DNA from: Flavimaricola sp. | GTDB lineage: Bacteria; Pseudomonadota; Alphaproteobacteria; Rhodobacterales; Rhodobacteraceae | Reading direction: 5' to 3' | Length of the DNA stretch: 64,000 nt | NCBI GenBank assembly: GCA_029255105.1 | Contig: JAQWWH010000085.1 | Span: forward strand, 1-64,000 | Shown here: in pieces, positions 1 to 64,000 of the stretch | Numbering within the stretch: the stretch's first letter is position 1 | Layout of the letters: each line of letters opens with the position of its first letter | Translations under genes and position numbers: made by a program | Notes under the pieces: generated by a model | What the model was told of the DNA's origin: nothing | Seen by the model: the letters and a program-made list of their open reading frames with translations, nothing else | The model's database searches: none

Positions 1-168
1 CCGACCGCAGAGGTAGCCGATGCCTGCAACCAGCCCGCCCAGAATGCCCTGAACAAGGGCCCCTCTGGGGATCAGGGACGGGGTCAGCGACATCGACATG
101 AAGAACAGACCCAACATCAAACTGGGAACGCAGATCATTCGAAGGACAGCGGGACCCAATCTCATCAT
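1..168 (-). CDS. Alpha/beta-hydrolase with N-terminal membrane domain, 5' end only
   Basis: Only the first 56 codons lie in the window; the gene runs off the left edge. The start is the ATG at 168-166, preceded by AGAAGGAT about 6 bases upstream. The visible peptide is hydrophobic and contains SLTPSLIPRG followed by a Q-G-x-L-G-G-L-x-A-G-x-G-Y pattern, which is the hallmark of the N-terminal membrane domain of the Abhydrolase_9 family, a group of membrane-anchored alpha/beta hydrolases of unknown substrate. The catalytic domain is outside the window, so activity cannot be judged. It is on the same strand as the GntR gene at 398-1051, 229 bases downstream of that gene's stop codon. Confidence 0.6.
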   Translation of the reverse strand, partial: MMRLGPAVLRMICVPSLMLGLFFMSMSLTPSLIPRGALVQGILGGLVAGIGYLCGR

Positions 169-397
169 GGTTGATCCTTCTTGCCGGCGTCCATTTCGCA
201 GCAAGCGCCCCGCGACGTGTTTCCGGTATCGTTACAAAGACTGGAGCAAGGTTACCGTCCGGTGCCTGCCCAAAATGGCGAGGGGCACCGTACCGCCCTA
301 TGGCGACAACACAAGGGCGGAAACCCGGTGTGGCGCAAGCGATTGGTGGGAGGCTCCGCCATATCAACAGACGGAAAAATCCCGGGATTGGACCGTG
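169..397. other. Intergenic stretch between GntR gene and hydrolase gene
   Basis: This gap of 229 bases holds the ribosome binding site of the partial hydrolase gene and presumably its promoter. A perfect 12-bp palindrome, AATCCCGGGATT, lies at 378-389 just after the GntR stop codon. It is too short and lacks a T-run, so I do not call it a terminator. No convincing small gene is seen. Confidence 0.4.
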
Positions 398-1051
398 CTA
401 GAGCGCAGCGTGCGCCTGTTCGGCGCTTAGCCGGATGTGCGTCGCCAAAACCGTGCAGGCGCGATCTGAATCGCCCGCAAGTGCCGCGTCGAGCATTTCG
501 CGATGCTCTCGCCCGGCCGCATCCCCCCACCTTGTCGGCAGGTTCACCTGATAGCGGATGAACTTGACATAGACACCCGCAAGCACACCTATCAAATTGT
601 CCGAGTTGCATCCTCTGACTAACATCTCGTGATAGGCCCAGTCATACCGTTTCCACAGGTCTATCGGCGTTTCCTCGCCTGCCGCGATCCTCTCTTCCAA
701 TCGCTGCAACTTGTGATGCGCCGCAACGATATCACCTTCCCATTCGGCATCGCCATTCTGGACCGAGAGGCGCAATGCCGTCGTTTCCAGCAAGATCCGC
801 AGCTCCGCAAGCTCTGTCAGATCGGACGATGACATCGGGCGGACATAGAACCCCCGCTGCTCTAACGCCTCGACCAATCCGTCGCTTGCAAGCCTGCTCA
901 GTGATTCTCGAAGCGTCGACACACTGGCGGAATACCGCAACTTCAATCCATCGAGTTTTAGCCTTTCACCCGGTTTCAGAACGCCGAAGACAATGTCATC
1001 CTTGATGGTCTCGTAGGTACTCAGACCAATCGTCTTTGGAACTGAAATCAT
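398..1051 (-). CDS. GntR-family regulator, FadR/FCD subfamily (CsiR-like)
   Basis: A 217-residue transcription factor: an N-terminal winged helix-turn-helix (about residues 10-75, with the helix region STLRESLSRLASDGLVE) and a C-terminal all-helical FCD ligand domain (about 80-215) containing the usual Asp/His metal or acid-binding positions. The spacing and the LRESLSRL and DGLVEAL motifs resemble CsiR/GlaR, which controls C5 dicarboxylate (glutarate) use in E. coli; that similarity is by eye only. I chose the ATG at 1051 because GGGAA lies upstream and family members start near this point; an in-frame ATG at 1093 would add 14 residues. The gene is divergent from ppk2 and upstream of the truncated hydrolase gene. 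Its ligand is unknown. Confidence 0.8.
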   Translation of the reverse strand: MISVPKTIGLSTYETIKDDIVFGVLKPGERLKLDGLKLRYSASVSTLRESLSRLASDGLVEALEQRGFYVRPMSSSDLTELAELRILLETTALRLSVQNGDAEWEGDIVAAHHKLQRLEERIAAGEETPIDLWKRYDWAYHEMLVRGCNSDNLIGVLAGVYVKFIRYQVNLPTRWGDAAGREHREMLDAALAGDSDRACTVLATHIRLSAEQAHAAL

Positions 1052-1408
1052 GCCACATTTCCCGGAATAAACCCTGTTTGTTTGCGATAACACGGTTATG
1101 CTACAGTCCTCAAGTTTGTTTATTTATCAAATACTTACCTAAAGATCGGACAATATTGGAAATTAATGAAGAATTGGAAAAGATCCCTTATCTTCCATAA
1201 ATCAGGCAGTGAGCTTGTTGAGCAAGAATTGACCTCACAAAGGATGTCAATTGCCTGATGCCAGAAAGGCGAAGATCCCCCCGACCATATCAATGATAGT
1301 CCCGTAGGACGGGTGTCCGACCGCCTGAAACGCTGACAATGTTGATTCAGGTCAATGACGCCGAACCCAAGGCCTTGGTACGAACGTTCAGGCCTGTGGA
1401 GGTGACCG
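1052..1408. other. Divergent intergenic region between GntR gene and ppk2
   Basis: This 357-base region is clearly more AT-rich than its surroundings (for example the T/A-rich run at 1112-1135) and carries promoters in both directions. It contains a short inverted repeat ATAAC-ACG-GTTAT at 1087-1099, 36 bases upstream of the GntR start, a possible but weak autoregulatory site. It also contains an FNR-type box at 1342-1355, listed separately. The ppk2 ribosome binding site GGAGGTG lies just before 1409. An open frame on the minus strand here has no family resemblance and is not called. Confidence 0.5.
1342..1355 (+). promoter_or_regulatory. Predicted FnrL/FNR-type binding site upstream of ppk2
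   Basis: TTGATTCAGGTCAA matches the TTGAT-N4-ATCAA consensus of FNR and alphaproteobacterial FnrL at nine of ten fixed positions. It sits 54 bases before the ppk2 start codon, a spacing compatible with activation at a class II promoter. It implies oxygen-responsive control of ppk2; this is inference from the motif alone. Confidence 0.55.
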
Positions 1409-2305
1409 ATGCCAGAACAATATCCGATCACCGGAGTGGATAAAACCAGCATCCCCGATGCGGACCCCAGTCCGACCGGATATGAGCAGGGCGAATACCC
1501 CTATGCTGATCGCCTTGGTCGGGTGGCTTATGAAAAGGAAAAGGCCGCCCTTCAGGTTGAATTGCTCAAGGTTCAATATTGGCTCCAGGAGACCGGCCAA
1601 AAGGTCGTCATGTTGTTCGAAGGGCGGGACGCAGCGGGCAAGGGTGGCACGATCAAGCGGTTCGCCGAACATCTCAACCCACGCAACGCCCGCGTCGTGG
1701 CCCTGAACAAGCCGTCCGACGAAGAGCGTGGCCAGTGGTTCTTTCAACGGTATATCAAACATCTGCCCACCTCGGGCGAAATGGTTTTTTATGACCGGTC
1801 CTGGTACAATAGGGCGGGCGTTGAGCGGGTGATGGATTTCTGTGAACCGCACGAGTACCACGAATTCATGCGTCAAACGCCCGAGTTTGAACGCATGCTG
1901 GTCCGCAGCGGCATCGTGCTATTCAAGTATTGGTTTTCCGTGACGCAAGAGGAACAAAAGCGCCGCTTTGCCTCGCGCGAGACCGATCCCCTCAAGCGTT
2001 GGAAGCTATCCCCGATCGACCGAGCCAGCCTCGACAAATGGGACCATTATACAGAGGCGAAGGAGGCGATGTTCTTCCACACGCACACAGCGGATTCGCC
2101 CTGGACCGTGGTCCGGTCAAACGACAAAAAGCGGGCGCGCCTGAACTGTATGAAGCACTTTCTGTCCCAGCTGGACTATCCCGACCGGGACGAAACGGTC
2201 GCCCAGCCGCCCGATCCCGAGATCGTTCTTCCGGCCAACACCATCGTCCGGACCACTGGCAATGTCCTCGCCGCCTCACTGACGTCAAATCCGACCACGC
2301 CTTAG
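1409..2305 (+). CDS. ppk2: Polyphosphate kinase 2 (class I PPK2)
   Basis: Transfers phosphate between polyphosphate and nucleoside diphosphates in the cytoplasm; class I enzymes usually work on ADP or GDP. The 298-residue protein has a P-loop kinase fold with Walker A FEGRDAAGKGG at about 70-80, the FYDRSWYNR Walker B-like segment at about 127-135, and the lid region rich in Arg/Lys around 190-205. A single PPK2 domain, without tandem duplication, and this length fit class I. The start is set by a strong GGAGGTGACC ribosome binding site. It is monocistronic, divergent from the GntR gene, with an FnrL-like site upstream. In Roseobacter-type bacteria such genes are linked to low-oxygen or energy stress; that role is inferred. 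Confidence 0.92.
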   Translation: MPEQYPITGVDKTSIPDADPSPTGYEQGEYPYADRLGRVAYEKEKAALQVELLKVQYWLQETGQKVVMLFEGRDAAGKGGTIKRFAEHLNPRNARVVALNKPSDEERGQWFFQRYIKHLPTSGEMVFYDRSWYNRAGVERVMDFCEPHEYHEFMRQTPEFERMLVRSGIVLFKYWFSVTQEEQKRRFASRETDPLKRWKLSPIDRASLDKWDHYTEAKEAMFFHTHTADSPWTVVRSNDKKRARLNCMKHFLSQLDYPDRDETVAQPPDPEIVLPANTIVRTTGNVLAASLTSNPTTP

Positions 2306-2339
2306 GTCGTCCAACCGTCCAACCGGCGACGATCAGGCG

Positions 2340-3128
2340 TCAGCCCACGTCGGCAAGAAAGCCCAGAATCGCCTCGTTGAATTCATGGGGTTTTTCGATG
2401 TTCGCAAGGTGGGCGGCATCCTCCAGCACGACATGGCGTGATCCTTGGATATTCTCGTGCAGCACCATCGCCTGCGCGGGGGTGCAGGCCGGATCCTCGG
2501 CTCCGACCAGCACAAGCGTGGGGGCATGGATGTCCTTGAGGATGTCCGTCTGGCTCATGTCACGCACGGCCGAGGCGCAGCCGATGTAGCCCGGCGCCCC
2601 GGTATCGCGGATCATCCCTTCGACAAAACCGACGGCCGCAGGAGAGCGTTCGATGAACCCCGGCGTAAACCAGCGCTTGATGGTGCCGGGCAGAAGGCCC
2701 TCGACGCCCTTAGCATTGGCGGTCGCAATACGGTCATTCCACATCGCCAGCGTCGGCATCTCGGACGCGGTGTCGCAAAGCGACAGGGACAAGACAAGGT
2801 TGGGGCGGTTCACGGCCAGCCGCTGGGCAATCATGCCGCCCATGGACAGGCCAAGGAAATGCACCGGGCCAACCCCCAGAACCTCGATCAGGGCTTCTGC
2901 GTCGCGGGCCAGAAGGTCGATGGAATAGGGCCCTTCGGTCGTCTCGGTCGCGCCGTGACCCCGGGTGTCGTAGCGCAAGACGCGGTAATGTGCGCAAAAG
3001 GCCGTCATCTGCGGGTCCCACATGCGGTGGGTCGACATCAGGCTGTTGGACAGCATCAGGACCGGCGCATCCGTCGGCCCGTCAAACCGGTAGGCCATGT
3101 TGATCCCATTGGCTGAAACGTAGTCCAC
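2340..3128 (-). CDS. PcaD-like alpha/beta hydrolase (enol-lactonase type)
   Basis: A 262-residue soluble alpha/beta hydrolase. The nucleophile elbow GLSMGG (Ser about residue 95), the acid VGAEDPACTP and the histidine EDAAHLANIE form a complete triad, and the overall sequence resembles 3-oxoadipate enol-lactonase (PcaD). No beta-ketoadipate pathway gene is nearby. It is instead the last gene of the 14-gene sugar operon, 113 bases after the Gfo gene at 3242-4261, so hydrolysis of a sugar lactone made by one of the operon's dehydrogenases is a reasonable guess. The ATG at 3128 has AGGACAG upstream and fits family N-termini; an in-frame ATG at 3152 is an alternative. The reaction itself is not established by the sequence. 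Confidence 0.75.
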   Translation of the reverse strand: MDYVSANGINMAYRFDGPTDAPVLMLSNSLMSTHRMWDPQMTAFCAHYRVLRYDTRGHGATETTEGPYSIDLLARDAEALIEVLGVGPVHFLGLSMGGMIAQRLAVNRPNLVLSLSLCDTASEMPTLAMWNDRIATANAKGVEGLLPGTIKRWFTPGFIERSPAAVGFVEGMIRDTGAPGYIGCASAVRDMSQTDILKDIHAPTLVLVGAEDPACTPAQAMVLHENIQGSRHVVLEDAAHLANIEKPHEFNEAILGFLADVG

Positions 3129-3241
3129 CATCGCGTTCTGTCCTGTCTGCATGTCTCTTGGTTGGCCGGGGGCCGGGGTTCGGCATCATCCTATCAGCAC
3201 GGGACCTGGGGTAAACGGGGGATCTGGCGTGCGGGGCGGTC

Positions 3242-4261
3242 TCAACTCAGGCTGACGACCTGACCGGTCCGGATGCTTTCGTCGGCCGCCACGCAGATGC
3301 GCAAGGATTGCACGGCATCGTTCATGTGGTCGGCAAGGTCGAGATCCTGCGCGATGGCCTTCAGCACATAGGCCTGTTCGGCATCGCACAGCTCTTGGTG
3401 GCCGGGTTCCTGCGGCAGGTCGATCATCCGGTCCCCGGTGGGGGTATGGACGAGGATGCCGCCCACCTTGGTGTGCCCGTCAATGTCTGACGACAGCCCC
3501 TTGTCGGCGTCGGTGATCGACACCGACCCGGCGGGGCTGATCACGTCTTTGACGAAGAACGCAGTCTCGGACATCATCGGTCCCCATCCGGCCTCATACC
3601 AGCCGACGGACCCGTCCTCGAAGGTGACCTGCAGCTGGCCATAGTTGTACATGTCGACAGGTATCTCGTCCGACAAACGCAGCCCGATGCCCTGCACCCT
3701 CACCGGTCTGGAGCGGGCGATCTGGCACATGACATCGACGTAGTGGACCCCACAGTCGACAAGAGGCGAGGTCGATTGCATGAGTTGCTTGTGCACCGCC
3801 CACTCCGCACCTTTGGACTGCTGGTTCAGGTTCATGCGAAAAACGTAGGGACCGCCCAAGGCGCGGGCCTCGTCAATCAGCCGCATCCAGGACGGATGGT
3901 GGCGCAGGATATACCCCACGACAAGCTTGCGGTTCGTCCGGCGGGCGGTTGCCACCACCGCCTCAGCCTCGGCCACGGTAGGGGCGAGCGGTTTTTCGAC
4001 AAAGACGTGGGCGCCCTCTTCCATCGCCCGGATCGACAGGTCGGCATGGCTGTCGGAATAGGTGGCGATCACCACAAGTTCGGGTGAAACCGTCATCCCC
4101 GCCTCGAACGAGGCAAAGGCCGGGTAGTCCGCCAGAACAGGAGGCAGCGCCCTGCCAGACCTGTTGACGATCCCGACAATGGTCGACCCGGGGTTGTGAT
4201 GGTGGGCCAGCGCATGGCTCAGCCCCATGTTCCCCACACCGACGATCAGAACGCGCGTCAT
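3242..4261 (-). CDS. Gfo/Idh/MocA-family oxidoreductase (copy 1 of operon)
   Basis: A 339-residue NAD(P)-dependent sugar or inositol dehydrogenase-type protein. The N-terminal Rossmann domain (1-120) has a canonical nucleotide loop GVGNMGLSHA, and the catalytic lysine lies in VEKPLAP at about residue 95. The C-terminal alpha/beta domain carries the family DxGxHxxD motif as DCGVHYVD, so the active site looks complete. It is co-transcribed with two further Gfo genes upstream, separated by 11 bases from the next. Members of this family oxidise a ring hydroxyl of sugars or inositols, or reduce the keto product; direction and substrate are unknown here. Confidence 0.85.
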   Translation of the reverse strand: MTRVLIVGVGNMGLSHALAHHHNPGSTIVGIVNRSGRALPPVLADYPAFASFEAGMTVSPELVVIATYSDSHADLSIRAMEEGAHVFVEKPLAPTVAEAEAVVATARRTNRKLVVGYILRHHPSWMRLIDEARALGGPYVFRMNLNQQSKGAEWAVHKQLMQSTSPLVDCGVHYVDVMCQIARSRPVRVQGIGLRLSDEIPVDMYNYGQLQVTFEDGSVGWYEAGWGPMMSETAFFVKDVISPAGSVSITDADKGLSSDIDGHTKVGGILVHTPTGDRMIDLPQEPGHQELCDAEQAYVLKAIAQDLDLADHMNDAVQSLRICVAADESIRTGQVVSLS

Positions 4262-4272
4262 CGCATTGCCCC

Positions 4273-5385
4273 CTATACCTCAATCCGGCGGACAGCGCCG
4301 ATCTTGACCCTTTCGCCAGTCTGGCGCGACCTGATGGCGGCAAAGGCCATGGCAAGACCGCGCAGGTTCTCGCGTGCGCCGTTGGCGTGCTCTGTCCCGT
4401 CTTCGATCGCCACCAACAGGGCCCCCATCGCCCCGCGAAACCCGTCGTTGAACCAATTGCCTGTGAGCGCAGGCGTGGCCACGCCTGCATCTGTGGTCAG
4501 GGTCACCTGCTGATCGCCAAGGTCAGGACCATCGCTGCGCAGGCTGCCCTTGGTGCCCGCGATATAGGTCGTATCTCGCGGGCCATGGGGCACGCCGCCG
4601 TCAAAGACCAATGAGGCCTGCCCATGATCGAGAGTGATCTGCACCTGCGCCAACAGTGGCACCTTTGCGGTCTGTCCCCGGGCAAAGGCGGCTGAGGCAT
4701 AGACAGACCCCGCACTCTCACCGACGATACTGTTGACGAAGTCGAACCAATGGATGCCAAAGTCGTAAAGGATCAGGTCCTCGATCCGCTCAAACGGGGT
4801 GCCCGCAATCCAGCCGTGGTTCCAGTGCAGCGAGGCGTGGCACGAGATCACCTCACCAATGTGGCCCGCCCGGACAGCCTCGCGCATCCAGGCCAGATGC
4901 GGCGCCCAGCGGCCATTCTGGTTGACCGCGAGCTTGACCCCTTGGGCATCGGCCAGATCGGCAAGGCGGGCACCCGCATCGAGGTCGAGGACGAAGGGCT
5001 TTTGCGACAGCACATGTTTGCCCGCCCGCAAGGCCGCCTCCATCAAGGGCAGCCGGTCGGTGGGGTGCGGGGTGATGTCGACCACGTCGATGCTGTCATC
5101 GTTCAGGATCGTGGCCGGATCGTCACAAGTGACGGCCCCCGGCGCAAACTCCGCGGCCTTCGCCTCGGCCTTGGAGAGGGTGCGGTTGCAGATCGCCGCC
5201 ACCTCCCACCCGGCGGTCCGGTAGGCGTCGAGATGTGCCCCGACTATGCCCCCTGCCCCGATGATCCCAATGCGGGGCCGATAGGTGCGGGGGGTGGGCG
5301 GCAGATACGGCACATTCGGTGCGGGTACGTCCGGCAACCTGACGCTGCGCAGGGCGTAGGTATCGGCGTCTGGTTCATCGCTCAT
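4273..5385 (-). CDS. Gfo/Idh/MocA-family oxidoreductase (copy 2 of operon)
   Basis: A 370-residue dehydrogenase-type protein with an N-terminal extension of about 35 residues rich in proline before the nucleotide loop GIIGAGGIVGAH. The catalytic lysine is in SQKPF (the usual Glu of EKP is Gln) at about residue 130, and the C-terminal domain has DFGIHWFD, so the Asp/His pair is present. It overlaps the upstream gene by 4 bases (ATGA), which indicates translational coupling with the Gfo gene at 5382-6458. It probably acts on the same ring system as its neighbours, for example in oxidation at one carbon and reduction at another, as in keto-sugar pathways; the substrate is not known. Confidence 0.85.
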   Translation of the reverse strand: MSDEPDADTYALRSVRLPDVPAPNVPYLPPTPRTYRPRIGIIGAGGIVGAHLDAYRTAGWEVAAICNRTLSKAEAKAAEFAPGAVTCDDPATILNDDSIDVVDITPHPTDRLPLMEAALRAGKHVLSQKPFVLDLDAGARLADLADAQGVKLAVNQNGRWAPHLAWMREAVRAGHIGEVISCHASLHWNHGWIAGTPFERIEDLILYDFGIHWFDFVNSIVGESAGSVYASAAFARGQTAKVPLLAQVQITLDHGQASLVFDGGVPHGPRDTTYIAGTKGSLRSDGPDLGDQQVTLTTDAGVATPALTGNWFNDGFRGAMGALLVAIEDGTEHANGARENLRGLAMAFAAIRSRQTGERVKIGAVRRIEV

Positions 5386-6458
5386 GGCAGCAGCCCCAGG
5401 GTGCGTTTTTCGCGGGCGGACTGCGCAGCCGTATCGACAATGCGCTGACCGATGAGGCTGGTGGCCGGGTCAAGCGGGCCAGTGATCGCCTCTCCGGTCG
5501 TCATGCAGTGCAGGACGTATTCGATGGCGTTCCGCCTGCCTTCAGGCAAAGGCTCTGCCGGAACCGGGGTCGGCTCGGGCCGTGCCCGGGTCTGGACGGT
5601 GATGTGGCTGGCATAGTCGGGGCTGGCGATGGTCCCGTCAGTGCCGACGAAGGTAAAGCCGCAGGTGGGCTGGGGCTGGATCATCCAGGGATCGGTAAAG
5701 GTGCCCCAGCGGGTTTCCATGCGCGACAGACCCCGCTTGTACCGGCAGATGGTGATCGAATGCTGGTCAACCTCGATCCCCGGTGTTTCGTCAATGACCG
5801 ATGTCACCTCGATGGGGGCCTCGCCATTCATGAACCAGGTGCCCAGCGTCGCCCCATAGCCAAGATAGTCCAGCAGGCTGCCCCCGCCCGAGGCGGCCTT
5901 GTACCACCACGAGCCGGGCTTTTGCCGCTCAACCTCGTCCGGGGTAACCTCAACCTTGTCGGCCAGATGATAAAGCGGGCCGCGGTTGCCGTCGTAGAAA
6001 TGAACCTCAAGCAGATCCCCGATCACGCCGTCGTCGATCAGCCGTTTGGCGGTGACGTGGCTATCGACCCATGCGAGCGGCCAGTTGATCACCAGCATCT
6101 TGCCCGCCCGCGCCATGGCCGCTTGCATCCGGCGGGCATCCGTCACGGAGCCGGCAAAGGGCTTTTCGACGAAGACGTTGGTGCCATAGGCGGCCAACCG
6201 TTCGGTGTAGAGGGCATGGTCCGCCGTGGCGGCACACAGGATGGCAAGATCGGGCTTTGCCGCCTGCATGCAGGCATCGAAATCGGTAAACACACGTTCG
6301 GGCGGGATGCCAAAGGTGGCGATGGCCCCGGCCATCCTTTCCGGATCGGGGTCGAAGATACCCGCAATCTCGGCATCGGGGTGGTCGTGCACGAGGCGCA
6401 GCAGGTCCCCCATGTGCATGTGGTCGAAACTGATGCCGACGATGCGGTATCTGGCCAT
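5382..6458 (-). CDS. Atypical Gfo/Idh/MocA-fold protein (copy 3 of operon)
   Basis: A 358-residue protein with the two-domain Gfo fold and an intact VEKPFAG lysine motif at about residue 99. It departs from the family in two places. The glycine-rich nucleotide loop GxGxxG is replaced by GISFDHMHMG, and the DxGxHxxD motif reads DYLGYGATL, so the catalytic histidine is missing. Either it binds the cofactor differently and does different chemistry, or it is no longer a redox enzyme. It starts at an ATG with AGGAGG nearby (rc of 6467-6472), 10 bases after the permease gene stop, and overlaps the next Gfo gene by 4 bases. The function is unknown. Confidence 0.75.
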   Translation of the reverse strand: MARYRIVGISFDHMHMGDLLRLVHDHPDAEIAGIFDPDPERMAGAIATFGIPPERVFTDFDACMQAAKPDLAILCAATADHALYTERLAAYGTNVFVEKPFAGSVTDARRMQAAMARAGKMLVINWPLAWVDSHVTAKRLIDDGVIGDLLEVHFYDGNRGPLYHLADKVEVTPDEVERQKPGSWWYKAASGGGSLLDYLGYGATLGTWFMNGEAPIEVTSVIDETPGIEVDQHSITICRYKRGLSRMETRWGTFTDPWMIQPQPTCGFTFVGTDGTIASPDYASHITVQTRARPEPTPVPAEPLPEGRRNAIEYVLHCMTTGEAITGPLDPATSLIGQRIVDTAAQSAREKRTLGLLP

Positions 6459-6468
6459 TGTGCCCTCC

Positions 6469-7440
6469 TTACCGGCTTTGATCCGTGAGCCGGATGTAGA
6501 TCGTGGTGACGGCCAGGATGATCAGGCCAAACAGGATGCGCCGCGCCCCTTCGGGCATTTGCATCAGGGTCAACAGGGTGCCCAGAACCGTCAGGATCAG
6601 CGCGCCGACGATGGTGCCCGCATAGCCGCCCCGCCCGCCAAAGATCGAGGTCCCCCCGATCACCGCCGCCGCCACCGACGGCAGGAGGAGCGGATTGACC
6701 AAAGACAGCGAGGGTGCCTTGATCAGCCCTACATAAAGCAGGCCGGTGACACCGGCGATCAGACCGGACAGGGCATAAAGCGCCAGCAGGACCTGCCAGG
6801 ACCGGACCCCCGAAATCCGCGAGGCCGTCTGGTTCGAGCCAAGGGCATACAGCAACCGCCCAAAGCCGGTGCGCCGCTGCGCCCAGATGACAACAACGGC
6901 AAAGGGGACGAACAACAAAAGGGAATTGGGCAGACCCCATGTCCGCCCGGTGCCCAGCCAGGCCAGTCCATCGGGAACCACGGACCCGGTCGCGATGACG
7001 AACCGCTGGTAGACCTGCAGGCAACCGGTCCCGATCAGACCGGTGCCGAGCGTCATGATCAAGGGATGCACCCGACAAAAGGCCACGCCAAAGCCGTTGA
7101 CCAATCCGATCAGGATCGCCGGGATCAACCCGATGCAGATCGCCAGCGGCACGCCCATGATGGGCACCTGCGTTGCCATGACAAAGGCGCTGATGGTGGC
7201 AGCGACCGCCGCCGACAGGTCGATCCCGCCGGTCAGCATGGTCAGCGTCTGGCAGGCGGCAAGCATCGCAAGCGGGATGGCGAACTTGATGGTGTTGCCC
7301 ATCCAGCGTTCGTTCACGATGCCGGGGCGCATGTATTCAAGCACGCCGATCAACATGATCAGAAGGATGATCAGCGGAATGATCGGGTTGTCGCCCATGA
7401 ACCGCAGGACACGCTTCAGAGGTGCCGGTTGATCCGTCAT
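6469..7440 (-). CDS. ABC sugar transporter permease (RbsC family), second copy
   Basis: A 323-residue inner-membrane permease with about nine to ten hydrophobic segments, and the family signature GGIDLSAAVAA near residue 80 and a GALILTVLGTLL segment near the end. The start ATG at 7440 overlaps the stop of the upstream permease gene (ATGA), which sets the start against a much longer in-frame open frame that would run into that gene. With the permease at 7437-8387 it would form a heterodimeric channel for the ATPase at 8384-9880 and the binding protein at 9938-10975. RbsC-type importers take up pentoses, inositols, rhizopine-type compounds and autoinducer-2; the substrate here is not proven. 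Confidence 0.88.
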   Translation of the reverse strand: MTDQPAPLKRVLRFMGDNPIIPLIILLIMLIGVLEYMRPGIVNERWMGNTIKFAIPLAMLAACQTLTMLTGGIDLSAAVAATISAFVMATQVPIMGVPLAICIGLIPAILIGLVNGFGVAFCRVHPLIMTLGTGLIGTGCLQVYQRFVIATGSVVPDGLAWLGTGRTWGLPNSLLLFVPFAVVVIWAQRRTGFGRLLYALGSNQTASRISGVRSWQVLLALYALSGLIAGVTGLLYVGLIKAPSLSLVNPLLLPSVAAAVIGGTSIFGGRGGYAGTIVGALILTVLGTLLTLMQMPEGARRILFGLIILAVTTIYIRLTDQSR

Positions 7441-8387
7441 TGTCGCCTCCCTCGCATGGCCAGAACGCCGCCGATCATGACCACCACAACCATGATGGTG
7501 CCTTCCACAATGGTTGTCACATTGGGATCGACCGACATCAGCGTCAGATCCATCCGCACCAGCCGCAGGATAAAGACCGCGATGATCGGCCCCAAAAGCG
7601 CGCCCTTGCCGCCGCCAAGGACGACACCGCCAAGGACGACCGCCGCCACACTCGCCATCAGGTAGGGGCCGGGGATCGGCTCTCCGTTGCCGGTGCTCAT
7701 CGTCAGGGTCAGCCCGCCCATCGCAGCGAACAGGCCGCAGAGGGCATAGGCGATGATCCGGGTCCGGCCGATGGCGATGCCGGACCGGTAGGCTGCCAGT
7801 TCGTCGCTGCCGATGGCATAGATGGACAGGCCCAGCCGCGACCGCCGAAGGGGGATCCAGACAACCGCAAGGCAGACCACAAGGAATACAAAGGACTTGG
7901 GCAGCCAGGGCACCAGGAACGGCCCCACGATGATCTCGCGCAACCAAGGGGTCGCTGCACCCCCGGGGGCTTTGAGGATCAAAAGGGCAACCCCTTCCCA
8001 GACAAACAACATGGCCAGCGTCACCACGATGTCGGGCACCCGCGTCACCACGATCAGTGCCCCGTTGATCGCCCCCATACCAAGACCGATCACTAGGACG
8101 GCGACAACCGTGAACAGGGTCATCCCCGTCCCTGCCCCATCCATCATCACCGCCGTCGTGACCCCCGCCACCGCCATCATGGAGGCGACCGAAAGGTCGA
8201 TGCCCCCGGCAATCACCACGATCGCCATGGCCGCCGTGGCAAAGGCAAAGGGCAGCGTCGCACGGGACAGGCTGTCCAGGCCGGTGGGTCCGAAATTTGG
8301 CTGAATGACCTTGGTAAAGGCGAACAGCAGGACAAGAATGGCCAGCAGCCCAAGGGTCCAGCCATGGCGGGCGACGATGCGGCTCAT
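7437..8387 (-). CDS. ABC sugar transporter permease (RbsC family), first copy
   Basis: A 316-residue polytopic permease of the branched/monosaccharide (BPD_transp_2) family. The conserved GGIDLSVASMMAVAG segment lies near residue 65, and a glycine-rich VLGGVVLGGGKGALLG loop near residue 255 is typical for coupling to the ATPase. It overlaps both neighbours by 4 bases: the ATPase gene upstream and the second permease downstream. Two different permeases suggest a heterodimeric pore, as in some inositol and AI-2 systems. Confidence 0.88.
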   Translation of the reverse strand: MSRIVARHGWTLGLLAILVLLFAFTKVIQPNFGPTGLDSLSRATLPFAFATAAMAIVVIAGGIDLSVASMMAVAGVTTAVMMDGAGTGMTLFTVVAVLVIGLGMGAINGALIVVTRVPDIVVTLAMLFVWEGVALLILKAPGGAATPWLREIIVGPFLVPWLPKSFVFLVVCLAVVWIPLRRSRLGLSIYAIGSDELAAYRSGIAIGRTRIIAYALCGLFAAMGGLTLTMSTGNGEPIPGPYLMASVAAVVLGGVVLGGGKGALLGPIIAVFILRLVRMDLTLMSVDPNVTTIVEGTIMVVVVMIGGVLAMRGRRQ

Positions 8388-9880
8388 GCGGGCAACGCCT
8401 CGCCAGTCAGTCCATAGGCGGCGCGCATCAGGGTCTGTTCGTCCGCCTCTGCCGCCTCGATCACGTCGACGACCTTGCCGTTGAAGATCACCACAACCCG
8501 GTCACAGGCGGCGGGCACCTCGGCCAGTTCAGAGGTATAATAAAGGACAGACGCCCCTTGGGCAGCCAGTTCGCGGACGAGCAGATAGATCTGCCGCTTG
8601 GTACGAACGTCGATCCCCCGGGTTGGATCAAAAAGCAGCAGGGTATCCACCCCCGCCGCGATCCAGCGCCCGATGGTCACCTTTTGCTGGTTGCCCCCCG
8701 ACAGGCGCTGCACCTCGCCCATCGCGCGGGTGTCGATCTGCAGACGGGCAATGGCGTCGTTGACGCGGCTCGCCTCGGACGCCATGCCGATGGCGCCCCA
8801 TTTGCCGGGGCGGGCGAGCAGCGGCAAGGCGATGTTCTCATGGACCGAGCGTTGCATCAAAAGCCCGTCAGCCCGGTTCCCCGGCACAAAGGTCAACCCC
8901 CAGGCGATGGCGTCGGCGGGGTGGGCAAAGCTGACAGCGGCGTCATCAATCACGATCTTGCCGCCGGTGGGTCGGATCATCCCGGCAAGCGCCTCGAACA
9001 ACTCGTCCTGTCCCTGCCCTTCCAGGGCCACGACGCCCAGAACCTCACCCCGGTGCAGGTCAAGCGACACGTCGCGCAGCTTGGTCCCGACGGCAAGGTT
9101 GCGGACCTGAACATGCGGCCCACCGCTCGCGGCCCGCGCCGCGCCGGCCTTGCGGGTCGGATTGGTTTCGAGGGCCGCACCAAGCATGAGTTCGACGACC
9201 TGTTCCTCGACCCCCGGCACGATGGGCAGATCGCCCACCGTCGCCCCGTCCCGCAGGACCGTGGCGCTGTCGCAAATCTGGGCAATCTCGGCAAAGCGGT
9301 GCGAGATGTAGATCACGGCCTGCCCCTTGTCCGCCTGCGCCCGGACGGTCCCGAGGACACGCTCGACCAGATCGGTCGGCAGGGCGGCTGTCATCTCATC
9401 GAGCAAAAGGACCTCGGGCTCGCTCGCCAGTGCGCGGGCAAGGTCAAGGATACGCAGCGTTGCCAGCGGCAACCGGTTGATTGTGTCGTCCAGACGCAGG
9501 TTCGCAATCCCAAGTTCGGACACCCAGTGCAGAAACGGCTCGACCGGGGTCTGGCCCAACCGCAGATTGTCGGCCACGTCCAGATCAGGGATCAACGACG
9601 GCTCCTGATAGACCGGGATCAGACCCGATTTGCGGGCCTGTGCGGGTGAGCTGAAGTTCGTATCAGCCCCGCGAATGCGAATGTGGCCATTATCGCGGCG
9701 CAGGGCACCTGTCAGGATCTTGACGAAGGTGGATTTGCCCGCCCCGTTGGCACCCATCAGGGCGACAATCTCGCCCGGCCGAAGACGCAACGCAGCATCG
9801 TGCAGGGCCACAACGGCGCCGAACCGCTTGGACACGCCAGATGCCTCCAGAAGAGGCGGTGGATTCTGATTGTCGGTCAT
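8384..9880 (-). CDS. ABC sugar transporter ATPase (RbsA-type, two ATPase domains)
   Basis: A 498-residue fused ATPase that drives import through the two RbsC-type permeases. The N-terminal half has a normal Walker A (GANGAGKST, about residue 43) and Walker B (LLLDEMTAAL), but its signature loop is degenerate (LPLATLRIL instead of LSGGQ). The C-terminal half has the signature LSGGNQQKVTIGRW and Walker B LLLFDPTRGID, but a degenerate Walker A (EGQGQDELF). This asymmetric pattern is normal for RbsA/MglA proteins. The next gene starts 4 bases inside its end. The 57-base gap to the binding-protein gene carries a strong stem-loop. Confidence 0.92.
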   Translation of the reverse strand: MTDNQNPPPLLEASGVSKRFGAVVALHDAALRLRPGEIVALMGANGAGKSTFVKILTGALRRDNGHIRIRGADTNFSSPAQARKSGLIPVYQEPSLIPDLDVADNLRLGQTPVEPFLHWVSELGIANLRLDDTINRLPLATLRILDLARALASEPEVLLLDEMTAALPTDLVERVLGTVRAQADKGQAVIYISHRFAEIAQICDSATVLRDGATVGDLPIVPGVEEQVVELMLGAALETNPTRKAGAARAASGGPHVQVRNLAVGTKLRDVSLDLHRGEVLGVVALEGQGQDELFEALAGMIRPTGGKIVIDDAAVSFAHPADAIAWGLTFVPGNRADGLLMQRSVHENIALPLLARPGKWGAIGMASEASRVNDAIARLQIDTRAMGEVQRLSGGNQQKVTIGRWIAAGVDTLLLFDPTRGIDVRTKRQIYLLVRELAAQGASVLYYTSELAEVPAACDRVVVIFNGKVVDVIEAAEADEQTLMRAAYGLTGEALPA

Positions 9881-9904
9881 GCCTGCCCTTGCCTCATGGA
9901 TGGA

Positions 9905-9928
9905 TGGCCCCGGCCTGTACCGGGGCCA
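9905..9928 (-). other. Stem-loop after the binding-protein gene
   Basis: A perfect 9-bp stem (TGGCCCCGG / CCGGGGCCA) with a 6-base loop lies between the binding-protein stop (9938) and the ATPase start (9880). No T-run follows, so it is more likely a 3' mRNA stabiliser or partial terminator that lets the binding protein be made in excess than a full terminator. Confidence 0.65.
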
Positions 9929-9937
9929 CCGATCAGA

Positions 9938-10975
9938 TTATTCGCCGGGGCCTGCGCAGGCGATGATCTCGTCCATAGAGTAGGTGGTCCAGCCCGGGAT
10001 CATGACCGAAACCGGCCATTCAGGATCAAGGTTGGGGTTCTGCGCCGCTTCGATCAGCGCAATCCCTTCGGGGTCGTTGTTGGCCCAGATCGAGGGATCA
10101 ACGAGGACGGTGTTGCTGGCGGGCATTTCACCGCCAAGGATCTGCAGCGCCAGAGTGACACCCGCCCCACCGATAGAGCCGGGGTTGGTTACGGCAGCGC
10201 CGGTAAAGCCTTCAACGGATGCAAGTTGACCGACGAAACCGGCGTTGTCGGCACCAACGATCGGCACCAAGGGCACATCGGATTCGATAAAGGCGTCGAC
10301 GATCACGTTGTCGATCCCGCTGGTCCAGACTCCGTCGACCGGCAGACCGGTGGACAGGTAGTCAAGGATCTGCTGCTTGCCCTGATCTTGCTGCCAGCCG
10401 GTAAAGACCTCATGCACCACTTCGATGCCGGGATGTTCGGCAAGGGCCCGTTGGAAGCCGGCGTCCCGGTCGTTATCGGCACCCGCACCTGCGGCACCGC
10501 GCATGTAGACCACGCTGCCCGAACCGCCCAATTCCTCAAACAGCCAGCTCGCACCAAGGTAGGCGTATTCTTCCTGGTTGTTGGACAGGATGTAGGCCCC
10601 TTCGGCCGTCACGGCCTGATCGACTGCGACGACCACGATGCCTGCGGCAATCGCCTCTTCGATGGCCGCGTTGACGCCGTCCGCGTTCGAGGGGTTGATG
10701 ACGATGGCATCGACACCCGCCTGGATAAGGTTGCGAATATCCTCAAGCTGGCCTGCCGCATCAGTGTTGCGATGGGCGATGTTGAGGCTGTCGACCTGAC
10801 CCGAGACAAGGGCCTGGGCCTTCATCGCGCAGACCATCTCCTCGCGCCAGCCGTTGCCCTGAACGGTGTTCGAGATGCCGATGGTGTAGCCTCCATGCGC
10901 CTCGGCAAAGGCCGCGCTGCCAAGGCCGGTGGCCATCAGGGCCAGGGCTGCGGTCGTTGTCAAATGTCTTTTCAT
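9938..10975 (-). CDS. Periplasmic sugar-binding protein (RbsB/MocB type)
   Basis: A 345-residue substrate-binding protein of the Peripla_BP_4 class. It starts MKRHLTTTAALALMATG and has a signal peptide ending at about residue 24 (SAAFA-EA). The mature part opens with YTIGISNTVQGNGW, typical for the first beta strand and ligand loop of ribose/inositol-type binders. The ATG at 10975 is chosen because GGGAGGAATTGAT precedes it; the in-frame ATG at 10990 has no such site. It delivers the substrate to the permease pair. MocB of rhizopine uptake belongs to the same broad class, but so do ribose and inositol binders, so the ligand cannot be read from sequence. Confidence 0.9.
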   Translation of the reverse strand: MKRHLTTTAALALMATGLGSAAFAEAHGGYTIGISNTVQGNGWREEMVCAMKAQALVSGQVDSLNIAHRNTDAAGQLEDIRNLIQAGVDAIVINPSNADGVNAAIEEAIAAGIVVVAVDQAVTAEGAYILSNNQEEYAYLGASWLFEELGGSGSVVYMRGAAGAGADNDRDAGFQRALAEHPGIEVVHEVFTGWQQDQGKQQILDYLSTGLPVDGVWTSGIDNVIVDAFIESDVPLVPIVGADNAGFVGQLASVEGFTGAAVTNPGSIGGAGVTLALQILGGEMPASNTVLVDPSIWANNDPEGIALIEAAQNPNLDPEWPVSVMIPGWTTYSMDEIIACAGPGE

Positions 10976-11023
10976 ATCAATTCCTCCCATTAGGTTTTTG
11001 GTCGTTCTTGTGAAAAAAGGCGT

Positions 11024-11935
11024 CTAGTGAATAAAGGGGCTCAGGACGTCACGGGCGAGGCAGAAGCCCCGCTTGACCTTTTCATCGGTCCCTTCGAAAT
11101 CGCGGTCTTCGTGTTCGATGATGACGGGCCCATCATAGCCCACCCGGTAAAGTTCACCAAAGAACTTCCCCCAGTCCACATCGCCCAGACCGCACAGGCG
11201 CGGGATTTGCCAGCCCATGCCGGCGGACAGGATGCCACGCTCGTATAGGCCCTCATGGTCGATCATCAGGTCCTTGGCATGGACATGGGCAAAACGGTCG
11301 CCGAATTCGCGGATAAAGCGGGTCTGGTCGATCATCTGGTAAACCAGATGGCTTGGGTCGAAATTCATACCGACCCCTTCCCAGCTTTCGAATATCCGCC
11401 GCCAGATGCGCGGGCTGTAGGCGATGTTGTGCCCGCCCGGCCATTCGTCGTTGGAAAAGATCATCGGGCAGTTTTCGAAGGCGAGGGTCACGCCATTGTC
11501 GACGGCATGACGCACGATGTCGGGAAAGATCTGCTCGGCCCGAGCCCAGTTGTCGTCCACCGTCAGCTGCCGGTCGCCCCCGACGAAAGTATTGACGACA
11601 CCGACCCCCATGGTGCCAGCCGCCGTGATCACTTTTTTCAGGTGGCCAATCACCTCGTCCCTGTGTTCGGCGTCCGAATGAAGCGGGTTAGGATAGTAGC
11701 CCAGACCCGAAATCTCGATCCCCTTTTCGGCCATCGCGCCCATGATCTCGGACCCTTGTGCCCGGGTCAGGCCGTCCACGTTGATATGGCTGGTCCCGGC
11801 ATAGCGCCGCGCTTCGCCCCCGCTGGCCGGCCAGCAGGCGACCTCTAGGGCCGACATGCCGTTGGCTGCGGTCCAATCCGCGACGTCCATAAGGCTTGTG
11901 CCCTCGAAAGGGGCGGACAAGAGGCCCAGTTTCAT
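11024..11935 (-). CDS. Sugar isomerase/epimerase, TIM barrel (MocC/IolE-like)
   Basis: A 303-residue xylose-isomerase-like TIM barrel of the AP_endonuc_2 family. Likely metal ligands are the Glu in LAFENC (about residue 155), Asp and His in NFDPSHL (about 190), His in HVHAKD (about 218) and Glu in VIIEHEDRD (about 275). Relatives include MocC of rhizopine catabolism, inosose dehydratases and 3-keto-glycoside lyases; all act next to a Gfo dehydrogenase. It overlaps the upstream Gfo gene by 4 bases, and that pairing supports a role on a keto product of that enzyme (isomerisation, dehydration or bond cleavage). The start is at the overlap. Confidence 0.85.
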   Translation of the reverse strand: MKLGLLSAPFEGTSLMDVADWTAANGMSALEVACWPASGGEARRYAGTSHINVDGLTRAQGSEIMGAMAEKGIEISGLGYYPNPLHSDAEHRDEVIGHLKKVITAAGTMGVGVVNTFVGGDRQLTVDDNWARAEQIFPDIVRHAVDNGVTLAFENCPMIFSNDEWPGGHNIAYSPRIWRRIFESWEGVGMNFDPSHLVYQMIDQTRFIREFGDRFAHVHAKDLMIDHEGLYERGILSAGMGWQIPRLCGLGDVDWGKFFGELYRVGYDGPVIIEHEDRDFEGTDEKVKRGFCLARDVLSPFIH

Positions 11936-13098
11936 GAAGTCCCTCCCTTTGCTTCTACATCGGCCCAGGTTCCGGTCGCGGCACTGCGCAGCACCGCATC
12001 ACAGACCTGCATTTCGTAATGGCCGTCCTCAAGACTCGCGTAGGTCGACGTGGCCGAGCGTTCGCCCCGCGCCACATCCGCATAGACTTGGCCAAAAAAG
12101 GCGGCAAAGCTGTCGGCAAAGCCTTCGACGTGGCCACCCGGAAGGCTGGCCGCCCGAGCAGCGGTGGGGTTCATCAGCGATGCATCCCGTTGCAGGATCT
12201 GGTTTGGCGCGTCGCGGTGGCCGATGAACAGATGATCCGGCACCTCAGAGTCCCAGGCGGCAGAGGCTCGGGACCCGGCGATGTCCCATTGCAACGAATT
12301 CTTGCGTCCGATGTTGATCTGACTGGTGGACATCACCCCCTTTGCCCCGTTGGCAAAGCGCAACATGATCATCGCCGCGTCATCAGTCCTGATGGTCCGC
12401 GCCTCGGTCGCCCCGCTCGATTGCGAAAAGGTGGCGACAGGGCCGGTCGGCTTTTGCCGTTCGGGGATGAAGGTGGTCAGATCGGCCAGAACGGATACGA
12501 CCTTTTGCCCGGTGACAAAACTGGTCAGGTCAATCCAGTGCGTCCCGATATCCCCGACCGAGCGCAGGACGCCGCCCGCCTCGGTCTCAAGCCGCCAGTT
12601 CCAGTCGGTGGGCTTGGCCAGCCAGTCCTGATGGTAGTGGCCGGTGACAAAGCGGATATCGCCCAACTCCCCGGCCTCGACCATGCCACGGGCCTGCTGG
12701 TTCAGGGGGTAGAAGCGGATGTTGTAGGACACCGCGCAGATCCGGCCGCTGGCGCGGGCAAGGGCGACCATCTCGGCTGATTGGGCAGAGGTCATCGACA
12801 GCGGCTTTTCGCAAATGACGTGCTTGCCCGCGGCAAGGATGGCTTTGACCTGCGGATAATGGGCGTGATTGGGCGAGGTGACGTGGACCAAGTCGACCTG
12901 CGGGTCCGCCAAGAGCGCATCAAGCGAATGATAGGCCTTTGCGACACCCAGGGCGCTGGCCCCCTCTGCCCCGCGCTCGGGGCTGGAGCCGAGGACGCCG
13001 CGCACCTGCACCCCGATCCGCCGCAACGCCTGAGTATGGACGCTGCCGATAAAGCCGGCGCCGATGACAGCCGCGCCGATGGTGGTGAAGTTGGTCAT
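11932..13098 (-). CDS. Gfo/Idh/MocA-family oxidoreductase (copy 4, MocA/levoglucosan-dehydrogenase-like)
   Basis: A 388-residue dehydrogenase with the nucleotide loop AVIGAGFIGSVH, catalytic lysine in CEKPLSM (about residue 98), substrate-domain motif YNIRFYPLNQQ and the complete DIGTHWID Asp/His motif. It is the largest and most canonical of the four Gfo proteins in this operon and resembles the MocA and levoglucosan-dehydrogenase groups, which oxidise inositol derivatives or the C3 hydroxyl of anhydro-sugars and glycosides. It is translationally coupled to the TIM-barrel isomerase gene downstream, a common pair in keto-glycoside pathways. The substrate is inferred only in this general sense. 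Confidence 0.87.
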   Translation of the reverse strand: MTNFTTIGAAVIGAGFIGSVHTQALRRIGVQVRGVLGSSPERGAEGASALGVAKAYHSLDALLADPQVDLVHVTSPNHAHYPQVKAILAAGKHVICEKPLSMTSAQSAEMVALARASGRICAVSYNIRFYPLNQQARGMVEAGELGDIRFVTGHYHQDWLAKPTDWNWRLETEAGGVLRSVGDIGTHWIDLTSFVTGQKVVSVLADLTTFIPERQKPTGPVATFSQSSGATEARTIRTDDAAMIMLRFANGAKGVMSTSQINIGRKNSLQWDIAGSRASAAWDSEVPDHLFIGHRDAPNQILQRDASLMNPTAARAASLPGGHVEGFADSFAAFFGQVYADVARGERSATSTYASLEDGHYEMQVCDAVLRSAATGTWADVEAKGGTS

Positions 13099-13125
13099 TT
13101 CTGTCCGTCCTTCCTTTGTCCAGCG

Positions 13126-13839
13126 TCACGCAACCGAGTATCCTCCGTCAACCGGGATGCAGGCCCCGGTGATAAAGGCCGCATGATCCGACGCCAGAAA
13201 GAGGGCGGTCCCGGCGATGTCCTCTGGCTGGCCCCAGCGGCCAAGGGGCGTGCGGGCGCTGACATTGGCGACATGGGTGGGGTCGGTGCGGCTGCGAGCC
13301 GACTGCTCGGTCACGATAAAGCCCGGTGCGATGGCGTTGACGCGGATATTGTCGGGCGCCCAGGCGATGGCGAGCGACTTGGTCAATTGCTGCACCGCTG
13401 CCTTACTGGCCCCGTAGGCCGGGTTCTTGGGGCTGCCAAACTGGGCATACATCGACGCGATGTTGATCAGGCTGCCCCCCTGCGCGGCAAGGTGGGGGTG
13501 AAAGGCCTCGGCCATGCGAAAGGTGCCAAAAAGGTTTACGTCGACCACTTTGGCAAAGAAGGCCGGGGCCATTTCTTCGCCCCGGGCAGTGATCGCGGCC
13601 CCGTTTATCAGGATATCGAGGCGAGGGATGCGGGCGGCAAGGGCCGTCACCGCCGCTGCATCCGTCACGTCGATCTGGTGGTAGGCAAAGCGGTCGCGAT
13701 CCTCCGGTGCAGGTGCGGCTTCGACCCCGGTAATCGCGACCTCTGCCCCGGCATCCTGAAAGGCCCTTGCGATGGCCGCCCCGATGCCGGCCCGGCTTGC
13801 CCCGACCACAAGGACCTGTTTGCCTGCAAACCCCGTCAT
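13126..13839 (-). CDS. Short-chain dehydrogenase/reductase (SDR) A
   Basis: A 237-residue classical SDR. The cofactor loop is GASRAGIG (about residues 13-20, slightly altered from TGxxxGIG), followed by the NGAA motif, the catalytic serine in NIASMYAQ and YGASK (Tyr and Lys about residues 150-154). A C-terminal PVDGGYSVA is typical of the family. It overlaps the second SDR gene by 4 bases and lies 27 bases before the Gfo gene. In this context it probably oxidises or reduces a hydroxyl or keto group of the imported polyol or sugar; specificity cannot be predicted. Confidence 0.87.
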   Translation of the reverse strand: MTGFAGKQVLVVGASRAGIGAAIARAFQDAGAEVAITGVEAAPAPEDRDRFAYHQIDVTDAAAVTALAARIPRLDILINGAAITARGEEMAPAFFAKVVDVNLFGTFRMAEAFHPHLAAQGGSLINIASMYAQFGSPKNPAYGASKAAVQQLTKSLAIAWAPDNIRVNAIAPGFIVTEQSARSRTDPTHVANVSARTPLGRWGQPEDIAGTALFLASDHAAFITGACIPVDGGYSVA

Positions 13840-14618
13840 ACCGGCGCCCCCATGACCCTTTGGTCGAAATCGGTCGACGTTCCCGTCATCGGCGCGGACT
13901 GATCGCTAAGAAGGAATGTCGCAAACCGGGCGGCTTCTGCCGCCTCGACCAAACGGCCAAGAGGCATCCGGGCGCTTTCCTCAGCCAACCAGCCGGGCCC
14001 GCGCCCAAGGACCTCTGCCTGCATCCGGTGTTCGCTGGGGGTCGCCACCCAGCCGAGGTTGATGCCGTTGACCCTGATCTGGTCTGACCGATGCGCGTGG
14101 GCGGCGTTTTTTGTCAGCGTCGCAAGCGCACCTTTGCTGGCCGAGTAGATCGCCAGATCGGCCGCGCCACAGTGGGCATTGACCGACTGGATATTGACGA
14201 CGGTGCCCGTGGCCTTGCGCCCCAGCATATCGGCGATGGCGGCCTGCATCAGGAAATAGGGGGCACGGGTGTTGACGGCGAAAAGGCTTTCCCAGATCTC
14301 AACCGTGCCGGTCAGCATGGAACTGCGGTTGGTCAGCCCCGCTGCGTTGACCAGCCCGTCGATACGGCCGAACCGGTCAATCGCCGCCCGCGCCACAAGG
14401 GCGGGCGCTCCAACCTCGGACAGGTCAGCCACGCAGCCCTTAACCGGTGCGAATGGGGACAACTCAGCGATCATCGCGTCGAGGCCTTCTGCGTCCCGGT
14501 CGGTCAGCAAAAGCCCCGCAACGCCACCCGCCTCTGCCACCGCCTGCGCAATCGCCGCCCCGATGCCCGACGCAGCACCGGTGATAATGACCACCTTGTC
14601 CGTCAGCGCTACCTTCAT
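13836..14618 (-). CDS. Short-chain dehydrogenase/reductase (SDR) B
   Basis: A 260-residue classical SDR with a perfect TGAASGIGAAIA cofactor loop at about 13-24, the NAAG motif, a catalytic serine in NIQSVNAH and YSASK at about 160-164. It overlaps the desaturase-like gene upstream and SDR A downstream by 4 bases each, so all three are translated together. The pairing of two SDRs with Gfo dehydrogenases and an isomerase is usual for oxidation of inositols and rare sugars. Confidence 0.88.
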   Translation of the reverse strand: MKVALTDKVVIITGAASGIGAAIAQAVAEAGGVAGLLLTDRDAEGLDAMIAELSPFAPVKGCVADLSEVGAPALVARAAIDRFGRIDGLVNAAGLTNRSSMLTGTVEIWESLFAVNTRAPYFLMQAAIADMLGRKATGTVVNIQSVNAHCGAADLAIYSASKGALATLTKNAAHAHRSDQIRVNGINLGWVATPSEHRMQAEVLGRGPGWLAEESARMPLGRLVEAAEAARFATFLLSDQSAPMTGTSTDFDQRVMGAPV

Positions 14619-15718
14619 ACTGGTCGCCTTTCGGGAACCATTGCATGGAATTCCTCCCGGTAGGGGCGGGCTGAGGGAGGAAGGGTCTTGCGCACATAAT
14701 ACCCCGGATCTTGGCGTTGACGCAGGACCGCGCCGATCATCTCGTTGTAGGCGGCAAGGATCGACGGGGTGGGCGGCGGCAAGTCATCGCGGATCAGGGC
14801 ATGCAGACGCGGCAGGGCGTGATAGGGCACCATCGGGAACATGTGGTGTTCAACGTGGTAGTTCATGTTCCAGTAGATCCAGCGGCTGACCGGATTGATC
14901 AGGACCGTCCGGCTGTTCAGCCGGTGATCAAGGACATCCTCGGCCAGTCCGCCGTGCTGGATCAGGCCAACCAGCACCATATGCCAGCAGCCGTAGATGC
15001 GCGGCCCCCCGATCAGCATCAGGGGCAAAAGCGACCATGTGGTCAGCGCGGTCGCGATGGTGACAAGGTAAATCGTCACATGCACCCGCGCCCAAAGCAC
15101 GACCCGGTGCCATTCGGTTTGGGGGATGTAGTCCTTTTCCTGATCGCTGATCCAGCCCAGCGCCTGGCGGGCCAATGTCCGCAATTCGTTGAAGACGTCG
15201 GGCATGGCGACAAACCGCAGGGCAAGGCCGAGGATGGCGGCGGGGCGCATGATCGCAATCTCGGGGTCGCGACCCACGATGATGGTATCGGTGTGGTGGC
15301 GGGCATGGCTCCACCGCCAGGCGGTCGGATTGCGCATCACCATGAAGGACGCGATGTGATAGACGACATCGTTCTTCCACTCGGTCCGGAATGCGGTGCC
15401 ATGCCCGCATTCGTGCCAGCGACTGTCACAGGCCGACCCGTAAAGGACGCCATAAAAGGCAAACGGAAGCACCGCCCACCAACTGCCCCAAAGCAGCACC
15501 CCGGCCCCGCCGGTAAGCGCCAGAAGGGCGAACCACAAAAGGGTATCGCGATCCGCCATTCGGTCCGAGCGTTGCATCAACTCCTTCATCACCTTGCGCG
15601 GCACGTCCGAGTGATACCATTCCGCCGAAGCAAGGCCGACCTCGACCGCGTGACGGTTTTCGGGACCGGTCAGGCTATAGTCCCGCATCGCAGGGGCGGT
15701 CAGGCCAACAGCGGTCAT
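14615..15718 (-). CDS. Membrane di-iron desaturase/hydroxylase, MocD-like
   Basis: A 367-residue integral-membrane di-iron protein of the fatty-acid-desaturase superfamily. The three histidine boxes are complete: HECGH at 102-106, HARHH at 138-142 and HVEHH at 288-292, with an additional QHGG at about 254-257. Hydrophobic segments around 60-95 and 205-260 fit the fold. Most relatives act on lipids, but this gene is embedded with 4-base overlaps between an SDR and a DUF4432 gene of a sugar operon. That context points to MocD, the desaturase-like protein of rhizopine (O-methyl-inosamine) catabolism thought to act in oxidative demethylation. The partner ferredoxin and reductase (MocE, MocF) are not in the window. 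The MocD assignment is inference. Confidence 0.8.
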   Translation of the reverse strand: MTAVGLTAPAMRDYSLTGPENRHAVEVGLASAEWYHSDVPRKVMKELMQRSDRMADRDTLLWFALLALTGGAGVLLWGSWWAVLPFAFYGVLYGSACDSRWHECGHGTAFRTEWKNDVVYHIASFMVMRNPTAWRWSHARHHTDTIIVGRDPEIAIMRPAAILGLALRFVAMPDVFNELRTLARQALGWISDQEKDYIPQTEWHRVVLWARVHVTIYLVTIATALTTWSLLPLMLIGGPRIYGCWHMVLVGLIQHGGLAEDVLDHRLNSRTVLINPVSRWIYWNMNYHVEHHMFPMVPYHALPRLHALIRDDLPPPTPSILAAYNEMIGAVLRQRQDPGYYVRKTLPPSARPYREEFHAMVPERRPV

Positions 15719-16908
15719 AGGGCCACCGCCCTGGCCGAATGTAGCCGGGGGAACCGTCCCGTCGGGGTCGGATAATCTGTATCCGGCTGCCGCTGGATTG
15801 CGGTTATGCGCGCCTCTGCCCCGGCGATATCGGCGGCACCGTCAAGGACCCAGAATTCGGCGTGGTAGGACCGCGCGTCACCGGGGTCGAGCCAGATCAT
15901 CTCATCCCGGTCGCGGGCAAAAGTGTTGCCCGGCACATGGTGGGTCGCCGCCTCGATCCCCATGACGTAGTTGCCCGACTGAAAGTTCTGCCACTGGAGG
16001 AGGCAAGGCAGTTCCGTCTTGGCCGTCTCGATCTGGATGCCAAAGCCAAGCCTGTCATTGACCACCGCGACGGGCACCCGGTCCCCGGCATCGCTGGCGG
16101 TGTCATGTTCCCAGACCTGTTCGGTCCAGTCCCGCTGCGGCGGTGGACAGGTGCGATAGCCGACCCCTTGCGCCGCCAACCCCGCCTTGGCGTGGGTGGC
16201 AAAAATTGGCGGGCCGACGGGGGCCAGAAGGCGGGCTCCGTCATCTATCACCGGGTAGCCAAGGTTGACGTGATACATCAGCATATGGGGCGTTCTGGCA
16301 AAACCGGCGTTGACCACCCGGTCCGACAGACGCACGACGTTGCCCCCAAGATCCGCCTCAATCCGGCGGTGCAGGTGCAGGTTTTCCCCAAAAAGGGTCG
16401 CCTGAATGACAATCCCCTCGGCCCAAAGGATACAGCGATCGCCCTGCCAGCATTCCCCGTACCCGGAAAGCCGGGCGGGCGTATTGGCAATGCGACCGTG
16501 CAGCCCTTGGGGGACCGTCGCCCGGCGCGGATAGCGGTAGGTTTCGGCGGCAACCTCCTCGGGGCCAAGAATATGGTCCAGTCCGCAGGTTGCCAGAAAA
16601 CCGTTGAACGACCGGTTCCAGCCAAGGCCGCCCTCTTCCTCGGCATGTGTCAACGCGGGATGGCGAATGCCGCTGGCGGACTGCCAGCCGATGGGACGGC
16701 CATTGTGCGACACCTCTGCAATGTCCATGGCACGGTCGACGGTGACGGAAAAGCGCAGGCCGCTGCCGGTGTTGAACTCAAGCACGCGAACGCCCCGCCC
16801 GGCCCCATCCTCAACGGTCATCAGACGAACACCGCCGAATTGCGCAAGTGCTCCGGCCCGTTCGGCAAGCGACACTGCGTCATGGGTCATGCCAAAAAGC
16901 ACCGTCAT
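15715..16908 (-). CDS. DUF4432 family protein (aldose-1-epimerase-like)
   Basis: A 397-residue cytoplasmic protein with the galactose-mutarotase-like beta-sandwich expected for DUF4432. Visible features are the FNTGSGLRFSVTVDRAMDI segment near residue 45, HMLMYHVNLGYP in the middle and GIEAATHHVPG toward the end, where His and Glu residues would line the sugar pocket. Proteins of this family are found in sugar and sugar-acid operons and probably interconvert anomers or bind sugars. The ATG at 16908 is preceded by GGGAGGAGGG at 8 bases; a longer in-frame start at 16965 has no such site. It is the first gene of the 14-gene operon. Confidence 0.75.
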   Translation of the reverse strand: MTVLFGMTHDAVSLAERAGALAQFGGVRLMTVEDGAGRGVRVLEFNTGSGLRFSVTVDRAMDIAEVSHNGRPIGWQSASGIRHPALTHAEEEGGLGWNRSFNGFLATCGLDHILGPEEVAAETYRYPRRATVPQGLHGRIANTPARLSGYGECWQGDRCILWAEGIVIQATLFGENLHLHRRIEADLGGNVVRLSDRVVNAGFARTPHMLMYHVNLGYPVIDDGARLLAPVGPPIFATHAKAGLAAQGVGYRTCPPPQRDWTEQVWEHDTASDAGDRVPVAVVNDRLGFGIQIETAKTELPCLLQWQNFQSGNYVMGIEAATHHVPGNTFARDRDEMIWLDPGDARSYHAEFWVLDGAADIAGAEARITAIQRQPDTDYPTPTGRFPRLHSARAVAL

Positions 16909-16990
16909 GCGCGCAGCCCTCCTCCCAGATCGTGCCTCACATCTTGCAGGTTCAATTCGACGCATGCCGCGAAGGGAGTCAATGAAATGA

Positions 16991-17114
16991 TTGAGCGTAT
17001 TGAGGTATTTTGAGGTATCTTGGGTGGAAATCTGAGCCTATCGAAAAGAAATGACGCAACATCACATCCCAAAACTGGGTTGACGGCACAACAGTCAGAC
17101 GAAATACCTCAAAA
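16991..17114. promoter_or_regulatory. Repeated TTGAGGTAT elements in the lacI/operon divergent promoter
   Basis: Between the divergent operons, three tandem copies at exact 10-base steps read TTGAGCGTAT (16991), TGAGGTATTT (17001) and TGAGGTATCT (17011). A fourth copy in inverted orientation, AAATACCTCAAAA, lies at 17102-17114, about 90 bases away and just before the regulator's ribosome binding site. One helical turn of spacing plus an inverted distal copy suggests a cooperative binding array or a looping operator for the LacI-type regulator encoded at 17134. Confidence 0.6.
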
Positions 17115-17133
17115 AGCTTCATAGGAGGTCCGT

Positions 17134-18162
17134 TTGCCGCGACCAACCCTGACAGATATCGCCAACGCGGCGGGGGTGTCCCTTGCCACCGTCGACAGGG
17201 CCATGAACGGGCGCGGCAGTGTGCGGGCGCGGACCCTTGCCCATATCAAGGCGACAGCAAACCGGCTTGGCTACCTGGATGAGGACGGCCGCCCGGTCAT
17301 GGCGGACCCCCCGCTTTTGCCCGTGCGGATCGTCTTTGTCCTGCCGCAGGGCACCAATGCCTTCATCCACGAACTTGAACGACAGGTCACCCTACAGACG
17401 CCGCAGTTTTCAGCGGTTGAGACAAAGGTGATGACCATCGCGGGATTCGATCCCCTGAGCCTGGCGCAATGTCTTGATGACCTGCGGGGCAAGGCGCAGG
17501 GCGTCGCCCTTGTGGCGCTGGACCACCCGGTGGTGCGCGAAGCGGTGCGTCGGCTGATCCGGTCGGGAACGTCGGTCGTGACCCTTGCCTCTGACATTCT
17601 GAACGTGCCGCATCTTGGCTATATCGGCATCAACGATGCGCAGGCAGGGCGGATGGCAGGTTATCTTCTGGGCCGCCTGATCGGGCCACGGCCCGCCGCC
17701 AAGGTCGCGTTCTTTGCAGGCTCCCTCGCCTATCGCGGTCATCAGGAGCGCGAGATGGGGTTTCGTCAGGTCCTGCATGAGGATTTCCCAGACATCGAAA
17801 TCGTCCAGTTCAGCGAAGTGCACGAGAACCGGGACAAGGCTCGATCAGAGATGGCGCGCCTTTTGCGGCAGCATCCCGATCTGGCGGGCGTCTACAATGC
17901 AGGCGGCGCCACGGCAGGGATAGCCGGGGCGCTGACAGAGTTGGGGCGACAGGCCGACTGCGTCTTTATCGCCCATGATACCACCGACGGAAACAAGGCG
18001 TTGCTGCTGGACGGAACGCTTGACGCGGTGATCGACCAGAACGCCCGGGTGGAAATCCGCGAGGCGCTCAACACACTGGTCCATGCCGCGCGAGGACTGG
18101 ACTATGAAATGGTGCCGCCACGCTTGCAGGTGGTCTTTCGCGAGAACCTGCCTGTTGAGTAA
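17134..18162 (+). CDS. LacI-family transcriptional regulator
   Basis: A 342-residue repressor-type protein. The N-terminal helix-turn-helix and hinge occupy residues 1-55 (TLTDIANAAGVSLATVDRAM, then the hinge helix), and the remainder is a periplasmic-binding-protein-like sensor domain (about 60-340) that would bind a sugar from the pathway. The start is TTG, six bases after a near-perfect AGGAGG; the HTH begins directly after it, so no upstream start is plausible. It is divergent from the 14-gene operon across a 225-base region with repeated TGAGGTAT elements and most likely controls that operon and itself. Confidence 0.9.
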   Translation: MPRPTLTDIANAAGVSLATVDRAMNGRGSVRARTLAHIKATANRLGYLDEDGRPVMADPPLLPVRIVFVLPQGTNAFIHELERQVTLQTPQFSAVETKVMTIAGFDPLSLAQCLDDLRGKAQGVALVALDHPVVREAVRRLIRSGTSVVTLASDILNVPHLGYIGINDAQAGRMAGYLLGRLIGPRPAAKVAFFAGSLAYRGHQEREMGFRQVLHEDFPDIEIVQFSEVHENRDKARSEMARLLRQHPDLAGVYNAGGATAGIAGALTELGRQADCVFIAHDTTDGNKALLLDGTLDAVIDQNARVEIREALNTLVHAARGLDYEMVPPRLQVVFRENLPVE

Positions 18163-18286
18163 TCCATGCGGACGATTGCGGTTCTGGGGCAGATCCTCGC
18201 GCCAAGACCCGCGCAAGCCCGGTTGACGTTCCACGCCTTTGGCCCATGGTGGCGAGGCCGCCCGCTGACAGAGGACCCTTGCGCCC

Positions 18287-19228
18287 ATGACGCCCCCCCC
18301 AAGCCCCGCCGGGGCCAATGTCCTCGTCACGCCCATCGCGCCCCCGCCGCCAACGCTTCAGCAGAAATCCGACAGCCTGCGCGGTATCGTCTTTATGGCA
18401 GGCGGCATGTTCCTTTTTTCTGCGGTGGACACCCACGCAAAGTTTCTGACCGACAGTTTTCATCCGATCCAGATTGCCTGGTCCCGCCAATTGGGGCTGT
18501 TTCTTGGGGTCATGATCTGGCTGATGTTCAAAGGGCGCAGCGTCCTGCGGACCGAACATCCCTTTCTTCAGATGAGCCGGGGGGCGTTGGCCGCGCTTTC
18601 AGCGACCCTTTTCATTGTTGCCGTGGCCTATGTCCCGCTTGCCGATGCGGTGGCGATCAGCTTTGTCGCGCCTTTCCTCGTCACGATCCTCGGGGCGCTG
18701 ATCCTGGGTGAGGCGGTCGGCATCCGGCGTTGGGTCGCGGTGACGATCGGTTTTCTTGGCACGCTTGTCGTGATCCGGCCCGGCATGGGTGTGATCCATC
18801 CAGCGGCGGGATTGGTCCTGCTCGCCGCCTTCCTGTTCGCCGTTCGCCAAATCCTGTCCCGGCGGTTAAGCGGGACGGACGGCACCGCCACGACCATCGC
18901 CTATACTGCCATCACGGCCAGCGTGCTGCTGACCTTGCCGCTTCCCTTTGTCTGGCGGACCCCCGAATGGGGGAGGGAAGTCCTTCTTCTGACCAGCATG
19001 GCGATCCTTGCGGGCGGGGCAGAGGCGATGGTGATCCGCTCCCTTGAACTGGCCCAGGCCGTCGTGCTGGCTCCGGTCCATTACAGCCTGCTTTTGTGGG
19101 GCACCTTTTATGGGTGGCTGGTGTTCCACCAATTGCCGGACCTTTGGACATGGGTCGGGGCCGCAATCATTATCGCCACGGGCATCTACACGCTCAATCG
19201 CGAAAGACTGGCGTCAAAGAGGCGCTAG
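18287..19228 (+). CDS. DMT-superfamily (EamA) transporter
   Basis: A 313-residue inner-membrane protein with two EamA repeats (about residues 32-160 and 170-305), around ten hydrophobic helices and the short conserved loops VPLADAVAISF and LILGEAVGIRRW in the first repeat. It begins with a proline-rich cytoplasmic tail of about 30 residues. EamA proteins export metabolites such as amino acids; the substrate is unknown. No strong ribosome binding site is visible before the ATG at 18287, so the start is tentative. It follows the LacI gene by 124 bases and overlaps the end of the convergent helicase gene by 4 bases (CTAG shared by both stop codons). Confidence 0.85.
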   Translation: MTPPPSPAGANVLVTPIAPPPPTLQQKSDSLRGIVFMAGGMFLFSAVDTHAKFLTDSFHPIQIAWSRQLGLFLGVMIWLMFKGRSVLRTEHPFLQMSRGALAALSATLFIVAVAYVPLADAVAISFVAPFLVTILGALILGEAVGIRRWVAVTIGFLGTLVVIRPGMGVIHPAAGLVLLAAFLFAVRQILSRRLSGTDGTATTIAYTAITASVLLTLPLPFVWRTPEWGREVLLLTSMAILAGGAEAMVIRSLELAQAVVLAPVHYSLLLWGTFYGWLVFHQLPDLWTWVGAAIIIATGIYTLNRERLASKRR

Positions 19229-21267
19229 CCCCACATGTCCCGCATCCGCGCTCCGACATCAATCGGGGCGGGCATCGGGACAGGGGCCGCCCCGGGCGCG
19301 GCGGTGGGCGACCAATAGACCGGCTCAAAATGATCAAGGATATCCTTGGGGATGAACCGGGTCCGAAGGGCATAAAGGTGCCTGTCCCCGTTTCTGGTCT
19401 GCTGGGTCACATAGAACCTCAGGGGCACCCCGATGGTCAGATTGTCCTTGGCCCGGGTCATCGCGACGTAAAGAAGCCTGCGCTCTTCCTCAAGGTCATC
19501 GGTGCAGCCGGTTCCCAGATCAGACGGGATACAGCCGTCCACCCCGTTGAGGATGAACACGGACGTCCACTCCTGCCCTTTGGACGAATGGATCGTGGAC
19601 AGGATAAGGTAGTCCTCGTCCTGCATCGGCACGCCCGCCTGATCGCTGGTGGCATCGGGCGGGTCCAGGGTCAGTTCGGTCAGGAACCGCTCGCATGTCG
19701 GGTAACCCGAGGCGATCTGCTCAAGCTGGAGAAGGTCGGCGCGCCGCGCCTCAGCATCCTCGTGGATGCGGTCAAGGTGAGGGTCGTACCATGCGCGGGC
19801 AAGGCCGATGGCCTCGGGCCAGTTGGCCCGTGTCGTCAAGGCCGCGACAAGGGCCGGCCAATCGTCGCCCGAGCGGGGCGGCGGGGCCACCCATTCGAGG
19901 GCCGCGAGGGGATCGGATGAAATCTCGATGGCATCAAGCACCCGCCCGGCGGCAGCCGGGCCAACACCGGGGATCAGTTGCAAAACCCGGAACCCGGCCA
20001 CCCGGTCCCTGGGGTTCCTTGAAAAACGCAACAACGCCAGAAGGTCCTTCACATGCGCCGAGTCGAGGAATTTCAGCCCCCCGAACTTGACGAAGGGGAC
20101 ATTGCGGCGGGTCAGTTCAACCTCCAGCTGGCCCGAATGGCTTGAAGTGCGGAAAAGGACCGCCTGATCCATAAGGCGCACCCCGACCTCGCGGTCCGCC
20201 AACACACGGTCCACGATGTAGCGGGCCTGATCGGCCTCATTGGCAAGGGTCACCAGCCGGGGTTTCTGCTCCGATTGCCGCTCGGTCCACAGATCCTTGG
20301 TGAACCGCTCTTGCGCCTGCCCGATCACCGCGTTGGCGGCCTCGAGGATCGGCCGGGTCGAACGGTAGTTGCGGTCCAGCGTGATGACATCAGCCGGCGG
20401 CGAGAAGGCAGCAGGAAAATCAAGGATGTTGCGCACCGTGGCAGCCCGAAAGGCATAGATCGACTGGGCATCGTCACCCACCACCGTCAGGCCCCGCCCG
20501 TCCGGTTTCATTGCCATCAGGATGCGGGCCTGCAGGCGGTTCGTGTCCTGATATTCGTCGATCATCACATGATCCCAGTTCGCCCCGATATGGGCGGCAA
20601 AACCCGGGTCCGACATGGTCTGCGCCCAGGCCAGCAAAAGGTCGTCATAATCGAGCACGTTCTGCGCCTGCTTGGCCCGGACATAGGCCCCGAAAAGGCG
20701 CTTAAGGTCCTCCTCCCACCCCGCGCACCAGGGAAAATGCCGTTTGAGGACCTCGGCCAGCGGCTCTTCGGAATTGACGGTGCGGGAATAGATCGACAGG
20801 CAAGTGCCTTTGGTCGGAAACCGGTTTTCGGTGCCTGACAGGCCCAGCTCGTGACGACACAGGTTCAAAAGGTCGGCGCTGTCCTCACGGTCATGGATGC
20901 TGAAATCCGGGTTAAGCCCGATGGCCGGCGCATGTTCGCGCAGGATGCGGGCGCCGATGCCATGAAAAGTCCCAGCCCAAGTCAACGCCTCGGCCGCATA
21001 GCCGCCGCCCATTGCCCGTTCCGCAATGCGGGCGACGCGGCGGGTGAGTTCCGTCGCGGCCCGGCGGGAGAAGGTCATCAAGAGGATCCGCCTTGGATCG
21101 GCCCCGTTGACCAGCAGATGGGCGACCCGGTGGGCCAGCGTGTTGGTCTTGCCCGACCCTGCCCCGGCAATGACCAAAAGCGGCGGGGGTACAGTCGTGC
21201 CGGACACGCCAAAGACGACAGCGGCGCGTTGCTGATCGTTCAGTTTTTCAAGATATGACGCCATCAT
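19225..21267 (-). CDS. UvrD/PcrA-type ATP-dependent DNA helicase
   Basis: A 680-residue superfamily 1A helicase. Motifs are in order: Q-motif LNDQQRAAV, Walker A VIAGAGSGKT (motif I), DEYQDTN (motif II), GDDAQSIYAFR (III), NYRSTRPIL (IV), TIHSSKGQEW (V) and LYVAMTRAKD (VI). It unwinds DNA from 3' to 5' in repair or replication restart. The ATG pair at 21267-21262 is chosen because homologues begin just before the Q-motif; the open frame continues upstream to 21555 but that part has no conserved sequence. Its promoter region has a LexA box (21321-21335), so it is probably SOS-induced. It is shorter than full-length UvrD (about 720-790), with a reduced C-terminus. Confidence 0.9.
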   Translation of the reverse strand: MMASYLEKLNDQQRAAVVFGVSGTTVPPPLLVIAGAGSGKTNTLAHRVAHLLVNGADPRRILLMTFSRRAATELTRRVARIAERAMGGGYAAEALTWAGTFHGIGARILREHAPAIGLNPDFSIHDREDSADLLNLCRHELGLSGTENRFPTKGTCLSIYSRTVNSEEPLAEVLKRHFPWCAGWEEDLKRLFGAYVRAKQAQNVLDYDDLLLAWAQTMSDPGFAAHIGANWDHVMIDEYQDTNRLQARILMAMKPDGRGLTVVGDDAQSIYAFRAATVRNILDFPAAFSPPADVITLDRNYRSTRPILEAANAVIGQAQERFTKDLWTERQSEQKPRLVTLANEADQARYIVDRVLADREVGVRLMDQAVLFRTSSHSGQLEVELTRRNVPFVKFGGLKFLDSAHVKDLLALLRFSRNPRDRVAGFRVLQLIPGVGPAAAGRVLDAIEISSDPLAALEWVAPPPRSGDDWPALVAALTTRANWPEAIGLARAWYDPHLDRIHEDAEARRADLLQLEQIASGYPTCERFLTELTLDPPDATSDQAGVPMQDEDYLILSTIHSSKGQEWTSVFILNGVDGCIPSDLGTGCTDDLEEERRLLYVAMTRAKDNLTIGVPLRFYVTQQTRNGDRHLYALRTRFIPKDILDHFEPVYWSPTAAPGAAPVPMPAPIDVGARMRDMWG

Positions 21268-21320
21268 TGCGCTGTCCAACCTGCTCACCCGGCCCCGATC
21301 AGGAAACGTTAACCCCTCAT

Positions 21321-21335
21321 GAACGAAAAGGGAAC
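21321..21335. promoter_or_regulatory. LexA (SOS) box of the alphaproteobacterial type
   Basis: GAAC-GAAAAGG-GAAC fits the GAAC-N7-GAAC (GTTC-N7-GTTC) direct repeat bound by LexA in Rhodobacter and Rhizobium relatives. It is 54-68 bases upstream of the helicase start codon, where it would overlap that promoter. It also lies just upstream of the plus-strand structured RNA, so either or both could be LexA-controlled. Confidence 0.65.
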
Positions 21336-21344
21336 ATAGGGAAT

Positions 21345-21537
21345 GGTGGCGGCGACGTTGAGCGCCTTTGGGCTGGCAGCCAGAAGCCACCCATCTTGTC
21401 CGCTTGCCCAAGCAAGACCGCTGGTGCAATCTCGTGGCACATAACCGGGCAGCGGGGTGTCTTCCGGACCCGCCCGACGTCGCCAAGACGTGTGAAACCC
21501 CCGTGAAACCGGCCCTTCGGAGGAGAGGGGCTTTTTT
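21345..21537 (+). ncRNA. Candidate structured RNA or leader with terminator
   Basis: The region between the helicase and dehydrogenase genes can fold as a closed structure. A 10-bp long-range stem pairs 21351-21360 with 21475-21484 (GGCGACGT with ACGTCGCC plus a wobble and one more pair). Inside are local hairpins: TCTT..GCTT-GCCC-AAGC..AAGA (about 21394-21416), GTGC..GCAC (21424-21440) and GCGGG..CCCGC (21452-21473). It ends in a Rho-independent terminator (21511-21537), 51 bases before the next start codon. It could be a free small RNA or an attenuating leader of the 21589 gene. I could not match it to 6S, SRP or tmRNA. The 5' end is a guess. Confidence 0.4.
21511..21537 (+). terminator. 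Rho-independent terminator within the leader
   Basis: A 7-bp stem GCCCTTC / GAGGGGC (21512-21518 with 21525-21531, one T-G wobble) with a 6-base purine loop is followed directly by six T residues. It lies 51 bases upstream of the dehydrogenase ATG at 21589 and points the same way, so it would stop any transcript started in the 21268-21510 region. Confidence 0.65.
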
Positions 21538-21588
21538 CGAACGCCGCGCTGGCAACCTTTTGCGCGGAAAGTACGGGGGGTGGTTCAG

Positions 21589-22491
21589 ATGAACTCAGTC
21601 GGGGTGATTGGCGTTGGGGATATGGGCAGTGGGCTGGCCCGAAACCTGATCAAGAACGGGTATGTGGTCAAAGGGCTCGACCTCAAGCCTGACCGCATGC
21701 AGGCCCTTGTCGAGATGGGCGGGATCGCGGGAACGTCGCCCGCCGACGTTGGCGCATCCTCGCAAGCGGTCTTTGTCATGGTGATGACAGGGGACGAGGC
21801 GAAATCGGTCATTCTTGGCGACGGCGGCCTTGTGTCCCACCTGCCCAAAGGCGGCGCCGTGATCCTGAGCGCCACGATAAAACCCCGCGAAGCCCGCGAG
21901 ATCGGGGCCGCAATGGAAGGGTCCGGCATCCACCTGATCGACACGCCTGTTTCGGGTGGCTTTCCGGGCGCGCAGAACGGGACCCTTACGATGATGGCCG
22001 CCGCCCCTGACGCGGTTCTGGACGCATTCGCCCCGATCATGCAGGCGGTCTCGGCCAATATCCACCGGGTCGGCACCAAGCCGGGCGAAGGGCAAACGGT
22101 CAAGGCCTGCCTGCAATCGCTGATCGGTGCGCAGTTTTCGGCAACCTTCGAGGCCGCAGCCCTCGCCGCGAAGGCGGGCGTTCCGGGGCAGGTCCTGCTG
22201 GACGTCTTTTCGACCTCTTCCGCCGGATGCGGCGTGGTCAACAACGCGCTGGAAAAGATCATCGACCGCCAGTTCGAAGGGACTGGCAGCCATATCAACA
22301 CCATGCACAAGGACCTGACAATCTCGATGGGACTGGGCGAAGAGCTGGGCGTTCCCCTGCACACCGCCGCCTCTGCCATGCAGATCTTTCATGCCGGCCG
22401 GACCAAGTATCCCAACGGTGACAACTGGGTCTGCACCCGCGTCATCGAAGAAATCGTGGGGGCAGAGCTTCATCGCAAGGCCAGGCCATGA
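21589..22491 (+). CDS. 3-hydroxyisobutyrate-dehydrogenase-family enzyme (LtnD-like)
   Basis: A 300-residue NAD(P)-dependent beta-hydroxyacid dehydrogenase. It has the nucleotide loop GVIGVGDMGSGLA (8-20), the substrate-binding motif DTPVSGGFPGAQNG near 120 and the catalytic lysine in GEGQTVKACLQS near 170. The C-terminal half, with GSHINTMHKDL and IFHAGRTKYPNGDNW, resembles L-threonate/four-carbon acid sugar dehydrogenases (LtnD) more than valine-pathway enzymes; this is by eye. The ATG at 21589 follows GGGGGG at about 8 bases; a GTG at 21580 is possible. The stop overlaps the start of the TIM-barrel gene (ATGA), so the two form an operon. Confidence 0.82.
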   Translation: MNSVGVIGVGDMGSGLARNLIKNGYVVKGLDLKPDRMQALVEMGGIAGTSPADVGASSQAVFVMVMTGDEAKSVILGDGGLVSHLPKGGAVILSATIKPREAREIGAAMEGSGIHLIDTPVSGGFPGAQNGTLTMMAAAPDAVLDAFAPIMQAVSANIHRVGTKPGEGQTVKACLQSLIGAQFSATFEAAALAAKAGVPGQVLLDVFSTSSAGCGVVNNALEKIIDRQFEGTGSHINTMHKDLTISMGLGEELGVPLHTAASAMQIFHAGRTKYPNGDNWVCTRVIEEIVGAELHRKARP

Positions 22492-23351
22492 AGCTTGGTG
22501 TCATCTGCGACGGGATCAGCCGCGACCTGCGCCATGCGGTCGGTGTGATGGACGAATACGACCTTGAGTATGCAGAGCTTCAGTTTGTGGGCGATACCGA
22601 AGTGGGCGACCATTCGGCGGCCGAGATCCATGAGATCGACACCCTCCTGCGCGACCGGGGCAAGCAGGTCAGCTGTCTGTCCCGCCATGTCTTTGCCGGC
22701 CTGACCACTGCAAACCGCCCCGGCGACGACCTGCATACCCGGCACATGGACGCCCTGAAACGGGTCATGGACATGGCCCACGTCGTTGGCGCCCCGCTTG
22801 TCAGGATCATGACCCAGCGGAAGGAACAGATCCTCTGGGGCCGCAACGGGGCCGAGCAATGGAATGTGGCCAAAGGCGCATGGGACACCATGCCCCCGAT
22901 GATCGCCCCCGCGGTCGAGCTTGCCCGGGCAGAGGACCTGACGCTGGTGGTCGAGACGGGCAACGGCACCATGGTCAACTCCAACTACACCGCCCGCAAG
23001 CTGATCGACGATCTGGGGGCCAAGGATGTGCTCAAGGTTCTGTGGGACCCCGGCAACAACTGCTGGTGTCACGAAAGGGCCTACCCCGAAGGCTATGCCG
23101 AGGTGCGGGACGGCTACCTTGGTCATGTCCATATCAAGGATGTCCTGGTCGACACCCCCCGCGCCACCTTGGAGGTGCGCCGTATGGGGGAAGGCCAATT
23201 GGGACCCCTGTTCAAGCCCATCGCGGATGCCCTGCGCGCGGATGGCTACGATGGTGTCATCTCGTTCGAAAGTGTGTTCCACCCCGGCAACGGTGACTAT
23301 GAGGCCGGGTTCAGAGAGTGCATCGGGACCTTCAAGGCGAACTTTGGCTAG
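22488..23351 (+). CDS. Sugar isomerase/epimerase, TIM barrel
   Basis: A 287-residue xylose-isomerase-like TIM barrel (AP_endonuc_2). Probable metal ligands are Glu in VVETGNG (about residue 163), Asp in LWDPGNNCW (about 187), His in GHVHIKD (about 215) and Glu in ISFESVFHPG (about 263). It is co-translated with the LtnD-like dehydrogenase and should act on the keto-acid or keto-sugar produced there, as OtnI-type isomerases or OiaC-type decarboxylases do in related four- and five-carbon acid pathways. Which of these applies cannot be decided from the sequence. The ATG at 22488 overlaps the previous stop codon. Confidence 0.8.
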   Translation: MKLGVICDGISRDLRHAVGVMDEYDLEYAELQFVGDTEVGDHSAAEIHEIDTLLRDRGKQVSCLSRHVFAGLTTANRPGDDLHTRHMDALKRVMDMAHVVGAPLVRIMTQRKEQILWGRNGAEQWNVAKGAWDTMPPMIAPAVELARAEDLTLVVETGNGTMVNSNYTARKLIDDLGAKDVLKVLWDPGNNCWCHERAYPEGYAEVRDGYLGHVHIKDVLVDTPRATLEVRRMGEGQLGPLFKPIADALRADGYDGVISFESVFHPGNGDYEAGFRECIGTFKANFG

Positions 23352-23379
23352 GCAGCGTGTTGGTTCGCGCTTGGCGTGG

Positions 23380-25200
23380 TCACGCCGCGCCCAGCGCACG
23401 TTTCACCGGCAAGGCGTCCAAACCCATGAACAAGCGCGCCAGAGCATATAGCCGTTCCACCGGCATCGCCCCGGTTTGCCAGGCCTTGGCCGATACCCCC
23501 AACATGCGCGGCAAAAGCATTGGCCACATCTGTACGTCCTGACTGGTGAATTCTGACCAGAAGCAACCCTGAACGCCCGCTATGCGGGGGGCAAGCTCGG
23601 GCGCATCTGCCGGAACCGGGTCCCATGCGATGGTATCGGCAAGGCTAACATAGGCCGCCCAGTTTGCCCCCCAGTCATCCGGGTCATCGGTCGCGGCCAT
23701 ATCCAGGTAGACATGCTGTGCGGGCGTCATGACGACATCGTAGCCCGCCCGCGCCGCCGCGATCCCCGGACCCTGCCCGGTCCAGCTGAACAGGATCGCG
23801 CCATGCCCGATGCCGCCATTACAGCCCCGGGCCGCCTCTTCCCAGGCGGCGGGGCGCTGGCCGTTGACGACCAAAGTTTCGGCCAGTCGCGCCATGGTCC
23901 AGCCTTGCAGGTCGTGGGTTGTGGACAGCCCTTCCCCGTCCATCAGGTCCCTGGTCCGGGCGGAGCCCATCCAGGTGTCTTCCGGCAACTCGTCACCACC
24001 CAGATGAAGGACACCAAAGGGGAACAGCGCCCCCACCTCTGTCGCCAGCGCCGTCAGCACCTCCCACGTCGTGGGCATCGCAGGGTTGGTGACATTATGG
24101 GGATAGCCCTGCACGCTGCGCTCGGTTCCCGTATCGTCGGGGTCCAGCACTTCGGGAAAGACCTTGGCCAGCGCCAACGCATGGGCCGGAACCTCGATCT
24201 CGGGCATGATTTCAATGAACAGCTCCCGACCATGCGCGACGAGGGCTGCTGCATCGGATTTGGAATAGCTCCCCCCCGCCTCGACCCCGCCTGAGAAGAC
24301 CGCAGGGATCAGATGCCCCTCGCCCCGCAGCGCTGTCTTTTGCCACAGCTCTGGCAGGCAGTCGATTTCGAGGCGAAACGCCTCATCATCGGCAAAATGC
24401 CAGTGAAAGCGGTTCAGTTTCAGGAGGGCCATCAGGTCAAGCAGGTCGTGAATGGACCGGGGGTCGTAGAAATGTCGGGCACAGTCCAGATGCTGCCCGC
24501 GCCAGCCAAAGCGGGGTGCATCCTCGATCCGTCCGCAAGGAAGGCGGCCTTGGTGGGTGCGCAGCACCATCAAAAGGCTGATGGCCCCGTAGAACCGACT
24601 GCTGGCCGATCCTGACGACAGGATCACCTGATCAGTCGTGATGTCCAGATGATAGGCTTCGTCGGGCAGGTCGCTGTCCTGCAAGACAACAGGCAGGCCG
24701 GTTTGAGACAGGAAAGGCCCCAGCCCAAGGCGCCCTGCCAAAGCGTCGACCGCGGCAAAACCGGGGTCTGAAACGGAAAACCCATGGGCCACAACGACCC
24801 CACCGCTGGGTGTCCATGACTGAGGTTCGGGCAAGAGGCCAAGCCCGTCATGGGGCGGGCCATCCGGGATCACTTCGGGCCGGGGCCCAAGCGACAGGGC
24901 TGGCAAGGGCAGGCAGCCGTCGTCGGTGCGCAGGTAGGCGCCCATCGGCATCCAGGCCCGGTTTGCGGGCTTGTAGCCCCCCTCATAGGCCAGAACAAAG
25001 TCGTGTGTCTGACCGCTTGCAAGATCGGGAAGCTGCACTTCGATGTAGCTGCCCAGCGCGAACAGTCGCTCTCCCCCCTCGGTGACGGTCAAGGGGGCCA
25101 TGCCGGAACAACACAGAACCGGGGCATTCATTGCCCGGTCAACGGTGAGGCGGCACAACAGGTCTGGGCCGGATATCCGGCAAGTAAAGGCAAGGGTCAT
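23380..25200 (-). CDS. Beta-N-acetylhexosaminidase, GH20, cytoplasmic
   Basis: A 606-residue glycoside hydrolase family 20 enzyme. It cleaves terminal beta-linked GlcNAc or GalNAc by substrate-assisted catalysis. The catalytic Asp-Glu pair is D403-E404 in HLGGDELPED. Other family signatures are WRGQHLDCARHFYD (about 233-246), LNRFHWHFADDE (262-273) and MPEIEVPAHA (332-341). A GH20b-like domain precedes the barrel (about 110-220). There is no signal peptide, so it should act in the cytoplasm on imported oligosaccharides, in agreement with the carbohydrate importer next door. It is co-transcribed with the GntR regulator (4-base overlap). Confidence 0.9.
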   Translation of the reverse strand: MTLAFTCRISGPDLLCRLTVDRAMNAPVLCCSGMAPLTVTEGGERLFALGSYIEVQLPDLASGQTHDFVLAYEGGYKPANRAWMPMGAYLRTDDGCLPLPALSLGPRPEVIPDGPPHDGLGLLPEPQSWTPSGGVVVAHGFSVSDPGFAAVDALAGRLGLGPFLSQTGLPVVLQDSDLPDEAYHLDITTDQVILSSGSASSRFYGAISLLMVLRTHQGRLPCGRIEDAPRFGWRGQHLDCARHFYDPRSIHDLLDLMALLKLNRFHWHFADDEAFRLEIDCLPELWQKTALRGEGHLIPAVFSGGVEAGGSYSKSDAAALVAHGRELFIEIMPEIEVPAHALALAKVFPEVLDPDDTGTERSVQGYPHNVTNPAMPTTWEVLTALATEVGALFPFGVLHLGGDELPEDTWMGSARTRDLMDGEGLSTTHDLQGWTMARLAETLVVNGQRPAAWEEAARGCNGGIGHGAILFSWTGQGPGIAAARAGYDVVMTPAQHVYLDMAATDDPDDWGANWAAYVSLADTIAWDPVPADAPELAPRIAGVQGCFWSEFTSQDVQMWPMLLPRMLGVSAKAWQTGAMPVERLYALARLFMGLDALPVKRALGAA

Positions 25201-26015
25201 TCGGGGCGCAGCTCCGACACAAAGTCATAGATGTCGGACCGGTAGAACCCGCCCGTGAACTCGATCGGGCGGCCAGTGGCGCTATACCCTGTTCTTTCGA
25301 TACGTAGCACGGCGGTCCCTTCGGGCAGCTTGAGAAGGGCGGCATCCTCGCCCGTGATATTGGCCGCCGTGACACGCTGGATCGCCCGGGTCGGGGCCTG
25401 CCCGTTTTCACGCAAGAGCTGATACAGCGATGTCCCCACCCGTTCGGGATCGGGCAGAATATCGCGCGGGAGTGCCGATTGTTCGAGGGCGACAGGCATC
25501 CCATCCGCACTGCGCAGGCGCCGGATGCGGGCCACCCGGTCACCCGCCGACAGACCCAACGTCAAAAGCTCTGCATGACTGGGCACGAAAAGGCCCCGGG
25601 TCAGGACTTCGCTGTTGGAGGTCATGCCACGGTTGGCCATGTTCTCGGTAAAGGACACCAGCGACGACAGCGACTGCTGCAACCGGGCCGTGGGGCCGCG
25701 CACGAACGATCCGACCCCTTGCCGCTGTTCGATCAGCCCGTCGGTGACCAGTTGCGCCACCGACTTGCGCACCGTGACGCGGCTGATATCCGCCATTTCG
25801 GCCAGATCACGCTCGGGTGGAAGGTGGTCGCCGGGGGCAAGGTCGCCCGACAGGATCGCTGCGCTGATATGACGGTGAAGCTGCAGGTAACGCGGGCCGC
25901 GACCCGGCTTGAACCAGTTGGTCAGCGCAAAAAGGTGTTCTGCGGAACCTGTCCCGGCCCCCTCCTTCACCTGATTCCCGGCCACTGTATCAGCCTCATC
26001 TTTATGGTATTGCAT
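25197..26015 (-). CDS. GntR/HutC-family regulator (NagR/NagQ-like)
   Basis: A 272-residue transcription factor with a winged helix-turn-helix (about 45-110; LPPERDLAEMADISRVTVRK) and a C-terminal UTRA ligand domain (about 125-270; typical ending with GFYRSDIYDFVSELRP). HutC-type regulators of amino-sugar genes (NagR, NagQ, DasR) bind GlcN6P or GlcNAc6P. The ATG at 26015 is supported by AGGGAT upstream and normal family length; the open frame extends to 26372 but through the divergent promoter. A palindromic site covers its own start codon (26005-26025), implying autorepression. It likely controls GH20 and the divergent amino-sugar operon. Confidence 0.88.
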   Translation of the reverse strand: MQYHKDEADTVAGNQVKEGAGTGSAEHLFALTNWFKPGRGPRYLQLHRHISAAILSGDLAPGDHLPPERDLAEMADISRVTVRKSVAQLVTDGLIEQRQGVGSFVRGPTARLQQSLSSLVSFTENMANRGMTSNSEVLTRGLFVPSHAELLTLGLSAGDRVARIRRLRSADGMPVALEQSALPRDILPDPERVGTSLYQLLRENGQAPTRAIQRVTAANITGEDAALLKLPEGTAVLRIERTGYSATGRPIEFTGGFYRSDIYDFVSELRPE

Positions 26016-26025
26016 TATAATACCA
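26005..26025. promoter_or_regulatory. Predicted NagR-type operator over the gntR start codon
   Basis: TGGTATT-N7-AATACCA is a perfect inverted repeat with 7-bp arms. It spans the ATG of the regulator gene (26013-26015), so bound protein would block its own transcription or translation. The half-site TGGTAT recurs at 26109 and 26141. Confidence 0.6.
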
Positions 26026-26065
26026 ATCCCTTCACGCCTGACGCCACGCGCCTCATATGCCCTTA

Positions 26066-26150
26066 TAAAACAGAGTTTTAAGAAACTCAAACCCAATAGC
26101 TTCATGTGTGGTATTATATTGGTAGCATTTATATTCGCGTTTGGTATGGT
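26066..26150. promoter_or_regulatory. Divergent promoter region with further TGGTAT half-sites
   Basis: This AT-rich segment carries the promoters for the amino-sugar operon. TGGTATTATATTGGTA at 26109-26124 and TTGGTATGGTC at 26140-26150 repeat the half-site of the regulator's operator. A perfect TAAAAC-AGA-GTTTTA inverted repeat lies at 26066-26080; its meaning is unclear. Together these suggest two regulator-bound positions flanking the promoter. Confidence 0.45.
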
Positions 26151-26214
26151 CAGGAAAGTTGATCGATTCGCCGCTGCGGCGATGCTGACCATGGGGGGCT
26201 GCAACTTGGCTGAG

Positions 26215-27144
26215 ATGACGGACCTGACCGACGCCGCGCGTGCCATTGAGGGGACCCGACGCAAGGTTCTGCCCGAGGCCTGGTTCGCCTGGCTGCTGGT
26301 CGCCCCGGCCATGCTGTTCATCGCCGTCATCGTCGCGTGGCCTCTGGCCGAGACGATCCGCCTGTCGTTCATGGAGGCTGATCTGGGGGGCGAGCATTAC
26401 GTGGGCCTTGCCAACTATCAGGACCTGCTGGAAAGCCGCAAATTCCACGACACCATCATCAGAACCTTCTACTGGATGTTTCTTTCGGTCAGCCTCAAGC
26501 TGATCCTTGGGTTGATCGGGGCGGTTCTGCTGAACGCTGCCGTGCCGGGCCGGGGGCTGTTTCGGGTTCTGGTCATGCCGCCGTGGGTCATCCCGATTGC
26601 GATCGGATGTATCGGCTGGTTGTGGCTTTATAACGGATACTTCGGGATCTTGTCCGGGACCGCGCAGGCCATCGGCCTGACGGACGGGCCGTTCGAATTC
26701 CTCGCCTACAAGAACTCGGCCTTCTATTCGGCCATCGTGACGGATGTCTGGGTCGGAACACCCATGGTCACCCTGTTCTTTCTGGCAGCCATGCAGGGCG
26801 TGAGCCGCGATCTTTACGAAGCGGCGTGGGTTGACGGGGCGGGCCGCTGGTATCGGTTCCGGCGGATCACCATCCCGCAAATCATGCCTGTCATCGTATC
26901 CATGGCGCTTTTGTCGGCGATCTGGACCTTCAACAGCTTTGAAATCATCTGGATCCTGACCGAGGGCGGACCGCGCAGTGCGACCACGACCCTGATCGTG
27001 GACACCTACAAGACGGCCATCGGCAACTTCAAGTTCGGCGAAGGCGCGGCACGGGCAGTGGTCATCGTGGCGCTGCTGGCGACCTTCTCACTTTTCTACC
27101 TGTTCTTCCTGAACAAGGTGAACAAGCATTACGGGGTAAAGTGA
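26215..27144 (+). CDS. Carbohydrate ABC transporter permease, MalF type
   Basis: A 309-residue inner-membrane permease (BPD_transp_1) with six predicted helices, the first at about 17-40 (WFAWLLVAPAMLF). The cytoplasmic EAA loop reads EAAWVDGAGRWYRFRRITIP at about 200-219 and contacts the ATPase. It opens the 13-gene operon, divergent from the GntR/GH20 pair. The start is uncertain: ATG 26215 gives a normal N-terminus, but the GGGGGG run upstream is 16 bases away; an in-frame ATG at 26182 is an alternative. It pairs with the MalG-type permease downstream to import N-acetylhexosamine oligosaccharides, an inference from the enzymes in the operon. Confidence 0.87.
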   Translation: MTDLTDAARAIEGTRRKVLPEAWFAWLLVAPAMLFIAVIVAWPLAETIRLSFMEADLGGEHYVGLANYQDLLESRKFHDTIIRTFYWMFLSVSLKLILGLIGAVLLNAAVPGRGLFRVLVMPPWVIPIAIGCIGWLWLYNGYFGILSGTAQAIGLTDGPFEFLAYKNSAFYSAIVTDVWVGTPMVTLFFLAAMQGVSRDLYEAAWVDGAGRWYRFRRITIPQIMPVIVSMALLSAIWTFNSFEIIWILTEGGPRSATTTLIVDTYKTAIGNFKFGEGAARAVVIVALLATFSLFYLFFLNKVNKHYGVK

Positions 27145-27145
27145 C

Positions 27146-27988
27146 ATGATGGACCGGTATACCAAGCTGCAGATGGCCGGCATCTACTTTGCCATCACCA
27201 TCTTTCTGATCTTCATCCTGCTGCCGTTCTTTGAGATGTTCATGACCAGCCTGCGCCCGCTGGAGCATCTGTTCCGCAGCCCCTATCAATTCTGGTCCGA
27301 CGATTTCAGCTTTGACGCCTACTCGCAGATGTGGGTGACGGTGCCGCTGTTGGGGCGCTACATCCTGAACTCCATCTTTATCGCCACATCGGTCACGGCG
27401 ATCACCATGGTCTTTGTGATCCCGGCGGCCTACGCCTACGCCCGGCTTGATTTTCCGTTCAAGAGCGCGTCTCTGGCGATTTTTCTGGGCGTCAACATGT
27501 TTACCGGCGCGGTGCTTCTGATCCCGCTCTACCGGGTGCTGCGGACCCTTGGCCTGCTGAACACCTACTGGGCGATGATCGTGCCGGGGGTGGCCTTTCT
27601 GATCCCCACGGGCATCTGGCTTTTGCGGTCCTACCTTGAAAAGATCCCGCGCGAGCTGGAAGAGGCGGCCTATGTCGACGGGGCGTCGCGGATGTACACG
27701 CTGCGCCGGGTTGTCCTGCCGCTGGCCGTGCCCGGGCTGATCGTGGTCGGGGTGGCCGTGTTCATCGGCGCCTATGCCCAGCAATTCCTGTTCGCCATCA
27801 CCTTTAACCAACAGCGCGAACTGCAACCTCTGCCAGCCGGACTATACGAATTCATCGGCTATCAGTCGGTGACCTGGAACGAGATGATGGCCGCTGCTCT
27901 GGTGGGTGTCCTGCCCGTCATGGTGATCTTCCTGTTCCTTCAGAAGTACCTTGTCGCCGGGCTCACCGCCGGCGCCGTCAAAGAATAA
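27146..27988 (+). CDS. Carbohydrate ABC transporter permease, MalG type
   Basis: A 280-residue permease with six predicted helices and the EAA loop EEAAYVDGASRMYTLRRVVL at about 170-189. It starts one base after the stop of the MalF-type gene and forms the transmembrane heterodimer with it. The next gene, for the binding protein, begins 31 bases after its stop. Confidence 0.9.
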   Translation: MMDRYTKLQMAGIYFAITIFLIFILLPFFEMFMTSLRPLEHLFRSPYQFWSDDFSFDAYSQMWVTVPLLGRYILNSIFIATSVTAITMVFVIPAAYAYARLDFPFKSASLAIFLGVNMFTGAVLLIPLYRVLRTLGLLNTYWAMIVPGVAFLIPTGIWLLRSYLEKIPRELEEAAYVDGASRMYTLRRVVLPLAVPGLIVVGVAVFIGAYAQQFLFAITFNQQRELQPLPAGLYEFIGYQSVTWNEMMAAALVGVLPVMVIFLFLQKYLVAGLTAGAVKE

Positions 27989-28019
27989 ACTTAGCAAAAC
28001 CAAAAGGGAGACGACCAAA

Positions 28020-29234
28020 ATGCAACTTACCAAACTTACTCTGGGTGCCGTGCTGCTGACCGGCACCGCCATGTCGGCCCAGGCCGAAAGCCACGCGACC
28101 GAGCTGCACTTTATCATGTGCGGTGGTGAAGTCCGCGCGGCAGACCAGGCCGTGGTCGACCAGTTCGTGGCCGACCACGAAGGCGTCACCGTCAACCTCG
28201 AAGCTGTGCCGTGGGGCACCTGCCAGGACAAGTCGCTGACGCTGGCCGCCGCAGGCGACCCGCCCTCGATCGCCTATATGGGCAGCCGGACCCTGCGCCA
28301 GCTGGCCAACAACGACCTGATCGTCCCCGCCGAGATCGACCCCAACACGATGTACCAGCCCGGCGTGCTGAACACCGTGACCATCGAAGGCACCACCTGG
28401 GGCTACCCGCATGCCTTCTCGACCAAGGCGCTCTACATCAACTGCGATATCGTCGAAGCCTCGGGCCAGGCCTGTGAAGCACCTGCCACCTGGGACGATA
28501 TGTACGCCATGGCGCAGGGTGTGGTCGACAACACCGATGCCGCTGGCGTCGGCCTTGCCGGCAAAGACTTTGACAACACGATGCACCAGTTCCTGAACTA
28601 CCTCTATTCGAACGGCGGCATGGTGATCGACCCGGTCACCGGCGAAAACATGCTCGACAGCCAGCAGACCCGCGAAACCCTGGAATTCTACGGCAGCCTC
28701 GTCGCCGTGGCGCAGGACGGCCCCACCGCATGGGAGCGTGACCAGCTCAAGGATCTGTTCAACGACGGCCAGATCGCCATGTATGTGTCCGGGCCCTGGG
28801 GCTACGGCCAGCATAATGAAAGCATCAACCAGCTGGTGGCCCCGGTTCCGCATGGCCCCTCGGGCGAAAGCGGAACGATCCTGATTACCGACTCTATCGT
28901 GGTGTTCAAAGGATCGGGACATGAGGAACTGGCCCAGGAACTGGCCCAGCGCATCACCTCGGGCGACAGCCAGTACGACCTGGACGCCTCCTGGGGTCTG
29001 ACACCCATCCTCGACTACGTCGCTATGGGCGTGGCTGACCCCTACTACACACAGGGCGACGTCTGGCCGAACTTTGTCCAGGGCATCGCCACCGGCGGAC
29101 CCGAGCCGCTGGTCGAAGACTTCAAGTCGCTTCAGTCGGTGTTCACCAACATGGTGCAGGGCATCATCCTTCAGGATGATACCGTGGACAACCTGGTGAC
29201 CATCGCCGGTGAAGAGCTGGACGACGCGCTCTAA
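28020..29234 (+). CDS. Carbohydrate ABC transporter substrate-binding protein
   Basis: A 404-residue extracytoplasmic binding protein (SBP_bac_1 class). The first 23 residues form a signal peptide (MQLTKLTLGAVLLTGTAMSA then QA-ES cleavage). The mature part shows the typical ELHFIMCGGEVRAADQAVV opening, AGDPPSIAYMGSRTL and GQIAMYVSGPWGYGQ segments. The ATG at 28020 is set by AAAGGGAG upstream and by the signal peptide; the frame is open further 5' but through the preceding gene. The ligand is presumably chitobiose-like or other N-acetylhexosamine oligosaccharide, since the hexosaminidase of the locus is cytoplasmic. Confidence 0.9.
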   Translation: MQLTKLTLGAVLLTGTAMSAQAESHATELHFIMCGGEVRAADQAVVDQFVADHEGVTVNLEAVPWGTCQDKSLTLAAAGDPPSIAYMGSRTLRQLANNDLIVPAEIDPNTMYQPGVLNTVTIEGTTWGYPHAFSTKALYINCDIVEASGQACEAPATWDDMYAMAQGVVDNTDAAGVGLAGKDFDNTMHQFLNYLYSNGGMVIDPVTGENMLDSQQTRETLEFYGSLVAVAQDGPTAWERDQLKDLFNDGQIAMYVSGPWGYGQHNESINQLVAPVPHGPSGESGTILITDSIVVFKGSGHEELAQELAQRITSGDSQYDLDASWGLTPILDYVAMGVADPYYTQGDVWPNFVQGIATGGPEPLVEDFKSLQSVFTNMVQGIILQDDTVDNLVTIAGEELDDAL

Positions 29235-29280
29235 GGGCCGATTGGCCTTATCGCGGGTGGCGGCCTTAGCGGCCACCCGC
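29232..29280 (+). other. Two stem-loops after the binding-protein gene
   Basis: Directly after the stop codon are TAAGG..CCTTA/GGCC-type pairing at 29232-29250 and a strong GCGGGTGGC / GCCACCCGC stem at 29253-29280, followed by C-rich then TTTT sequence. The position inside the operon, right behind the binding-protein gene, fits a mRNA-stabilising or partially terminating structure that raises binding-protein output over the ATPase. Confidence 0.6.
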
Positions 29281-29324
29281 ACCCCCTTTTCCCTCACGAT
29301 CTTTGTCGAAAGGACACGTTCGTC

Positions 29325-30425
29325 ATGGCGACGCTCGACCTGAAAGCTATCAACAAGTCCTTTGGTACGGCCAAAGTGCTCCACGACATTGATCTTGCCA
29401 TCCAGGACAGGGAATTCGTCGTATTCGTCGGCCCCTCCGGCTGCGGCAAGTCCACCCTTTTGCGCATCATCGCCGGGCTGGAAGAGGCGACAAGCGGCAA
29501 GATCGTGATCGACGGTCAGGATGTCAGCACCGCCCATCCGGTCGACAGGGGCATCTCGATGGTGTTCCAGTCCTATGCCCTTTACCCCCACCTGACGGTG
29601 TTCGAGAACATCGCCTTTCCGCTGCGGGTCCAGAAGTTGCAACCGACCGAGTTGAACGCCCGCGTCGCCAAGGCCGCCGAAATCCTCCAACTGTCGGACA
29701 AGCTGAAACTGAAGCCCGGCCAGCTTTCTGGTGGTCAGCGGCAGCGTGTCGCCATCGGGCGCAGCATCGTGCGCAACCCCAAGGTCTTTCTGTTCGACGA
29801 ACCCCTGTCGAACCTCGACGCCGCCCTGCGCGGCGACATGCGGGTCGAGCTGTCACAACTGCACCGCGAGCTTGACGCCACCATGGTCTATGTCACCCAC
29901 GATCAGGTCGAGGCGATGACGATGGCCGACCGGATCGTTGTGCTGAACGGCGGCAAGGTCGAACAGTTCGGCACGCCGATGGAACTTTACCACCACCCTG
30001 CCACGAAATTCGTGGCCAGCTTTATCGGGCAGCCCAACATGAACCTCGTTCCAGGCACCATCAAGGAAATGACGCCTGACGGCCCGGTCGTAGCACTGGC
30101 CGGGGGCCACACGATGACCATCCCGGTCGAGGCCACCACCGCCCATGTCGGCAGCAAGGTCGAGGTTGGTATCCGCCCCGAGGATGTTGATCTGGGCACC
30201 GACGGGCTTGAGGTGTCGATCCGCGTTCTGGAACGGTTGGGCGGCGCCTCGATCACCTATGGCTCTATCGGCGACGGCACCGCCTTCCGGGCCTCGCTGT
30301 CAGGCAATGCCCCGGTGAGAGAGGGCGAAACCGTCCACCTGACCGTCGATCCTGCCGCCTGCCATGTGTTTGACGCCGATGGCCGGGTCCTGCGCCGTCA
30401 GGCCGCCCCCGGACTGGTGGCCTGA
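29325..30425 (+). CDS. Carbohydrate ABC transporter ATPase (MalK/UgpC/MsmK type)
   Basis: A 366-residue ATPase. Walker A GPSGCGKST is at about 36-44, Q-loop VFQSYALYPH at about 82-91, signature LSGGQRQRVAIGRS at about 133-146, Walker B VFLFDEPLSNLDA near 155 and the switch His in YVTHDQVEAM near 192. The C-terminal 130 residues form TOBE/OB regulatory domains. It energises the MalFG-type permeases in this operon; such ATPases are sometimes shared between importers. It starts 90 bases after the binding-protein gene, and its stop is one base before the Gfo gene's start. Confidence 0.93.
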   Translation: MATLDLKAINKSFGTAKVLHDIDLAIQDREFVVFVGPSGCGKSTLLRIIAGLEEATSGKIVIDGQDVSTAHPVDRGISMVFQSYALYPHLTVFENIAFPLRVQKLQPTELNARVAKAAEILQLSDKLKLKPGQLSGGQRQRVAIGRSIVRNPKVFLFDEPLSNLDAALRGDMRVELSQLHRELDATMVYVTHDQVEAMTMADRIVVLNGGKVEQFGTPMELYHHPATKFVASFIGQPNMNLVPGTIKEMTPDGPVVALAGGHTMTIPVEATTAHVGSKVEVGIRPEDVDLGTDGLEVSIRVLERLGGASITYGSIGDGTAFRASLSGNAPVREGETVHLTVDPAACHVFDADGRVLRRQAAPGLVA

Positions 30426-30426
30426 G

Positions 30427-31563
30427 ATGAAGGTTGTCACCGCCGGTATCGGACTGCGCGCCGGGCATGTCCTGTCCTTGCTGAAAGAGGCGATGCCCGA
30501 GATTGAATTCGTGGGCTACTTTGACCCCCAACCCACCCATCTTGCCCGGATCGGTGAGGATGTTCCCCGCTATGACGGGGTCGAGGAGATGTTGGAAAAG
30601 ACCAAGCCCGACCTTTTCTTCGTAGGCTCGCCAAATGCGTTCCACCTTGAGCATATCAAGGCCGGCCTTGCCGCAGGCGTCCGCATCTTTACCGAGAAAC
30701 CGGTTGTTGTGACCCGCGAAGAGACGATGGAACTGGCCGCCCTTCTGGCCGAACATGGCACCAATCAGGTCATGGTCGGCCTTGTCCTGCGCTATTCACA
30801 GCACATGGTCGACCTGCGGGCGGTTCTGGGCGCCCTTGGCCCTATCGTATCGCTTGAGGCGAACGAACATATCGGCCCCTATCACGGTGCGTTCTTCATG
30901 CGTGACTGGCGCAGGATGGTACGGTGGAGCGGTGGCTTCATGTTGGAAAAGTGCTGCCACGATCTGGATGTCTACAACATGGTCACTGGCTCGCGCCCGG
31001 ATCGGGTAGCGAGCTTTGGGGGGCGCAAAAGCTTTGTCCCAGAACATGCCCCCACCTCGAACACCGAGATGGAGATCATGCACCGCAAACCCTCGGTCTG
31101 GGAAAGCGTGGACGATCCGTTCCATTCGGACGGTGACATCATCGATTACCAGACCGCGATCCTGCATTATGAGACCGGGGCAAGCCTCGCGTTTCACACC
31201 AATCTCAATGTACCCGACGAACATCGCCGGTTTTGCATCATGGGGGCCAAGGGGATGGCAGAGGGCGATTTTGTCCGCGGCTATCTCAAGGCGACAGCGC
31301 GGGACGGGACGATCCTCGCGGATCACGATTATACCAAGGGCGATCCGGCCCGGATGTCGGCCCATTACGGGGCCGATCACATGATGGTCGCCGATATCGC
31401 GGCCTTCCTGCGGGGTGAAACCGACAGCCTGCCGGTTGGTGTTGTCGATGCGCTCGAAGCCGGGCTTGTCGCGATGGCGCTGGACGAGGCGCGGATAAAC
31501 GGCGGGATGGTTGACCTTCGGGCAACATGGGCCGAATTCGACGGATTTGGGCTGCGGGGATGA
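30427..31563 (+). CDS. Gfo/Idh/MocA-family protein in the amino-sugar operon
   Basis: A 378-residue two-domain protein with the nucleotide loop GIGLRAGH near residue 8, the catalytic lysine in TEKPVVV near 97 and a family variant of the Asp/His motif, LEKCCHDLD, near 180 (Glu-Lys-x-x-His instead of Asp-x-Gly-x-His). The ATG at 30427 immediately follows the ATPase stop. No known step of GlcNAc catabolism needs it. Possible roles are oxidation of a modified amino sugar, or NAD-dependent glycosidase chemistry as in GH109 alpha-N-acetylgalactosaminidases, which share this fold. The GH109 idea is speculative; there is no export signal and the length is shorter than usual. Confidence 0.8.
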   Translation: MKVVTAGIGLRAGHVLSLLKEAMPEIEFVGYFDPQPTHLARIGEDVPRYDGVEEMLEKTKPDLFFVGSPNAFHLEHIKAGLAAGVRIFTEKPVVVTREETMELAALLAEHGTNQVMVGLVLRYSQHMVDLRAVLGALGPIVSLEANEHIGPYHGAFFMRDWRRMVRWSGGFMLEKCCHDLDVYNMVTGSRPDRVASFGGRKSFVPEHAPTSNTEMEIMHRKPSVWESVDDPFHSDGDIIDYQTAILHYETGASLAFHTNLNVPDEHRRFCIMGAKGMAEGDFVRGYLKATARDGTILADHDYTKGDPARMSAHYGADHMMVADIAAFLRGETDSLPVGVVDALEAGLVAMALDEARINGGMVDLRATWAEFDGFGLRG

Positions 31564-32576
31564 TGACCACTGCAGAGCGCCCCGGCCACCTGATGGCCAG
31601 CGAAAGTGCCGCGGCACTCGGCGTGTTTTGTGCCACCGCTTCCAAAGACCTTGGCGACGCGATCGCCCCGCTGGACCTGTCAGGCATCAATGCGATCTAT
31701 ACGATTGCCCGCGGGTCCTCAGACGCGGCGGCCAATATCCTGAGCTATGAGTTGATGCGCGAGCTGGGCCTGCCGGTGACCTCCCTGCCCCCATCGGTCT
31801 TTTCCATCGGCGCCGGGGTCAAGCTTGACGGCGCCGCGGCCCTGGTCATTTCGCAATCCGGGGCGAGCGAGGACCTCGTCCGCTCGGCCAAGGGTGCGCG
31901 GGCTGCGGGGGCGGCGGTGCTGGCGATCACCAACACACCTGCCTCGCCGGTCGAGGGGGCGGCCCAGGTGACCATTCCCATCGGTGCAGGACCAGAGCTG
32001 GCCGTCCCGGCCACAAAGTCGGTCGTCGGATCGGTCGCGGCGGGCATGGCGCTGATTTCAGCGCTAGTCCCGGCCTATGCTGACAGAACACGGGCCTCCG
32101 TCGCGGCCCTTGAAGGGGCACCGTCGGCTCACCCCAAGGCAGATCAGCTGCGCGCCGCCCTGTTGCCTGCGCGCCACGTCTACGTCATCGGGCGGGACAC
32201 CGGCTATGGCGCCGCGCAGGAAACCGCCCTCAAGCTCAAGGAATGCTGCGCCCTGCATGCCGAGGCCTACAGCGCGTCCGAAGTCATCCACGGCCCCCTG
32301 CAGCTTGCCACGAACCCGATGATGGTCCTGATCCTTGATACAGGGGCCGAAATTGCCCGCGACAGCCTCGATCAGGCCGAAGCACGGCTAAAGGCGACAG
32401 GATGCGACGTCTGGCGGATCACCCCGTCGGACCTTGGCGTTGGTCCCTTGACCCCGGCCGCTGCTGCCGCCTACCTGCTGGCGCTGGTCTATCCCGTCAT
32501 CCTTGCCACTGCCCTGGCACTGGGGCATGACCCCGACAGCCCCAAGGCCTTGTCCAAAGTGACGCAGACAACATGA
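31560..32576 (+). CDS. SIS-domain glucosamine-6-phosphate deaminase, NagB-II type
   Basis: A 338-residue protein with two SIS domains (about 25-180 and 195-330) and no glutaminase domain, i.e. the isomerase half of GlmS. Motifs: YTIARGSSDAAANI, SQSGASEDLV, VPATKSVVGS and, in the second domain, LKLKECCALHAEAYSASE with EVIHGP, where the Glu and His of the active site lie. This architecture matches NagB-II, which deaminates GlcN6P to fructose 6-phosphate and ammonia in bacteria lacking classical NagB; no NagB is present here. The ATG at 31560 overlaps the previous stop. The neighbouring AgaS-type gene is a second, different SIS enzyme. Confidence 0.82.
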   Translation: MMTTAERPGHLMASESAAALGVFCATASKDLGDAIAPLDLSGINAIYTIARGSSDAAANILSYELMRELGLPVTSLPPSVFSIGAGVKLDGAAALVISQSGASEDLVRSAKGARAAGAAVLAITNTPASPVEGAAQVTIPIGAGPELAVPATKSVVGSVAAGMALISALVPAYADRTRASVAALEGAPSAHPKADQLRAALLPARHVYVIGRDTGYGAAQETALKLKECCALHAEAYSASEVIHGPLQLATNPMMVLILDTGAEIARDSLDQAEARLKATGCDVWRITPSDLGVGPLTPAAAAAYLLALVYPVILATALALGHDPDSPKALSKVTQTT

Positions 32577-33646
32577 CTGACAGCCTCAATACCTGGACCA
32601 CCTGGCGCGAATTGAACGCCCAACCCGAAATCTGGAGGGAGTGGGGCCAGCAATTTGACCCCTCGCCCTACCGCCTCTGGGTCGACAGCCTTCCAATCCG
32701 TGAGGTGTGGTTCTGCGGCGCGGGGACCAGTGCCTATATCGGCGACATTCTTGAGGCGGGCCTGACCGACAGCTTTGTCAGGCTGCGTTCTGTACCAAGT
32801 ACAGATCTGGTCAGCAGGCCCCGCGCCTATCTTCAAGACGTATCCCCGCTTGTCGTCAGTTTCGGTCGGTCCGGGGACAGCACCGAGAGCGTCGGAACCC
32901 TTGACGCGCTGGACGTTCTGGCCCCATCGGCCCCACGCCTGCACATCACCTGCAATCCCAATGGCGCTTTGGCACAACGACCCAGCCCGTCGGGTAACAG
33001 CAAGATGATCGTCTTGCCCGAAACCACGCATGATGCCGGCTTTGCGATGACCTCGAGCTTTTCGACGATGCTGCTGACGGCCTTGTCGATCTTTGGGGAC
33101 CGGTCCGATTTCGAACATCGGATGACCCTCCTGGCAGACGAGCTTGGCACGCTCTTGCCCCGATACGCCGCGACCACGGGGGCGCCTCCGTCCCGTGCAG
33201 TCTACCTTGGGACCGGTCCGATGGCCTTTGCCGCCCGCGAAGCCGCCCTGAAAGTGATGGAGCTTTCGGCAGGCCGCATACCCGCCCTTTGGGACAGCAC
33301 CCTTGGGTTTCGCCACGGACCCAAGTCCTTCGTGACCGACGACACGCTGATCACCCTGTTCACCTCGCCCGATCCGCATGCCGCTGCCTATGAAATCGAT
33401 CTGGTCGAGGAATTGCGCGGCCAGTTCCCTGACGCAACGGTCCGGACCATCGGGCCGGGGGGCGACATCGACTTTGCCATGCCCTATGGCCCGCTCTGGC
33501 ACGCCCCCGTCAGCATCGCCGCCGCGCAGGTGGCCGGGGTGCTGTGGTCCGACGCCCTTGGCCTGAATGTCGACGATCCCTTTGCCGGGCGGGGCACGCT
33601 TAGCCGGGTGGTCTCTGGCGTGCGGTTGCATCCGGTCTCAGCATGA
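32573..33646 (+). CDS. agaS: AgaS-type SIS deaminase/isomerase
   Basis: A 357-residue SIS protein that closely follows E. coli AgaS in motif order: CGAGTSAYIGDI near residue 47, VPSTDLVSRP near 75, SFGRSGDSTESVG near 97, HDAGFAMTSSFSTM near 150, LGFRHGPKSFV near 243 and a C-terminal SRVVSGVRLHP. AgaS deaminates and isomerises galactosamine 6-phosphate to tagatose 6-phosphate. Its presence next to a NagB-II-type enzyme suggests the operon handles both GlcNAc and GalNAc. It overlaps the genes on both sides by 4 bases. No tagatose-6-phosphate kinase or aldolase is in the window, so that route would be finished elsewhere. Confidence 0.85.
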   Translation: MTDSLNTWTTWRELNAQPEIWREWGQQFDPSPYRLWVDSLPIREVWFCGAGTSAYIGDILEAGLTDSFVRLRSVPSTDLVSRPRAYLQDVSPLVVSFGRSGDSTESVGTLDALDVLAPSAPRLHITCNPNGALAQRPSPSGNSKMIVLPETTHDAGFAMTSSFSTMLLTALSIFGDRSDFEHRMTLLADELGTLLPRYAATTGAPPSRAVYLGTGPMAFAAREAALKVMELSAGRIPALWDSTLGFRHGPKSFVTDDTLITLFTSPDPHAAAYEIDLVEELRGQFPDATVRTIGPGGDIDFAMPYGPLWHAPVSIAAAQVAGVLWSDALGLNVDDPFAGRGTLSRVVSGVRLHPVSA

Positions 33647-34554
33647 TTGCCGCCGGGATCGACATTGGCGGGACCAAGATCGAGGTTCAGGGCTTTGCCA
33701 CCAACTGGACCCTTTCGGCCCGCCATCGCGTCCCGACCCCGCAGGACTACGACGCCCTCGTCACCGCCATTGCCGATCAGGCCCGCTGGATGGATGCAGA
33801 AGCGGGCCACCCTTTGCCAATCGGCATCGGGGCGGCCGGTTTGGTGGACCCCCGGACCGGGCTTGCCATCACCGCCAACCTTTCGGCCACCGGCCGCCCC
33901 CTGCCGCGCGACGTGGCCGCCGCCCTTGGCAGGCCGATCACATGGCTGAACGATTGCCGCGCCATGGCCCTGTCCGAGGCCGTCTTTGGAGCTGGCCAAG
34001 GGCATCGCTGCGTCGTGTCGCTGATCCTTGGAACCGGCGTCGGTGGTGGGATCGCCTTTGACAGCACCCTGTTGCCCGGCCCCTTGGGCGTGGGCGGTGA
34101 GTTCGGGCATTTCGCCGCCCCTGCCCATCTCGTTCAGGAATACGCCCTGCCCGTCCGGCAATGCGGTTGCGGGCGCATGGGGTGCTTTGAAACCTATGTC
34201 GCGGGCCCCGGTCTGTCGCGGCTCGCCAAGACAGTGACAGGGCAGGATTGGACCCCCGAGGCCATCGGGGCCAGCCGCGGGACGGATAGCGGTGCCGCAC
34301 AGGTCTGGGATATCTGGTGCAAGCTGACGGCCGAGCTTCTGCACACGCTGACCCTTGTTGTGGACCCAGATATCGTCGTACTGGCAGGCGGCCTGACGCA
34401 TATTCCGGACCTTGTCCCGGATCTTGAGAGGTATCTGGACAAGGCCCTCGTCCTTGGCAAACCGGCCCCCCGGCTGGCCCTGGCGCAGGGCGGCGACAGC
34501 AGCGGAGCAAGAGGGGCAGCCTTCGCCGCCTATCGGGAGAGCGTTGATGACTGA
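33643..34554 (+). CDS. ROK-family sugar kinase (N-acetylhexosamine kinase, NagK-like)
   Basis: A 303-residue ROK kinase. The phosphate loop is GIDIGGTKIE (about 5-14), the catalytic Asp is in LNDCRAM (about 104), and the zinc-binding motif CGCGRMGCFE (about 172-181) carries three cysteines with an upstream EFGHF histidine. It would phosphorylate GlcNAc or GalNAc released by the cytoplasmic hexosaminidase, giving the substrate of NagA. That fits an ABC importer, since no PTS gene is present. It overlaps agaS by 4 and nagA by 8 bases. Confidence 0.87.
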   Translation: MIAAGIDIGGTKIEVQGFATNWTLSARHRVPTPQDYDALVTAIADQARWMDAEAGHPLPIGIGAAGLVDPRTGLAITANLSATGRPLPRDVAAALGRPITWLNDCRAMALSEAVFGAGQGHRCVVSLILGTGVGGGIAFDSTLLPGPLGVGGEFGHFAAPAHLVQEYALPVRQCGCGRMGCFETYVAGPGLSRLAKTVTGQDWTPEAIGASRGTDSGAAQVWDIWCKLTAELLHTLTLVVDPDIVVLAGGLTHIPDLVPDLERYLDKALVLGKPAPRLALAQGGDSSGARGAAFAAYRESVDD

Positions 34555-35707
34555 ACCTTCCGTCCTGACCGGCCCGTCGCGATATTGGCTTTGCCCCGAT
34601 CAGCTTTTTGATGGCGAGACCCTGCTAAGCGACGCCGCCCTCCTTGTCGAAGATGGGCAGAGCGTCAGGATCGCGCCGCGTGCCAAGCTTTCACCTCGGG
34701 ACCGGCAAGAGCCTGTGGCAGGGACGCTTGTGCCCGGCTTCATCGACCTTCAGGTCAACGGCGGCGGTGGGGCGCTGTTGAACTATCAGCCGACCCCGGC
34801 AGGGATCCGGACCATCCTTGCCGCACATCGCCGCTTTGGCACCATGGCTTTGCTGCCCACGGTGATCACCGACCGGCCAGAGGTTCTGGACGCCGCCGCC
34901 GACGCGGTCATTGCCCTATGGCCGACGCCCGGCATGCTGGGGCTGCACATCGAGGGGCCGCATATCGCGCTGGCCCGCAAGGGCACCCATAGCGCCGATT
35001 TCATCCGCCCTCTGGACAGCCGCACGATGGATGTCGTGGGCAGGCTGCGCGCCGCCGGGGTGCCCGTCCTGATCACCCTCGCCCCCGAGGCTGTGGCCCC
35101 CGGACAGATCGCAAGCCTCGTCCGCATGGGAGCCGTGGTGTCGCTGGGCCACACCGATGCGACAAACGACCAGATGAAGGCCGCGCTGGCCGAAGGCGCA
35201 CGCTCGGTCACCCATCTGCACAACGCCATGCCTCCGATGCTGAACCGGGCGCCGGGTGCGGTAGGGGCTGCCATCAATTCGGACGCCTATCTTGGGTTTA
35301 TCTGCGACGGGCACCACGTCCATGACGACATGCTGGCCCTGTCGATCCGCGCCCGGCCAGTGGCCGACCACATGTTCCTCGTCTCCGACGCCATGCCAAC
35401 CGTTGGCGGCCCGGACCGGTTTGAGCTTTACGGTCAGGAAATCCGGCTCAGCGAAGGCCGCCTGATCAATGCCGAAGGCAGCCTTGCGGGCGCGCATGTC
35501 ACCATGGCCGAAGGCGTGCACCGGTTGGTCAACGTGATTGGCATCGCGCCCGCCGAAGCGCTCAAGATGGCGATCACGGTCCCAGCGCGGCTGATCGGGG
35601 CGGATGCCCTTGCCTCGCCTGTCGGGCGAAGCCTGTCCGACCTGCTGGTGCTGGACCGGACCTATGCCATGACGGGCGGTCTGGCCGACACCGTCCCCCA
35701 TGCCTGA
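34547..35707 (+). CDS. nagA: N-acetylglucosamine-6-phosphate deacetylase
   Basis: A 386-residue amidohydrolase that removes acetate from GlcNAc6P (or GalNAc6P). Metal and substrate motifs are present: FIDLQVNGGGG near residue 66, HIEGPHIALARKGTHS near 135 with the metal-binding Glu, SLGHTDATNDQ and THLHNAMPPM with the two histidines, DGHHVHDDM and the catalytic Asp in LVSDAMPTVGG near 283. The ATG at 34547 overlaps the ROK kinase stop within ATGACTGA; an upstream open frame lies inside the kinase gene and is ignored. Its product feeds the NagB-II and AgaS enzymes encoded just upstream. Confidence 0.92.
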   Translation: MTEPSVLTGPSRYWLCPDQLFDGETLLSDAALLVEDGQSVRIAPRAKLSPRDRQEPVAGTLVPGFIDLQVNGGGGALLNYQPTPAGIRTILAAHRRFGTMALLPTVITDRPEVLDAAADAVIALWPTPGMLGLHIEGPHIALARKGTHSADFIRPLDSRTMDVVGRLRAAGVPVLITLAPEAVAPGQIASLVRMGAVVSLGHTDATNDQMKAALAEGARSVTHLHNAMPPMLNRAPGAVGAAINSDAYLGFICDGHHVHDDMLALSIRARPVADHMFLVSDAMPTVGGPDRFELYGQEIRLSEGRLINAEGSLAGAHVTMAEGVHRLVNVIGIAPAEALKMAITVPARLIGADALASPVGRSLSDLLVLDRTYAMTGGLADTVPHA

Positions 35708-36443
35708 TCTTCTGTTCGAGGTTTGCGTCGACACCCTCGACGGTCTGCTTGTCGCCGATCGCGCCGGGGTCGACCGGATCGAGCTTTGCTCCGCCCTGTC
35801 CCTTGGTGGCCTGACCCCGTCATTGGGATTGATCCGCTATGCGGCCCGCATCGACCGCCCGGTTCGGGTGATGATCCGCCCCCGGTCAGGCAATTTCGTC
35901 TTTTCCAAAGATGAACTGGAGGAATGCTGCCAGGACATTGCCGCCGCGCGCGATGTCGGTCTGGACGGCGTCGTCCTTGGGGCAGCGACCGCCGAAGGTC
36001 GGCTCGACCCCGCCGCCCTGTCCCGGCTGCGAGAGGCAGCGGGCCCGATGGGTGCGACATTGCACCGTGTCGTGGACATTCTGACAGACCCGGTCGCTGC
36101 GATGGCCGACGCTATTGCCCTTGGCTTTGATACGGTCCTGAGTTCGGGCGGCGCCCGGACCGCGCCCGAAGGGGTGACAGTCCTCGCGGCGATGCAGCGG
36201 GCTGCCGGGACAGGTCTTACCATCATGGCCGGAAGCGGGGTCACAGTTGCAAACCTGAGGGCGGTTGCAGGGTCAGGTGTCGGCGCTGTTCACGCCTCGT
36301 GCAGTGGATCACGGCAACCGGACCCGAGGCTTGTCGCCATGGGCTTTGCCCCCTCCGAAGACCGGTTCACAGATGCCGCCCGCATCGACGAAATGGTCGC
36401 CGCCCTGCGCCAGATGGCGGGGGCAGGTCCGACAACCCTTTGA
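35700..36443 (+). CDS. cutC: CutC family protein
   Basis: A 247-residue TIM-barrel protein of the CutC family. The opening FEVCVDTLDG, ADRAGVDRIELCSAL and GGLTPSLGLIRYA and the central VMIRPRSGNFVFS are hallmark segments; LTIMAGSGVTVANL and VHASCSG mark the C-terminal strands. CutC was named for copper homeostasis, but its biochemical activity is unclear and the copper role is disputed. Here it overlaps nagA by 8 bases and is followed by amino-acid genes, suggesting a catabolic enzyme role in this operon. No substrate can be named. Confidence 0.88.
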   Translation: MPDLLFEVCVDTLDGLLVADRAGVDRIELCSALSLGGLTPSLGLIRYAARIDRPVRVMIRPRSGNFVFSKDELEECCQDIAAARDVGLDGVVLGAATAEGRLDPAALSRLREAAGPMGATLHRVVDILTDPVAAMADAIALGFDTVLSSGGARTAPEGVTVLAAMQRAAGTGLTIMAGSGVTVANLRAVAGSGVGAVHASCSGSRQPDPRLVAMGFAPSEDRFTDAARIDEMVAALRQMAGAGPTTL

Positions 36444-36489
36444 GTCTGCAAGACCAAACTGCTAGCACTCCTGAAAAGGAGGCCAGAGT

Positions 36490-37551
36490 ATGCCAGTGAT
36501 CCACCCAAATCCCTACCTTGGGACCGGCCTTCCCGATCCGTCGATCGTGCCGCAAGACGACCCTGCCGCCGTGGCGCAGCTTTTGTCGCTTTGCCCTGCG
36601 CATGCCGCGACACCGCTCCTTGACCTGCCAGACCTGGCAAAGGTGGCGGGCGTTGGCCAGTTGCTGGTCAAGGACGAAAGGGGCCGGATGGGTCTGGGGA
36701 GCTTCAAGGCCCTTGGGGCTGCCTATGCCATCGCCCATGACGCGGCGCAGGTGGTTCGGGACGGGGCCTGGGACGGGGCCCTTGTCGGACGCCGCTACAT
36801 CACGGCCAGCGCCGGAAACCACGGCCTGTCTGTCGCCGCAGGCGCCCATCTGTTCGGGGCAGAGGCCACGATCTACATCGCCGACACCGTGCCCGAGGCT
36901 TTTGCAACGCGGCTCAGGGCCAAAGGCGCGACCGTCGCCCGGTCAGGGGCGAACTACGAGGAAAGCATGGCCGCCGCCGAAGCCGCCGCCAAGGCCGAAG
37001 GGGCGACCCTTCTGTCGGACAGTTCCTGGCCCGGCTACACCGATCCGCCTTACCGGGTGATGGAAGGCTACCTGCAACTGGCCGCCGAGGCCGCCGATCA
37101 GATCGGTCCGGCACCTACCCATATCCTTTTGCAGGCCGGTGTCGGCGGCCTTGCCGCCGCCGTCGCGGCCCATGCCCGGGCAGTCTGGGGCACCGACCCT
37201 ACGATCATCATTGTTGAACCCCATGCGGCCCCTGCCCTTTTTGACAGCATCCGCGCCGGCCGGTTGGTAACGACCCGAGGGCCTGTCTCGGCCATGGGTC
37301 GGCTGGACTGTAAAACCCCGTCGATGATCGCGTTGGCCGGCCTGTCCCGGGATGCCGACGTCTTTGCCACGATCACCGAGGGCGAGGCAGCGGAGGGCGT
37401 TGCCCTTTTGGCGCGCCACGGCCTTGCCACGACCCCTTCGGGCGGGGCGGGCCTTTGCGCCCTGTTTGCGGGCCTGCCCGGCCTTGTATCCGATATGGGC
37501 TCAGACGCCCGTGTCATGGCGATCCTGAGCGAGGGGCCAGAGGATGCCTAA
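36490..37551 (+). CDS. Diaminopropionate ammonia-lyase-like PLP enzyme
   Basis: A 353-residue fold-type II PLP enzyme (tryptophan-synthase beta family). The PLP lysine is K73 in LGSFKALGAAYA, and the cofactor loop is TASAGNHGLSVAAGA. The phrase LLQAGVGGLAAAVA and a C-terminal TPSGGAGLCALFAG complete the site. The pattern matches diaminopropionate ammonia-lyase (DpaL) and related threonine-dehydratase-like enzymes, which remove ammonia from 2,3-diaminopropionate, serine or 3-hydroxyaspartate. It is about 45 residues shorter than E. coli DpaL. The start follows AAAGGAGG, 46 bases after cutC; its stop overlaps the M24 gene by 8 bases. Confidence 0.8.
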   Translation: MPVIHPNPYLGTGLPDPSIVPQDDPAAVAQLLSLCPAHAATPLLDLPDLAKVAGVGQLLVKDERGRMGLGSFKALGAAYAIAHDAAQVVRDGAWDGALVGRRYITASAGNHGLSVAAGAHLFGAEATIYIADTVPEAFATRLRAKGATVARSGANYEESMAAAEAAAKAEGATLLSDSSWPGYTDPPYRVMEGYLQLAAEAADQIGPAPTHILLQAGVGGLAAAVAAHARAVWGTDPTIIIVEPHAAPALFDSIRAGRLVTTRGPVSAMGRLDCKTPSMIALAGLSRDADVFATITEGEAAEGVALLARHGLATTPSGGAGLCALFAGLPGLVSDMGSDARVMAILSEGPEDA

Positions 37552-38710
37552 CGGATCTATGATCTTTCCCGCGGCTGAGTATCAGCGCCGCATCCGGGCG
37601 CTGCAAGCGGGCATGCAGGACAGCCAGATCGGCGCCCTGCTCCTGACGACCCCGCCGGATGTCTTTTACGTCACCGGATTTCTGACCCGTTTTTGGGAAA
37701 GCCCGGCGCGGCCCTGGTTCATCGTGATACCGGCCACGGCCCCACCCATCGCGGTGATCCCCGGCATCGGGGCGGAGCTGATGGGCCGGACCTGGCTGGC
37801 CGATATCCGCACCTGGGACGCGCCCGACCCCCATGACGACGGGGTCAGCCTGCTGGCCGACACTCTGGCGTCGGTGGTGCCCGGCAATGGCCGGATCGGC
37901 CTGCCAATGGGCCTTGAGACCCATGTGCGGATGCCCATGGCCGACTACGCCCGACTGGGCACAGCCCTCGGCGCCCGCCAGATGGTCGACGCCACAGGGG
38001 TGGTCCAGCGGGTCCGCGAGATCAAATCAGAGGCCGAGGTCGACAAGATCCGCACCATCTGCCGCAGCGCAGGCGCGGCCTTTGCACGGGTGCCGGAGTT
38101 TGCATGTGCGGGAACCCCCCTCGATCAGATCTTTCGCGACTTTCAAATCACGCTTTTGCAAGAAGGGGCGGACTGGGTCAGCTATGTCGCGGGCGGCGCG
38201 GGTCCGGGCGGCTACGGCGATGTCATCTCGCCCGCCGATGCCCGGCCATTGCAGCGCGGCGACCTGTTGATGCTGGACACAGGGGCGGTTCGGGACGGGT
38301 ATTTCTGCGACTTTGACCGCAACTACTCGGTCGGGCCGCCAGCCGATGAAGTGGCAAGGGCGCATGCCGCGCTGCACGAGGCCACGACCGAGGTTCTGGA
38401 GACGCTTCGCCCCGGGATCACGGCACGCGACCTTCACGCCCAACTGACCACCGCATTGCGGGACCGTTCCATGACGCCGGGCGGTGGTCGGCTTGGCCAT
38501 GGGCTGGGCCTGTCGCTGACCGAATGGCCGTCCCTGACCGCAAAGGACGAGACGCCATTGCGCGCCGGCATGGTGCTGACAGTGGAACCGGGGGTCGAGA
38601 TTGCGCCGGGCCGGATCATCGTGCACGAGGAAAACATCGTCCTGCGCGACACCGGACCCGAGCTTTTGTCCAGCCGCGCCCCGGCCCTCCTGCCAGAGCT
38701 TGCGACATGA
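37544..38710 (+). CDS. M24-family metallopeptidase (Xaa-Pro dipeptidase/creatinase-like)
   Basis: A 388-residue protein with a creatinase-type N-terminal domain (about 10-140) and a pita-bread M24 domain (about 155-380). Five metal ligands can be traced: Asp in LMLDTGAV, Asp in FCDFDRNY, His in GHGLGLSLTE, Glu in TVEPGVEI and Glu in VHEENIVL. It may be a Xaa-Pro peptidase or, like ectoine hydrolase or creatinase, cleave another C-N bond. Located between a DpaL-like enzyme and an Asp/Glu-racemase-family protein with overlapping codons, it probably generates their substrate. A second M24 enzyme is in the converging peptide-transport operon. Confidence 0.85.
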   Translation: MPNGSMIFPAAEYQRRIRALQAGMQDSQIGALLLTTPPDVFYVTGFLTRFWESPARPWFIVIPATAPPIAVIPGIGAELMGRTWLADIRTWDAPDPHDDGVSLLADTLASVVPGNGRIGLPMGLETHVRMPMADYARLGTALGARQMVDATGVVQRVREIKSEAEVDKIRTICRSAGAAFARVPEFACAGTPLDQIFRDFQITLLQEGADWVSYVAGGAGPGGYGDVISPADARPLQRGDLLMLDTGAVRDGYFCDFDRNYSVGPPADEVARAHAALHEATTEVLETLRPGITARDLHAQLTTALRDRSMTPGGGRLGHGLGLSLTEWPSLTAKDETPLRAGMVLTVEPGVEIAPGRIIVHEENIVLRDTGPELLSSRAPALLPELAT

Positions 38711-39459
38711 CCGGCTTTCCCTACCGGCTGACCGGTCCCATCGGCAGTACTGCGACGCTGGGACTGATCGTGCTGCAGGTCGATGAAACGATCGAGCATG
38801 ATTTTCGCCGCCTGTTCCCTCTGTCCGGCACCGCCCTTCATATCAGTCGCATTCCATCGGGGGCCGAGCTGACAGCAGACACCATCGCCCAAATGGAGAT
38901 GGACCTGCCTCAGGCTGCGTCCCTTTTGCCCCCGGCGGCCGACTTTGATGTGGTGGGCTATGCCTGCACATCGGGCACAACCCTGATCGGGGCGGACCGG
39001 GTTGCGGCCCTTGTCAGCAATTCGACCCGGACGCGGGCAGTGACCGACCCTCTCACCGCCTCTGTCGCCGCGTTGGAGGCGCTGCAGGTCGGATCAGTCG
39101 GGATCGTGTCACCCTATATCGAAACGGTGGCTCAACCCATCCGGCAGGCCTTTGAGGCATGCGGGTTCACGGTCCCTGCAACCCTGTCCTTTGGCGAAAA
39201 GGTTGAGGCGCGGGTGGCGCGGATCGACCCTGCCTCGATCCGCGAGGCCGCTTTGCAGGTGGGCCGACAGGGGGATGTCGACGCGGTTTTCCTGTCGTGC
39301 ACAAACCTGCGCACGCTCGATATCATCGCCGACCTTGAGGACGCGTTGGGACTGCCGGTGATCAGCAGCAATCAGGCGCTGGCCTGGCACATGGCCCGGC
39401 TTTGCCCGTCATCCCCCCCGATCACCGGGCCGGGAAGGCTGTTCGACCAAGTGACCTGA
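38707..39459 (+). CDS. Asp/Glu racemase / maleate isomerase family protein
   Basis: A 250-residue protein with two pseudo-symmetric alpha/beta domains. Both catalytic cysteines of the superfamily are present: CTSGTTLIG near residue 89 and SCTNLRTLD near 198. Relatives include maleate cis-trans isomerase, arylmalonate decarboxylase and the EutA protein of ectoine use. It starts at an ATGA overlap with the M24 gene and is the last gene of the operon. A role in racemising or isomerising an amino-acid-derived acid is plausible; the substrate is unknown. Confidence 0.82.
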   Translation: MTGFPYRLTGPIGSTATLGLIVLQVDETIEHDFRRLFPLSGTALHISRIPSGAELTADTIAQMEMDLPQAASLLPPAADFDVVGYACTSGTTLIGADRVAALVSNSTRTRAVTDPLTASVAALEALQVGSVGIVSPYIETVAQPIRQAFEACGFTVPATLSFGEKVEARVARIDPASIREAALQVGRQGDVDAVFLSCTNLRTLDIIADLEDALGLPVISSNQALAWHMARLCPSSPPITGPGRLFDQVT

Positions 39460-39462
39460 GGG

Positions 39463-39479
39463 CCGGATCGCTAGTCCGG
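39463..39479. terminator. Short stem-loop between convergent operons
   Basis: CCGGA-TCGCTAG-TCCGG lies in the 11-base gap between the racemase-family stop and the dppF stop and runs into the end of dppF. There is no T-run, so it is at best a weak bidirectional terminator. Confidence 0.3.
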
Positions 39480-40424
39480 AAAGAAGCAGGCAGCGCCGTG
39501 GGGCTGTCCTTCAAACTCTGGCACGGTTTCGCGGCACCGGTTCTGAGCCTTCCAGCAGCGGGGCGCAAAGGCGCAACCCTGCGGGATCGACAGCGGCGAA
39601 GGCAGCTCTCCGGTCAGTTTGATGCGCTCTTTCACGGCGGCTGGATCGGCCCTTGGCGTCGCAGACAGGAGCGCCTTGGTATAGGGGTGCCGGGGGGCGT
39701 TAAAGACCTCTTCCTTGGGGCCCTTTTCGACGGCCCGACCAAGGTACATGACGATGACATCGTCCGCGACGTGGCGCACGACGCTCAGGTCATGGCTGAT
39801 GAACAGGTAGGCCAGCTGCAAGCGGTCCTGAAGGTCCATCAGCAGGTTCAGGATCGCGCTTTGGATCGACAGGTCGAGGGCCGAGACGGGTTCGTCCAGC
39901 ACCAGCACCTTGGGGTCGAGCATCAGGGCGCGGGCCACCGCAATCCGCTGGCGCTGTCCGCCCGAGAACATGTGCGGATAGCGGTCGTTATGTTCGGGCC
40001 GTAGCCCGACCAGACCCAGCATGTCGCGGGCCTTTGCCTCGCGCTCGGCGCTGCTCATGCCGCGGCGGTTGATGACCAGCGGCTCTTGCAGGATCGTGCC
40101 GATCCGCTGGCGCGGGTTGAGCGATCCGTAGGGGTCCTGAAACACGATCTGGACGGACTGGCGCAGGTCGGCCCAGTCGCCGGGCAATACCGGCTTGCCA
40201 TCCAGCGTCAGGGTACCAGCTGTCGGCTCCTCGATCATGGCAACCATGCGGGCCAGCGTGGACTTGCCACATCCGCTTTCGCCCACTACGGCAAGCGTCT
40301 TGCCGGGGGCCAGCGCAAAATCCAGCCCGGCGACAGCCCGCAGCAGACGCGGTTTGCCAAAGAGGCCCCCGCCAACGGTATAGTGCCGCTGCAGGGCCGT
40401 CGCCTCGATCACATTGGCAGTCAT
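39471..40424 (-). CDS. Dipeptide/oligopeptide ABC transporter ATPase (DppF-like)
   Basis: A 317-residue ATPase with Walker A GESGCGKST near residue 48, signature FSGGQRQRIAVARAL near 155, Walker B VLVLDEPVSALD, switch His FISHDLSV, and the C-terminal oligopeptide extension with cysteines (CAFAPRCWKAQNRC) typical of DppD/DppF/OppD/OppF, which may hold an iron-sulfur cluster. The ATG at 40424 overlaps the DppD gene stop; the longer open frame starts inside that gene. It is the last gene of the peptide operon. Confidence 0.9.
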   Translation of the reverse strand: MTANVIEATALQRHYTVGGGLFGKPRLLRAVAGLDFALAPGKTLAVVGESGCGKSTLARMVAMIEEPTAGTLTLDGKPVLPGDWADLRQSVQIVFQDPYGSLNPRQRIGTILQEPLVINRRGMSSAEREAKARDMLGLVGLRPEHNDRYPHMFSGGQRQRIAVARALMLDPKVLVLDEPVSALDLSIQSAILNLLMDLQDRLQLAYLFISHDLSVVRHVADDVIVMYLGRAVEKGPKEEVFNAPRHPYTKALLSATPRADPAAVKERIKLTGELPSPLSIPQGCAFAPRCWKAQNRCRETVPEFEGQPHGAACFFPD

Positions 40425-41398
40425 GAGGCGATCCTTTCGCCCGTGTTCAGCGGATAGTGGCAGCGCGCCAGACCCAGCGCCGCATCTTGCGGATGGGGCG
40501 GTTTGGACTTGCACAGCGCATCGGCAAACTTGCAACGGGGTGAGAACAGGCACCCTTGGGGGCGGTCGAACTGACCGGGAACGACGCCCGGGATGGTGGG
40601 CAGGCGGCGTTCTGTCGCCCGCTCGGGCAGGGCATCCAGAAGGGCGGCAGTATAGGGGTGATGCGGGGTTTCAAAGAGCGGCATGACCGCCTGCTCCTCG
40701 ATCTTCTGACCGGCGTATTGGACGCTGACGCGTTCGGCCGTTTCGGCGACCACGCCCATGTCATGGGTGATCAGCACCAAACCCATTCCGGTTTCATTGC
40801 GCAGATCAGCCAGCAAATCGAGGATCTGGGCCTGGATCGTCACATCCAGCGCGGTTGTGGGTTCGTCCGCGATCAGCAGCTTGGGCTTGCAGGCAATCGC
40901 CATGGCGATCATCACCCGCTGGTTCATGCCGCCAGACAGCTGGTGGGGAAAGGCCGCCAGCCGCTTTTCCGGGTCCGGGATGCCGACCTGCTCGAACAGT
41001 TCAATCGCCCTCGCGTGGCGGGCCGCCCGGTCGAGGTGCAGGTGAAAGCGCAGCGCCTCCTTGATCTGCCAGCCCACAGGAAAGCAAGGGTTAAGAGAGG
41101 ACATCGGTTCCTGAAAGATCATCGCAAGATCATTGCCGATGATCTTGCGCTTGGCCCGGTTGTCCATCCGCAAAAGGTCGTGGCCGTCAAACGTCATCTC
41201 GTCGGCCGTGACACTGGCGGTCCAGGGCAAGAGGCCCATAAGGGCCAACATCGACACCGACTTGCCCGACCCGCTTTCGCCCACGATGGCCAGAATGTCG
41301 CCGGTGTCGACATCCTGATCCACCGCATCCACCGCCCGAAAGCAGCCCGAGGCGGTCAGGAAATCAACGCTGAGGTTGCGGATGCGCAGCAGGGTCAT
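40421..41398 (-). CDS. Dipeptide/oligopeptide ABC transporter ATPase (DppD-like)
   Basis: A 325-residue ATPase partner of DppF. Walker A GESGSGKSV at about 39-47, signature LSGGMNQRVMIAMAIA near 155, Walker B LLIADEPTTALD, His switch LITHDMGVV and the C-terminal cysteine cluster (CLFSPRCKFADALC). It starts 3 bases after the DppC stop and overlaps dppF by 4 bases. Confidence 0.9.
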   Translation of the reverse strand: MTLLRIRNLSVDFLTASGCFRAVDAVDQDVDTGDILAIVGESGSGKSVSMLALMGLLPWTASVTADEMTFDGHDLLRMDNRAKRKIIGNDLAMIFQEPMSSLNPCFPVGWQIKEALRFHLHLDRAARHARAIELFEQVGIPDPEKRLAAFPHQLSGGMNQRVMIAMAIACKPKLLIADEPTTALDVTIQAQILDLLADLRNETGMGLVLITHDMGVVAETAERVSVQYAGQKIEEQAVMPLFETPHHPYTAALLDALPERATERRLPTIPGVVPGQFDRPQGCLFSPRCKFADALCKSKPPHPQDAALGLARCHYPLNTGERIAS

Positions 41399-41401
41399 CT
41401 G

Positions 41402-42304
41402 TCAGCTCCGTTTCAGCTTGGGATCAAGGGCGTCGCGCAGGCCGTCGCCCATCAGGTTGATGGCCAGCACCGTGATCAGGATCGCGAGACCGGGAAAGGT
41501 GACGACCCACCAGGCCCGCAGGATGAACTCGCGCGCTTCGGCCAGCATCGTCCCCCACTCGGGCGTTGGCGGCTGCGCACCCATCCCCAGAAAGCCAAGG
41601 GCGGCGGCATCAAGGATCGCAGTTGAGAAGGACAGGGCCGCCTGAACGATGATGGGGGCCAGGCAGTTGGGCAGGACGGTCACGAACATCAACCGTCCGA
41701 TCCCTGCGCCCGCCACACGGGCCGAGGTGACGTAGTCTTTTTGCCGCTCGGACAGCACACTGGCGCGGGTCAGGCGGACGTAGTGGGGTTGCAGCACGAT
41801 GGCGATGGCGATCATCGCGTTGGTTAGCGACGGGCCAAGGATCGCGACAAGCACCAGCGCCAGCAAAAGCGACGGAAACGCCAGAATGATGTCCATGATC
41901 CGCATGATGATGCTGTCGACCCACTTGGGCGCAAACCCCGCGATCAGGCCGACCAGAATACCCCCGGTCGCCGCGATGGACACCACGACGATCCCCACAA
42001 AGAACGAGAACCGCGCCCCGATGATCAGCCGCGACAGCATGTCCCGGCCCAGAGGATCGGTGCCAAGAGGATAGGTCCAGTTGCCCCCCTCCTGCCAGAC
42101 TGGCGGTTGCAGGGTGGCATCGCGGAACTGGGTGGTTGCGTCATGCGGCGCGATCCAGGGACCAAAGAGGGCAAGGAAGGCAAAGATGCCAAAGATCCAA
42201 AGCCCGAAGACGGCCCCCCGGTTTTCGCGGAAGTAAAACCAGAACTCGCTCAGGCGGTTGGGCCTTTGGGTCGGGTCTGCGGTGGTGGCGGCTACCTCGG
42301 CCAT
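41402..42304 (-). CDS. Dipeptide/oligopeptide ABC transporter permease (DppC-like)
   Basis: A 300-residue inner-membrane permease: an N-terminal OppC_N segment with one helix (about 30-55; RENRGAVFGLWIFGIFAFL), then a five-helix BPD_transp_1 domain. YPLGTDPLGRDMLSRL near 80 is a signature of this subfamily, and VRLTRASVLSERQKDYVTSA marks the EAA-like loop. Start and DppB stop share one base (TGATG), so translation is coupled. Confidence 0.9.
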   Translation of the reverse strand: MAEVAATTADPTQRPNRLSEFWFYFRENRGAVFGLWIFGIFAFLALFGPWIAPHDATTQFRDATLQPPVWQEGGNWTYPLGTDPLGRDMLSRLIIGARFSFFVGIVVVSIAATGGILVGLIAGFAPKWVDSIIMRIMDIILAFPSLLLALVLVAILGPSLTNAMIAIAIVLQPHYVRLTRASVLSERQKDYVTSARVAGAGIGRLMFVTVLPNCLAPIIVQAALSFSTAILDAAALGFLGMGAQPPTPEWGTMLAEAREFILRAWWVVTFPGLAILITVLAINLMGDGLRDALDPKLKRS

Positions 42305-43311
42305 CAGCGTTTCCTGATCTTGGGATTGATGACACCGTACAGCATATCGACGGTCAGATTGACGATCATGACCATGACCGCAATCAGCAAGAGACCACCC
42401 TGAACCACCGGGTAGTCACGGCGGAAAATACTGTCGACCATCCATTTGCCGATGCCCGGCCAGCTAAAGATCGTCTCGGTCAGGATTGCGCCAGCTAACA
42501 GAGTGCCCACTGACAGGCCAATGACGGTGATGACCGGGATCAGCGCGTTGCGCAGGGCGTGAATGCCATTGATCCGGCCCGGCGACATGCCCTTGGCGCG
42601 GGCGGTGCGGATGTAATCCTCGCCCAGCACCTCAAGCATGGCAGAGCGGGTCTGGCGGGCGATGACCGCCAGCGGGATGGTGCCCAGCACGATCGTCGGC
42701 AGGATCAGGTGCCGGACCGCCGAGGTGAACGCCCCGCTTTGGCCCGATGCGATCGAGTCGATGAGCATGAACCCGGTGGGATTGGGGAAATAGTAGATCA
42801 GGTCGATCCGCCCCGAAACGGGCGTCCATTGCAGGTTTCCCGAGAAGACAATGATCAGCAAAAGCGCCCACCAGAAGATCGGCATCGAGTAGCCGATCAG
42901 GGCTGTCGACATCAAGGCGCGGTCAAAGAATTTGCCCCGGTTCACCGCCGCGATGACCCCGGCAGGCAGGCCAAGGGCCACGGCAAAGATCATGGCGCAG
43001 ATCGAAAGCTCGAGCGTCGCGGGAAATAGCGAAAAGAATTCATCCCAGACCGGTCGCTTGGTCACGAAAGAGGTTCCAAGATCGCCTTGCAGCACCCCGG
43101 TAAAATACTCCCAGAACTGCGCGATGATCGGCCTGTCGAACCCGAACTGTTCGCTCAGCTCTGCATAGCGCTCTTCCGTCAGGCCCCGTTCGCCCGCCAT
43201 CACGATGATCGGATCGCCCGGCAGGACCCGGATAAAGGCGAAAGAGATCAGCGTGACCCCGATGAAGGTCGGGACAAAAGTCAGCAGGCGGCTCAGGACG
43301 TAATTCAGCAT
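42304..43311 (-). CDS. Dipeptide/oligopeptide ABC transporter permease (DppB-like)
   Basis: A 335-residue permease with six hydrophobic helices, the first at the extreme N-terminus (LLTFVPTFIGVTLISFAFI). The family signature RVLPGDPIIVMAGERGLTEE follows at about 28-47, and the EAA loop lies in DYIRTARAKGMSPGRINGIH near 225. It starts 7 bases inside the end of the M24 peptidase gene (ATGCTGA), so the peptidase and transporter are made together. Confidence 0.9.
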   Translation of the reverse strand: MLNYVLSRLLTFVPTFIGVTLISFAFIRVLPGDPIIVMAGERGLTEERYAELSEQFGFDRPIIAQFWEYFTGVLQGDLGTSFVTKRPVWDEFFSLFPATLELSICAMIFAVALGLPAGVIAAVNRGKFFDRALMSTALIGYSMPIFWWALLLIIVFSGNLQWTPVSGRIDLIYYFPNPTGFMLIDSIASGQSGAFTSAVRHLILPTIVLGTIPLAVIARQTRSAMLEVLGEDYIRTARAKGMSPGRINGIHALRNALIPVITVIGLSVGTLLAGAILTETIFSWPGIGKWMVDSIFRRDYPVVQGGLLLIAVMVMIVNLTVDMLYGVINPKIRKR

Positions 43312-44423
43312 TTCAGTACCATGAGGTCCTTGGGAAAGCGGGTCAGCGAGGTGCCCCCGGTTTCGGTGATCAGCACGTCATCCTCGATCCGGACCCCGAA
43401 ATTGTCGATCTCGTAGAGGCCGGGTTCATTGGTGTAGACCGTGCCTGCAGGCAGGATCATGTGATTGCCCCGCATGATGTAGGGGGCCTCGTGCACGTCG
43501 CGACCAAGGCCGTGGCCGGTCTTGGTGCGGATCCGGTCGGCAAAGGGCGATGCCTCAAGCACGCCGGTCACCGCATCGTCGATGTCGTGGGCCGTGACGC
43601 CGGCCCGGGTCACTTCAAACCCCGTCAGGTTGGCCCGCAGGACGGTGTCATAGACCTCCTGCGCCTCGTCCGAGGCGTGGCCCAGAAACACGGTGCGGGT
43701 GATGTCGGCCGCAAAGCCATCCTTGCGGGCCCCGAAATCCAGCAAGAGCGCATCGCCCGCCTTGACCGCATAGCCTGCCCGCGCCTTGGCGTGCGGCCGG
43801 GCCGATCCGTCGCCAGCGGCCACGATGGGGTGGAATGACTGATCCTCGGCCCCTTCGGCGAACAGGGCCTGAATAAGGGCCTGTTCGATCTGCTTTTCGG
43901 TCTGGCCAAGGCGCACACCGTCAAGGGTTCGGGCCAATGCCCGTTCCGAGATGTCGATCGCCTCTTGCAAGGCCCCGATGTCCTTGGGCGTCTTGATCAT
44001 GCGCAGGGCCGAAATTTCGATCTCGGCATCAACGATCCGCAGGTCAGGCTGGGCACGCATCATGGCGTGATGAACAAAGACACGCATCACCTGCCCTTCA
44101 ACGGCAAGTGACCGGATCGACAGATGGGCCATCAGGGCAGAAAAGGCGGCGTCATAGCCGGTCTGGTCGCGCCAGTCGAAGACGGCGCCTTCAAAGCCGA
44201 CAAGGTCCCAGCTGCGCAGTTCGAGGTTGGGCACAAGGGCGGCGGGCGGTCCGTTAGCGGGGATGACCAGCATGAAGGGGCGTTCATGGCTCATGAACAC
44301 ATGCTCAACGGCGCGGGTGAAATTCGGGCCAGGCACAAGGGCAACAGCATCGACACCAAGGTCGGAGGCCACTGTGGCATAGGCGGCGAGACGGTCGGTC
44401 AGCGATAAGGCCAAGGTCAGCAC
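43305..44423 (-). CDS. M24-family metallopeptidase within the peptide-transport operon
   Basis: A 372-residue Xaa-Pro-peptidase-like enzyme. Metal ligands: Asp in LLLDFGARK, Asp in AADITRTVF, His in GHGLGRDVHEAPY, Glu in YTNEPGLYEI and Glu in VRIEDDVLIT. It sits between the binding-protein gene and dppB, which strongly suggests it acts on the imported peptide in the cytoplasm, for example a proline- or other imino-linked dipeptide. The start is uncertain: the frame begins with GTG at 44423 and no good ribosome binding site is seen; a TTG a few codons downstream is possible. It is a distant paralogue of the M24 gene at 37544. Confidence 0.83.
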   Translation of the reverse strand: MLTLALSLTDRLAAYATVASDLGVDAVALVPGPNFTRAVEHVFMSHERPFMLVIPANGPPAALVPNLELRSWDLVGFEGAVFDWRDQTGYDAAFSALMAHLSIRSLAVEGQVMRVFVHHAMMRAQPDLRIVDAEIEISALRMIKTPKDIGALQEAIDISERALARTLDGVRLGQTEKQIEQALIQALFAEGAEDQSFHPIVAAGDGSARPHAKARAGYAVKAGDALLLDFGARKDGFAADITRTVFLGHASDEAQEVYDTVLRANLTGFEVTRAGVTAHDIDDAVTGVLEASPFADRIRTKTGHGLGRDVHEAPYIMRGNHMILPAGTVYTNEPGLYEIDNFGVRIEDDVLITETGGTSLTRFPKDLMVLKC

Positions 44424-44454
44424 CAGACTGTCAGAGGGGAATTAGGGTAGGATC

Positions 44455-44479
44455 GGGACGGCGCATGGCGCGCCGCCCC
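44455..44479 (-). other. Stem-loop after the peptide-binding-protein gene
   Basis: GGGACGGCGC pairs with GCGCCGCCCC around a 5-base loop (one mismatch) in the 71-base gap between the dppA-like stop and the M24 gene. As at 9905 and 29253, it is right behind a binding-protein gene and lacks a long T-run on the minus strand. Confidence 0.55.
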
Positions 44480-44494
44480 GGGACTTTTGGTCGA

Positions 44495-46087
44495 TCAGTT
44501 GGACAGACCGACGGCGTTGAAGATGTGGCCACCCAGCGGGTGAACAACGTAGTTCTCAACTTCGGGACGCATGGTCATGTAGACGACCGAGTGGGCGATG
44601 GTGGCCCATGGCGCCTGCTCTTTGAAGATAAGCTGCGCCTCTTCGTACAGCGGCTGACGCTCTGCCTGTGTCGGCAGCACCTTGGCAGCCTGGATCAGGT
44701 CTTCGAACGGCTGGTAGCACCACTGTGCCCGGTTCGAGTTCTCGCGACCGTCACAGCCCAGCAGAACAGCCAGGAAGTTGTCCGGATCACCATTGTCACC
44801 GGTCCAGCCCAGAAGGATGGCACCGTCGCGGTCAAGTTCGCGCGACCGGGACAGGTACTCGCCCCATTCGTAGGACACGATTTCCACCGTCACACCGATC
44901 TGGGCAAAGTCTTCCTGCATCAGCTCGGCCATACGGCGGGCGTTGGGGTTGTAGGGACGCTGAACCGGCATGGCCCAGATTTTCATGTTCAGGTCGGTGA
45001 CACCTTCTGCCTCCAGCATGGCGCGGGCGGCTTCGGGATCGTAGGGGTCGTCGACAGTGGCGGTGTTGTAGGACCACATGGTCGGCGGGATCGGGTTGAC
45101 CGCGATCTGGCCGGAACCCTGGAAGACCACGTCGATGATGGCCTGCTTGTCGATGGCCATGTTCAGGGCACGACGGACGGCCGGATTGTCATAGGGCGGC
45201 TGCGTCGTGTTGTAGGCCAGGTAGCCGACGTTCAGACCCTCTTGCTCCATGACGACAACGTCATCCAAGGCTTTCATCGCTTCGACATCGGCAGGGTTGG
45301 GATAGGCCATGACATGGCATTCGCCCGCCTGAACCTTCTGGTAGCGGACGCTGGCATCGGGTGTGATCGCAAAGATCAGAGACTCAACGCGGGCAGGCTC
45401 GCCCCAATAGGCATCGTTGCGCAGATACCGGATGACGGCATCCTTCTGATAGGCCTGGAAGCTGAAGGGACCGGTGCCGATCGGCGCCTGGTTCAGCATC
45501 TCGGGCGTGCCAGCCGCCATCATCGCATCGGCATATTCAGCCGAAACGATCGAGGCAAAGTCCATCGCCATGTTGGCGATAAAGGGGGCCTCGGGCCGGG
45601 TCAGGTTGAATACGACGGTATAGTCGTCGACCTTTTCGATGCTCTCGATCAGATCGGGCATCGACATGCCGCCAAAGTATTCCCAGGTGCCGCCGGAGAC
45701 GGTGAAATAGGGGTTGGCTTCGTTGCCCTGACGGTCGAACGAGAAGATCACGTCATCGGCGTTGAAGTCGCGCGTTGGCGTGAACATCTCGTTGCTATGG
45801 AAGGACGCGCCCTGACGCAGGTTGAACGTCACGGTCATCCCGTCTTCGGACACATCCCAGCTTTCGGCCAGTCCGGGGATAACTTCGGTCGTGCCGACCC
45901 GGAATTCTGTCAACCGGTTGTAAATCGGGTGGCTGGACGCATCAAAGGTCGTGCCAGCGGTATACAGCGCGGGGTCGAACCCTTCGGGCGATCCTTCCGA
46001 GCAATAGACCAGGGCCTGTGCCGAGGCCGAGGACGCCCCGATCGCTGCGAGCAGGAAACCTGCCGCAAGCTTTTGTTTCAGTGACAT
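44495..46087 (-). CDS. Peptide ABC transporter substrate-binding protein (DppA-like)
   Basis: A 530-residue extracytoplasmic binding protein of family SBP_bac_5. A signal peptide covers the first 24 residues or so (MSLKQKLAAGFLLAAIGAS then SASA-QA). Mature sequence starts LVYCSEGSPEGFDPALYT, the usual DppA-type opening with Cys and a Glu-Gly-Ser, and contains SLIFAITPDASVRYQKVQAG and LGWTGDNGDPDNF typical of dipeptide and haem/peptide binders. The ATG at 46087 is preceded by GGGAGACAATAATT; the open frame continues upstream without conserved sequence. It is the first gene of the operon. Confidence 0.92.
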   Translation of the reverse strand: MSLKQKLAAGFLLAAIGASSASAQALVYCSEGSPEGFDPALYTAGTTFDASSHPIYNRLTEFRVGTTEVIPGLAESWDVSEDGMTVTFNLRQGASFHSNEMFTPTRDFNADDVIFSFDRQGNEANPYFTVSGGTWEYFGGMSMPDLIESIEKVDDYTVVFNLTRPEAPFIANMAMDFASIVSAEYADAMMAAGTPEMLNQAPIGTGPFSFQAYQKDAVIRYLRNDAYWGEPARVESLIFAITPDASVRYQKVQAGECHVMAYPNPADVEAMKALDDVVVMEQEGLNVGYLAYNTTQPPYDNPAVRRALNMAIDKQAIIDVVFQGSGQIAVNPIPPTMWSYNTATVDDPYDPEAARAMLEAEGVTDLNMKIWAMPVQRPYNPNARRMAELMQEDFAQIGVTVEIVSYEWGEYLSRSRELDRDGAILLGWTGDNGDPDNFLAVLLGCDGRENSNRAQWCYQPFEDLIQAAKVLPTQAERQPLYEEAQLIFKEQAPWATIAHSVVYMTMRPEVENYVVHPLGGHIFNAVGLSN

Positions 46088-46399
46088 AATTATTGTCTCC
46101 CTTGGGTTTTTTCTTGGTCGTCGAAGAACTGACCCCCAGTTGGCCTGGAGTGCCGCATTTATACAGGCTGCCAATCAGGTCCGACCAAACCTGATCATCA
46201 GAACATATGGACATTACGTCCTTGCCGACGCGACTCGCGGACAATCCGGGTGCGCTCGTCAATGTCCTCGCATGGGAACACGAAAGATGCGTGCTGCCAA
46301 GCAAAAGGAGCGAAAATTTGACAAGGATGCCCCGACGTCCGCCATCGGGGGTCGCTCATTGCAGAGCGGACGTGAGGCATCAAACCCCATTCGGGGCCG
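46088..46399. other. Promoter region of the peptide operon
   Basis: This 312-base gap separates the dppA-like start from the end of the RuBisCO-like gene. It holds the peptide-operon promoter, with TATAAA on the minus strand near 46150, the palindrome at 46174-46195 over the likely -35 region, and an inverted repeat ACGTCCGC / GCGGACGT (46335-46342 with 46366-46373). No small gene is convincing. Confidence 0.45.
46174..46195. promoter_or_regulatory. Palindrome in the peptide-operon promoter
   Basis: ATCAGGT-N8-ACCTGAT is a perfect inverted repeat with 7-bp arms, about 90 bases upstream of the dppA-like start and next to a TATAAA element. It is a good operator candidate, but no regulator gene is adjacent. 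Confidence 0.45.
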
Positions 46400-47659
46400 T
46401 TACAGGACCTCTTTGAAATGCGCCAAAGCTTGCGCCAGTTCCGGCTGTTCGCGGGCGTGATCGCGGATCGGGACGCCAATTCGCGCGGCCTCTGCCGCTT
46501 GCCGCAAAGCGGTGATACCGGCGGCGGGACCGCTAGGATGGCTCATGATGCCGCCGCCTGCGCAGAACAGGAAATCCTGATTGCCAAGGACCTCTGCCGA
46601 CGGCCCAACCTGCCAGACCGTCTGACCAGAGGAAAAGACGGGAAGGGCAATCGCCCCCTCCGACGCACCGGCAATCGGGGCCTGCACGGACCGGGCCGCA
46701 TTGGTGACGACCGCATCGGTTTCTGTGAACTTGTTTCCCAGACCGTTGACATGCAAATGATCCGCCCCCGCCAGCCGCCAGATCTTTTGCATTGCGGGAA
46801 AGGCGATCCCGATATGGGGCGAGCGGGACATAAGCCCCCAGCCGTTGCGATGCGCATGGATCGGAAGCGGCGACCGGTCGCGCAGCCAGCGCAGGCCGAC
46901 AAGGCCGACCGAGTAAAGCGAGGCCATCGCGCAGGTCGCCCCCAATCGTTCGAGCATATCCAGATGACGCGCCATCGCATCAAGGTCGTCCGTCATGTTG
47001 AAGGCATACATCACCTTGCGCCCCGACCGATCCGCATGCCGGTTCAGGACATCCATGACCTTTGTCGCCCGCTCGTCCAACGGACAGCCGGGGCCGTTTG
47101 CCTGAAGCTCATCATCCTTGATGAAATCGATGCCCGCCCCGGCCAGCGTATCGACAAGGGACGCCGTTTCGGTCGCGGTCAGGCCGATGCTGGGCTTGAT
47201 GATGGTGCCGATCATCGGCCCCTTGGGCACGCCCATTAGGGCGCGGGTTCCCCCGATGCCGAATTGCGGTCCGGGCAGGGCGGCGGCAAAGCTGGGGGGA
47301 AGGGTCACGTCCAGCAACCGGATGGCCGAAAACTCGGCCAGTTCAAACAGGTTGCCGGCAATCGTGGCCATCAGGTTTGGCAAGGACGGGCCGATGTTGT
47401 CCATCGGCCAGCTGATCGTGACCTCGCCCCGCTCGTAAACCTCTCCCTTTGCGCGCGATGGCAAGGACGGGGTCGGGCTGCTGCCGGTGGGCCGGATCGC
47501 CTCGATCCGGGCGCCAGAACGGGCGCGCAGGTCGTCGGTCTCGGCGGCGAGCCGGACAAAGGTGCCGGTCGACTGCTCGCCCGCCGCGACGGCTGCGGCG
47601 CGGTCCAGCCCGACCGGGCTTTCCATGTCATAGGTGGCGGTAAACCGTTCGGTTGTCAT
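46400..47659 (-). CDS. oiaX: RuBisCO-like protein, 3-oxo-isoapionate-4-phosphate decarboxylase type
   Basis: A 419-residue form IV RuBisCO-like protein. It is assigned to the decarboxylase OiaX of D-apionate catabolism because the kinase, lactonase, oxidoisomerase and dehydrogenase of that pathway flank it. The barrel keeps K155 (IIKPSIGL, equal to RuBisCO K175), the carbamate/metal set K181-D183-E184 (FIKDDELQ, equal to K201-D203-E204) and an active-site His in HAHRNGW. The RuBisCO K177 position is Ser, and loop 6 is remodelled (VNGLGNKFTE), so CO2 fixation on RuBP is not expected. The predicted product is L-erythrulose 1-phosphate plus CO2. It overlaps the kinase gene by 4 bases. Confidence 0.82.
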   Translation of the reverse strand: MTTERFTATYDMESPVGLDRAAAVAAGEQSTGTFVRLAAETDDLRARSGARIEAIRPTGSSPTPSLPSRAKGEVYERGEVTISWPMDNIGPSLPNLMATIAGNLFELAEFSAIRLLDVTLPPSFAAALPGPQFGIGGTRALMGVPKGPMIGTIIKPSIGLTATETASLVDTLAGAGIDFIKDDELQANGPGCPLDERATKVMDVLNRHADRSGRKVMYAFNMTDDLDAMARHLDMLERLGATCAMASLYSVGLVGLRWLRDRSPLPIHAHRNGWGLMSRSPHIGIAFPAMQKIWRLAGADHLHVNGLGNKFTETDAVVTNAARSVQAPIAGASEGAIALPVFSSGQTVWQVGPSAEVLGNQDFLFCAGGGIMSHPSGPAAGITALRQAAEAARIGVPIRDHAREQPELAQALAHFKEVL

Positions 47660-49038
47660 CGCAGACCTCCTCCGTCCCTGATCCAGCCGAAATAGTCATG
47701 GCTGCCCATCTGTCCGCCCTTGAGGGCAATCTCCAACCCGTCAGCGGCACCGCTGGCCTGTGCCGAACAGATCGCCGCCCCGGGGATCGTGGGGACAAGG
47801 GCCGACAGGGCAAAGATGCCCAACTCTCCGGTCACATGTCCCGATGTGTCACCCCCCGCCACCACCGCCCGGCGCAGCCCGGCCGTTGTGACCAGACGCA
47901 GCAGGATCCGGCCCAGCGCCCCGCCGATAGCCTCGTTCGCCTGCTCCATATCCGCAGCCTGCGCCCGAAGGGCCGCGACACGGGGGTCATCCGGGCCCTT
48001 GGCACTGTGCACCAGTGGGATGCGGCCCTCTGACAAGGCCAACAGGGAAGTCTTTACCGCGATATCCTCGGCCCGCGCCAGATCATCGGGAGAGCGGCAA
48101 ACGGCAAGGGTGTCAAAGGCGATGCTGGCAAACCCATCCCCCTCAGCCCAGTCGATCTGATCGCGGGTGATGAGCGAGACAGAGCCTGCAACAACCGCCA
48201 TGCTTTCGGTGCGCCCAAGCGAGGCCGGCGTCTGAACCGGTGGGATCTGACCAACCACCGCAAGGTGGGCCACAAGGGCATATTCAACCCCCTGAGAGCC
48301 GACGACAAACCGGCTTGCCTCCCGCCGTTCCCACAACAACTGGCCAACGACCGGTTCGTCCCGGGCGGTCATCATGTCCATCGTCCAGCCGCCCCATTGG
48401 CCTGTCAGGCGGGCGGCGGCGGCCTCCGGGTCTGCCTGCATCTCAAGATCAAGGCAGTGGAACGGCATGTCCGTCTGCCGGGCCAGATGTCGGGCCACGT
48501 CCGCCTCGTCCATAGGGGTGACAGGGTGGCGCGCCATGACGGGATGCCGGTCAAGGCGAAAGACCCCATCGGGCGTACCGGCAAACAGGTGCCCAAAGGC
48601 CTGAAAGCGGCGCATGGCAGGCGCAGCCAGCACCACCGGAATGGCGGACCGGCCGAACATTGCAGCCCCGATGTCCATCGCCCGGCCGATCGACCCGATA
48701 TGAGGGGCGGAATCTAGGGTTGAGCATGTCTTGTAGTGGATCAGCCCTGCCCCGGTTTCGGCCAAAGTCGCGAAAAGGCTGGGCAAGTTTTCGTCCATCC
48801 AGTCAGGCGATTTCGTCCGGGCGAGCGTGGCGATCCCCACCCCTTTCACATCCGGGTAGCGGGCAAGCTGCTCGGCCGTTGGTGGCCCCAGGAAGAGGAT
48901 CGAGGGCAACCCGCCGAAAGTCAGCACCTCCATCACCGCCGCCGCACCGGTGACATCGTCGCCCAGCCAGCCGATCAGCGGCGCCTCAGCACCCTTGGCT
49001 TTGACCTTATCCACCGTATACCCTTTTCCCAGCGTCAT
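47656..49038 (-). CDS. oiaK: Four-carbon acid sugar kinase family (3-oxo-isoapionate kinase)
   Basis: A 460-residue DUF1537-type kinase. The N-terminal substrate domain has GWLGDDVTGAAAVMEVL near residue 23; the C-terminal nucleotide-binding domain shows VVAGGDTSGHVTGELG near 385 and ALKGGQMGSHDYFG near 440. DUF1537 kinases phosphorylate threonate, erythronate or 3-oxo acids; with the RuBisCO-like gene directly downstream, 3-oxo-isoapionate is the best-supported substrate. The ATG at 49038 is used, but GTG eight codons later has a better ribosome binding site (AAAAGGG) and may be the true start. It is divergent from the GntR gene with only 31 bases between starts. Confidence 0.82.
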   Translation of the reverse strand: MTLGKGYTVDKVKAKGAEAPLIGWLGDDVTGAAAVMEVLTFGGLPSILFLGPPTAEQLARYPDVKGVGIATLARTKSPDWMDENLPSLFATLAETGAGLIHYKTCSTLDSAPHIGSIGRAMDIGAAMFGRSAIPVVLAAPAMRRFQAFGHLFAGTPDGVFRLDRHPVMARHPVTPMDEADVARHLARQTDMPFHCLDLEMQADPEAAAARLTGQWGGWTMDMMTARDEPVVGQLLWERREASRFVVGSQGVEYALVAHLAVVGQIPPVQTPASLGRTESMAVVAGSVSLITRDQIDWAEGDGFASIAFDTLAVCRSPDDLARAEDIAVKTSLLALSEGRIPLVHSAKGPDDPRVAALRAQAADMEQANEAIGGALGRILLRLVTTAGLRRAVVAGGDTSGHVTGELGIFALSALVPTIPGAAICSAQASGAADGLEIALKGGQMGSHDYFGWIRDGGGLR

Positions 49039-49069
49039 TTACGCCATTGCCATGCTGAGGAGGTTCTTC

Positions 49070-49786
49070 ATGTCCACCCATCCGGACCCCGACCGCATTG
49101 TCCGGCGCAAGCTGTCGGACGAGGTGTTCGACCGGTTGAAGAGCATGATCCTTGACGGCACCCTTGTCCCCGGTGATCCGGTCCCGTCCGAGCGGGACCT
49201 GATGACCCGATTCAGCGTCGGCAGACCAGCCGTGCGAGAAGCGTTGCAGACCCTTCACAACCTTGGCCTGATCACCGTATCCCACGGCGAGCGTAGCCGG
49301 GTGAACGAGATCAGCCCGACCGTCGCGATCCAGCAGCTTGATGCCCTTGCCCCGTTCCTTCTGTCCGCCGCGCCCGAAAACCTCGAGCATCTGAAATCCG
49401 CCCGCAAGATGTTTGAGGTCGGCATGGCCAAGCAGGCGGCAGAGCGGCACCGGCCCGAAGACATCGCCGCACTTGAGGCCCTTCTGGAGACCCAATCGGG
49501 GCTTTTGGACCGGCCCAAGGACTTTATCCGCACCGATATGGCCTTTCACGCCCGCATCGTTGAGATCGGCGGCAATCCGATTGTCGCCGCGATGGCGGAC
49601 GCCATGTTGAAATGGCTGTTTCACTACCACACAGCGCTTTTGCATTGGTCGGGGAACGAAGGCACCACCCTCAAGGAACATCGTCAGATTATCGACGCGA
49701 TTGCCGCCTCTGACCCAGAGGCGGCGGGACAGGTGATGACGATGCATCTGGACCGGTCGTCTGAAAAGTACCGCTTTCATCGCTAG
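49070..49786 (+). CDS. GntR-family regulator, FadR/FCD subfamily, of the apiose genes
   Basis: A 238-residue regulator with winged helix-turn-helix (about 10-75; PSERDLMTRFSVGRPAVREAL) and FCD ligand domain (about 90-230), where RKMFEVGMAKQAAERH and the MAFHARIVEIGGN segment bear the Asp and His ligands for a metal-bound acid. The ATG at 49070 is set by GAGGAGG seven bases upstream; the frame is open to 48950 but inside the divergent kinase gene. It lies between the two halves of the D-apiose gene set, divergent from oiaK-oiaX and convergent with apnL (stop codons share CTAG), so it most likely senses a pathway acid. Confidence 0.88.
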   Translation: MSTHPDPDRIVRRKLSDEVFDRLKSMILDGTLVPGDPVPSERDLMTRFSVGRPAVREALQTLHNLGLITVSHGERSRVNEISPTVAIQQLDALAPFLLSAAPENLEHLKSARKMFEVGMAKQAAERHRPEDIAALEALLETQSGLLDRPKDFIRTDMAFHARIVEIGGNPIVAAMADAMLKWLFHYHTALLHWSGNEGTTLKEHRQIIDAIAASDPEAAGQVMTMHLDRSSEKYRFHR

Positions 49787-51564
49787 GCCAGATCCCGTTC
49801 GACGATGGCGAAGGGGGCAAGGGAAACGGTCGTTCCCCCAACCTCGAGCGATATCGCCTCGGCTGTGAGATTGGCGAGCCAGATGTTATCGGCGAGGGCC
49901 AAGGCGGCAACACGCTCAGGGTCGCTGGTCTGGCAGTGCCGCAAGGGCTGTCCGGCCAGTTGGGCAAGCCTGACAAGCAGATCGGCAAGCGGCGTGGACC
50001 TTTTCCCTGCCATCAGCCCACGCGGGCCGAACAGGGCAGAAGGCGTCCAGGACGCCACCCCGAACGGGGCGATAGCGGCGAGATAGCCAAGGGCAAAGGC
50101 CGCACCAAAGGCGGCGAAATGCCGTGGATCGGTCTCGGCCATGCAAAGGCGCTTGCCCTCTGGATTGGGCATGGTTCGCGAGCCGTAAGGGTTCTGCCGC
50201 ATCGGGATTGAGGACAGCCCCAGCCGCAGGGGCCGCCCTTCGACGATCGCTTCGGCGGATTGCAGGATCCAGGGCAAGGCCGTCAGCGTCTGCATCACCG
50301 ACCGGTCATCAGCGGCATGGACAATCGGGTTGGTCCCACAGGTCACGTAGTCAAGCGCCGCAACGGGGGGCCGTTTGCGATTGAGTTCGGTGAAATAAGA
50401 CAGCATCCCACCGCCCCGTTCAATCCAGGGGAAAGCCCGCGCTACGGCAGCATGCACCTCCTCCAAGGGCGGACAGGCGGGCCAGGTGCTGCCGGGCGGT
50501 GTCGATTGGCGGTCAACAGAGGGGCAGACAAGAATCGAAGCCAGGTTGAGGCCAGCCGCATTGATCTGCCGGGCCAGCCCCCCGAACTCGGCGTCCAGAT
50601 CGCCATCACAGCGGGCGGCGTATTCCAGATCGACGACCAGTCCCGTTGCCGCCTGAAGGGCTGCAAAGGCCGCCAGATCATCCTCGACCGGCCCCTCGGC
50701 TGCACCGGGATCAAGATGGGCCCAGATCCGGTTCGGGGCGAGGTGCTGCAAGGGTCCGGGCTCGTGCAGCGCCTGACGGGCTTCGGCAGCCGTCAGGACG
50801 AGGCTCAGCTCTGGCAGCTTCTTAAGGGAAATATCGCCCAATTCGACCGCCAGCGCAGTTTCGCCCTGACCCTCAGGTGTCCCCGAAAACGACAGGGCCA
50901 CCGCCTGCTCAATCCCCTGCCCGGCTGGCAGGACATAAGGCCAGGGCAGCGCCAAAGGGCGGACGTAGGTCTTGAAAGAGGCGTCGGACCAGTTGCGCTG
51001 ATCCTCCATCTCGAAGGTGTCGCCCTCAAACGCGCACCTGACGGTCAGGCCATTCTGATTATGGGTCAGCGACCTGATGTCCATGAAGGGTTGTTTGGGG
51101 TCGATGCGGGCCGGAAAGGCGCTGTCCTCTACCCGGCCGTCCGTATGCTCGACCCGGACCGGCAGGCCCGAGACCTGAACCGGATGCAGAACCGTAAAGC
51201 CGGCCCGGTTCGTTTCAAAATCCGCATCGGGCACCGCGACGCCGCGAAAGACAAGACTGGAGGGTGTTGCCTGCACCGACATGGCCGCCCGCAGAACCGG
51301 GCCGTTGCCATGGTAGATGGCCTGCCATTCGATTGTCAGGGCGGCTGCACTCTCAACGATGGTTTCGCCTTCGATGACGGGGGTCAGGGTGCCCCAATCC
51401 GCGTCGCGCACCGGAAAGGTGATGGCCCGGATCAGTTCGGTTCCGGCAAACCGGATGTCCGAAAGCCCCCCCTCCATCAAACAGAACGACAGTTGGCCCC
51501 GCCGGAAGGACCGCGCTTCGCCCGGCGGTTCGGTCGTTCCGAAAAGGGACAGAGCGTCTGTCAT
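49783..51564 (-). CDS. apnL: D-apionate lactonase-like protein
   Basis: A 593-residue protein without signal peptide and without a common hydrolase signature. It shows beta-rich sequence in the N-terminal third and a probable alpha/beta barrel in the second half (from about residue 230). Length and gene neighbourhood match ApnL, which opens the lactone formed when ApsD oxidises D-apiose, giving D-apionate. I recognise the family mainly from context, so the call is moderate. The start is the ATG at 51564, sharing one base with the apsD stop (TGATG); a GTG one codon upstream is possible. Confidence 0.68.
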   Translation of the reverse strand: MTDALSLFGTTEPPGEARSFRRGQLSFCLMEGGLSDIRFAGTELIRAITFPVRDADWGTLTPVIEGETIVESAAALTIEWQAIYHGNGPVLRAAMSVQATPSSLVFRGVAVPDADFETNRAGFTVLHPVQVSGLPVRVEHTDGRVEDSAFPARIDPKQPFMDIRSLTHNQNGLTVRCAFEGDTFEMEDQRNWSDASFKTYVRPLALPWPYVLPAGQGIEQAVALSFSGTPEGQGETALAVELGDISLKKLPELSLVLTAAEARQALHEPGPLQHLAPNRIWAHLDPGAAEGPVEDDLAAFAALQAATGLVVDLEYAARCDGDLDAEFGGLARQINAAGLNLASILVCPSVDRQSTPPGSTWPACPPLEEVHAAVARAFPWIERGGGMLSYFTELNRKRPPVAALDYVTCGTNPIVHAADDRSVMQTLTALPWILQSAEAIVEGRPLRLGLSSIPMRQNPYGSRTMPNPEGKRLCMAETDPRHFAAFGAAFALGYLAAIAPFGVASWTPSALFGPRGLMAGKRSTPLADLLVRLAQLAGQPLRHCQTSDPERVAALALADNIWLANLTAEAISLEVGGTTVSLAPFAIVERDLA

Positions 51565-52586
51565 CACAGAACGCTCAGATCAATCGTCGATCCCGTCTCG
51601 GCGGACAGATAGGCGGCCTCGACCAGCTTGAGCGTTTCAAAATTGTCCCGGCCCGAGGTTTCGACGTTTTGCCCCGACAGGACGCTGTCAACAAAGTGCT
51701 GTTCGATCAGCGCCACGCTTTCCTGAATGTTGTGCCAGGGACGTTCCGCCCATTCCAGAAGCGGCGGGGACACGTCGCGGCGAACCTCTCCTGCGCTATT
51801 CTGGATCAGCAACTGGTAGCCGGTATCAAGGCGCAGAAACCCGGTCGATCCATCAATCTCAAGCACCGTTTCGGGGAATGTGACCGGGCGGCGCGGGCTG
51901 GCGTAGGAACAGTCAACGACGCTGGTCATGCCAGAGTGATGGGTCAGCAGCATGGTGGCCACATCCTCGCCCGCGATCCGGGGATTGATCCGGGCGGTGG
52001 TGGCCGCGATCCGCTCGACATCTCCCATCAGCGCGCGGGCGACATCAAGAATATGGATGCCAAGGTCCTGAATGATGAACCGTGGATCCGTCGCCAGATA
52101 GGGTTGGTTGGCATAGACGTCATAGTCGGATCGAAAACTGGCGCGACAAAAGAAAGGTGTCCCGATAGCGCCGCCCCGGACCGCCTCGATGACGGCGCGG
52201 ACCGGGGACTGCCAGCGAAAGTTCTCGTGCACCATGAAGGTCTTGCCCGCCCTTTCGACCGCCGCGATCATGGCGCGGGCATCCTCAAGCGTGTCGGCAA
52301 GCGGTTTCTGGCAGATGACATGCAGGCCATTGGTGGCGGCAAGCTCCACCAGCGACCTGTGCGACGGGACGGTCGTGGCAATATCGACAAAGTCGAGGTC
52401 CTGTTCGGCCAGCATGCGGGCGGCATCGGAATAGAGGGCCGAGATGCCAAAGGCATCGCCGATGGCCGCCAGCCGCGCGGGATCACGGTCGCAGATGGCC
52501 ACGATGTCGGCCCCCTGCGCCATGTTCCAGCCATGCATGTGGTTCACGGCGAAAAAGCCGCAACCGATCAATCCGCCCTTCAGCAT
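51564..52586 (-). CDS. apsD: D-apiose dehydrogenase-like Gfo/Idh/MocA protein
   Basis: A 340-residue dehydrogenase with nucleotide loop GLIGCGFFAVNH at 5-16, catalytic lysine in CQKPLADT near 95 and the Asp/His motif DLGIHILD near 175. The family makes lactones from sugars with NAD+. Coupled to the ApnL gene and next to ApnO, it is assigned as ApsD, which oxidises D-apiose to D-apionolactone. It begins 12 bases after the apnO stop. A role in oxidising another branched or five-carbon sugar cannot be excluded. Confidence 0.78.
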   Translation of the reverse strand: MLKGGLIGCGFFAVNHMHGWNMAQGADIVAICDRDPARLAAIGDAFGISALYSDAARMLAEQDLDFVDIATTVPSHRSLVELAATNGLHVICQKPLADTLEDARAMIAAVERAGKTFMVHENFRWQSPVRAVIEAVRGGAIGTPFFCRASFRSDYDVYANQPYLATDPRFIIQDLGIHILDVARALMGDVERIAATTARINPRIAGEDVATMLLTHHSGMTSVVDCSYASPRRPVTFPETVLEIDGSTGFLRLDTGYQLLIQNSAGEVRRDVSPPLLEWAERPWHNIQESVALIEQHFVDSVLSGQNVETSGRDNFETLKLVEAAYLSAETGSTIDLSVL

Positions 52587-52598
52587 CGTGTCTGGTCC

Positions 52599-53426
52599 TT
52601 AGGTGATGCGCTGGATGCTTGCTGCGATCTCATCAGGTTCGAACACGCGTTTCCAGTCATCCCGCATCAGGACCGGTTTGCCGAACTTGATGGCAAGGTT
52701 GCAGGCGTCCGAAAACACGCCGTTGATATGGCCAAAGGTGACGGCGGCCAGAATGTTCATGTGACCCAGCAGGAAATCCCGCGCGGCCTCTTCCGGCACG
52801 CCCCGGCTGACAACCTCGTCCATCGCCTCCTTCATCACGGCAAGCAGCGACGCGACGACGGTTTCGGACAGCCCCGGCTCGAGCAGGGCCATCTGTTCGA
52901 CGGTCACGCGGTGCGATCGGACGACGGGGGCGTAGATTGCCTTGCCGACCTTCTCGCCAAGGTCATAGTGCTCTTCTGGCCCTTGCATCAGGGCGTTCAC
53001 GATCCCCTGCTTGGCCGCGATCCCGCCAAAGTGATCGTTGCGACCAGCCTCGGTGTCTTCGTCGTTGAAGATCGGGGGATGGCAAGGGTGGGTGACAAAG
53101 TAGGTGACATCGGCCCGTTCGGGCAGGTGCCCTGCAAAGGGGCCCGCCGCATCAAGGCAAATGACCATGGCGCCTGATTCCACCTTGTCGATAATGGCCG
53201 CGGCCACCGCCCGGATCGCCGTGTCGGGAACCGCCAGAAGGACCACTTCAGCCCCCTTCAAGGCATCTTCGGCCGAGACGCAGTCGACCCCGATCGCCTC
53301 TTTCAGACGGGCCTGCCCGGCTGGCGAAATCTCGACGTGGGCCACGTCGAAATCGGTTTCCGTCAGGTTGCGAGAGCAGCGCACGCCCATTTTGCCCCCG
53401 GCACCGAACACCGCTATTTTAGTCAT
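52599..53426 (-). CDS. apnO: D-apionate oxidoisomerase-like dehydrogenase
   Basis: A 275-residue NAD-dependent dehydrogenase with Rossmann loop GAGGKMGVRC near residue 9, a THPCHPPIFN segment near 112 and a helical C-terminal domain of the phosphogluconate-dehydrogenase-like type, ending with VFSDACNLAIKFGKPVL. In the known pathway ApnO oxidises D-apionate and shifts the carbon skeleton to 3-oxo-isoapionate, the substrate of OiaK. It is first in its operon; the start ATG has AGGAGCGACC upstream, and a strong palindrome lies 20-46 bases before it. The assignment rests on family plus neighbours. Confidence 0.78.
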   Translation of the reverse strand: MTKIAVFGAGGKMGVRCSRNLTETDFDVAHVEISPAGQARLKEAIGVDCVSAEDALKGAEVVLLAVPDTAIRAVAAAIIDKVESGAMVICLDAAGPFAGHLPERADVTYFVTHPCHPPIFNDEDTEAGRNDHFGGIAAKQGIVNALMQGPEEHYDLGEKVGKAIYAPVVRSHRVTVEQMALLEPGLSETVVASLLAVMKEAMDEVVSRGVPEEAARDFLLGHMNILAAVTFGHINGVFSDACNLAIKFGKPVLMRDDWKRVFEPDEIAASIQRIT

Positions 53427-53445
53427 CTTGGTCGCTCCTGGAATT

Positions 53446-53472
53446 CAACTGGTATGATGACATCATAAGTTG
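53446..53472. promoter_or_regulatory. Palindromic operator candidate upstream of apnO
   Basis: TATGATG-A-CATCATA at 53453-53467 is a perfect 15-bp palindrome around one central base, flanked by CAACT (53446-53450) and AGTTG (53468-53472). Short TGATGNCATCA-type palindromes are usual targets of FadR/FCD regulators, so the GntR protein encoded at 49070 is the likely binder. It sits directly in front of apnO, where it would overlap the promoter. Confidence 0.6.
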
Positions 53473-53499
53473 GCACAGAAAGTCAATTGACCCCGCATG

Positions 53500-55029
53500 T
53501 CAGACTGCAATGCCTCTCTTCCAAAGGCCTGCGATATGATCGCCAACCCTAAGCGCCTGGGCCGCCACGGTCAGCGCCGGGTTGAGCGCTGCGGAAGAGG
53601 GGAAGAAACCAGCATCCACGACATACAGGTTGGGGTGGTCATGCGCCCGGCAAAGCGGAGTGAGCGCCGACAGGCCCGGGTCTGTCCCCATCCGAACCGT
53701 CCCGCATTGATGCGAGGGCGCCTCGATCCCAAAACTGTGGCGCAGCACAAGGGGAAAGCCGATCTGTCGAAGCAGCGTTCGCACATGACGCACGAACCGG
53801 TCATGCCCCGCGGTGCCGCCGGGCCGGTAATCCACCTCTACCCCTCCATTCTCCATCAACCGCACCCGGCTGTCGCGGTTTGGCAGGTCCTCGGACATGG
53901 TGAGAAAGTCGACGCTGTGCCGCCCCAACCAATTCGCCGCCCATTTCGGTGCAACAGGATAGGCCGAGCGGATCATCGGCCCCCCGATATTGCCCAACAT
54001 CTGGATATTCCCCCGCGCCGACCCGTCCCCCGGTATCCCGCGGTAGAAGTCGTTGATGGACAAGGTCTTGGGAAACCGGGTGTTATTGGGGCGCAGAGGC
54101 CGGACCCCCATCAGCCCGGTCAGGTGATGGTTCATCAGATACCGCCCCACCACCCCGGACCGGTTGGCCAGCCCGTTCGGGTGCGTCTCGCTGGCAGATC
54201 GCAGCAGGATGAGGGCCGAGTTGATGGCCCCCGCACTCAGGACAAACAACGGGGCCTCGATCCGGATGACCTCACCACCACGCTGGATTTCCGCGGCAAC
54301 GATCCGCAGGCCGTCAGGGTCCGAGATCAGGCGCATGACCTGCGCCCCGGTCCATAGGGTAACATCGGGGTGGCGCAACAAGGGCCGCAGAATGCGGGTA
54401 TCGGCATCGCCCTTGGCATCAAAGCGGCAGGCAAAGGCATCACAGGTCCCACAGCGCTGACACCGCCCGCCCGGGCCATAATCGACGGCCGACGGCATAT
54501 GAAACGGCCGCAATCCCGCCCGGCCAAGCCTTTCGGCCATATCGGCGATCACCGGCTCGTGCGGGATCGGGGCATGGGCAAAGGGCGCGGCGCGTGGCGG
54601 TTCTGTCGGGTCCTGCCCCGCCTGCCCCCTGACGCCAAACAGCCGCTCGGCTGCGTCATAGTGGGCCTCAAGGTCGCTATAAGTGACCGGCCAAGCCGGT
54701 GAGGTCCCTTCGTCCGTCGACTGCTGAGCAAAGTCGTCCGAGCGAAAGCGGAACATGGCCGTGCCATAGAACTTGGTATGTCCGCCAACAAAGTAATACT
54801 GCCCCGGCCGATAGGCGCGACCGGTCGAATCCTGCCATTCGTCCTGCGTGCGATAGCGGTTCTGAAGGAAGACGGCGTCGGGATCGGCGTTTTGCGCCTC
54901 GCGCGGAAGGGCCTCGCCCCGCTCAAGGATCAGCACCTTCGCCCCGGTGCCGACAAGCCGGTGGGCGACCGAGGCCCCTCCGACGCCGGACCCGATGATC
55001 ACGACATCCGGCTTGATCGTTGTTGTCAT
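53500..55029 (-). CDS. GMC-family FAD-dependent oxidoreductase
   Basis: A 509-residue flavoprotein. The FAD-binding loop is VVIIGSGVGGASVAHRL near residue 10, followed by the second dinucleotide motif around VGGHTKFYGTAMFR. The C-terminal GMC signature has HQCGTVRMG with the active-site His and VDAGFFPSSAALNPALT. A cysteine group CQRCGTCDAFAC near 190 is typical of a subset of these enzymes. No signal peptide is evident. GMC enzymes oxidise alcohols and sugars to aldehydes, ketones or lactones. It ends 73 bases before apnO on the same strand, with the palindrome between them, so it may or may not belong to the apiose regulon. Confidence 0.88.
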   Translation of the reverse strand: MTTTIKPDVVIIGSGVGGASVAHRLVGTGAKVLILERGEALPREAQNADPDAVFLQNRYRTQDEWQDSTGRAYRPGQYYFVGGHTKFYGTAMFRFRSDDFAQQSTDEGTSPAWPVTYSDLEAHYDAAERLFGVRGQAGQDPTEPPRAAPFAHAPIPHEPVIADMAERLGRAGLRPFHMPSAVDYGPGGRCQRCGTCDAFACRFDAKGDADTRILRPLLRHPDVTLWTGAQVMRLISDPDGLRIVAAEIQRGGEVIRIEAPLFVLSAGAINSALILLRSASETHPNGLANRSGVVGRYLMNHHLTGLMGVRPLRPNNTRFPKTLSINDFYRGIPGDGSARGNIQMLGNIGGPMIRSAYPVAPKWAANWLGRHSVDFLTMSEDLPNRDSRVRLMENGGVEVDYRPGGTAGHDRFVRHVRTLLRQIGFPLVLRHSFGIEAPSHQCGTVRMGTDPGLSALTPLCRAHDHPNLYVVDAGFFPSSAALNPALTVAAQALRVGDHIAGLWKRGIAV

Positions 55030-55191
55030 GGCGACCCCTCATCCCTCGCCGGGATTGAGACTGATGTAACCGGCTTTCGCAATAGGGCCGTGGCACCATT
55101 GCCCGAAAACCAGGGCGCGCTTGCCATGGTCAGAGGATGGCCAAGCCGCTAGTATCTGGCCAGCCAATATTGCCAGTCCTGAAGGCCCCGA

Positions 55192-55809
55192 ATGACCCCG
55201 ATCCTCTATTCCTTTCGCCGCTGCCCCTACGCCATGCGAGCGCGACTGGCGCTGGCGGTGTCGGGCCAACTTGTCGAACTGCGCGAGGTGTCTTTGAAGG
55301 CCAAGCATCCGGCCTTTCTGGCCGCGTCGGCCAGTGGCACAGTGCCCTGCCTCGTCACGGAGGAGGCGACGTTGGACGAAAGCCTCGACATCATGATCTG
55401 GGCCTTGCAGAAGAACGACCCCGAAGGCTGGCTGACCATGCCGCAGGCGGGCCGGGACTGGATCAGCCGGGCGGATGGCCCGTTCAAGCAGGCGCTGGAC
55501 CGGACAAAATATGCGACCCGCTATGCTGACGCGGATCCGGCAGAAGAACGGGTAAAGGCGGCTGGCTTTCTGGCCGATCTGGAGGCTCAGCTGTCAGACT
55601 GGATCTTCGACAGGCCAACACTGGCGGACTTTGCCATCCTTCCCTTTGTCCGGCAGTTCGCCTTCATCGACAAGACGTGGTTCGACGCCCAGCCCTGGCC
55701 AAGGTTGCAGGCATGGCTGGAACGGTTCCTATCCTCGGACCAATTTGACCGGATCATGCCGAAATACCCGATCTGGGACGAGGCTGACGAGGCGATCCTG
55801 TTTCCCTGA
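55192..55809 (+). CDS. Glutathione S-transferase-like protein
   Basis: A 205-residue protein with an N-terminal thioredoxin-like domain (about 1-75) that includes the CxxxMRARLAL opening (RRCPYAMRARLAL) and the cis-proline in GTVPCLV near 56, and a C-terminal helical domain ending in PWPRLQAWLERFLSS. Such proteins conjugate or reduce with glutathione. It stands alone, divergent from the GMC gene across 162 bases. The ATG at 55192 has no strong ribosome binding site but gives the normal family N-terminus. Confidence 0.85.
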   Translation: MTPILYSFRRCPYAMRARLALAVSGQLVELREVSLKAKHPAFLAASASGTVPCLVTEEATLDESLDIMIWALQKNDPEGWLTMPQAGRDWISRADGPFKQALDRTKYATRYADADPAEERVKAAGFLADLEAQLSDWIFDRPTLADFAILPFVRQFAFIDKTWFDAQPWPRLQAWLERFLSSDQFDRIMPKYPIWDEADEAILFP

Positions 55810-55907
55810 CGACATCAGCCGGAAGGAAACGCGGCTGGGATCAGGCCAAATTGACGGACACATATAACTGGCCGAACATGCCAGATGGACGCCCGAAAGG
55901 AATATTG

Positions 55908-56261
55908 ATGGATCATTCGACCCCGAACCTGCCCTCTCGTGATTTCGATCTTACAAGGGACTTCTACGCCGGGATCGGCTTTGTCGAAGTGTTCCGCAAC
56001 CACGACTGGCTTATCCTGAACCGTGGGCAAATTGTTCTGGAGTTCTTTCCGCATCCCACCCTTGACCCGGCGCAAAGCTGGTTCAGTTGCTGCCTTCGGC
56101 TTGATGATGTGGATGGGTTCTTTTCGGAATGCAAAGCCGCTGGCATTCCTGAAACAACCACCGGCCACCCGCGCGTCCACGCGCCCTCGGCGACGCCTCA
56201 CGTCTATATGGGGGCGCTTTTGGACCCGGACGGGTCCTTGCTACGGTTTATCCGCAACTAG
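55908..56261 (+). CDS. VOC-family protein (glyoxalase/bleomycin-resistance-like)
   Basis: A 117-residue single-domain vicinal-oxygen-chelate protein with beta-alpha-beta-beta-beta repeats: NLPSRDFDLTRDFYAGIGF at the start and a closing GALLDPDGSLLRFIRN. The pattern resembles bleomycin-binding proteins, which trap the drug rather than degrade it, but many such proteins have other roles. The ATG at 55908 follows GAAAGGAA at 5 bases; a longer in-frame start at 55851 is less likely. Confidence 0.83.
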   Translation: MDHSTPNLPSRDFDLTRDFYAGIGFVEVFRNHDWLILNRGQIVLEFFPHPTLDPAQSWFSCCLRLDDVDGFFSECKAAGIPETTTGHPRVHAPSATPHVYMGALLDPDGSLLRFIRN

Positions 56262-56330
56262 CAGTGTCGGGTCTGTGCCAGCCTTGGGACAAATCGCGGT
56301 CAAGCGGACCAACGGTTGCGACGGCGCAAC

Positions 56331-57113
56331 TTAGGTCTCGCCAGCCGCCGCGCCTGTCACGCCATGCTCGGTCACCAATACGGATTGGGCCACGAGGTAG
56401 GCGGGCGTTTCCGTCTCCATGAAAGCCACGTCGCAGGCATCGCGCCCCACAGCCACAACGACCGCGGCATCGGCGCTGCACATGCCCGTGGCATCGACAA
56501 TCCGCCATGCCCCGTCCAGCCAGACCTCGGCTACCGCATGAAAGTCCGGCGGCTCAACCGCCGCCCCATAGACCGATGCGTAGCGGGCGGGAATCCCGGC
56601 TGCGCGGCACAGGGCACAGACCATATGGACAAAGTCCCGGCAGACCCCTTCGCGTGTGGCAAAGGTGTCCAGAACCGTCGTCGCTGCATTTGAACTGGCG
56701 GGAACGTAGCGCATTTCTTCGGCTACCCAATCGCGGATGGCGGCGACCTTGGCCCCGCCCGGAAACTCTCCAAACCGGCTTTCGACGAAGGACAGGAACA
56801 TGTCCGACTGGCAGTAGCGCGAGGGGCGCAGGTGGGTCACAGCCTCGCTTGGCAAGGCATGAAGAGGGGTCGGGGGAAGCGACTCAAGAGGCAGCGCCGT
56901 TCGGCTGACATTAACCTGGGCCCGATACCGCAGACGCATTGTGGGAACCGTAACACTGGCCCAAACCCGCTGCCCGACCCCGCATTCCGCACCGATCCGG
57001 TGCACAGTTGCATCCTCGACCTCGAGGGTATGGGTTAGGACGCGCTGCCCTTCGGTCTCGGCCGCCTCAAGGGTCAGCAGGACCATCGGATCGGTTCCGA
57101 GGGCATATTCCAT
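56331..57113 (-). CDS. Transglutaminase-like cysteine protease-fold protein
   Basis: A 260-residue protein with an N-terminal beta domain (about 1-110) and a transglutaminase core (about 125-220). The catalytic triad is visible: Cys in TREGVCRDF near 158, His in FHAVAEVWL near 195 and Asp in IVDATGM near 208. Bacterial relatives are probably peptidases and are often next to alpha-E or circularly permuted ATP-grasp genes, which are absent here. The start is uncertain, because the coding-like sequence continues about ten codons upstream of this ATG without a standard start codon. Confidence 0.82.
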   Translation of the reverse strand: MEYALGTDPMVLLTLEAAETEGQRVLTHTLEVEDATVHRIGAECGVGQRVWASVTVPTMRLRYRAQVNVSRTALPLESLPPTPLHALPSEAVTHLRPSRYCQSDMFLSFVESRFGEFPGGAKVAAIRDWVAEEMRYVPASSNAATTVLDTFATREGVCRDFVHMVCALCRAAGIPARYASVYGAAVEPPDFHAVAEVWLDGAWRIVDATGMCSADAAVVVAVGRDACDVAFMETETPAYLVAQSVLVTEHGVTGAAAGET

Positions 57114-57441
57114 GGTGACGTCAATATCGATGAGAATGGGATGTCCAATCGCCGTTTGCTTTGGGGTGAGGCGGGCGCATGGCTGCCCCAGTGTGCCGAC
57201 TGTCCTCTATCGACCTGTGAACAACGCTCTCGTCAAGGCCATGCTTTACAAAGGTGGAGAATTATAGCCGGCGCCCACGGGAATACCGATGAAGCCGCTG
57301 AGAAAGGCATGCGCCCGGCATGACAGGGTCACCTTCTACATGGTCGGGAATGCGTGGCCGGAGCCCCGGCGAAACAGGCGGTGGTCGCCCGGCCAGCTTG
57401 TTTCAGCGGGACGGATCTGGCTTGGGTTATTCTGGGTTTCT
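57114..57441. other. Intergenic stretch before the transglutaminase-like gene
   Basis: This 328-base gap contains a possible minus-strand promoter, TTGACG (57231-57236 on the plus strand as CGTCAA) and TCGATA (57208-57213) with 17-18 bases between, giving a leader of about 95 bases to the transglutaminase-like gene. The rest looks non-coding; short open frames there have no family resemblance. Confidence 0.35.
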
Positions 57442-58170
57442 TCACTTTTGATAGACAGAAACATGCATCTTGCTCGATGCATCGAAGGGCCGACGGTCCC
57501 AGCCTCCCCAGCGGTCCCGCAAGGATAGGCCGGCAAGGCGGGCCATCAGGTCCATTTCGCTGGGCCAAGCATAGCGCATGGGCAGCGGCACCATCCGAAC
57601 CCCGTCCTGGGTGATGCGGATGCGCTGAAACTCAAGCAGCTGACGCACCGGGTCGTGCAGCGCCGCCTCAAGCCAGACCTTGGTCATATCAAGCCGCTTG
57701 GTCTGAACCCTCTGGCCATCGGCAAAACCGCTATGATCAGGCACGAAGGTCTCGACGAGGAAGGTGCCCCCTTCGGTCAGCCGCTGGGCGACATTGGCAC
57801 AGCAGCGCACCTGCGCCTCCTGACTGAGCAGGTTGAAGAAGGTGTTGAAGACCAGAAAGACATGATCGAACGGCCCGTCGATGGCCACGTCGGCAAAGTC
57901 TCCAATGACCACCTCAATGGCTTGCCCCCCCGGCTTTGCGCGCAGCTTTTCGACCATTAGTGGCGAGCCTTCGATGCCCGAAACATCATGGCCAAGCGCA
58001 ACAAGGGGCAGCGCCATCCGCCCAGTGCCGATTGCCAGCTCCAGAATGCGGCCATGCCCGGCCAGCTCCGAGATAAGAGCCACGGACTCGGCCGTCGTTC
58101 CGGGGTCATGCAGGGCGTCGTAATCCTCCGCATTCAGTGTGCCAAAGGTGGTCTCGTCAAAGCCTTCCAT
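57442..58170 (-). CDS. SAM-dependent methyltransferase (class I)
   Basis: A 242-residue methyltransferase of the Methyltransf_25 type. The SAM-binding loop is ILELAIGTGRMALPL near residue 43, the acidic loop VSGIEGSPLMVE near 65, then VIGDFADV near 92 and FLVFNTFFNLLSQ near 107. The substrate is unknown. The ATG at 58170 is preceded by GGAGGGGATC; an open frame extending to 58278 would add 36 unconserved residues. Confidence 0.82.
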   Translation of the reverse strand: MEGFDETTFGTLNAEDYDALHDPGTTAESVALISELAGHGRILELAIGTGRMALPLVALGHDVSGIEGSPLMVEKLRAKPGGQAIEVVIGDFADVAIDGPFDHVFLVFNTFFNLLSQEAQVRCCANVAQRLTEGGTFLVETFVPDHSGFADGQRVQTKRLDMTKVWLEAALHDPVRQLLEFQRIRITQDGVRMVPLPMRYAWPSEMDLMARLAGLSLRDRWGGWDRRPFDASSKMHVSVYQK

Positions 58171-58237
58171 GATCCCCTCCGCTCCTCCGGCAAAGATTAG
58201 CGGACGGATATCACGTTGGCGAGGGCGGCGCCGGGTC

Positions 58238-58903
58238 TCAGACCTCGATCGGTTCAATGAGCATGGGACCGCTAGCACGGTTCGAGTTTACCTCGGTCCC
58301 GACGCGGTGAAAGCGTAGGGCGTCTTCCGGTGCGGCCTTCATCAAGACGGCAGCCCCCTTGCCCGCCTCACCCAGCCAGAGTGGCCAGTCGACGGCATCA
58401 AGCACGACCGGCATCCGGTGGTGAATGCGCGACATGGACTGGTTGGCCCCGGTCGTCACCACCGCACAGGTCGTCAGAGCCTGGCCGTCGCGTTCCCAGG
58501 TCTGCCAGACCCCGGCAAAGACCAGCGGTGCGCCATCTGACCGGGTGATGTACCAGGGCAGACGGGCCTTCTCCTCGGTCACCATCCATTCGTAGAACCC
58601 CGTTGCCACGATCAGGCATCGGCGTTCGCGGGCCGCGGCGCGAAAGGCGGGCTTTTCGGCAATCGTCTCGGCCCGGGCGTTGATCAGAAGGGGGCCGTCG
58701 TTGGGCGCCTTGTACCAGTGGGGCACAAAGCCCCAGCGCATGGGGCGCAACCGGCGGGTCCCCTCGTCCGACTGGACGACATGGATCTGAACCGTCGGAC
58801 AGACGTTGTAGTTGGGCACATCGGGCAGGTCATTGGCAGGCACTGCTTCGAACATCTGCGCCATCGCGTCATGGGGCAGAGTGATTGCCATACGTCCACA
58901 CAT
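58238..58903 (-). CDS. SOS-response-associated peptidase (SRAP, YedK/HMCES family)
   Basis: A 221-residue SRAP protein that forms a covalent cross-link to abasic sites in single-stranded DNA and so shields them. The catalytic Cys2 directly follows the initiator Met (MCGRMAI), and the other active-site positions are present: NARAE near 73, the Glu in GFYEW near 103 and HHRMPVVL near 163. The start is fixed by Cys2. No LexA box is evident upstream. It lies upstream of the methyltransferase gene by 67 bases on the same strand. Confidence 0.93.
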   Translation of the reverse strand: MCGRMAITLPHDAMAQMFEAVPANDLPDVPNYNVCPTVQIHVVQSDEGTRRLRPMRWGFVPHWYKAPNDGPLLINARAETIAEKPAFRAAARERRCLIVATGFYEWMVTEEKARLPWYITRSDGAPLVFAGVWQTWERDGQALTTCAVVTTGANQSMSRIHHRMPVVLDAVDWPLWLGEAGKGAAVLMKAAPEDALRFHRVGTEVNSNRASGPMLIEPIEV

Positions 58904-59127
58904 CGGCCAGCCCCCTCGATCCTATCCGTCCCGATCTCAGCCTAGCGGACCGCAGCATCGCGGGCCAGACCATCGACGCTTCAAACCCGCGTCCCTCGAC
59001 GGCACCTGTTCACAGTGTTCACAGTTGTCCTCTTAGGTTCGAAATCCGTGGGCGGGCCACCATCTCCGCTTGCCTATTGAATCATGTGGTCATGTTGCCG
59101 AACACGACGCCCACTCCCCCTCCTAAC

Positions 59128-59157
59128 GAAAAAGGGCGCGCCCCGAAGGACGCGCCC
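59128..59157 (-). terminator. Rho-independent terminator after the 5'-nucleotidase gene
   Basis: On the minus strand a GGGCGCG / CGCGCCC stem with a 10-base loop (59134-59140 with 59151-59157) is followed by five T residues. It begins 22 bases after the nucleotidase stop codon. Confidence 0.75.
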
Positions 59158-59179
59158 CATCCGGTCGCCTTTGGCGACC

Positions 59180-60739
59180 TTACTTCATCGTGATGCGGCC
59201 GTCGGTGTAGGGGGTATAGGGCCCCTGCGCCTGCATGTACTCAATCACCACATCAGCCAGGTCGGGGCCAAAGTCATAGGCGTTCTCGGCATCGCGGAAC
59301 ATGGCATAGCCGTCGCCCCCGTTGCGCACAAAGTTGTTGGAGACCACGCCGTAGGTCGCGGCCGGGTCAATGGCTGCCCCGCCCACCATGATGTCGCTGA
59401 TCCGGCTTCCCGGCTCCATGCTCAGATCGACGGTAAAGGTCATGCCCGCCACCTGCGGGAACCGGCCAGAGCCGTCCTCGTGCTGGCTTGCCCCGTTCTC
59501 GAGCGCGTCGATCATCGCCTGACCGCTGACAAAGAAGGTCGACAGCGTGTTCTGGAAAGGCAGCACCGTCAGGATCTCGCCTTTGGTGACTTCGCCCGCG
59601 TCGATGTTGGCCCGGATCCCACCCGAGTTCATGAACCCGATCTGGATGCCCTGATCGGCAACCCGCTCAAGCATGGCGTCTGCAATCAGGTTCCCGCCCG
59701 AGCATTCCATCTGGCGGCAGACGGCCCGGTCGCCGACGATCATGTCGACGGCCTCGGCCACGACCTCGTTGCGGATCTCGTCCAGCGGTGCGGCCAGTTC
59801 GGCAACCCGGGCGACAGATGCGGCATCCTCAGTGACAGAGGCGTCCATGATGATCGGTTCGCCCACGGCCTCGGTGATGACGCCGTTGTCGTCAAAGGTC
59901 ACGTTCAGCTCGCCCAGGAACTTGCCGTAGGCATAGGCCTGCACGATGGCCGTGTCGCCGACCATGATCGGATAGGGGCCCTTCGCGCCTTCGATGGTGT
60001 TGGACAGAAGGCTGTTGTCATGGCCGCCAACGATGACGTCGACGCCAGTGGGGCCCTCTGCGACCCGCGTGTCCACATTCAGGCCAGAGTGGCTGAGCAC
60101 GATGATCTTGTTCACGCCTTGGGCGGTCAGGGCATCGACCTGGGCCTGCACGGCAGCAACCGGATCAGAGAAGGTGACATTGGGTCCGGGGCTGGCCAGT
60201 TCGGCGGTGTTTTCCGGGGTCAGGCCGATCAGACCGATCCGCTCACCGCCTCGCTCGATGATGACCGATTTCTGAATTGCATCAGCAAGCATCTCTTCGC
60301 CTGCAAAATCGGCATTCGACATAAGCATCGGGAAGCTGACCGAATCGACAAAGCCGCGCAGAACCTCGGGGCCATCGTCGAATTCGTGGTTACCCACCGT
60401 CATGGCGTCATAGCCCATCAGGTTCATGAACTCGGCCGCCATCGCGCCCTTGTAGTAGGTGTAGAACAGGGTGCCCTGGAACTGGTCGCCCCCATCCACA
60501 AGGATGGAGTTGTTGGACCGGGCCCGTGCTTCCTGAACAGCCGTGACAAGGCGGGCCGAGCCGCCAAAGCACTCTCCGGCCGTGTTATCCTCGGCGGAAC
60601 AGCCTGAGTCGAACGCGCTGATCGGCTCAAACCGGGCGTGGAAATCGTTGGTGTGTAAAATGGTCAGCGAATAGTCGGCAGACGCTGCCCCGGCGCAAAG
60701 CGCAAGCGCGCAGGTCGAGGCCAGAATACGTGCAGTCAT
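59180..60739 (-). CDS. Periplasmic 5'-nucleotidase / metallophosphoesterase
   Basis: A 519-residue secreted enzyme that hydrolyses extracellular nucleotides. A signal peptide covers the first 21 residues (MTARILASTCALALCAGAAS-AD). The N-terminal metallophosphoesterase domain has ILHTNDFHARFEP, VDGGDQFQGT, VGNHEFDDG and LSHSGLNVD metal sites; the C-terminal 5'-nucleotidase domain (from about 335) has MNSGGIRANIDAG and VVSNNFVRNGGDGY for nucleotide binding. UshA-like phosphate or nucleoside scavenging is the probable role. It is monocistronic with its own terminator. Confidence 0.92.
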   Translation of the reverse strand: MTARILASTCALALCAGAASADYSLTILHTNDFHARFEPISAFDSGCSAEDNTAGECFGGSARLVTAVQEARARSNNSILVDGGDQFQGTLFYTYYKGAMAAEFMNLMGYDAMTVGNHEFDDGPEVLRGFVDSVSFPMLMSNADFAGEEMLADAIQKSVIIERGGERIGLIGLTPENTAELASPGPNVTFSDPVAAVQAQVDALTAQGVNKIIVLSHSGLNVDTRVAEGPTGVDVIVGGHDNSLLSNTIEGAKGPYPIMVGDTAIVQAYAYGKFLGELNVTFDDNGVITEAVGEPIIMDASVTEDAASVARVAELAAPLDEIRNEVVAEAVDMIVGDRAVCRQMECSGGNLIADAMLERVADQGIQIGFMNSGGIRANIDAGEVTKGEILTVLPFQNTLSTFFVSGQAMIDALENGASQHEDGSGRFPQVAGMTFTVDLSMEPGSRISDIMVGGAAIDPAATYGVVSNNFVRNGGDGYAMFRDAENAYDFGPDLADVVIEYMQAQGPYTPYTDGRITMK

Positions 60740-60893
60740 GACGGGATCCCCCGGTATGGTCTGAATTGTGACAGCTTGGTCTGCAATTGTCCGGCTGTCA
60801 AAGCGATCGCTGCCGCTTGGTCGCAGGTCTTCGCGACGGGTTCATGACGGACCGCATCTTGACCCTGTTACCGGGGCGCTGCATGAGATGGGT

Positions 60894-61229
60894 ATGATGA
60901 TTTACAAACTCCTCCTCGCGTCCGAATGGGCCGATCTGCAGGCCAAGGGGCAAACAGCAGGTGCCCCCATCGACCTGGCCGACGGTTATGTCCATCTGTC
61001 GACAGGCGATCAGGTTGCCGAGACGGCGGCAAAATACTTCGCCGATATCAGAGGGCTCGTCCTGCTGGCCATCGACGATGGCCCGCTTGGCGCAGACCTG
61101 AAATGGGAACCCTCGCGCGGCGGGGCACTGTTTCCACACCTATACCGGGAACTGCGGCTGACCGATGTGGGCTGGCACCACGTGCTGGTGCTGCAAGACG
61201 GCGCACACCGGTTTCCGCCCCTCGCATGA
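60894..61229 (+). CDS. DUF952 family protein
   Basis: A small cytoplasmic protein of 111 residues. [32 protein letters not shown] and [19 protein letters not shown] are characteristic of DUF952; conserved His and Glu residues suggest an enzyme, but no function is established. The start lies among closely spaced ATGs (60888, 60894, 60897); family proteins begin MIYK, so 60894 or 60897 is likely. It overlaps pyrD by 4 bases, and this pairing is common in Rhodobacteraceae. Confidence 0.85.
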
Positions 61230-62278
61230 GGGCGCTGACCACCCTTGGCCTCGCCGCCCTGCGCAGGTTCGACCCGGAACAGGCGCATGGGCTGGCGCTG
61301 ACGGCGCTCAACGCGGGGCTTGGCCCACGCTCGGGCGCGGTCAGCACAGCGCGGCTGCGCACCGTGCTCGCAGGGCTGGATCTGCCCAATCCCGTCGGGC
61401 TGGCGGCAGGTTTTGACAAAAACGCCGTGGCGCTGAAGGCGCTTGGCCAAAGCGGCTTTGGCTTTGTCGAGGTTGGGGCTGCCACACCCCGGGCCCAGCC
61501 CGGCAATCCCAAACCAAGGCTGTTTCGGCTGACCGAGGACGCGGGCGTCATCAACCGGTTCGGCTTCAACAACGACGGGATGGAGGCGATCGGGGCGCGG
61601 CTAGCGGGCCGCCCTGCCGGTCAGATCGTGGGTCTGAACCTCGGGGCCAACAAGGACAGCGCGGACCGGGCGGCGGACTTCGCAACGGTGCTGGCCCATT
61701 GCGCGGCACATCTGGACTTTGCCACCGTCAACGTCTCCTCCCCCAACACCGAACGACTGCGCGACCTTCAGGGCAAAGCCGCACTGGGTGCCCTTCTGGC
61801 CGGCGTGCGGGATGTCAACGATGGGCTGCCGCGGCCCTTGCCCATCTTCCTCAAGATCTCGCCGGACCTGACAGAGGCAGAGCTTGAGGACGTGGCCGAC
61901 GTCGCCGAAGCGGCGGGCATCGCCGCCATTGTCGCCACCAACACCACCCTGTCGCGCGATGGACTGGCCAGCGCCAACAAGACCGAGGCCGGCGGGCTTT
62001 CAGGCCAGCCACTATTTGAAAAATCGACCCGGGTGCTGGCGCGACTGTCATCGCTGACGACGCTCCCCCTGATCGGGGTGGGCGGGATCGGCAGCGCCGA
62101 GCAGGCCTATGCCAAGATCCGGGCCGGGGCCAGCGCAGTGCAGCTTTATACAGCGCTTGCCTACAAGGGGCTTCACCTCGTCGACGACATCGCCCACGGA
62201 CTGGACGGGTTGCTGGCAAGGGATGGCTTTGCAACGGTGGCCGATGCCGTTGGGACAGGCCGCTCGGACTGGCTCTGA
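61226..62278 (+). CDS. pyrD: Dihydroorotate dehydrogenase (quinone), class 2
   Basis: A 350-residue membrane-associated flavoenzyme that oxidises dihydroorotate to orotate in pyrimidine synthesis, passing electrons to quinone. The N-terminal helix (about 1-30) for membrane binding marks class 2. FMN and substrate motifs: [15 protein letters not shown] near 61, [10 protein letters not shown] near 112, GLNLGANK near 133, TVNVSSPNT with the catalytic Ser region near 175, ATNTTLSR near 235 and [20 protein letters not shown] near 288. The ATG at 61226 overlaps the DUF952 stop. Confidence 0.95.
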
Positions 62279-62305
62279 CACCTTAGCCGCGCAACTCCCC
62301 CCTCA

Positions 62306-62366
62306 TCTCGCCAAAAATATCCTCGGGGGGAAGGGCCGCAGGCCCGTGGGGGGCAGACAGCCCCCC
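62306..62366. repeat. Rhodobacteraceae-type intergenic hairpin element
   Basis: The segment CTCGCCAAAAATATCCTCGG followed by GGGCC-GCA-GGCCC (62333-62345) and GGGGGGC-AGACA-GCCCCCC (62348-62366) has the look of a short element found many times between genes in Rhodobacteraceae. It lies between the convergent pyrD and MATE genes and probably serves as a bidirectional terminator. The multiplicity is from general knowledge; only one copy is in this window. Confidence 0.55.
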
Positions 62367-62382
62367 TGCCACCACCACCAGC

Positions 62383-63696
62383 TCAGGCGACGGCTCGTTC
62401 GAGGGCGGGGTAACGCAGGCCAAGTGTGACGGCACGGGCCACGAAGCTGATCAAAAGGGCGATCCACAGGCCATGGTTGCCAAAGGCGGCCAGCAGGAAC
62501 GGGGCAAGGGCAAAATAGATCAGGGCCGAGACGACCATCATGTTGCGCATGTCGCGGGTTCGGGTCGCCCCGATAAAGATGCCGTCCAGCATCCACGCCG
62601 CACAGCCCACCAGCGGTGCCGCCACCATCCAGGGCAGGAACGCGCGGGCCGCCTCGCGGACCTCGGGGGCTGTCGCCATCAGGTCGATGATCGCGCCGCC
62701 CCACAGGGCAAAGGCCAGCGCCATGGCGGCACAGGCCGCAGCCCCCCAAAGGCTTGCCAGCACCGCCCCACGGCGCAGCACGGGCAGGGCGCGGGCGCCA
62801 ACGGCCTGGCCAACGATCGCCTCGGCGGCGAAGGCAAATCCATCCAAGGCATAGGCCGTGATGTGCAGGAACTGCAGCAAGACCTGATTGGCGGCCAGGC
62901 GCACATCGCCCAGACCCGCCCCAAAGAACAGGAAGCTGACGAAAATCGCCTGCAACAGGACCGACCGGATCAGGATGTCGCCGTTCACGCTGGCCATCCG
63001 GCGCAAACGCGCGGCGTCCAGAATGCGCTCGACATCCCGCCATGCCCGGCCGCGAAAGGCCGCCCGGCACATCCAGAGACCCAGCAAAAGGCCCGACCAT
63101 TCCGCCAGAAAGGTCGCAAAGGCCACGCCCTGCACGCCCCAGCCCAACCCCAGCACGAACCACAGGTCCAGGATCACGTTCAGACCGTTCATCCAGACCT
63201 GGATGACCAGCACAGCGCGGGTGCGTTCCTTGGCGATCAGCCAACCGGTTATGCCGTAAAGGGCGATAGCGGCGGGGGCTGACCAGATGCGGATGCCCAT
63301 ATAGGCCCGGGCCAGTCCTTCGACCTCGGCGCTGGCCGGCGACACCCGGAAGCCCAGCATGAACAGCGGAACCTGCAATGCAATCATCGCGGCCCCTGCC
63401 CCCAACCCGATCAGCAGGACCCGGCTCAGCAGGGCGGACACCTCGGCGGTGTCCCCGGCCCCATGGGCCTGGCTGGCCAGCCCCGTTGTTCCCATGCGCA
63501 AAAAGCCAAAGATCCAATAAAACGCAGTCAGGATGATCGCACCGATCCCCACCGCCCCGATGGGGGCGGCCTCGCCCAACTGGCCAACAACGCCTGTGTC
63601 CACCGCCCCGAGGATCGGGACAGTCGCGTTCGACACCACGATGGGCAGGGCAATGGCCAGGACCCGTCTGTCGGTCGGCAGGATCGCGTCAGACAT
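62383..63696 (-). CDS. MATE-family efflux transporter (DinF-like)
   Basis: A 437-residue inner-membrane protein with twelve predicted helices in two MATE repeats (about 10-210 and 230-430). The opening LALPIVVSNATVPILGAVDTGVVG-type segment and GAIILTAFYWIFGFLRMG are typical of the DinF branch. MATE proteins export drugs or metabolites with H+ or Na+. The start overlaps the end of the thioesterase gene by 8 bases, so both are in one operon. Confidence 0.92.
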   Translation of the reverse strand: MSDAILPTDRRVLAIALPIVVSNATVPILGAVDTGVVGQLGEAAPIGAVGIGAIILTAFYWIFGFLRMGTTGLASQAHGAGDTAEVSALLSRVLLIGLGAGAAMIALQVPLFMLGFRVSPASAEVEGLARAYMGIRIWSAPAAIALYGITGWLIAKERTRAVLVIQVWMNGLNVILDLWFVLGLGWGVQGVAFATFLAEWSGLLLGLWMCRAAFRGRAWRDVERILDAARLRRMASVNGDILIRSVLLQAIFVSFLFFGAGLGDVRLAANQVLLQFLHITAYALDGFAFAAEAIVGQAVGARALPVLRRGAVLASLWGAAACAAMALAFALWGGAIIDLMATAPEVREAARAFLPWMVAAPLVGCAAWMLDGIFIGATRTRDMRNMMVVSALIYFALAPFLLAAFGNHGLWIALLISFVARAVTLGLRYPALERAVA

Positions 63697-64000
63697 CTGT
63701 ATCCGGCATCAGGAAATGCCCGGTGGCCTGGGCAAAAAGCCGGGCGCGGTTGTCCTGCCAGGCCTCGACATGAACACTGGCAAAGCGCCGCCCCGAGCGG
63801 TTTACCCGCGCTCGCGCATAGGCATCGCGCGGCAGGCCCGAACGAAGATAGTCGACCGTGAAGTCGATGGTCTTGGGCAGCCGCACGAGCGGCAAGGCCG
63901 GATTTGCGGGCTTTGCACCTTCGGGCGGGAGGCCTGCCGGGGAAACTGCAGCAGGCCGGTGCTCCATCTCGTCCCAGATCATCGCCCAGCTTAGTTCGAT
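63689..64000 (-). CDS. Hotdog-fold thioesterase (PaaI/acyl-CoA thioesterase family), 3' part
   Basis: The last 103 codons of a gene that starts beyond the right edge. The sequence TIDFTVDYLRSGLPRDAYAR is the central hotdog strand pair, and VHVEAWQDNRARLFAQATGHF is the closing strand of PaaI-like thioesterases, which hydrolyse acyl-CoAs. The catalytic region is not in the window. The reading frame continues without a stop up to base 64000, so the in-frame ATG at 63982 is not taken as the start. Confidence 0.75.
   Translation of the reverse strand: MELSWAMIWDEMEHRPAAVSPAGLPPEGAKPANPALPLVRLPKTIDFTVDYLRSGLPRDAYARARVNRSGRRFASVHVEAWQDNRARLFAQATGHFLMPDTDV

Follow-up and report, generated by a model that had tools for sequence, protein, structure and literature searches.

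A block of six genes in Flavimaricola sp. is probably a D-apiose catabolic regulon that ends in a RuBisCO-like protein (RLP) of the OiaT type, i.e. a transcarboxylase/hydrolase, with substrate, reaction and regulator binding predicted from sequence. Direct observations behind this assignment are the gene content of the block, the clade and the kept residues of the RLP, the absence of isomerases from the assembly, the presence of glcDEF and a conserved site upstream of apnO.

All six genes were confirmed at positions 46400–53426 of the 64,000-nucleotide stretch of DNA that was analysed, hereafter the window (Table 1). The order on the minus strand is apnO-apsD-apnL, then gntR on the opposite strand, then oiaK and the RLP gene. 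Reading frames overlap by 4 bp at both apsD/apnL and oiaK/RLP in an operon-like fashion. The ApnL-like protein has 594 residues and a GTG start, and oiaK may actually begin downstream of 49038 by a few codons. An identical gene order, including that around the regulator, was observed in a Marivita metagenome-assembled genome (L003). Among 80 related RLP loci in other genomes, ApnO was found in 73, the kinase in 77 and GntR in 65, the kinase gene adjoining the RLP gene in most of them; the recurrence of ApnO and the kinase puts the gene set far beyond chance.

Table 1. Features of the predicted D-apiose block and their positions in the window.
Feature	Position	Strand	Evidence
RLP, clade B, probable OiaT-type, not OiaX	46400..47659	-	PF00016 197 bits; OiaX model; tree; residues; isomerase co-occurrence
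OiaK-like DUF1537 kinase, probable 3-oxo-isoapionate 4-kinase	47656..49038	-	NCBIfam OiaK 406 bits
GntR/FCD (NanR-like) regulator	about 49070..49786	+	PF00392, PF07729; NanR subfamily 286.6 bits, cut-off 260
ApnL-like protein, probable D-apionolactonase	49783..51567	-	NCBIfam ApnL 678 bits, sole matching model
ApsD-like Gfo/Idh/MocA dehydrogenase, probable D-apiose 1-dehydrogenase	51564..52586	-	PF01408, PF22725
ApnO, probable D-apionate oxidoisomerase	52599..53426	-	PF16896 (PGDH_C) 240 bits; PDB 5t57 400 bits
Putative GntR operator AACTGGTATGATGA	53447..53460	+	exact copy, about 20 bp upstream of apnO

Type of the RuBisCO-like protein

Judged by its sequence, the RLP is not OiaX. It scored 406 bits against the NCBIfam equivalog model for OiaX, which has a cut-off of 700, and its identity to true OiaX proteins is about 42%. 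A class-wide genome sample yielded no OiaX above this cut-off, and Rhizobiaceae genomes took its place as the source of OiaX sequences. Scores in 247 such genomes were bimodal, with 43 genomes holding a protein at 730–797 bits, all remaining RLPs among the matches listed at 454 bits or less and the gap from 454 to 730 bits empty. A tree of 63 RLPs placed the OiaX proteins in a single clade (support 100/99), with the Flavimaricola protein outside it and paired with an RLP from Primorskyibacter (support 100/97) in a clade that we term B. The joining of clade B with a further clade, C, was poorly resolved (support 57/37). In clade C loci the RLP is accompanied by a kinase, a glyoxalase-fold protein and TRAP transporters, and ApnO was not found in the 7 loci examined. 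Clade-B RLPs with ApnO occur in Alpha-, Beta- and Gammaproteobacteria and in Acidobacteriota. A relative is located on a haloarchaeal plasmid.

At matched ApnO identity (70–72%), the RLPs of OiaX loci were 40–44% identical to the Flavimaricola RLP and clade-B RLPs 55–61%. As ApnO identity is equal while RLP identity is split, the upstream enzymes are common to both kinds of locus and the last enzyme belongs to another branch. The large clade of ApnO-associated RLPs should not bear the OiaX name.

Alignment to RuBisCO, in spinach numbering, showed that the Flavimaricola RLP keeps E60, N123, K175, K201, D203, E204, H294, H327, K334 and S379 (its own E28, N103, K155, K181, D183, E184, H270, H303, K310 and S343), i.e. 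it retains the residues for RuBisCO carboxylation and hydrolysis expected of the OiaT type. All 93 aligned clade-B sequences and all 7 of clade C retain E60, N123, H327 and S379, and this four-residue signature separates clade-B RLPs from OiaX: at positions 60, 123, 327 and 379, all 39 OiaX sequences carry D, G, Q and G or C where the Flavimaricola RLP carries E, N, H and S. In RuBisCO these positions contribute to binding of the carboxylated intermediate, the metal and the phosphate. They are dispensable to a decarboxylase and would plausibly be needed by an enzyme that carboxylates and hydrolyses. The two RLP types also offer a test bed for gain or loss of carboxylation in a RuBisCO-type active site. 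With slightly less than even confidence, we propose that clade-B RLPs are a widespread heterotroph branch running a full RuBisCO-like cycle (enediolate carboxylation and C–C hydrolysis) in sugar catabolism, from which the decarboxylase relative OiaX would be set apart by E60D, N123G, H327Q and S379G/C. If true, the decarboxylase/carboxylase step of the RuBisCO superfamily becomes testable by residue swaps.

The L-erythrulose 1-phosphate released by OiaX is said, from the 2018 work of Carter and colleagues, to need LerI (TIM family) and DerI (RpiB family). RpiB was present in 43 of 43 OiaX genomes and in just 17 of 55 OiaX-free Rhizobiaceae (Fisher p 3e-14, a value that, like the one below, is too small as stated because the compared genomes are related and not independent), so that OiaX genomes stand out even within their own family; RpiB was found in 14 of 37 clade-B genomes. 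At least two TIM genes were found in 42 of 43 OiaX genomes as opposed to 4 of 37 clade-B genomes, and both isomerase families in 42 of 43 as opposed to 3 of 37 (p 6e-18, subject to the same relatedness), a contrast that is itself large. In several OiaX genomes (G471, G547 and G450 among them) the extra TIM and RpiB genes lie side by side, a few kb from oiaX.

No RpiB was found in the Flavimaricola assembly, and its single TIM-family gene scored 280 bits, within the range of the housekeeping TpiA; the genome being 92.6% complete, an isomerase could be missing from the assembly by chance. The isomerase pair that accompanies OiaX is thus lacking, in line with the isomerase-free operation of the OiaT type, and presence or absence of the pair offers a simple genomic marker for the type of RLP. 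The initial annotation had pointed out the absence of isomerases from the block, which now extends to the whole genome, and had placed the finishing steps elsewhere in the genome, where the search did not find them.

It had also taken the RLP for OiaX making L-erythrulose 1-phosphate, the decarboxylase name having been chosen since OiaX is the closest of the named models. Placement outside the OiaX clade, the kept RuBisCO residues and the absence of both isomerase families leave this unsupported. Membership of a different functional clade had been named there as grounds for refuting the reading; the clade does differ, and the function is predicted to differ with it. On that earlier view the RLP would be an OiaX decarboxylase that has diverged and whose product, L-erythrulose 1-phosphate, is finished by isomerases non-homologous to LerI and DerI or lost in assembly gaps. 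We consider this unlikely, given a score far under the model cut-off, a position outside the OiaX clade, four active-site positions unlike those of every OiaX, and isomerases missing here and in most clade-B genomes, even though no named model is nearer than OiaX, OiaX loci have the upstream genes and the operator in common with this block, and three clade-B genomes do hold both isomerase families.

Upstream enzymes, regulation and uptake

ApnO falls with the homologues in OiaX loci at high similarity (70–76% identity), the ApsD-like dehydrogenase is 57–68% identical to its counterparts there, and the ApnL-like protein is 43–47% identical to the ApnL of these loci. The last of these is called ApnL-like because its 678 bits lie below the curated cut-off of 750; L003 scored 680 and other loci 818–1040. 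For the DUF1537 kinase, OiaK was by far the best NCBIfam model; its score is under the curated cut-off of 700, as are those of the kinases of genuine OiaX loci (442–478 bits). Catabolism of apiose or apionate via ApsD, ApnL, ApnO and OiaK, as the initial annotation had proposed, is supported by this gene content; the Rhodobacteraceae isolate LCG007 grows on D-apiose (PMC11747546).

The window holds one exact copy of AACTGGTATGATGA, starting at 53447, which is also its sole site at up to 2 mismatches and forms part of the palindrome TATGATGACATCATA (53453–53467). Of the 80 loci, 61 have AACTGGTATGATGA at up to 2 mismatches no more than 300 bp from the start of a pathway gene, and at up to 1 mismatch 70 sites were counted in 1.52 Mb versus 2 in shuffled sequence. 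The motif was found in OiaX loci as well, and some clade-B loci carry it near the gene of a TRAP binding protein. We infer that the GntR protein binds AACTGGTATGATGA and would control apnO-apsD-apnL through the putative site at 53447. In the oiaK/gntR gap of the window no comparable operator was found, the best matches including no site at 4 mismatches or fewer; relatives have one. The GMC dehydrogenase gene at 53500–55029 was left out of the pathway because the putative operator separates it from apnO; no close homologue of it was found in the 80 loci.

Two candidates for uptake were rejected. The Dpp-type peptide ABC system beside the RLP gene (39471–46174), whose binding protein matches DppA, is not conserved at related loci. 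In the search for a ribose-type apiose importer at another site in the genome, the best match reached 32% identity and no operator was located near the candidate binding proteins examined. The statement that no apiose importer lies in the block held up when widened to the genome, where the search turned up no ABC importer of the known apiose type, its binding protein having no close homologue (best 32% identity).

The cluster might instead serve a related sugar or sugar acid, branched or linear, for example only external D-apionate or another aldose. An ApnL score under the cut-off and the lack of an apiose importer in the genome would agree with this, as would the occurrence of ApsD and ApnL together in just 16 of the 80 related loci, most clade-B loci having no nearby ApsD and ApnL. 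It is nevertheless very unlikely in view of the identities of ApnO and ApsD to those of OiaX loci, the operator common to both kinds of locus and the growth on D-apiose of LCG007, which has the same annotated enzymes.

Predicted route from apiose to central metabolism

In the proposed OiaT-type pathway, ApsD would oxidise D-apiose to D-apionolactone, ApnL would open this to D-apionate, ApnO would convert D-apionate to 3-oxo-isoapionate and OiaK would phosphorylate it to 3-oxo-isoapionate 4-phosphate. The RLP would then take off the carboxylate of its substrate to leave an enediolate, add the same CO2 back at the neighbouring carbon and hydrolyse the C–C bond. This would result in 3-phosphoglycerate and glycolate, reportedly the products found for OiaT by Carter and colleagues in 2018. 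Were these the products, the erythrulose-phosphate isomerases would not be needed and the puzzle of the missing finishing steps would be gone. The 3-phosphoglycerate would enter glycolysis and the glycolate would pass to GlcDEF, the glycolate oxidase whose genes glcD, glcE and glcF are adjacent in the Flavimaricola genome (glcE and glcF were named by position and motifs); since glcDEF is common, its presence is weak evidence for the OiaT route.

Both reactions on 3-oxo-isoapionate 4-phosphate appear in the literature, the RLP of Agrobacterium K84 being described as a decarboxylase (PMC6302742) and that of Xanthobacter autotrophicus as a transcarboxylase/hydrolase (Carter et al. 2018, as cited in PMC6302742). 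The comparison with OiaT was made through relatives in the Xanthobacteraceae. None of 61 genomes sampled from this family, to which Ancylobacter belongs, held an OiaX-like RLP, and those of their RLPs with more than 40% identity to the Flavimaricola protein fell into clades B and C only; the Xanthobacter OiaT, known here by description, may itself belong to clade C, in which case clade B would have no assignment. The least probable alternative, and a very improbable one, is that the RLP is an oxygenase that, after decarboxylating its substrate, uses O2 to split the enediolate into glycolate and 2-phosphoglycolate, like the RLP reported for the D-hamamelose pathway of Ochrobactrum anthropi: a branched-sugar-pathway RLP oxygenase with the end products 3-phosphoglycerate and glycolate is mentioned as cited work in PMC8914248 and PMC10176493, and the kept RuBisCO residues would suit one, but ApnO is present at nearly all related loci and the gene set is specific to apionate, and the Ochrobactrum RLP is likened by description.

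With the OiaT-type route, coastal bacteria that use apiose would be predicted to end up with 3-phosphoglycerate and glycolate instead. Apiose is present in seagrass walls (PMC8815203), and a seagrass or duckweed niche is plausible for this bacterium.

Comparison with known systems

The OiaX route, as in Agrobacterium K84 and rhizobia, is like the Flavimaricola block in ApsD, ApnL, ApnO, OiaK, the GntR regulator and the operator. It differs in its RLP, just 40–44% identical and with the four active-site residues changed, in the isomerase families carried by OiaX genomes and in the ribose-type ABC importer that OiaX loci usually include. With the OiaT route of Xanthobacter autotrophicus the block shares the predicted substrate and upstream enzymes, and the RLPs of the Xanthobacter family are of the residue-keeping type. 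Ancylobacter relatives differ from Flavimaricola in gene order, in the presence of TRAP genes and in a more distant apnL.

Strain LCG007 of the Rhodobacteraceae, which grows on D-apiose, is reported to have the same five enzymes by annotation within six consecutive locus tags, its RLP being annotated as a decarboxylase (PMC11747546); the likeness to Flavimaricola rests on annotation, and if the LCG007 RLP belongs to clade B its decarboxylase annotation would be questionable. The closest solved structure is the RLP of PDB 3nwr (407 bits), in which the residue at the K177 position is N instead of the S of the Flavimaricola RLP, as in clade C, and the four diagnostic residues are identical to those of the Flavimaricola protein.

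A shared promoter motif

Promoters of the apionate pathway are marked by the 14-base sequence AACTGGTATGATGA, a putative GntR operator, in the window and in RuBisCO-like protein (RLP) loci of many other genera, and its carriers also include loci of the related decarboxylase OiaX as well as TRAP transporter genes. The motif could be used as a handle in the search for the missing importers.

Motif and genes flanking the pathway block of the window
Feature	Position	Strand	Remarks
14-base motif AACTGGTATGATGA	53447-53460		Also in loci L002-L086 and L199-L203
GMC dehydrogenase	53500-55029		Likeness to FAD glucose and fructose dehydrogenases (PDB 6a2u, 7w2j)
Dpp-type peptide ABC transporter and M24 peptidase	39471-46174	as RLP	Directly downstream of RLP

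The GMC dehydrogenase lies immediately upstream of apnO and shows no conservation with the pathway, nor is the Dpp-type transporter conserved beside related loci.

Transporters and kinases at related loci

Six loci of clade B, the RLP branch of the window (L026, L027, L028, L031, L034 and L037), contain TRAP transporters and lack apsD and apnL, and in most of them the operator is located at the TRAP binding-protein gene. These loci look like D-apionate uptake systems. Two clade-B loci, L007 and L011, were observed within a single Yoonia sediminilitoris genome. In OiaX loci of Shinella and Rhizobium (L083, L084, L120, L121) a dihydroxyacetone-kinase family gene adjoins the pathway genes.

Other RLP settings

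The RLPs of L088, L194-L197, L210 and L213 form a separate clade (45-49% identical), in clusters composed of a TRAP or other transporter, a glyoxalase-fold protein, the RLP and a kinase, with ApnO absent; the substrate is possibly of the hamamelose type. On a Haloarcula plasmid (L087) an RLP, a kinase and an ApnO homologue are grouped together, which suggests an apionate-like pathway in archaea.
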